In this document: positions 1-17,880 of the stretch, in pieces | How positions within the stretch are numbered: the stretch's first letter is position 1 | Layout: every line of letters starts with the position of its first letter | Assembly (NCBI GenBank): GCA_905236615.1 | Contig: CAJORC010000093.1 | Coordinates: 1 to 17,880, forward strand | Direction of reading: 5' to 3' | From: an uncultured Lachnospiraceae bacterium | Lineage (GTDB): Bacteria > Bacillota > Clostridia > Lachnospirales > Lachnospiraceae | Length of the DNA stretch: 17,880 nt | Translations under genes and position numbers: made by a program | The notes under the pieces: model-generated | What the model was told of the DNA's origin: nothing | The model's input: the letters and a program-made list of their open reading frames with translations, nothing else | Databases searched by the model: none

Positions 1-522
1 AACGTAAATAACCTTGGCATTGTCTTTAAGAGTTCCGTCCTCTTTGTAGGCACCCGGCATGTCGGAAAACACCGAGTCTTTTGAAAAGGCAAAACCGCTT
101 CGGTCGTAAGGAATAACTTCCAGATCTTCTTTTACTTTTGAAGAAATGATGCTTCCGTCTGCATCAAGAGCTTCAACCCTTAGGCTGTAACTGCCTGCAC
201 TCAGACCGACAGCATCGGCACGTATATAATTTCCATAGCTTCTGATGAGTTCATCGTCTATGTATGTATAATCCGATCCGTTGGATGAATAGGAAGCCTT
301 GTAGCCTTTTGCACCGTATACCGGTTTCCATTCAGCATAAAGACCTTCTTCGTAGCCGGAACCTTCTGTGAACTTGATAGTTCCCGTGACTGCAGTTGAT
401 GCTGTCTCTGAAGAAGCATAAGCGCTGACGAGAGACGGAGCGCATGATAAAGTTAACGCTGCAGATAAAACTGCAGTCAGTATCCGTGTGGAATTTGACC
501 TGCTTATCTTAAACATACTCAT
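1..522 (-). CDS. Secreted protein, probably pectate lyase (N-terminus only)
   Basis: The frame is open for 174 codons from an ATG at 522 to the window edge, so the C-terminal part is missing. A GGAGG Shine-Dalgarno lies 5-9 nt upstream; a second in-frame ATG sits two codons inside. Residues 1-36 form a signal peptide: basic start (KISRSNSTR), hydrophobic core (LTAVLSAALTLS), and a likely cut after VSA or SAYA. The LSC in the core is a poor lipobox. Residues about 45-125 resemble a fibronectin-III-like strand domain (EWKPVYGAKGYKASYS, then SAGSYSLRVEALDADG). The following stretch (YDRSGFAF, GAYKEDGTLKDNAKVIYV) resembles what I recall just before the catalytic helix of Lachnospiraceae family 1 pectate lyases. 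No catalytic residues lie in the window, so the enzyme name is inference, helped by the pectin operon at the other end. Confidence 0.6.
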   Translation of the reverse strand, partial: MSMFKISRSNSTRILTAVLSAALTLSCAPSLVSAYASSETASTAVTGTIKFTEGSGYEEGLYAEWKPVYGAKGYKASYSSNGSDYTYIDDELIRSYGNYIRADAVGLSAGSYSLRVEALDADGSIISSKVKEDLEVIPYDRSGFAFSKDSVFSDMPGAYKEDGTLKDNAKVIYV

Positions 523-565
523 TTATCCTCCATAAGAAAATATACCTCTTAGGAGACAAGTTTAA

Positions 566-571
566 AGTATA
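566..571 (-). promoter_or_regulatory. Candidate -10 box for the secreted pectinase gene
   Basis: TATACT on the minus strand, 44 bp before the start codon. No good -35 lies 16-18 bp upstream, which would suit an activator-dependent promoter. A TTTGATCAT copy (573-581) lies two bases upstream of the box and a second copy lies at 632-640. No terminator hairpin is visible between the chemoreceptor stop and this gene, so readthrough from upstream is also possible. Confidence 0.35.
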
Positions 572-670
572 AATGATCAAACTACCACAGAATACTGCGT
601 GAAGAAAGCAGGATACTACTGAAAAATTGCTATGATCAAAGAAGAGAAATCGCCCGGCAAAATGAGTTTA

Positions 671-2446
671 TTAAAGATTAACAAATCTTGCAGCAGCTTT
701 TTCGAGTCGTTCATTAACTTCATTATTCTGTTTAACAGCAGAGGAAATCCCTTTTATTTCCTCTACGATCTCGCCTGAGCTTTCGGCAGATACATTAATG
801 GCCTTCGTACTTTCATGGATAGATCCGGTCACGTTTTCTATGCTTCCGGACATTCTTTCCATGATCTCGTGGAGATTGTCAGCCTTTTCATTGAAGGTTG
901 CAAGCATGTCGGACATGGCAACTGCAGTGTCTTCATACTTATTTCCGGTTTCAACGAAACTGTCATAATCTTTGGTTACAGTGGTATTAATAAAGTTAAG
1001 GACTTCCTCTGCATTGGAAGCGAGTTCCGCAACTGAGTCCGTCACAGAGCTGCTGATCTCGCGGATGGTTCCTGCGGTATCCCTGCTGTTTGCAGCAAGG
1101 GAACTGATCTCCATTGCAACTACAGCAAAGCCTTTTCCTGCTTCTCCGGCTCTTGCGGCTTCAATAGAAGCATTGAGCGCCAGAAGGTTAGTCTGGGCTG
1201 ATATATCGAGAATAACGTTGGTAAGTTCATTGATACGTTCAACGGCTTTTGAGTCTTCGACAGATTTTGAAAGAGTTCCGCTGAGTTCACTTACTTTTCT
1301 GGCAGCATTTTCTTTCATTCTGGAAACTTCTGCTTTTATCTCATCAGCATCGGAACGTATTTCTGTTACCGTGGAGTTTCTTTCACCGGCTTCAGAGCTA
1401 ATGGCGTCTGCAGCATTCCGGACGTTTTCAACCTGTAAATTGATGGAATCTATAGTGCTGCTGATAGACTCCATGCCGGCAGACAGTTCCTCCATGCTTG
1501 CGGAAGTATTGGAAACATTGTCACTTGCAAGGGCAAGCTGGGAATTAACTTCTGAGGAAGAGTCAGCAAGTACATTTATACCGTCCTTTACATCCCGCAT
1601 TATAAACTGCAGTGATTCTATAAAATGATTTATACCGTTTACAATAAGCAGAAGTTCGGAATGGGTTTTCGTGCGTATACGTCTTGTAAGATCTCCCTTA
1701 TTATTTTCAATATCGGATATGATGGCGCTGACTTCATCAGCGATAGAGCGTATCTTCCTGATGATGCTTCCGTAGCTGAAGGCGAAGCTTATCAGGATGA
1801 GCATTACAGTAACGATAAGTCCTAAGACAGAGATACGCATTCCGCGATCATAAAGGGCATCCATTGTATCTGCAGTATCGGCAGCGGATTTTTCAACAGC
1901 ATCATCGATAGCTTTGCATGCATGAAAAATAGCAACTTTCTGTATCTCGGCCCTGTCAAAAAGAGTATCGTAAGCTTTATCTTTCTGGCCGTCACTGTCA
2001 CTCTGCGTCATTGCCGTATCTATAAGAGAGTTGAGCCTTTTATAGATCGCATCGATCTCATCCATTTCGGCAAGTGCCTTTTCGTTGCCGTTTGTTTTAA
2101 GCTCCTCACGGACTCCGGAAAGATCGCTGTTTATATCGTTTCTGACGGTTTCTATTCCTGATTTAAGAGCTTCTTTTGTTTCAACGGCATCGGATCTTAT
2201 ATAACCGGTTGCCTGATCAAAAAGAGACATTATATCGGTTTTCAGCTGTCCCTCTTTATAGCTTAAAGAAATAACTTCCTGGGACATTGCCTTACTTGTG
2301 ACAGTGCTCTTTTTCATCGCAGATGAGATCAGGCTGATGACCAGTATGAAAGCTAAAAGAAGAATGATGTTTATGGCGCTCAGTCTGAACATTATGGTGT
2401 TGAAGAAGAGCGGCTTTTGCAGGTTTTTTTTGTCTGATTTATTCAT
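671..2446 (-). CDS. Methyl-accepting chemotaxis protein
   Basis: A transmembrane chemoreceptor that would signal to CheA/CheW. In order: TM1 about residues 20-44; an extracytoplasmic helical region of about 160 residues that fits a four-helix-bundle ligand domain better than Cache; TM2 about 204-228; HAMP about 229-282; then a long coiled-coil signalling domain. The conserved hairpin tip is at about 412-447, with [20 protein letters not shown] followed by [13 protein letters not shown]. No C-terminal CheR-binding pentapeptide is seen. The start is ATG with GGGAG upstream. The gene begins 14 bp after the stop of the sugar-binding lipoprotein gene, so the two are almost certainly co-transcribed. 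That suggests a receptor reading a sugar-loaded binding protein, which is inference. Family assignment is secure; ligand unknown. Confidence 0.95.
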
Positions 2447-2460
2447 CGCTGGCTCCCTTC

Positions 2461-3774
2461 TCAGTATTTTTCGATATTGTCGTTGAGAACGTAATACAGG
2501 CCTGTTGAGTCTATGGCACCTCTGGCGAAATCATAGAGTCCCGGGGCAATAACGTTCTGTCCCATACCTTCTTCCATGTCCATCCAGTGCCATGAAGAGG
2601 TTTTTCCGGAGGCAAGATAGCTGCTTACGGTTTGTGCAAAAGGGTCTGAAGCAACATACTTGCAGGATTTGAAAGGACTTATAAAGCCTGCATCCTCAAC
2701 AAGTATTTTCTGGGCGCTGTCTCCGGCACACCATTGGAGAAATGCTTTTGCAGCCTCTGTATTACCTTCTTTGGGTACTGCCCACCATGAGGGCGGACTT
2801 GTGAGGATCGTGTCTATTCCTTCGTCGAAAGTATAAGGGATCATTCCCACCTTGAAATTTCCGGCAGCCTTATATTCTTCAGCGTGTTCACCGATAAGAA
2901 GAGCCCCGATCCATGATCCCTGAGTTACAAAGGCATATTTCCCGGATGCAAAGTTTTTAACCTGTTCTTCGTAAGTTCCGTCAAGCAGCAGCTTTTGATC
3001 GCAATAATGCTGCATTATATAGATATAATCGATGAATTTTTTAAATCGTTGTTCATCCAGTGATTTTGAATCATTGAGCATATCGATGTAAGTCGTGTCG
3101 GTTCGTTCAAGACCTGCATCAATGTAATTTCCGAAAAGATGATTCCCGCTTGACCAGTAGAGGCTTTCCAGATTTGTTGAATAGCCGACAGCAGCAGTGA
3201 GTCCCAATGAAGATTTCTGTTCATCAATTTTCTTTAAGGCAGCTTCAAAAGACTCCGGACCTGTGATAGCTGCCGGATCAACGCCTGCCTTTTCAAGGAT
3301 ATCGGCATTATAGCTTAGACCTATTGCTTCTGTTGTATAGGGAAAACCTATTACTCCGTATTCGCTGCTCTTGTAAGCGGAGTCTGTGTCTTTTACCCAT
3401 TCTTCGGAACTCATATCTTCCAGAAGACCATCCCAGTTAGCGAATCCGGAGGACTCGCAGACTATTATATCCGGAATGTTGTCAGCAAGATAAAGCCCCT
3501 TGAGCAATGCCTGTGAGTCCACACCGGAGGGAACTGTACGGACTTCAACATTTACACCGCTCTCGCTCTGATAGGCGGCAGCAAGTTTATCTATTTGCGA
3601 GGCAACCTCGGATTTACTGTTAAGGAGACTTATACTGATGTTTTCGGACACTGCATCTTCGCTGACGGTTTTTGCATTCCCGAAAGGTTTAAGAGCACAG
3701 CCGTTCAAAAAGATAAGAACAGAAGTTGAGACGGCGGCAAGCTGTAAAAGATGTGAAGCCTGTTTTCTCTTCAT
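2461..3774 (-). CDS. Extracellular solute-binding lipoprotein, sugar ABC type (family 1)
   Basis: A 437-residue lipoprotein. The N-terminus is basic (MKRK), then hydrophobic, then a lipobox LNGC with the lipidated Cys at residue 26. The mature part has the pattern of family 1 sugar-binding proteins: a segment starting [20 protein letters not shown], an early [24 protein letters not shown] region, [19 protein letters not shown] in the middle, and a C-terminal [20 protein letters not shown]. The length is normal for the family. No ABC permease or ATPase gene lies on either side; the next gene in the operon is a chemoreceptor. It may therefore serve sensing, or share a permease coded elsewhere. 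Substrate cannot be read from sequence; pectin fragments are a guess from context. A terminator hairpin (3905-3944) separates it from mecA upstream, so it needs its own promoter in 3775-3904, where I find no convincing -35/-10 pair. Confidence 0.9.
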
Positions 3775-3904
3775 GGAAATACACCCTCTCTTTTTAGTTT
3801 TATTTGGGGAATAATCTGGAAATCCAATGTCTATATCGGACGTATATTAGAAAAAGATTAGCCTTTTTTCAGAAAAATTTAATATTGTATCAAAAAAAAT
3901 TCGT

Positions 3905-3944
3905 AAAAAAAGCCATCAGCTCAAAATACTAAGCTGATGACTTT
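3905..3944 (-). terminator. Intrinsic terminator of mecA
   Basis: On the minus strand a 12-bp stem (AAGTCATCAGCT with AGCTGATGGCTT, one G.T pair) is followed by a run of seven T. It starts about 11 bases after the mecA stop. Confidence 0.9.
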
Positions 3945-3954
3945 ATATTATCCT

Positions 3955-4722
3955 TTATGCCTGAACCATCTGCTGGAGAGCTGTGTTACTGATGATCAGC
4001 TCGCAGTGCTCGTTTAAGTATGCTTCGTCGGAAGCTTTATAATCTTCGCTGCGTGCATACTCAGTGATGATGTTGCAGACTTTGTTAAAATCTTCGGGTG
4101 TGTGCTGTGCTTTACGGATTATCAGGTAATAAAGCGAATCTTCGTCGCTTCTGTAGAGGGTGTTTGTTCCGTTGTAGAAGCCGTCTACAATACGGGCAAG
4201 CCTTGCAACTTCGTCAATGCTTTCGAATGAATAGCATTTTACGATATCAACGGGAACGGTTATCTGAAGCTCACCGCGACCGCTGCGCTTGCTTTTTCTC
4301 GGTAAAGAAAGCGCTTTCTGCTTATCTTTACTGTCATCAGAACTGATACCCCTGAGCTTCCTGAACATATCAAGCACGTCATCTGCACCTGAGGTTGTCA
4401 GGGCATTTACTATATCGTTATCATCGTCGTTAACAGAAGGAGCAAATTTCGAAAATCTCGTATCGAGCTCCTCCGGATTTTCAACTTTGGTTATTATGAG
4501 AACGATAGTCTCTCCGGAAAGAGGAATAGCTTCTATCATAAGCGGGATATCATCTGCTTCAAAGCCGAACTGATAAGCTGCCTGCTGCATCATATCACGA
4601 AAAAGAGATTTCGCTTTCTCAGTACCATAGGCAAGTTCACTTATTTTTAATTCGCGTTCAGCCAGATCTGATTTTGTAAGAGTGCATCGGATCTGGTGGT
4701 CGTTTACTTTCTCTATTTTCAT
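3955..4722 (-). CDS. mecA: MecA-type adaptor protein for ClpC
   Basis: MecA proteins deliver substrates to the ClpCP protease and assemble the ClpC hexamer. The N-terminal domain (MKIEKVNDHQIRCTLTKSDL, then about residues 21-95 with ELKISELAYGTEKAKSLFRD and IIVTKVENPEEL-like sequence) follows the MecA N-domain. An acidic and basic low-complexity linker fills about 96-150. The C-terminal ClpC-binding domain is about 150-250 (YSFESIDEVARLARIV, NTLYRSDEDSLYYLIIRK). At 255 residues it is longer than the Bacillus protein (about 218), mostly in the linker. The start is ATG after AAAGGATGG. It has its own promoter and terminator, so it is a single-gene unit. The usual Bacillus target ComK is not expected here; the substrate is unknown. 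Confidence 0.9.
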   Translation of the reverse strand: MKIEKVNDHQIRCTLTKSDLAERELKISELAYGTEKAKSLFRDMMQQAAYQFGFEADDIPLMIEAIPLSGETIVLIITKVENPEELDTRFSKFAPSVNDDDNDIVNALTTSGADDVLDMFRKLRGISSDDSKDKQKALSLPRKSKRSGRGELQITVPVDIVKCYSFESIDEVARLARIVDGFYNGTNTLYRSDEDSLYYLIIRKAQHTPEDFNKVCNIITEYARSEDYKASDEAYLNEHCELIISNTALQQMVQA

Positions 4723-4760
4723 TGGAATACCATCCTTTATTGAAAAAAATGCTTATTAAA

Positions 4761-4789
4761 TATATATACTTTTCCAGCCGACAAGTCAA
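4761..4789 (-). promoter_or_regulatory. Promoter of mecA
   Basis: Minus strand -35 TTGACT (4784-4789), 17-bp spacer, -10 TATATA (4761-4766). The predicted transcript starts near 4754, giving a leader of about 30 nt. Confidence 0.7.
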
Positions 4790-4804
4790 GTGAAAGTTTT
4801 TATA

Positions 4805-4816
4805 TTTGTATACAAA
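4805..4816. promoter_or_regulatory. 12-bp perfect palindrome between divergent promoters
   Basis: TTTGTATACAAA reads the same on both strands. It lies 15 bp upstream of the mecA -35 and 6 bp upstream of the regulator gene -35, so one bound dimer could touch both promoters. It does not match the Crp (TGTGA-N6-TCACA) or Fnr (TTGAT-N4-ATCAA) consensus. No binding protein is known from the sequence. Confidence 0.35.
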
Positions 4817-4822
4817 AACATC

Positions 4823-4851
4823 TTGCGCTTGTTCCGAATAAATAGTAAAAT
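4823..4851 (+). promoter_or_regulatory. Promoter of the Crp/Fnr-type regulator gene
   Basis: -35 TTGCGC (4823-4828), 17-bp spacer, -10 TAAAAT (4846-4851). The transcript would start near 4858, leaving a leader of about 50 nt with AGGAAGG at 4886-4892. Confidence 0.65.
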
Positions 4852-4906
4852 GATTTTTGATTTAACTCAAAAATGAAAAAAGTATAGGAAGGATTGATCA
4901 TAAAGA

Positions 4907-5590
4907 ATGACTGATGAAGAATGGCTTGGTGTTGTGAAAGAGTGCAGCACTGAAAATATACCTTTTCTGGCAAGCATGCCGGAAGAAGAAAAAACAAAGC
5001 TTTTAGAAAAATCGGAGCTCAGGCGTGTCCGCAGGGGAAGTTATCTTTTTCATGAAGGTGACAGTGTTGATGCGATATATATCATATTAAAGGGAAAGCT
5101 TAAGCTTACACGTTTTGATGCCGAAGGAAGAGAGCAGATAGTCGGTATTTTTGCGAAAAATGACACCGTATGGGAGGGAATGCTTATAGAAGACAGCCGT
5201 TTCCCTTATTCCGGGGTGAGCATGGTCAATACATTTGTGTGTATTATTTACAGGTCTGACTTTGTTAAAGTTTTAAGCGACTTTCATGTGGCATTAAATA
5301 TAATCGCTCTTCTTTCAAGAAAGCTTCATGATGCCAATGAACGTAACCTTCTGCTTTCGACAAAAGACCCGAAGGCAAGACTTGCGGCTTTTCTCCTCTA
5401 CAGGGAAAAGCGTGATCATGAAGAAACGATCGATTTAAGGCTTGAGGACATTGCGGCGAGTCTTTCGATGAGACCGGAAACCGCCAGCAGGAAGATAAAA
5501 GAACTTTCTGATGAGGGCCTTATAAAGCGCGTGGGAAAGAGCAGGATACAGATACTGAATTTTGAAGGACTTGAGGAAGTAACCCTGTAG
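4907..5590 (+). CDS. Crp/Fnr family transcriptional regulator
   Basis: A cytoplasmic DNA-binding regulator of 227 residues. An N-terminal cyclic-nucleotide-type beta barrel fills about 20-130 (RRGSYLFHEGDSVDAIYIIL, GKLKLTRFDAEGREQIV). A dimer helix follows at about 125-150. The C-terminal winged helix-turn-helix is at about 175-215, with recognition region SLSMRPETASRKIKELSDEG. The cAMP phosphate-binding signature (GE..L then R-[ST]-A) is not present; the matching stretch reads WEGMLIEDSRFPYSGVSM. There is no N-terminal four-Cys cluster like that of Fnr. So neither cAMP nor a 4Fe-4S cluster is supported, and the ligand is unknown. The ATG at 4907 has AGGAAGG 14 nt upstream, rather far. The gene is monocistronic, divergent from mecA, and ends in a strong terminator. 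Targets unknown. Confidence 0.9.
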   Translation: MTDEEWLGVVKECSTENIPFLASMPEEEKTKLLEKSELRRVRRGSYLFHEGDSVDAIYIILKGKLKLTRFDAEGREQIVGIFAKNDTVWEGMLIEDSRFPYSGVSMVNTFVCIIYRSDFVKVLSDFHVALNIIALLSRKLHDANERNLLLSTKDPKARLAAFLLYREKRDHEETIDLRLEDIAASLSMRPETASRKIKELSDEGLIKRVGKSRIQILNFEGLEEVTL

Positions 5591-5595
5591 AATGT

Positions 5596-5641
5596 AAAAG
5601 ACTTTCTGTTACCGTAAATACCGGTTACAGAAAGTCTTTTT
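5596..5641. terminator. Bidirectional terminator between convergent genes
   Basis: A long hairpin: 5596-5614 pairs with 5622-5640 (18 of 19 pairs, one T.T mismatch). A-rich and T-rich ends on both sides let it stop the regulator gene (+) and the HDOD gene (-). Confidence 0.9.
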
Positions 5642-5663
5642 GAGATTTTAAGAAGAAGGAAGT

Positions 5664-6929
5664 TTAAACTTCTGCAGTATCCAGTTCGAATTCTATGGGA
5701 TAATCAATCTTTCTGATCAGATCCCTGTACCATTTAAGGGCGTCAAGGTAAGCTTTATATATCCTGTCAATATCAAGATTGCGCAGTACCATGATCCTTG
5801 AAACTTCAGCCCAGTCTGCATTTTCATAAGCAGCTGCAAATTCCAATACAGGATAAAGAGGACCGGACTTGTTAATAAGGGCATTGTTGATATTCTTATT
5901 AACGTTTAGTATCTTAAGAGCCTCTTCCATAGGCTTGTTAAGCATTACATCTATAAGCGAGAACATTCCCATGAGGAAAAGTTCCTGACTTAAATTTGCA
6001 ATTTCAAATTCCGGTGCAAGATTTTCAGCAAACATAGCTCTGATCATAGACATACGGGTGATCTCACTGGGCTTGTCCGCACAAAGCTCTTTTGCAAGCG
6101 CTGTATCGATCCAGCGGCGGAGCTCTTTCTGGCCGAGCATTGCAGTCGCATGGCGAACGGATTTGATTCCGGAATTAACCGTCATCTTGTTAACCATTTC
6201 AAGAAGTGAAATGACAAGTGCCGTATCCTCACCGATAACATCTGCTGCATCCGAAAGATCAAAATCAGGAGCATTTACCGTATTGAAAAGCTTCACATAG
6301 TTGAACTTCAGGGGGTTGATGTCACTGTCGGCATCAACAACGGGAATTCTGAAGAATTTACCCTCGTAAAGGTCGTAAGTTCCGTGCTTGTCCAGCTCCT
6401 CTTTTTCTTCGGGAGTGTTTATGTTTACAGCACAAAGCTTAAGCTTTCTGTATTTGATGCTGAGAAGCTGGCGGCTCTTTTCGATATCTTTGTTTTCCCT
6501 GTTGAGGAAAACATAATCGCAGACCTTCAGTATCTCATTATAAGACAGAAAATCCCCCATTGCGAGTTTCTTTATACCAAAGGAAAAACCGGATTCCCTG
6601 AGTTCTTTTATTCTGTTTACATACTGTTCCGTAGGCGGGATAGTATTATCCATGAGAAGGATGATCTGCGATACCGGAACTTTGCACATGGAAGCAATAT
6701 CGGAAAAAATAGAGATCTTGTTTACCGGAACAAAAACTGTCCGGTTTCCGGCAAGCGCCTCCACACCCATCGAATTTACAACATCAAGCTCCGACACATT
6801 TCCGGCACCATCATATCGTCCGTAGCCCTCCAGTGAACCATCAAGAAGATGATTGTCTTTCTGTGCCCGAACGGAATAGGAACCGACAGTCATGTCTGCT
6901 CTGAACAGAGGGATCAAGGTTGCAATCAT
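5664..6929 (-). CDS. EAL-like/HDOD signalling protein (EAL motif lost)
   Basis: 421 residues, cytoplasmic, in the general plan of YuxH-like proteins: an N-terminal EAL-fold domain (about 1-200) and a C-terminal HDOD domain (about 205-400). The opening MIATLIPLFRADMTVGSYSV sits where active or near-active relatives have a YELLFR-like EAL motif; here it reads VGSYSVRA, so the acidic catalytic residue is absent. Later pieces fit a decayed EAL barrel (FVPVNKISIFSDI, IILLMDNTIPPTEQYVNRIK, FSFGIKKLAMGDF). The HDOD part shows LSDAADVIGEDTALVISLLE, GIKSVRHATAMLGQKELRRW and LFLMGMFSLIDVMLNKPMEE. It therefore probably binds rather than hydrolyses a ligand. The start is ATG with GGGAGA upstream. Role unknown. 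Confidence 0.8.
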   Translation of the reverse strand: MIATLIPLFRADMTVGSYSVRAQKDNHLLDGSLEGYGRYDGAGNVSELDVVNSMGVEALAGNRTVFVPVNKISIFSDIASMCKVPVSQIILLMDNTIPPTEQYVNRIKELRESGFSFGIKKLAMGDFLSYNEILKVCDYVFLNRENKDIEKSRQLLSIKYRKLKLCAVNINTPEEKEELDKHGTYDLYEGKFFRIPVVDADSDINPLKFNYVKLFNTVNAPDFDLSDAADVIGEDTALVISLLEMVNKMTVNSGIKSVRHATAMLGQKELRRWIDTALAKELCADKPSEITRMSMIRAMFAENLAPEFEIANLSQELFLMGMFSLIDVMLNKPMEEALKILNVNKNINNALINKSGPLYPVLEFAAAYENADWAEVSRIMVLRNLDIDRIYKAYLDALKWYRDLIRKIDYPIEFELDTAEV

Positions 6930-7002
6930 GTTATAAATCTCCCTTCATCTATGACATAAAAGGTCAAAACTTGCATAGAAATAATCTAAGACTCTCCATT
7001 TC

Positions 7003-7031
7003 ATTTTAATCTTATAATGACTTTATTTCAA
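7003..7031 (-). promoter_or_regulatory. Promoter of the EAL-like/HDOD gene
   Basis: Minus strand -35 TTGAAA (7026-7031), 17-bp spacer, -10 TAAAAT (7003-7008). The leader would be about 65 nt. Confidence 0.7.
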
Positions 7032-7053
7032 GCGACTATAGAGATAATTGTGG

Positions 7054-7065
7054 ACTAAATTTAGT
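7054..7065. promoter_or_regulatory. 12-bp perfect palindrome between divergent promoters
   Basis: ACTAAATTTAGT is symmetric. It lies 22 bp upstream of the HDOD gene -35 and about 40 bp upstream of the -35 of the small membrane-protein gene. AT-rich palindromes can arise by chance, so its role as an operator is only a suggestion. Confidence 0.3.
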
Positions 7066-7104
7066 ACTATGTTACAAAAAATTATTTCGATTGACATATA
7101 TTGC

Positions 7105-7133
7105 TTGAAAAATGTACAAAACGCTGTTATATA
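7105..7133 (+). promoter_or_regulatory. Promoter of the YgjV-like gene
   Basis: -35 TTGAAA (7105-7110), 17-bp spacer, -10 TATATA (7128-7133). A TTGACA at 7091-7096 has no good -10 at the right distance. Confidence 0.55.
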
Positions 7134-7184
7134 TAGGATGTAAGGAAAAAAAAAGTCTTTTTTGGAATTTATGAGGTGGAGATT

Positions 7185-7787
7185 ATGTATTCAAATATGA
7201 TAATTGAAATGGTTGGATATTTTGGTTCTCTTCTTGTCGTGATATCGATGCTGATGACGTCGGTCATGAAACTCAGGGTGATCAATACTATTGGAAGTAC
7301 CATATTTACTGTCTATGCCCTTATCATACATTCATATCCTACGGCCGTCATGAATATGGCGCTGATAATCATTAATATCATAAATATGAGAAAACTGCTG
7401 GCAACCACGGATAACTATACTATGGTGAAGGCGTCGGTAACAGATGTTTATGCGGTCAGATTCATTGAAAAATATCTGAAGGATATAAAGAATTATTTTC
7501 CTTACTTTAACGGAATAACTGAAGAAAATGCGATATATCTTCTCATGAACGGCGATACTACTGTAGGAATAACCGCAGGTGTTGAAAAGGATGATATATT
7601 AGACATTTCGATAGATTATACGACTCCGGCATACAGAGACTGTTCAGTTGGTAATGCTTTTTATAAAGACTTAAAAGATTTTGGAATGAAAAAAGTTGTT
7701 TTTGGCAAAAAAGCGGTAAACCACGAAGAATACCTGCTTAAAGTCGGTTTTGTAAAGGAAGGAGAAATTTATACGAAGCAGTTATAA
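7185..7787 (+). CDS. YgjV-like small membrane protein with GNAT-like C-terminus
   Basis: I place the start at the ATG at 7185 (200 residues), because AGGTGGAG at 7174-7181 is then the Shine-Dalgarno; an in-frame GTG at 7176 lies inside that site. Residues about 6-70 hold three membrane helices (MVGYFGSLLVVISMLMTS, INTIGSTIFTVYALIIHS, AVMNMALIIINIINM) in the style of YgjV/LAB_N small membrane proteins. After a hinge, residues about 80-200 look like a degenerate GNAT acetyltransferase fold: TPAYRDCSVGNAFYKDLKDF in the acetyl-CoA loop position and EEYLLKVGFVKEGEIY at the end. The canonical R/Q-x-x-G-x-G/A loop is not intact, so catalysis is uncertain. The gene is alone, with its own promoter. 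Function unknown. Confidence 0.65.
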   Translation: MYSNMIIEMVGYFGSLLVVISMLMTSVMKLRVINTIGSTIFTVYALIIHSYPTAVMNMALIIINIINMRKLLATTDNYTMVKASVTDVYAVRFIEKYLKDIKNYFPYFNGITEENAIYLLMNGDTTVGITAGVEKDDILDISIDYTTPAYRDCSVGNAFYKDLKDFGMKKVVFGKKAVNHEEYLLKVGFVKEGEIYTKQL

Positions 7788-7820
7788 AAAAGAGGGGGAC
7801 GGTTTTGCCGTCCCCCCTTT
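7785..7820. terminator. Terminator between convergent genes
   Basis: A GC-rich stem GGGGGACGG (7794-7802) pairs with CCGTCCCCC (7808-7816). It is strongest on the minus strand, where a T-rich tail follows (stops the diguanylate cyclase gene). On the plus strand the T run is short. Confidence 0.85.
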
Positions 7821-7822
7821 GC

Positions 7823-10069
7823 TTACCTTAAAGCATGGTGCTTCTCTTTCTCTTCATAAAGCAGGCTGTCTGCTTCGCCCAAAACGATATTGAGATCTGT
7901 ATCAGGCCCGATCTCAAAAACTGCCGCACCGGCACTGATCTCAAGCTGGTATTCTTTAAATCGGCTTAAGTTGAAACGATCAACTTCTGAGACAAGCTTC
8001 TCTTTAATATCATCTGCACTCTCGCCCATATCCACGAATGCAAGGGCTACAAATTCATCGCCTCCGTAACGGCTTATGAGAGAGTCGCTGGCTGTAAATG
8101 TATTCTGAAGGATGATAGACATGCAGCGGATAGCACGGTCGCCCTCGTCATGTCCGTAGTTATCATTGATCTCCTTGAAGTAATCCATATCCATATAGAA
8201 AACGGCAGCTTTCCGTCCATGTGATGATCTGAAAAGCATCGATGCAGCTTCTTTGAAACCTCTTCTGTTCAGGAGCCCTGTGAGAGGGTCCTGATTGGCT
8301 TCTGCAAGGAGCTTACTGTTAGAGTGATTCAGCAGTTTGATCAGCTCTTTCTCAGAATCCAGAATTTCTATATGACGGAGAACGTAGGTCACCTGAAGCG
8401 AGGCGTAGTAAAATGAAGTCATGTCCGAAGAACCAAGTCCGGCAATAAGAAGACCGATAAGCTGGTGATTGTCGTAAAGCCCCATTGATCCGCAGACTGT
8501 TTCTTCTACGGGTTCCCGTTTTATGAAATTTTCAATCAAAGATTTATAGTGAACGTTTTCTCCATCGTCATTGGCAACATAAATTCCGCTGTCATCATAA
8601 GCTGCCTTGCGGAAAAGCCTGTGAGGAATGTATATGCCTTCATCCTCTGAGTAATTTACCGGCTCCTCGAAAAGGAGTATTTCGGCCTTTGAAAATCCCA
8701 GATCTATCATCCGCTCAAACATGGATGTATAAGCATCTGTCTCACTTACGTTTGCAAGAAGTGCACTTCCGGCCATGCGGCTCATGAGATAGCTCTGTTC
8801 TCTGAAGGTTCTCTCTGAATTTCTTGAACGTGAATTCAGACCGGCTGTCATTCCAATGTTAAAGTCGAGAAGGAGTTTAATGGCTCTCTCTCTTTTTGCT
8901 CCGATATCAGAAGTTACGAGTGCCTTGATAAAAGCGTTCATCTCTTCCTGAAAGCTGTCAATACTGAAATCTATTTCCTTTAACCTTTTATTGGATACTT
9001 CTGTAAAATTGATAAACGGACTTATACTGTAACTCGTGTCGTAGATCCGTGTCACATCGGAAACCATTTTGCTTATCTTCCGAAAGAAAATATCTTCCCT
9101 GCTCATTTCAATTCCTGAAGTGCAGTGGCTTAAAATCTCCTCTGTGATCTGTTCGATTTGCCAGGGACGCTGCTCGATCAAACTCATATATCTCTTATTC
9201 TGGGAACCGAGAGAGCCTCCTGTTGAACGGCGGATTATCAGGCTGCCTGAAATACTTCCGTCCGGAACTGTTCCGTGGTCGAGATATTCAATGGCTTTTT
9301 TGCCGGCAACATATCCAATATTGTGAGAAGAAAGGCGGACTGTGGTAAGCGGCGGTGTGGAAAAAGCGGCATCAGGAAAATCGTCATGTCCTGTGACTGC
9401 AACATCACGCCCCGGTTCCAGCCCGTGAGCTCTGAGTACACTGAAAGCAGTGATAGCAATAAGGTCATTTGCACAGACAAGTGCCTCCAGACCGGGATAA
9501 CTGCTTACAACTTTATCAATTTCGTTATAGCATGCACCTCTGAAATCACCATAGGTAAAAGCGTATTCAGGTACTTCCAGCCCATGAGCTTTCATTTCCT
9601 CATAAAAGGCTTCAGCCCTTCCTCTTGCACCGAAACTGTTTTCCGGACCGGAAATAAAGGCGATCTTTTTTAAGCCCAGAGTTTCGATCAGGTGCTTCAT
9701 AACCAGGCGTATTCCGGGTTTGTTATCTTTATAGATACAGTGATAGCCTTCTATTTTATCTTCAATTACTATTGTTTTTTCTTTTGGAAGATATTTAAGA
9801 AAATCAGTCGCTTTTTTTCCATAAGACAGCAGGAACATAGTGATCGTTCCGGCAGAAACTATATATGCGTCAAGGTTAAGATTTGCCGCATTCTGGAAAG
9901 CGATAGACATGTATTCGTCATCTACGGGACCATACTGCTGCATAAGGGCAGAAAGTACCACCAGCTCATAATCCGTACCGGCCAGAGCTGCTTTCACCCC
10001 ATAATAAAGTCCGTCTGAATAAACGGCTGTTTTGTTCTCAATTATTAAACCTATCGAATACTTAGCCAT
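7823..10069 (-). CDS. Diguanylate cyclase with LacI-type sugar-binding sensor domain
   Basis: 748 residues, predicted to make c-di-GMP from two GTP. Residues about 1-285 are a periplasmic-binding-protein/LacI-type ligand domain (YSIGLIIENKTAVYSDGLYY, KKIAFISGPENSFGARGRAE, LEALVCANDLIAITAFSVL, VAVTGHDDFPDAAFSTPPLT). There is no helix-turn-helix before it and no signal peptide or membrane helix, so it should sense a cytoplasmic ligand. Residues about 286-590 are mostly helical, with a possible GAF-like part near 430-570 (QLIGLLIAGLGSSDM). The GGDEF domain runs from about 590 to the end: DPLTGLLNRRGF at 594, FYMDMDYFKEINDNYGHDEG, and an intact RYGGDEF with GGDEF at 669-673. The RxxD product-inhibition site is not seen upstream of it (TASDSLIS). 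The ligand is probably a sugar, by family only. Confidence 0.9.
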   Translation of the reverse strand: MAKYSIGLIIENKTAVYSDGLYYGVKAALAGTDYELVVLSALMQQYGPVDDEYMSIAFQNAANLNLDAYIVSAGTITMFLLSYGKKATDFLKYLPKEKTIVIEDKIEGYHCIYKDNKPGIRLVMKHLIETLGLKKIAFISGPENSFGARGRAEAFYEEMKAHGLEVPEYAFTYGDFRGACYNEIDKVVSSYPGLEALVCANDLIAITAFSVLRAHGLEPGRDVAVTGHDDFPDAAFSTPPLTTVRLSSHNIGYVAGKKAIEYLDHGTVPDGSISGSLIIRRSTGGSLGSQNKRYMSLIEQRPWQIEQITEEILSHCTSGIEMSREDIFFRKISKMVSDVTRIYDTSYSISPFINFTEVSNKRLKEIDFSIDSFQEEMNAFIKALVTSDIGAKRERAIKLLLDFNIGMTAGLNSRSRNSERTFREQSYLMSRMAGSALLANVSETDAYTSMFERMIDLGFSKAEILLFEEPVNYSEDEGIYIPHRLFRKAAYDDSGIYVANDDGENVHYKSLIENFIKREPVEETVCGSMGLYDNHQLIGLLIAGLGSSDMTSFYYASLQVTYVLRHIEILDSEKELIKLLNHSNSKLLAEANQDPLTGLLNRRGFKEAASMLFRSSHGRKAAVFYMDMDYFKEINDNYGHDEGDRAIRCMSIILQNTFTASDSLISRYGGDEFVALAFVDMGESADDIKEKLVSEVDRFNLSRFKEYQLEISAGAAVFEIGPDTDLNIVLGEADSLLYEEKEKHHALR

Positions 10070-10089
10070 AGTACTTACCCCGTTATTTT

Positions 10090-10098
10090 AGTATAACA
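10090..10098 (-). promoter_or_regulatory. Extended -10 promoter of the diguanylate cyclase gene
   Basis: The minus strand reads TGTTATACT, an extended -10 (TGn plus TATACT). No clear -35 is present. The leader would be only about 14 nt, ending in GGGG before the ATG. Confidence 0.5.
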
Positions 10099-10137
10099 CA
10101 TAATACAATAATAACTAGATGAAAAATAGGAGAAAAA

Positions 10138-10166
10138 TTGAATAAAATGTGTATTTGATGTAAAAT
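10138..10166 (+). promoter_or_regulatory. Promoter of the cytidylyltransferase gene
   Basis: -35 TTGAAT (10138-10143), 17-bp spacer, -10 TAAAAT (10161-10166). A near-perfect 10-bp direct repeat (TGTGTCCGGC, TGAGTCCGGC; 10171-10190) lies at the predicted transcript start, just before AAGGAGG at 10192-10198. Confidence 0.65.
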
Positions 10167-10207
10167 CGTATGTGTCCGGCTGAGTCCGGCCAAGGAGGAA
10201 TTATTTA

Positions 10208-10987
10208 ATGAAGGCAGTTATACTTGCAGGTGGTTTTGGTACACGGATTTCAGAGGAATCGTATCTTAAACCCAAACCCATGATTGAGATCGGTGAACAG
10301 CCGATTTTATGGCATATCATGAAGGGATATACATATTACGGAGTAAACGAATTTATTATCTGTGCGGGATATAAGCAGCACGTCATAAAGGAATGGTTTT
10401 CGGATTATTTCCTTCACACATCGGATATAACGTTTGATTTTGAAAATGACAATAAAATAATAATCCATGATAAAAGAACGGAGAAGTGGAAGGTTACCGT
10501 GGTCGATACAGGTCTTAACACAATGACCGGAGGCCGTGTAAAGAGGATACAGAAGTATGTAAAGGACGAACCTTTTTACCTTACTTACGGTGATGCGGTA
10601 TCAAACGTAAATATTGAAAAGCTGACGGAGTTTCATAAAAAGCACGGAAAACTTGTAACACTGACTTCTGTAAGTATCGCACAGCAGAAGGGTGTCCTTG
10701 ATATAGACAGGAATAATAATATAATTGCCTTTCGTGAGAAGGATAATGAAGACGGTGCCGTTGTAAACGGAGGCTTTATGGTCTGCAATCCGGGGATTTT
10801 TGATTATCTTGAAGATGACAGCACCATCCTTGAACAGGCTCCGATGAGGAAACTTGCATCGGAGGGAGAGCTTAAGAGCTTTTTCCACGATGGTTTCTGG
10901 CAGTGCATGGATACCAAAAGAGAAAAAGATAAACTTGAAAAACTATGGGCGAGCGGAAAAGCTCCATGGAAGATATGGGAAGATTAA
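10208..10987 (+). CDS. rfbF: Glucose-1-phosphate cytidylyltransferase
   Basis: Makes CDP-glucose and diphosphate from CTP and alpha-D-glucose-1-phosphate, the first step toward CDP-linked 3,6-dideoxyhexoses and related surface sugars. The 259 residues match the usual length. The nucleotidyltransferase start is textbook (MKAVILAGGFGTRISEES, then KPKPMIEIGEQPILWHIMKG), followed by EFIICAGYKQHVIKEWFSDY and the metal-site TYGDAVSN with Asp at 129. Start chosen from AAGGAGG nine bases upstream. It has its own promoter and terminator and no CDP-glucose dehydratase (rfbG) or other sugar-nucleotide gene beside it, so it is an orphan here. Neighbours on both sides are on the other strand. Confidence 0.95.
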   Translation: MKAVILAGGFGTRISEESYLKPKPMIEIGEQPILWHIMKGYTYYGVNEFIICAGYKQHVIKEWFSDYFLHTSDITFDFENDNKIIIHDKRTEKWKVTVVDTGLNTMTGGRVKRIQKYVKDEPFYLTYGDAVSNVNIEKLTEFHKKHGKLVTLTSVSIAQQKGVLDIDRNNNIIAFREKDNEDGAVVNGGFMVCNPGIFDYLEDDSTILEQAPMRKLASEGELKSFFHDGFWQCMDTKREKDKLEKLWASGKAPWKIWED

Positions 10988-11033
10988 AGACATGAAAAAG
11001 GGGGACGGAATGTCCCCTTTTTCATGTCTTTTA
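10986..11033. terminator. Strong bidirectional terminator between rfbF and the pectin operon
   Basis: A perfect 18-bp arm (AAAGACATGAAAAAGGGG from 10986) pairs with 11016-11033, with a further GAC/GTC extension past one bulged G. It starts within the rfbF stop codon and is 3 bp from the aldolase stop. T-rich ends exist on both strands. Confidence 0.93.
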
Positions 11034-11035
11034 AC

Positions 11036-11698
11036 TTAAGCTGCTTTAGAAACAGCACCTCTGATCTCTTTAACTATTTCGGCAGCTTCTGCAACAAGAT
11101 CTCTGATCTCGCTGAACTTACCTGCCTTTATAAGGTCACCCTTAACCATCCATGAACCGCCGCAGCAGAAAATCTTGTCACAGGCAAGGTACTCTTTAAC
11201 GTTTGAAGCATTGATACCGCCTGTAGGCATGAACTTAACTGACTGGAGAGCAGCACCGATAGCCTTGATCATCTTTAAGCCGCCTGCGTTCTCTGCAGGG
11301 AAGAATTTAACATGCTTAAGACCTAAGTTGATGGCAGCAAGTACTTCGCTGGCTGTAGCAGTTCCGGGGCATACGGGAATGCCCTTCTTGATGCAGTATT
11401 CAACGATCTCATAATCGAATCCCGGAGATACGATGAATTTAGCACCTGCATTTACGGCACGGTCAACCTGATCTCTGGTAAGAACTGTTCCTGCACCTAC
11501 GAGCATGTCGGGGTATTTTTCACTGAGGATCCTGATAGACTCCTCAGCTGCGTCGGTTCTGAAAGTAACCTCTGCAGCGGGAAGACCGCCATCCATAAGA
11601 GCAGCACCGAGGGGAGCTGCATCTTTGGCATCATTCAAAACAACAACGGGTATAATTCCAACTTCTGAAAATTTATTCATTACTTCTTCTGTATTCAT
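11036..11698 (-). CDS. eda: KDPG/KHG aldolase
   Basis: Splits 2-keto-3-deoxy-6-phosphogluconate into pyruvate and glyceraldehyde-3-phosphate, the last step of uronate breakdown. 220 residues, the normal size for a class I aldolase of this family. Signatures: GGLPAAEVTFRTDAA with the catalytic Glu at 43, VGAGTVLTRDQVDRAVNAGA, KFIVSPGF, VCPGTATASEV, the Schiff-base Lys131 in HVKFFPAEN, and the phosphate loop MPTGGINASNV. It is the last gene of the operon, 25 bp after the KDG kinase that makes its substrate. The start is ATG with GGAG upstream. Confidence 0.95.
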   Translation of the reverse strand: MNTEEVMNKFSEVGIIPVVVLNDAKDAAPLGAALMDGGLPAAEVTFRTDAAEESIRILSEKYPDMLVGAGTVLTRDQVDRAVNAGAKFIVSPGFDYEIVEYCIKKGIPVCPGTATASEVLAAINLGLKHVKFFPAENAGGLKMIKAIGAALQSVKFMPTGGINASNVKEYLACDKIFCCGGSWMVKGDLIKAGKFSEIRDLVAEAAEIVKEIRGAVSKAA

Positions 11699-11723
11699 GA
11701 GTTTTTCTCCTTTATAAAAACGG

Positions 11724-12821
11724 TCAACGTTTAACGCGGGCGCCTGCGCCGCCCATTACAGCTTCAACTTCATTTACTGATGCCATTGAGGTATCACCGG
11801 GTGTTGTCATGGCAAGTGCACCGTGTGCAGCTCCGTAATTAACGGCTTTTTCGGGATCGCCTGTGGTCATGAGACCATATACAAGACCTGATGCAAAAGA
11901 GTCACCGCCGCCGACTCTGTCCATGATCTCAAGTGAGTCATATTCTTTTGACTTATAAATCTCACCGTCAGCCCAGCAGATAGCCTTCCAGTCATTTACT
12001 GTTGCTGTCTTAACGGTTCTTAAGGTTGTTGCAACAACTTTGAAGTTAGGGTAGGTCTTTGCAGCTTCACTTATCATCTTCTTGTAACCGTCAAGGTTAA
12101 GCTCTTTTAAGTTTTCATCATTTCCTTCGATCTTGAAACCGAGGCATGCAGTGAAGTCTTCTTCGTTACCGATCATAACGTCAACGTATTTTGCGATCTC
12201 CTTATTAACTTCCTGAGCCTTTTCCTGACCGCCGATAGCAGACCACATGGAAGGACGGTAGTTAAGATCATAAGAAACTACGGTGCCGTATTTCTTTGCT
12301 GTTTTGATGGCTTCTATTACTGTCTCGGATGCTGTCTCTGAAAGTGCGGCGTAAATTCCGCCTGTGTGGAGCCAGCGTACTCCGAGCTCTCCGAAGATAT
12401 AGTCAAAATCAAAATCTTTTGCGCTTGCCTGGGAAATAGCTGTGTTAAATCTGTCGGAACATCCGATGGCACCCCTGATGCCGTATCCTCTTTCGGTAAA
12501 GTTGATACCATTTCTGCAGATACGTCCGATACCGTCAGTCTTTTTCCAGTGGATGAGTCTTGTATCGACTCCGCCCTGCTCGATGAAGTCCTTCATGAGC
12601 TTTCCGACTTCATTATCGGCAAAAGCTGTTATGACAGCGGTGTCCATGCCGAAGCATTTGTGAAGACCGCGGATAACGTTGTATTCTCCGCCGCCTTCCC
12701 ATGCAGTGAAGGATCTGGCTGTGCGTATTCTTCCTTCACCCGGATCGAGACGGAGCATAACTTCGCCTAATGATGCAGCATCATATTTACAATCTTTTTT
12801 GTCTCTTAAATTCAAGTCCAT
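11724..12821 (-). CDS. kdgK: 2-keto-3-deoxygluconate kinase, PfkB family (second copy in operon)
   Basis: Phosphorylates KDG with ATP to KDPG. The fold is ribokinase/PfkB: an opening ASLGEVMLRLDPGEGRIRTA, a GGGEYNVIRGL substrate loop, VSYDLNYRPSMW in the middle, and the C-terminal signature DRVGGGDSFASGLVYGL, with the catalytic Asp at 307 in a GGGD rather than the usual GAGD. The ending GALAMTTPGDTSMA is typical of KDG kinases. At 365 residues it is longer than most (about 310-340), with extra sequence around 110-135 and 235-265. It lies between kduD (39 bp) and eda (25 bp), the classic place for KDG kinase. Only about 30% similar by eye to the other PfkB gene at 14833-15852. The Shine-Dalgarno is weak. 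Confidence 0.88.
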   Translation of the reverse strand: MDLNLRDKKDCKYDAASLGEVMLRLDPGEGRIRTARSFTAWEGGGEYNVIRGLHKCFGMDTAVITAFADNEVGKLMKDFIEQGGVDTRLIHWKKTDGIGRICRNGINFTERGYGIRGAIGCSDRFNTAISQASAKDFDFDYIFGELGVRWLHTGGIYAALSETASETVIEAIKTAKKYGTVVSYDLNYRPSMWSAIGGQEKAQEVNKEIAKYVDVMIGNEEDFTACLGFKIEGNDENLKELNLDGYKKMISEAAKTYPNFKVVATTLRTVKTATVNDWKAICWADGEIYKSKEYDSLEIMDRVGGGDSFASGLVYGLMTTGDPEKAVNYGAAHGALAMTTPGDTSMASVNEVEAVMGGAGARVKR

Positions 12822-12860
12822 TTTCTTTCTATATCCTTTCTACTTTTCTGTTATATGGCA

Positions 12861-13667
12861 TTACGGCTGTTTGCCGATGTAGGCAGTGATACCGCCGTCA
12901 ACATAGAGGATCTGACCGTTTACAAAATCAGAAGCATCTGATGCAAGGAAAACAGCGGGTCCTTTAAGGTCATCCGGTTCGCCCCATCTTCCTGCAGGAG
13001 TCTTCGCAACGATGAAAGAGTCAAAAGGATGACGGCTTCCATCAGGCTGTCTTTCGCGAAGGGGAGCGGTCTGGCTTGTTGCTATATAGCCGGGACCGAT
13101 ACCGTTGCACTGAATGTTGGCTTCACCAAACTCAGAGCAGATATTTCTTGTGAGCATCTTTAATCCGCCTTTTGCTGCTGCATAGGCAGAAACTGTCTCA
13201 CGGCCGAGTTCACTCATAAGAGAGCAGATGTTGATGATCTTTCCGTGTCCCTTTTTGATCATTGAAGGGATAACTGCCTTTGACATAATGAAAGGTGCAT
13301 TAAGGTCGGTATCAACAACTTTTCTGAATTCATCGACGCTCATTTCCGTCATGGGGATACGGCGGATGATTCCTGCGTTGTTTACGAGAATGTCAATGAC
13401 ACCCAATTCTTTCTCTATATCAGCTACCATTTTATTAACGGCAGCTTCGTCGCATACGTCGCAGACATAACCCTTAACGTCCATACCAAGTTCTTTATAT
13501 CCTGCAAGTCCTTTTTCAAGACCTGACTCAGAACTTGAATTAAATGCGATCTTTGCACCTGCCTGATGAAGTGCTTCGGCGATCGCCATACCGATACCGT
13601 GGCTCGCGCCCGTAACGAGAGCAACTTTTCCTTTTAATGAAAAACTCTCCATATTGAAATTTGACAT
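12861..13667 (-). CDS. kduD: 2-keto-3-deoxygluconate 5-dehydrogenase (KduD)
   Basis: A short-chain dehydrogenase that reduces 2,5-diketo-3-deoxygluconate to KDG with NAD(P)H. 268 residues. The nucleotide loop is TGASHGIG (19-26), NNAG at 96-99, and the catalytic set is Ser149, Tyr162 and Lys166 (SAYAAAKGG). IQCNGIGPGYIATSQTAPLR and the end FVNGQILYVDGGITAYIG are close to KduD. It follows kduI by 15 bp with AAGGAG just inside the gap; KduI makes its substrate, which supports this call over other SDRs. A sugar alcohol dehydrogenase is the main alternative. Confidence 0.92.
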   Translation of the reverse strand: MSNFNMESFSLKGKVALVTGASHGIGMAIAEALHQAGAKIAFNSSSESGLEKGLAGYKELGMDVKGYVCDVCDEAAVNKMVADIEKELGVIDILVNNAGIIRRIPMTEMSVDEFRKVVDTDLNAPFIMSKAVIPSMIKKGHGKIINICSLMSELGRETVSAYAAAKGGLKMLTRNICSEFGEANIQCNGIGPGYIATSQTAPLRERQPDGSRHPFDSFIVAKTPAGRWGEPDDLKGPAVFLASDASDFVNGQILYVDGGITAYIGKQP

Positions 13668-13682
13668 TTTTTTAACTCCTTA

Positions 13683-14525
13683 TCACCGTAAATCTTTCTT
13701 TGCAATATTATCCATGTCATCAAAGGTCTGGTTTTCGCCGCCCATTGCCCAGATAAAGGTGTAATTTTTCGTGCCGGCGCCGGAATGGATGCTCCATGAA
13801 GGTGAGATCACAGCCTCTTCGTTGTGCATAACAATGTGGCGGGTTTCATTTCCCTGACCCATCATGTGGAAGACAACATCATCTTCGCCCAGATCAAAAT
13901 ATGTGTAGATCTCCATTCTGCGTTCGTGGGTGTGGGCAGGCATTGTGTTCCAGATGCTTCCCGGCTCAAGGACTGTCATTCCCATTGAGAGCTGGCAGGT
14001 CTTTAATACATCGGGATGAATGAACTGGTTGATTGTTCTCTTGTTGGCTTCCTCGGCGGCACCGCAGGGACGCTTGTTGGCATCGGCTATTTTGATGAGC
14101 TTTGTCTCATAGCTTGTATGTGCCGGAGCGGATACTGCGAAAAATTTAGCCGGAGCGGAAGAGGATACGGAAGAGAAGTGTACGCTCTTTGCACCTCTTG
14201 TAATGTAGAGACAGTCACCGTGTCCCAAAGAATAATCCGTGCCGTCAACTTCGATAGCGCCTGCCTCTCCGATGTTGAAAATACCGATCTCACGGCGCTC
14301 AAGGAAAAATTCCGTTCCGAAATTGTGCCATACGTCAATGCCGTCATCGATAGAAAGGGCTTTGCTGACAGGCTTGATGCCGAGTGTTACCATTCTGTCA
14401 ACGTGGCTGTAAACTGCTGTAACCTTATCATCGATATAAAGATTATCGATAAGGAATTCTTTTCTGATCTCGTCTGTGTTATATCTCTTAAAATCTTCCG
14501 GATTGCAAGAGTATCTTATATCCAT
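13683..14525 (-). CDS. kduI: 5-keto-4-deoxyuronate isomerase (KduI)
   Basis: Converts 5-keto-4-deoxyuronate, formed from the unsaturated uronate released by pectin lyase products, to 2,5-diketo-3-deoxygluconate. A 280-residue cupin, the usual length. The zinc ligands are visible: His198 and His200 in MPAHTHERRMEIYTYFDL, Glu205, and His247 in SIHSGAGTKNYTFIWAMGG. The opening MDIRYSCNPEDFKRYNTDEI and RREIGIFNIGEAGAIEVDG are also characteristic. AGGAGG stands upstream of the ATG, so translation starts efficiently after the 307-bp repeat-bearing gap that separates it from the kinase gene before it. Confidence 0.96.
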   Translation of the reverse strand: MDIRYSCNPEDFKRYNTDEIRKEFLIDNLYIDDKVTAVYSHVDRMVTLGIKPVSKALSIDDGIDVWHNFGTEFFLERREIGIFNIGEAGAIEVDGTDYSLGHGDCLYITRGAKSVHFSSVSSSAPAKFFAVSAPAHTSYETKLIKIADANKRPCGAAEEANKRTINQFIHPDVLKTCQLSMGMTVLEPGSIWNTMPAHTHERRMEIYTYFDLGEDDVVFHMMGQGNETRHIVMHNEEAVISPSWSIHSGAGTKNYTFIWAMGGENQTFDDMDNIAKKDLR

Positions 14526-14560
14526 TTTTATCTTCCTCCTGTATGTTTAATTTATTAGTA

Positions 14561-14606
14561 AAATCAGCGGCGCTCTAACGGGCTTGATTCATCAAATTTT
14601 TTCACC
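14561..14606 (-). repeat. Array unit A1 (apparently chimeric)
   Basis: On the minus strand its 5' arm is A-type (matches A2) and its 3' arm is B-type (GCGCCGCTGA). The two arms no longer pair well: ATC faces GCT, and the outer stem is lost. It ends about 35 bp before kduI. Confidence 0.7.
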
Positions 14607-14671
14607 CCCGATCACACTAAATTCAGCGGCGCCCTATGGGCTTGCTTCATTAAGTGTGCCTGTGGGGAAAA
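14599..14671 (-). repeat. Array unit B1 (73-bp direct repeat, copy 1)
   Basis: Same hairpin as B2 with a three-base loop (ATA); core hairpin 14613-14658. The near-identity to B2 over 73 bp points to recent duplication or gene conversion. Confidence 0.9.
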
Positions 14672-14715
14672 TTGTAAATTCATTCTGCGCTTTGCTTGAA
14701 TTCATTAACAATTTT
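14668..14715 (-). repeat. Array unit C
   Basis: Outer stem AAAATTGT/ACAATTTT (14668-14675 with 14708-14715), U.U, AAT/ATT, tandem G.A, ATTC/GAAT, AA/GCA, GC-AAA-GC. It is the most diverged unit, but keeps every non-helical element. Confidence 0.8.
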
Positions 14716-14785
14716 CACCCCCGATCACACTAAATTCAGCGGCGCCCTGATGGGCTTGCTTCATTAAGTGTGCCTGTGGGGAAAA
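14712..14785 (-). repeat. Array unit B2 (74-bp direct repeat, copy 2)
   Basis: Identical to 14599-14671 apart from one inserted base in the loop. The core hairpin is 14726-14772: outer stem CACACT/AGTGTG, U.U, AAT/ATT, tandem G.A, AGC/GCT, AA/GCC, GCCC-ATCA-GGGC. Flanked by CCCC and GGGGG tracts. Confidence 0.9.
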
Positions 14786-14833
14786 AATATAGATTCATCT
14801 GCGCCCTAACGGGCTTGATTCATCAAATTTTTT
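14782..14833 (-). repeat. Array unit A2
   Basis: Minus-strand hairpin: AAAAAATT, U.U, GAT/ATC, tandem G.A, ATC/GAT, AA/GCA, GCCC-GTTA-GGGC. Its 37-bp segment 14801-14837 matches 14570-14606 in unit A1 at 36 of 37 positions. The 5' end overlaps the stop codon of the upstream kinase gene. Confidence 0.8.
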
Positions 14834-15852
14834 CACCGATTCATCTCTCGTTTTGGGCCATCTGAGTTGTGTTCTTTTATGATGCTTTCGAGTTCTCGTT
14901 TGTCGGTGGAGATCATATCTCCGGGAACCGTGCATTTGATCGCTGCGGCAGCGTTGCCGTACTGGAGCGCGGTAAGTGTATCGGAGTGTTTTATCAGTCC
15001 GCCTAAAACTCCAGAACAGTATGCGTCACCGGAACCTACGCGATCCACGATATCGATGTCCAAATAAGGTTTTTCAGTGAAAAACTTATCGGCTGCGGCA
15101 TCGTAGGCTATCGAAGTAAAGTCATGTGTTTTGGGACTCTTTACTTTACGCTGGGTGGTGAAAACAAGGCTGACTCCGTAGTCGCTGCTGTAACTCTTCA
15201 TGATGTCTTCAAGTTCGCCGGTACGTCCCATCATGTGATAATTTGTCTCTTCCGAAACAAAGAAAATATCAATGAGAGGGAGGATTTCTGTGACAGCTGC
15301 TCTGGCTTCCTCTACAGACCAAAGGTTGGCGCGGAAGTTGCAGTCAAAAGAGATGAGAGCACCGTGCTCCTTGAATTTCCTGATAAGGGCTTTGGTGACA
15401 GAATTCAAATTTTTGTTCAGGGCAAGGGAAATGCCGCAGGTGTGAAAAATTTCTGCTGTATCAAAGACTTCTTCGGGAATATCATCAAGAGAGATCTTCG
15501 AAAAAGAAGAAGCGTTTCTGTCGTAAACTACCGTAGGTTTTTTCGGTGATGCGCCGAATTCGTAATAGTAAATTCCAAGGCGTGCATCGTCGCTTTCATC
15601 CGTAAGGACATATTCATCAAAAACACCTTTTTCACGGATCTTGCCTCTTACATAACTGCCGTTGAAATTGTCGGGGATGCTTGTGATGAAAGCTGTCTTT
15701 GCTCCGAGAATGGATGCACCGGCGGCGACGTTCAGTTCAGAACCGCCGGCACATTTATTAAAAACGTCGCTTTCAGCAACACGGCTCGCACTCGGAGAGG
15801 AGAGCCTCATCATAACCTCTCCGAAGGTAACAAGGTTATATTTTTTTTCCAT
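14833..15852 (-). CDS. 2-keto-3-deoxygluconate kinase, PfkB family (first copy in operon)
   Basis: A 339-residue PfkB sugar kinase: LVTFGEVMMRLSSPSASRVA, CAGGSELNVAAGASILGAK, ISFDCNFRANLWSVEEARAA, and the C-terminal signature DRVGSGDAYCSGVLGGL with the catalytic Asp at 276. The ending AAIKCTVPGDMI is of the KDG-kinase type. It has no long insertions, unlike the copy downstream, and the two are clearly different genes rather than a recent duplication. Starts 24 bp after the GH28 stop with AGGAG. Its stop codon lies in the first bases of the hairpin array, and the last few residues (MNR) are coded by array-like sequence. It could act on KDG or on a related keto-deoxy sugar acid; I cannot tell which. 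Confidence 0.85.
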   Translation of the reverse strand: MEKKYNLVTFGEVMMRLSSPSASRVAESDVFNKCAGGSELNVAAGASILGAKTAFITSIPDNFNGSYVRGKIREKGVFDEYVLTDESDDARLGIYYYEFGASPKKPTVVYDRNASSFSKISLDDIPEEVFDTAEIFHTCGISLALNKNLNSVTKALIRKFKEHGALISFDCNFRANLWSVEEARAAVTEILPLIDIFFVSEETNYHMMGRTGELEDIMKSYSSDYGVSLVFTTQRKVKSPKTHDFTSIAYDAAADKFFTEKPYLDIDIVDRVGSGDAYCSGVLGGLIKHSDTLTALQYGNAAAAIKCTVPGDMISTDKRELESIIKEHNSDGPKREMNR

Positions 15853-15876
15853 AATAACTCCTATTTTTCAGCTGTT

Positions 15877-17466
15877 TTATCCAGCCTGCTGCTTCCTGTC
15901 TTCGTAGCTTACTTCACCGATGACGGAGGTGTTTATAAACTCGGCTTCTTCAATAGAGCCTTCGATATTTACGTTGTTCAGGATTACCTTTTTTACGTTT
16001 TTCAGGAAGAAACTCTTTCCCATCAGTTCGGGGAAATTATCCATCATGATAGGACATACCGGATGCAGTTCGTTTTCGGGAAGGAAGGATACATTTACAT
16101 TTGTAAATTCCAGTCCCTCTATAGGCTGTTCCGGAAGTCCGTAGCAGCAGGCAAAAGAAGCATTTGTGCCTGTGCATGAGATATCTTTGACGGTTATGGT
16201 TCCGATCTTTGGAGTTCTGTCATCGACCGGATAGCGCTCCTGATCCTGTACATAATCAGAATGTCCGTCAGGATCGCAGTAGTAAAACATATTTACCGTT
16301 AAAGGCATCATTACATCACTCATTTCGATATTCTCAAATCGCAGATTATCGATTATTCCCCGTTTGCCGCGTCCGCGTCTGGTCTTTAACCTTATACCTC
16401 TGTCGGTTCCTTTAAAGACGCAGTTTGAAACGGTTACGCCGTCAACGCCGCAGGCCATTTCACTTCCGATAGTCACACTTCCGTGACCGCGTTCGAAGAA
16501 GCAGTTTCTTATGGTTATGCCTTTCGTACGCTTGAAATGATAACGGCTCATATAGAACTTACCGCTCTTGATAGCAACACAGTCATCGCCGACTGAAATC
16601 CTTGAACCGATAAGTGAAACATCGGTGCAGCTTTCAGGGTCGAAACCATCTGTGTTAGGTGAGTTGTAAGGATTCTCGATCACGATGTTCATGAATTTCA
16701 TGTGGTCACTGTAATAAGGGTGAACCGTCCATCCCGGAGAATTTGTAACTAAGATATTCTGCATACGGATGTTGCGGCATTTGCAGAAAAATACGGTATT
16801 GGGACGCCATGCACCCCGCTTTACCTTTGGATTGATCCACCAGTCACCGTTTGCGGCATTTCCGTCAATACTTCCGCCGCCGATGATATCAACGTCATGA
16901 ATATCGATTCCGGTTATAAGAGAGGCAAACGCGGATAAAGGATTGCCCTCCCATGTTGCTATATTGTATTCGTCGCTTTCATCTGTACGCTGCAGCATTC
17001 CGGGAAGGATAGGATACTTTTCACGCTCCGGAAAGCCTGTGATAACAGCGTCATCGTCAAGATAAAGTGTAATATTGCTTTTTAAGAAGATCGGTCTTGA
17101 AAGGTAGTTGCCTCTTGGCAGATAAACAGTACCTTTTGACGGACATGCAAGGATAGCTGCCTGTATGGGAGCCGTATCATCAAAATTTCCGTCACCGACC
17201 GCGCCGAATTTACTTACATCAAGAAGTACCGATTCCTCCAGAGTTCTGAAGGATTTTTCACAAACATTTTTTGCGGCATCTTCGATTGAGATCAGATAAA
17301 CAGTATCCGGAGTGAGGGAAGAAATGGAAACGACATTTTCTTTCTTTTCCGCCCGGAGTTCTCCGTTGATATACACCTTAAATGGATTTTTGGATTTATA
17401 TTTGGAACCGCTGTCGACCTCGATGGTGACACTTCGGTTGAAAATTTCTATAATTTCGAATTCCAT
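15877..17466 (-). CDS. Glycoside hydrolase family 28 (polygalacturonase type), cytoplasmic
   Basis: A 529-residue right-handed beta-helix enzyme that would hydrolyse alpha-1,4 galacturonan or rhamnogalacturonan ends. The family signatures are intact: NTDG at 271-274, DD at 294-295 (SVGDDCVAIKSG), GHG at 327-329 (ERGHGSVTIGSEM) and RLK at 359-361 (RGIRLKTRRGRG). The beta-helix starts near 83 (DVSKFGAVGDGNFDDTAPIQ). Residues about 5-76 form an N-terminal fibronectin-III-like domain (VYLISIEDAAKN, KSFRTLEES). There is no signal peptide, so it should act on imported oligomers, probably as an exo-enzyme. The start ATG lies inside the 3' end of the GH105 gene (19-bp overlap), which suggests coupled translation. 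Exact linkage unknown. Confidence 0.95.
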   Translation of the reverse strand: MEFEIIEIFNRSVTIEVDSGSKYKSKNPFKVYINGELRAEKKENVVSISSLTPDTVYLISIEDAAKNVCEKSFRTLEESVLLDVSKFGAVGDGNFDDTAPIQAAILACPSKGTVYLPRGNYLSRPIFLKSNITLYLDDDAVITGFPEREKYPILPGMLQRTDESDEYNIATWEGNPLSAFASLITGIDIHDVDIIGGGSIDGNAANGDWWINPKVKRGAWRPNTVFFCKCRNIRMQNILVTNSPGWTVHPYYSDHMKFMNIVIENPYNSPNTDGFDPESCTDVSLIGSRISVGDDCVAIKSGKFYMSRYHFKRTKGITIRNCFFERGHGSVTIGSEMACGVDGVTVSNCVFKGTDRGIRLKTRRGRGKRGIIDNLRFENIEMSDVMMPLTVNMFYYCDPDGHSDYVQDQERYPVDDRTPKIGTITVKDISCTGTNASFACCYGLPEQPIEGLEFTNVNVSFLPENELHPVCPIMMDNFPELMGKSFFLKNVKKVILNNVNIEGSIEEAEFINTSVIGEVSYEDRKQQAG

Positions 17467-17880
17467 ACCTTCTTCTTCCTTCTCAATATTTCCGTATAGG
17501 CCAAAATGAACGGAGCTGATCCCTTTGCATCGTCTTCGACAACGGGTTCGCTGAAATAATATTCCATGCTGCCGTCACGTCTGGTCTTACCTCCTAATCC
17601 TGCCACAAGGCAGATACCGCTTAAGGAGATCACACCATCTTCCTTAAACTTAAGCTTGTTTTTTACTATTCCGTTAAAGGCTTTTTCTGCAACGGGGGCA
17701 AAACGTGCCGGAAGCAGATCAAGCCGTACGCCTTTAAGCAGTGAATAAGCTATAAGGGCTGTACCTGAGGTTTCAAGATAGTTGCCCTCTGCTTCTGGAT
17801 GATCGACAACCTGATAGAAAAGACCGCTTTCATCCTGCCATTCGGCGATGGCATCTGCAGCATCTTTAAGCATTGAGCCT
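17448..17880 (-). CDS. Glycoside hydrolase family 105 (unsaturated uronyl hydrolase), C-terminal part
   Basis: The frame is open past the window edge, so about 143 residues of a family that is normally near 370 are seen. GH105 enzymes release the unsaturated galacturonyl residue from short rhamnogalacturonan or pectin oligomers by hydration of the double bond. The visible part fits an (alpha/alpha)6 barrel of this family: EWQDESGLFYQVVDHPEAEG followed by NYLETSGTALIAYSLLKGVR, then CLVAGLGGKTRRDGSMEYYF and SEPVVEDDAKGSAPFILAYT. The rest of the active site is upstream of the window. Its product feeds KduI. The end overlaps the GH28 start by 19 bp. Confidence 0.92.
   Translation of the reverse strand, partial: GSMLKDAADAIAEWQDESGLFYQVVDHPEAEGNYLETSGTALIAYSLLKGVRLDLLPARFAPVAEKAFNGIVKNKLKFKEDGVISLSGICLVAGLGGKTRRDGSMEYYFSEPVVEDDAKGSAPFILAYTEILRRKKKVWNSKL

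Follow-up and report, generated by a model that had tools for sequence, protein, structure and literature searches.

Two genes of a pectin operon in an uncultured Lachnospiraceae bacterium, kdgK and kduI, are separated by a gap of 307 nt that is occupied by hairpins. The question it raises is whether these hairpins belong to the operon as structured RNA or came to it as a mobile repeat. Both genes lie on the minus strand of the window, by which we mean the whole stretch of 17,880 nt that was analysed. Genes for GH28, GH88, a short-chain dehydrogenase, a second kinase and a KDPG-aldolase (Pfam) complete the operon around the array. The initial annotation had placed five units between a KDG kinase gene and kduI, at a spacing of about 57 bp. 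This is borne out: the units span 14554-14831, on the gene strand and in a single orientation, with starts 56-59 nt apart. Their order, A-B1, M-B2, C, corresponds to a dimer of about 113 nt in two and a half copies:

14836-15852 (14833-15852 with the stop codon), minus strand: kdgK, the upstream gene, a pfkB-family kinase (Pfam).
14833-14835, minus strand: stop codon TGA of kdgK, with G and A both paired in the foot of unit A when that unit is folded singly.
14785-14831 (whole fold 14779-14837), minus strand: core of unit A, class 2 position, dimer 1.
14726-14772 (14718-14781 with its CCCC/GGGG foot), minus strand: core of unit B1, class 1 position, dimer 1.
14670-14713, minus strand: core of unit M, class 2 position, dimer 2, with outer stem AAAATTGT/ACAATTTT and inner helix ATTC/GAAT.
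14613-14658, minus strand: core of unit B2, class 1 position, dimer 2, near-identical to B1.
14554-14600, minus strand: unit C, a decayed hybrid whose 5' half resembles A and whose 3' half resembles B, matched by the covariance model without a stable fold.
13683-14525, minus strand: kduI, the downstream gene (Pfam).

The array starts at the kdgK stop codon and leaves intact the AGGAGG before kduI. Foot segments GGGG and CCCC are common to adjacent units, and more than one pairing is possible.

Folded singly, units A, B1, M and B2 adopt as their minimum-energy structure the architecture of the family: an outer stem, a U.U mismatch, 3 bp, tandem G.A pairs, 3-5 bp, usually an RA/GMA loop, and a short stem (z -3.6 to -4.2, only 0 or 1 of 200 shuffles being equally stable). 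Unit C is degenerate: with a z of -0.13 and 77 of 200 shuffles equally stable, it does not yield this architecture. The earlier claim of a common architecture thus holds for four units and fails for the fifth. Folding of the minus strand, proposed as a check, gives a stable structure over the whole 311 nt (z -5.7), though the plus strand is stable as well (z -4.7; 0 of 100 shuffles as stable on either strand). This global fold joins the units to one another, not each unit to itself. The compensatory helix changes already described between the units are present in the sequence, but B1 and B2, near-identical by duplication, are not independent witnesses of covariation, so that three independent units carry the argument inside the window.

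Covariation was assessed on 153 distinct units, picked via two short sequence anchors and compared with 1000 permutations. With most of the loci searched having been fetched by models, 510 of 612 cells are paired in helix 2, between the anchors, whereas no permutation exceeds 329. The outer helix reaches 431 paired cells against at most 341, and the 3-bp helix, on each side of which the anchors fix a purine and a pyrimidine, 429 against at most 374. Model-fitted alignments agree but are biased to structure, their units being model-found or filtered on pairing (one consists of 47 units filtered on helix 2 and two outer pairs). Helix 2 occurs as GTGC/GCAC, GATC/GATC, ATTC/GAAT, GCGC/GCGC, GAAC/GTTC and others, while the U.U mismatch, both G.A pairs and the RA/GMA loop vary little; Y-GA-R is present in the 47 units of alignment A9, partly through selection.

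The non-Watson-Crick pairs in the inner helices are asymmetric. In the 3-bp helix and helix 2, G.U outnumbers A.C by 39 to 3 (165 of 187 units kept); in the same inner helices of loci fetched by ribosomal protein S8, not by a model, the counts are 16 and 0 (55 of 63 units kept). This excess indicates that one particular strand folds, whether in single-stranded DNA or in RNA. At the two outermost pairs the trend is opposite, with A.C 9 and G.U 2.

Stable hairpins in an intergenic gap might be intrinsic terminators or attenuators acting between kdgK and kduI. The region 14400-14950 contains 0 terminator-like sites, a weak result by itself since shuffles average 0.7, and the units conserve non-helical bases for which a terminator has no need. 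We dropped the intrinsic terminator as a candidate, and termination or attenuation in this gap appears very improbable.

The initial annotation knew of no family to which the units belong, and the array indeed has no Rfam match at gathering score, its three sub-threshold matches having E-values of 0.17 to 6.6. In Rfam 15, nothing matches the hairpin at gathering in 20 further loci, or at E 0.05 in 18 loci. A description of the family was not found among the titles and abstracts listed by searches of the open-licence PMC literature, a scope outside which most subscription literature falls, so that absence from print is not implied.

A covariance model built from four units, together with blastn, recovered further copies in the bacterium's own genome (a 76% complete assembly) and in 7 of 48 genomes of the genus at E 0.1; a second model matched 12 of 39 genus genomes at the same threshold. 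These and the following counts come from sampled genomes, with strict filters in the larger scans, and the E-values of models made here are rough. Across the order, the second model matched 38 of 392 genomes at E 0.01; the window's family accounts for 37 of these. One matching genome has at its locus a 400-nt stretch identical to Hominisplanchenecus faecis, which NCBI places in the Lachnospiraceae; the family of the 37 genomes is therefore taken as Lachnospiraceae. At E 0.1, a broader model built from 47 units, R3, gave 2-21 matches in each of 23 family genomes out of 24 chosen; 20 of the 24 had been chosen as already positive, and the sole negative, G305, had matched in the order-wide scan. 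Four of the genomes scanned with R3 had been empty in the strictly filtered order scan and gave 3 to 5 matches each. Sampling across the phylum gave matches in 9 of 398 genomes at E 0.001; five of these genomes belong to other classes, where they fall into two families. In one of these families, f128, 4 of 10 genomes have 11-27 copies and 6 of 10 have none. The covariance search suggested at the outset thus found the hairpin again in the bacterium's own genome, elsewhere in Lachnospiraceae and, outside the window's class, in two families. Phage records gave no blastn match.

The relative G033 has 42 matches to the second model, R2; 32 matches there, carrying one of two scores, are a 33-nt short form of the hairpin, of which six were fetched. 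At the fetched G033 loci (L042, L049, L053 and L057-L059), the 33-nt form sits in a dispersed element that is about 240 bp long and has inverted ends (GTTACTGTTCACA...), and some copies lie within inverted-repeat elements in G794 too. At other loci (L019, L021 and L022 of G033, and L044 of G031), long microsatellites with a 5-bp unit, (TGCTC)n or (TGTGC)n, follow the two-hairpin copies and differ in length.

The kdgK-kduI gap itself is short in G033 and G064 (22 nt) and in G070 (18 nt), with neither a hairpin nor any model match, in genomes whose kdgK and kduI are 90-92% and 93-96% identical to those of the window. The array is an insertion, three close relatives having the short gap instead. 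In G070 a hairpin copy lies before kduD instead of in the kdgK-kduI gap. Between kduI and kduD, G033 has a different repeat of about 93 nt, twice in tandem and ending in a ribosome-binding site (L171:2343-2566), where the gap of G064 is only 37 nt (L170).

Patchy occurrence, empty sites, dispersed copies and copies inside inverted-repeat elements favour a REP/MITE-like reading. The array is probably, if far from certainly, a local expansion of a dispersed REP/MITE-like family of mobile hairpins that are placed with polarity at gene 3' ends. The earlier proposal of a selected structure, either a structured RNA or a REP/MITE-like hairpin, is therefore supported: related units covary and copies exist elsewhere. 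No other copies, no covariation, or a match to a known family had been named as results that would speak against it; none of the three was obtained. Strong covariation alone is no proof of a housekeeping RNA; here it accompanies mobility.

The polarity is seen in a count over 101 clusters of the fetched loci, with mechanically called ORFs of at least 80 codons; 20 duplicates, and 36 loci that had been fetched on other grounds, were set aside. Of the 101 clusters, 31 start no more than 12 nt from a co-directional stop codon, against 1 in the mirror arrangement; 70 are not at a called stop codon. The 31, which do not include unit A of the window, lie after rpsH (14), pgk (5) and other genes (12), the first two counts being raised by shared ancestry; L086 and L137, both within this stop-adjacent count, are one locus. 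The position after rpsH and after pgk recurs in several genera. In 80 named rpsH loci, 60 of 68 model matches (E 1) are on the rpsH strand, and inverted copies are found among the matches in the rpsH-rplF gap itself (L102, L111, L140, L151). Among the carriers of copies in that gap is the culturable Lacrimispora xylanisolvens (L117).

Directly behind the rpsH stop codon, the model matches in 15 of the 80 loci. The stop is TAG or TGA in 14 of these 15, against 15 of the 65 others (Fisher p 6e-7, ancestry uncorrected). Inspected by eye, 14 of the 15 loci have a lowest helix that begins with a base of the stop codon, as GGCC/GGCC, GACC/GGUC, GCCC/GGGC and similar pairs. The sole TAA locus, L110, has a U where its TAG relative L102 has a C; L137 does not fit the pattern. 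For the window's clade, 6 loci were checked for a TGA in the foot that ends a long ORF, and this was confirmed in 3 (the window, L031 and L035).

The rpsH-rplF gap also contains a separate recurrent structure, CUGAAAACAGA - variable stem - UCCGAAAAUUUAAGU, just before the ribosome-binding site of rplF (L137 and others of L089-L168). It occurs with or without the hairpin element, and the L086 gap has no Rfam gathering match; possibly, this structure is a ribosomal-protein leader.

A stop codon built into a hairpin foot suggests another explanation, a cis-acting RNA at translation termination. The hairpin would fold on the mRNA once the terminating ribosome leaves and would control how stable the upstream message is, how the ribosome is released or whether it re-initiates; its structure would be kept for that function, with little spread. 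Strand-specific folding, polarity to stop codons, the compensatory changes of the paired stop base, the preference for TAG and TGA over TAA, and the identical position after rpsH and pgk in several genera all agree with such a role. The patchiness of the rpsH copies does not, nor do inverted copies in the same gaps, copies inside inverted-repeat elements and the absence of the kdgK-kduI array in relatives.

The second lineage, f128, bears on the same point. Its 53 loci, assembled from 80 matches and earlier fetches with neighbours merged and contig-edge copies mostly omitted, comprise 14 at a co-directional stop codon and 39 not at a called stop, and 3 of the 53 show the mirror arrangement (two of these at 19-20 nt). 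By their flanks, the 14 stop loci represent about 8 genes, and four are groEL-like. At the groEL-like gene and others the foot takes in UAA, UAG or UGA, as UAAGU/ACUUA, UUAGU/ACUAA and UUAAU/AUUAA; in several f128 units the first GA is followed by a T. A T-run of terminator-like sequence precedes the hairpin in 16 of 35 loci examined, and the mirror A-run in 0; the 35 are drawn from the 53, include six stop loci and have some near-duplicate flanks. At 10 of the 16 T-run loci, the 55 nt before the hairpin fold at -14 kcal/mol or below, a figure without shuffle control. Some other f128 copies appear, by eye, within inverted repeats of TATGGTAT type. The copies behind T-runs speak against a purely transcript-level role, because a terminated transcript would not carry them. 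Taken with the patchy distribution, they leave the termination RNA a rather unlikely explanation.

If the hairpin is mobile, what might move it? REP/BIME elements with RAYT transposases are found mostly in Gammaproteobacteria. Passages of PMC2817692 and PMC3733652 describe REPs with a GT(A/G)G head and RAYTs between two inverted REPs. Ordinary REP/BIME elements moved by such enzymes would account for short imperfect intergenic palindromes that often lie close to a stop codon and whose internal loop resembles the AA/GC loop of E. coli REPs. Of 48 genus genomes, 24 have a Y1 transposase match; of 20 genomes with the hairpin, 15 do. The remaining five, and the window's own 76% complete assembly, have no Y1 match. 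The hairpin is beside 1 of 13 RAYT-like loci, L194, with two short copies on one side. Two inverted flanking copies occur at 0 of the 13, and 29 further Y1 loci gave one short palindrome only. Mobilisation by RAYTs is accordingly unsupported, RAYT-like genes being mostly without the hairpin and five hairpin genomes without a Y1 match. With a foot of GTGA instead of the GT(A/G)G head in 6 of 6 aligned dimers of the window's clade, 2-21 copies per genome instead of more than 100 and window units all in one orientation, we consider ordinary, RAYT-moved REP/BIME elements an improbable identity for the family.

For a mobile hairpin of REP/MITE type, we propose the following course. The family would spread non-autonomously: a putative enzyme would recognise the folded hairpin, either in RNA or in single-stranded DNA, and place it at the 3' ends of genes. 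Here, the kdgK stop codon may have been the entry point of one copy, which then grew into the array by tandem duplication of a dimer. Passages of PMC12306157 report ribosome stalling by E. coli REPs that lie within 15 nt of a stop codon. In the kdgK-kduI transcript, the hairpins could have side effects of the kind reported for E. coli REPs close to stop codons, protecting the upstream message at its 3' end and weakening the translational coupling of kduI.

Several observations go against the mobile reading. The positions after rpsH and after pgk that are common to genera look like long-kept sites, the outermost pairs have more A.C than G.U, most clusters, and most f128 loci, are away from called stops, and a candidate mobilising enzyme was not found among the RAYT-like and Y1 genes examined. 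Strand-specific folding and stop-codon anchoring would also suit an RNA role. Since the stop-codon foot covaries and some sites are common to genera, RNA effects may matter where a copy is retained.

More tentatively, and with some doubt on our part, the family could be a new class of strand-specific structured mobile element that docks on gene 3' ends and builds its hairpin foot from the host's own stop codon or from the edge of a terminator T-run. The gene would keep its stop and, at stop codons, the element would be read as RNA at each round of termination. The tandem G.A / U.U core would then be the recognition mark of a putative mobilising or RNA-binding partner.

What emerges is a repeat family with a defined structural signature, found across many genera of Lachnospiraceae as well as in two families from other classes, without an Rfam 15 match as searched, and with copies at stop codons in core operons, after rpsH, pgk, rplK and a groEL-like gene. 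It makes testable the existence of REP-like elements without RAYTs, the aiming of a mobile element at gene ends with fixed polarity, and the effect of a stop-containing hairpin on termination and mRNA decay.

How does the hairpin compare with known systems? GA-cis RNA (RF02987) lies directly downstream of it in L066 (1571-1630) and L198 (1399-1492), both of G427; it neither overlaps the hairpin nor matches the window. Resemblances to kink-turn, box C/D and hammerhead motifs were weighed and dropped. Like a bacterial SECIS, which is a hairpin directly at a UGA codon, the element sits directly at a UGA; unlike SECIS, it also takes UAA and UAG, at ordinary gene ends such as those of rpsH and the groEL-like gene, and for this reason SECIS was dropped.

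As in MITEs, copies are dispersed, have no ORF and face empty sites in relatives. Terminal inverted repeats lie around some copies (G033, G794), with no long one evident around the window array. Unlike in MITEs, placement at gene ends is polar.

The differences from REP/BIME elements lie in the GTGA foot, in copy number (2-21 with R3, 42 in G033 with R2, against more than 100), in the tandem G.A / U.U core, in the stop codon inside the foot, and in the lack of a RAYT gene between two inverted copies. BIME units alternate in orientation, while the five of the window point one way, though inverted copies exist in some rpsH-rplF gaps. The likeness is nonetheless broad: as passages of PMC2817692, PMC3733652 and PMC12306157 describe for REP/BIME, these are short imperfect palindromes in gene gaps, multi-copy and in tandem arrays, with compensatory changes, an AA/GC-type internal loop and a position often within 15 nt of a stop codon.
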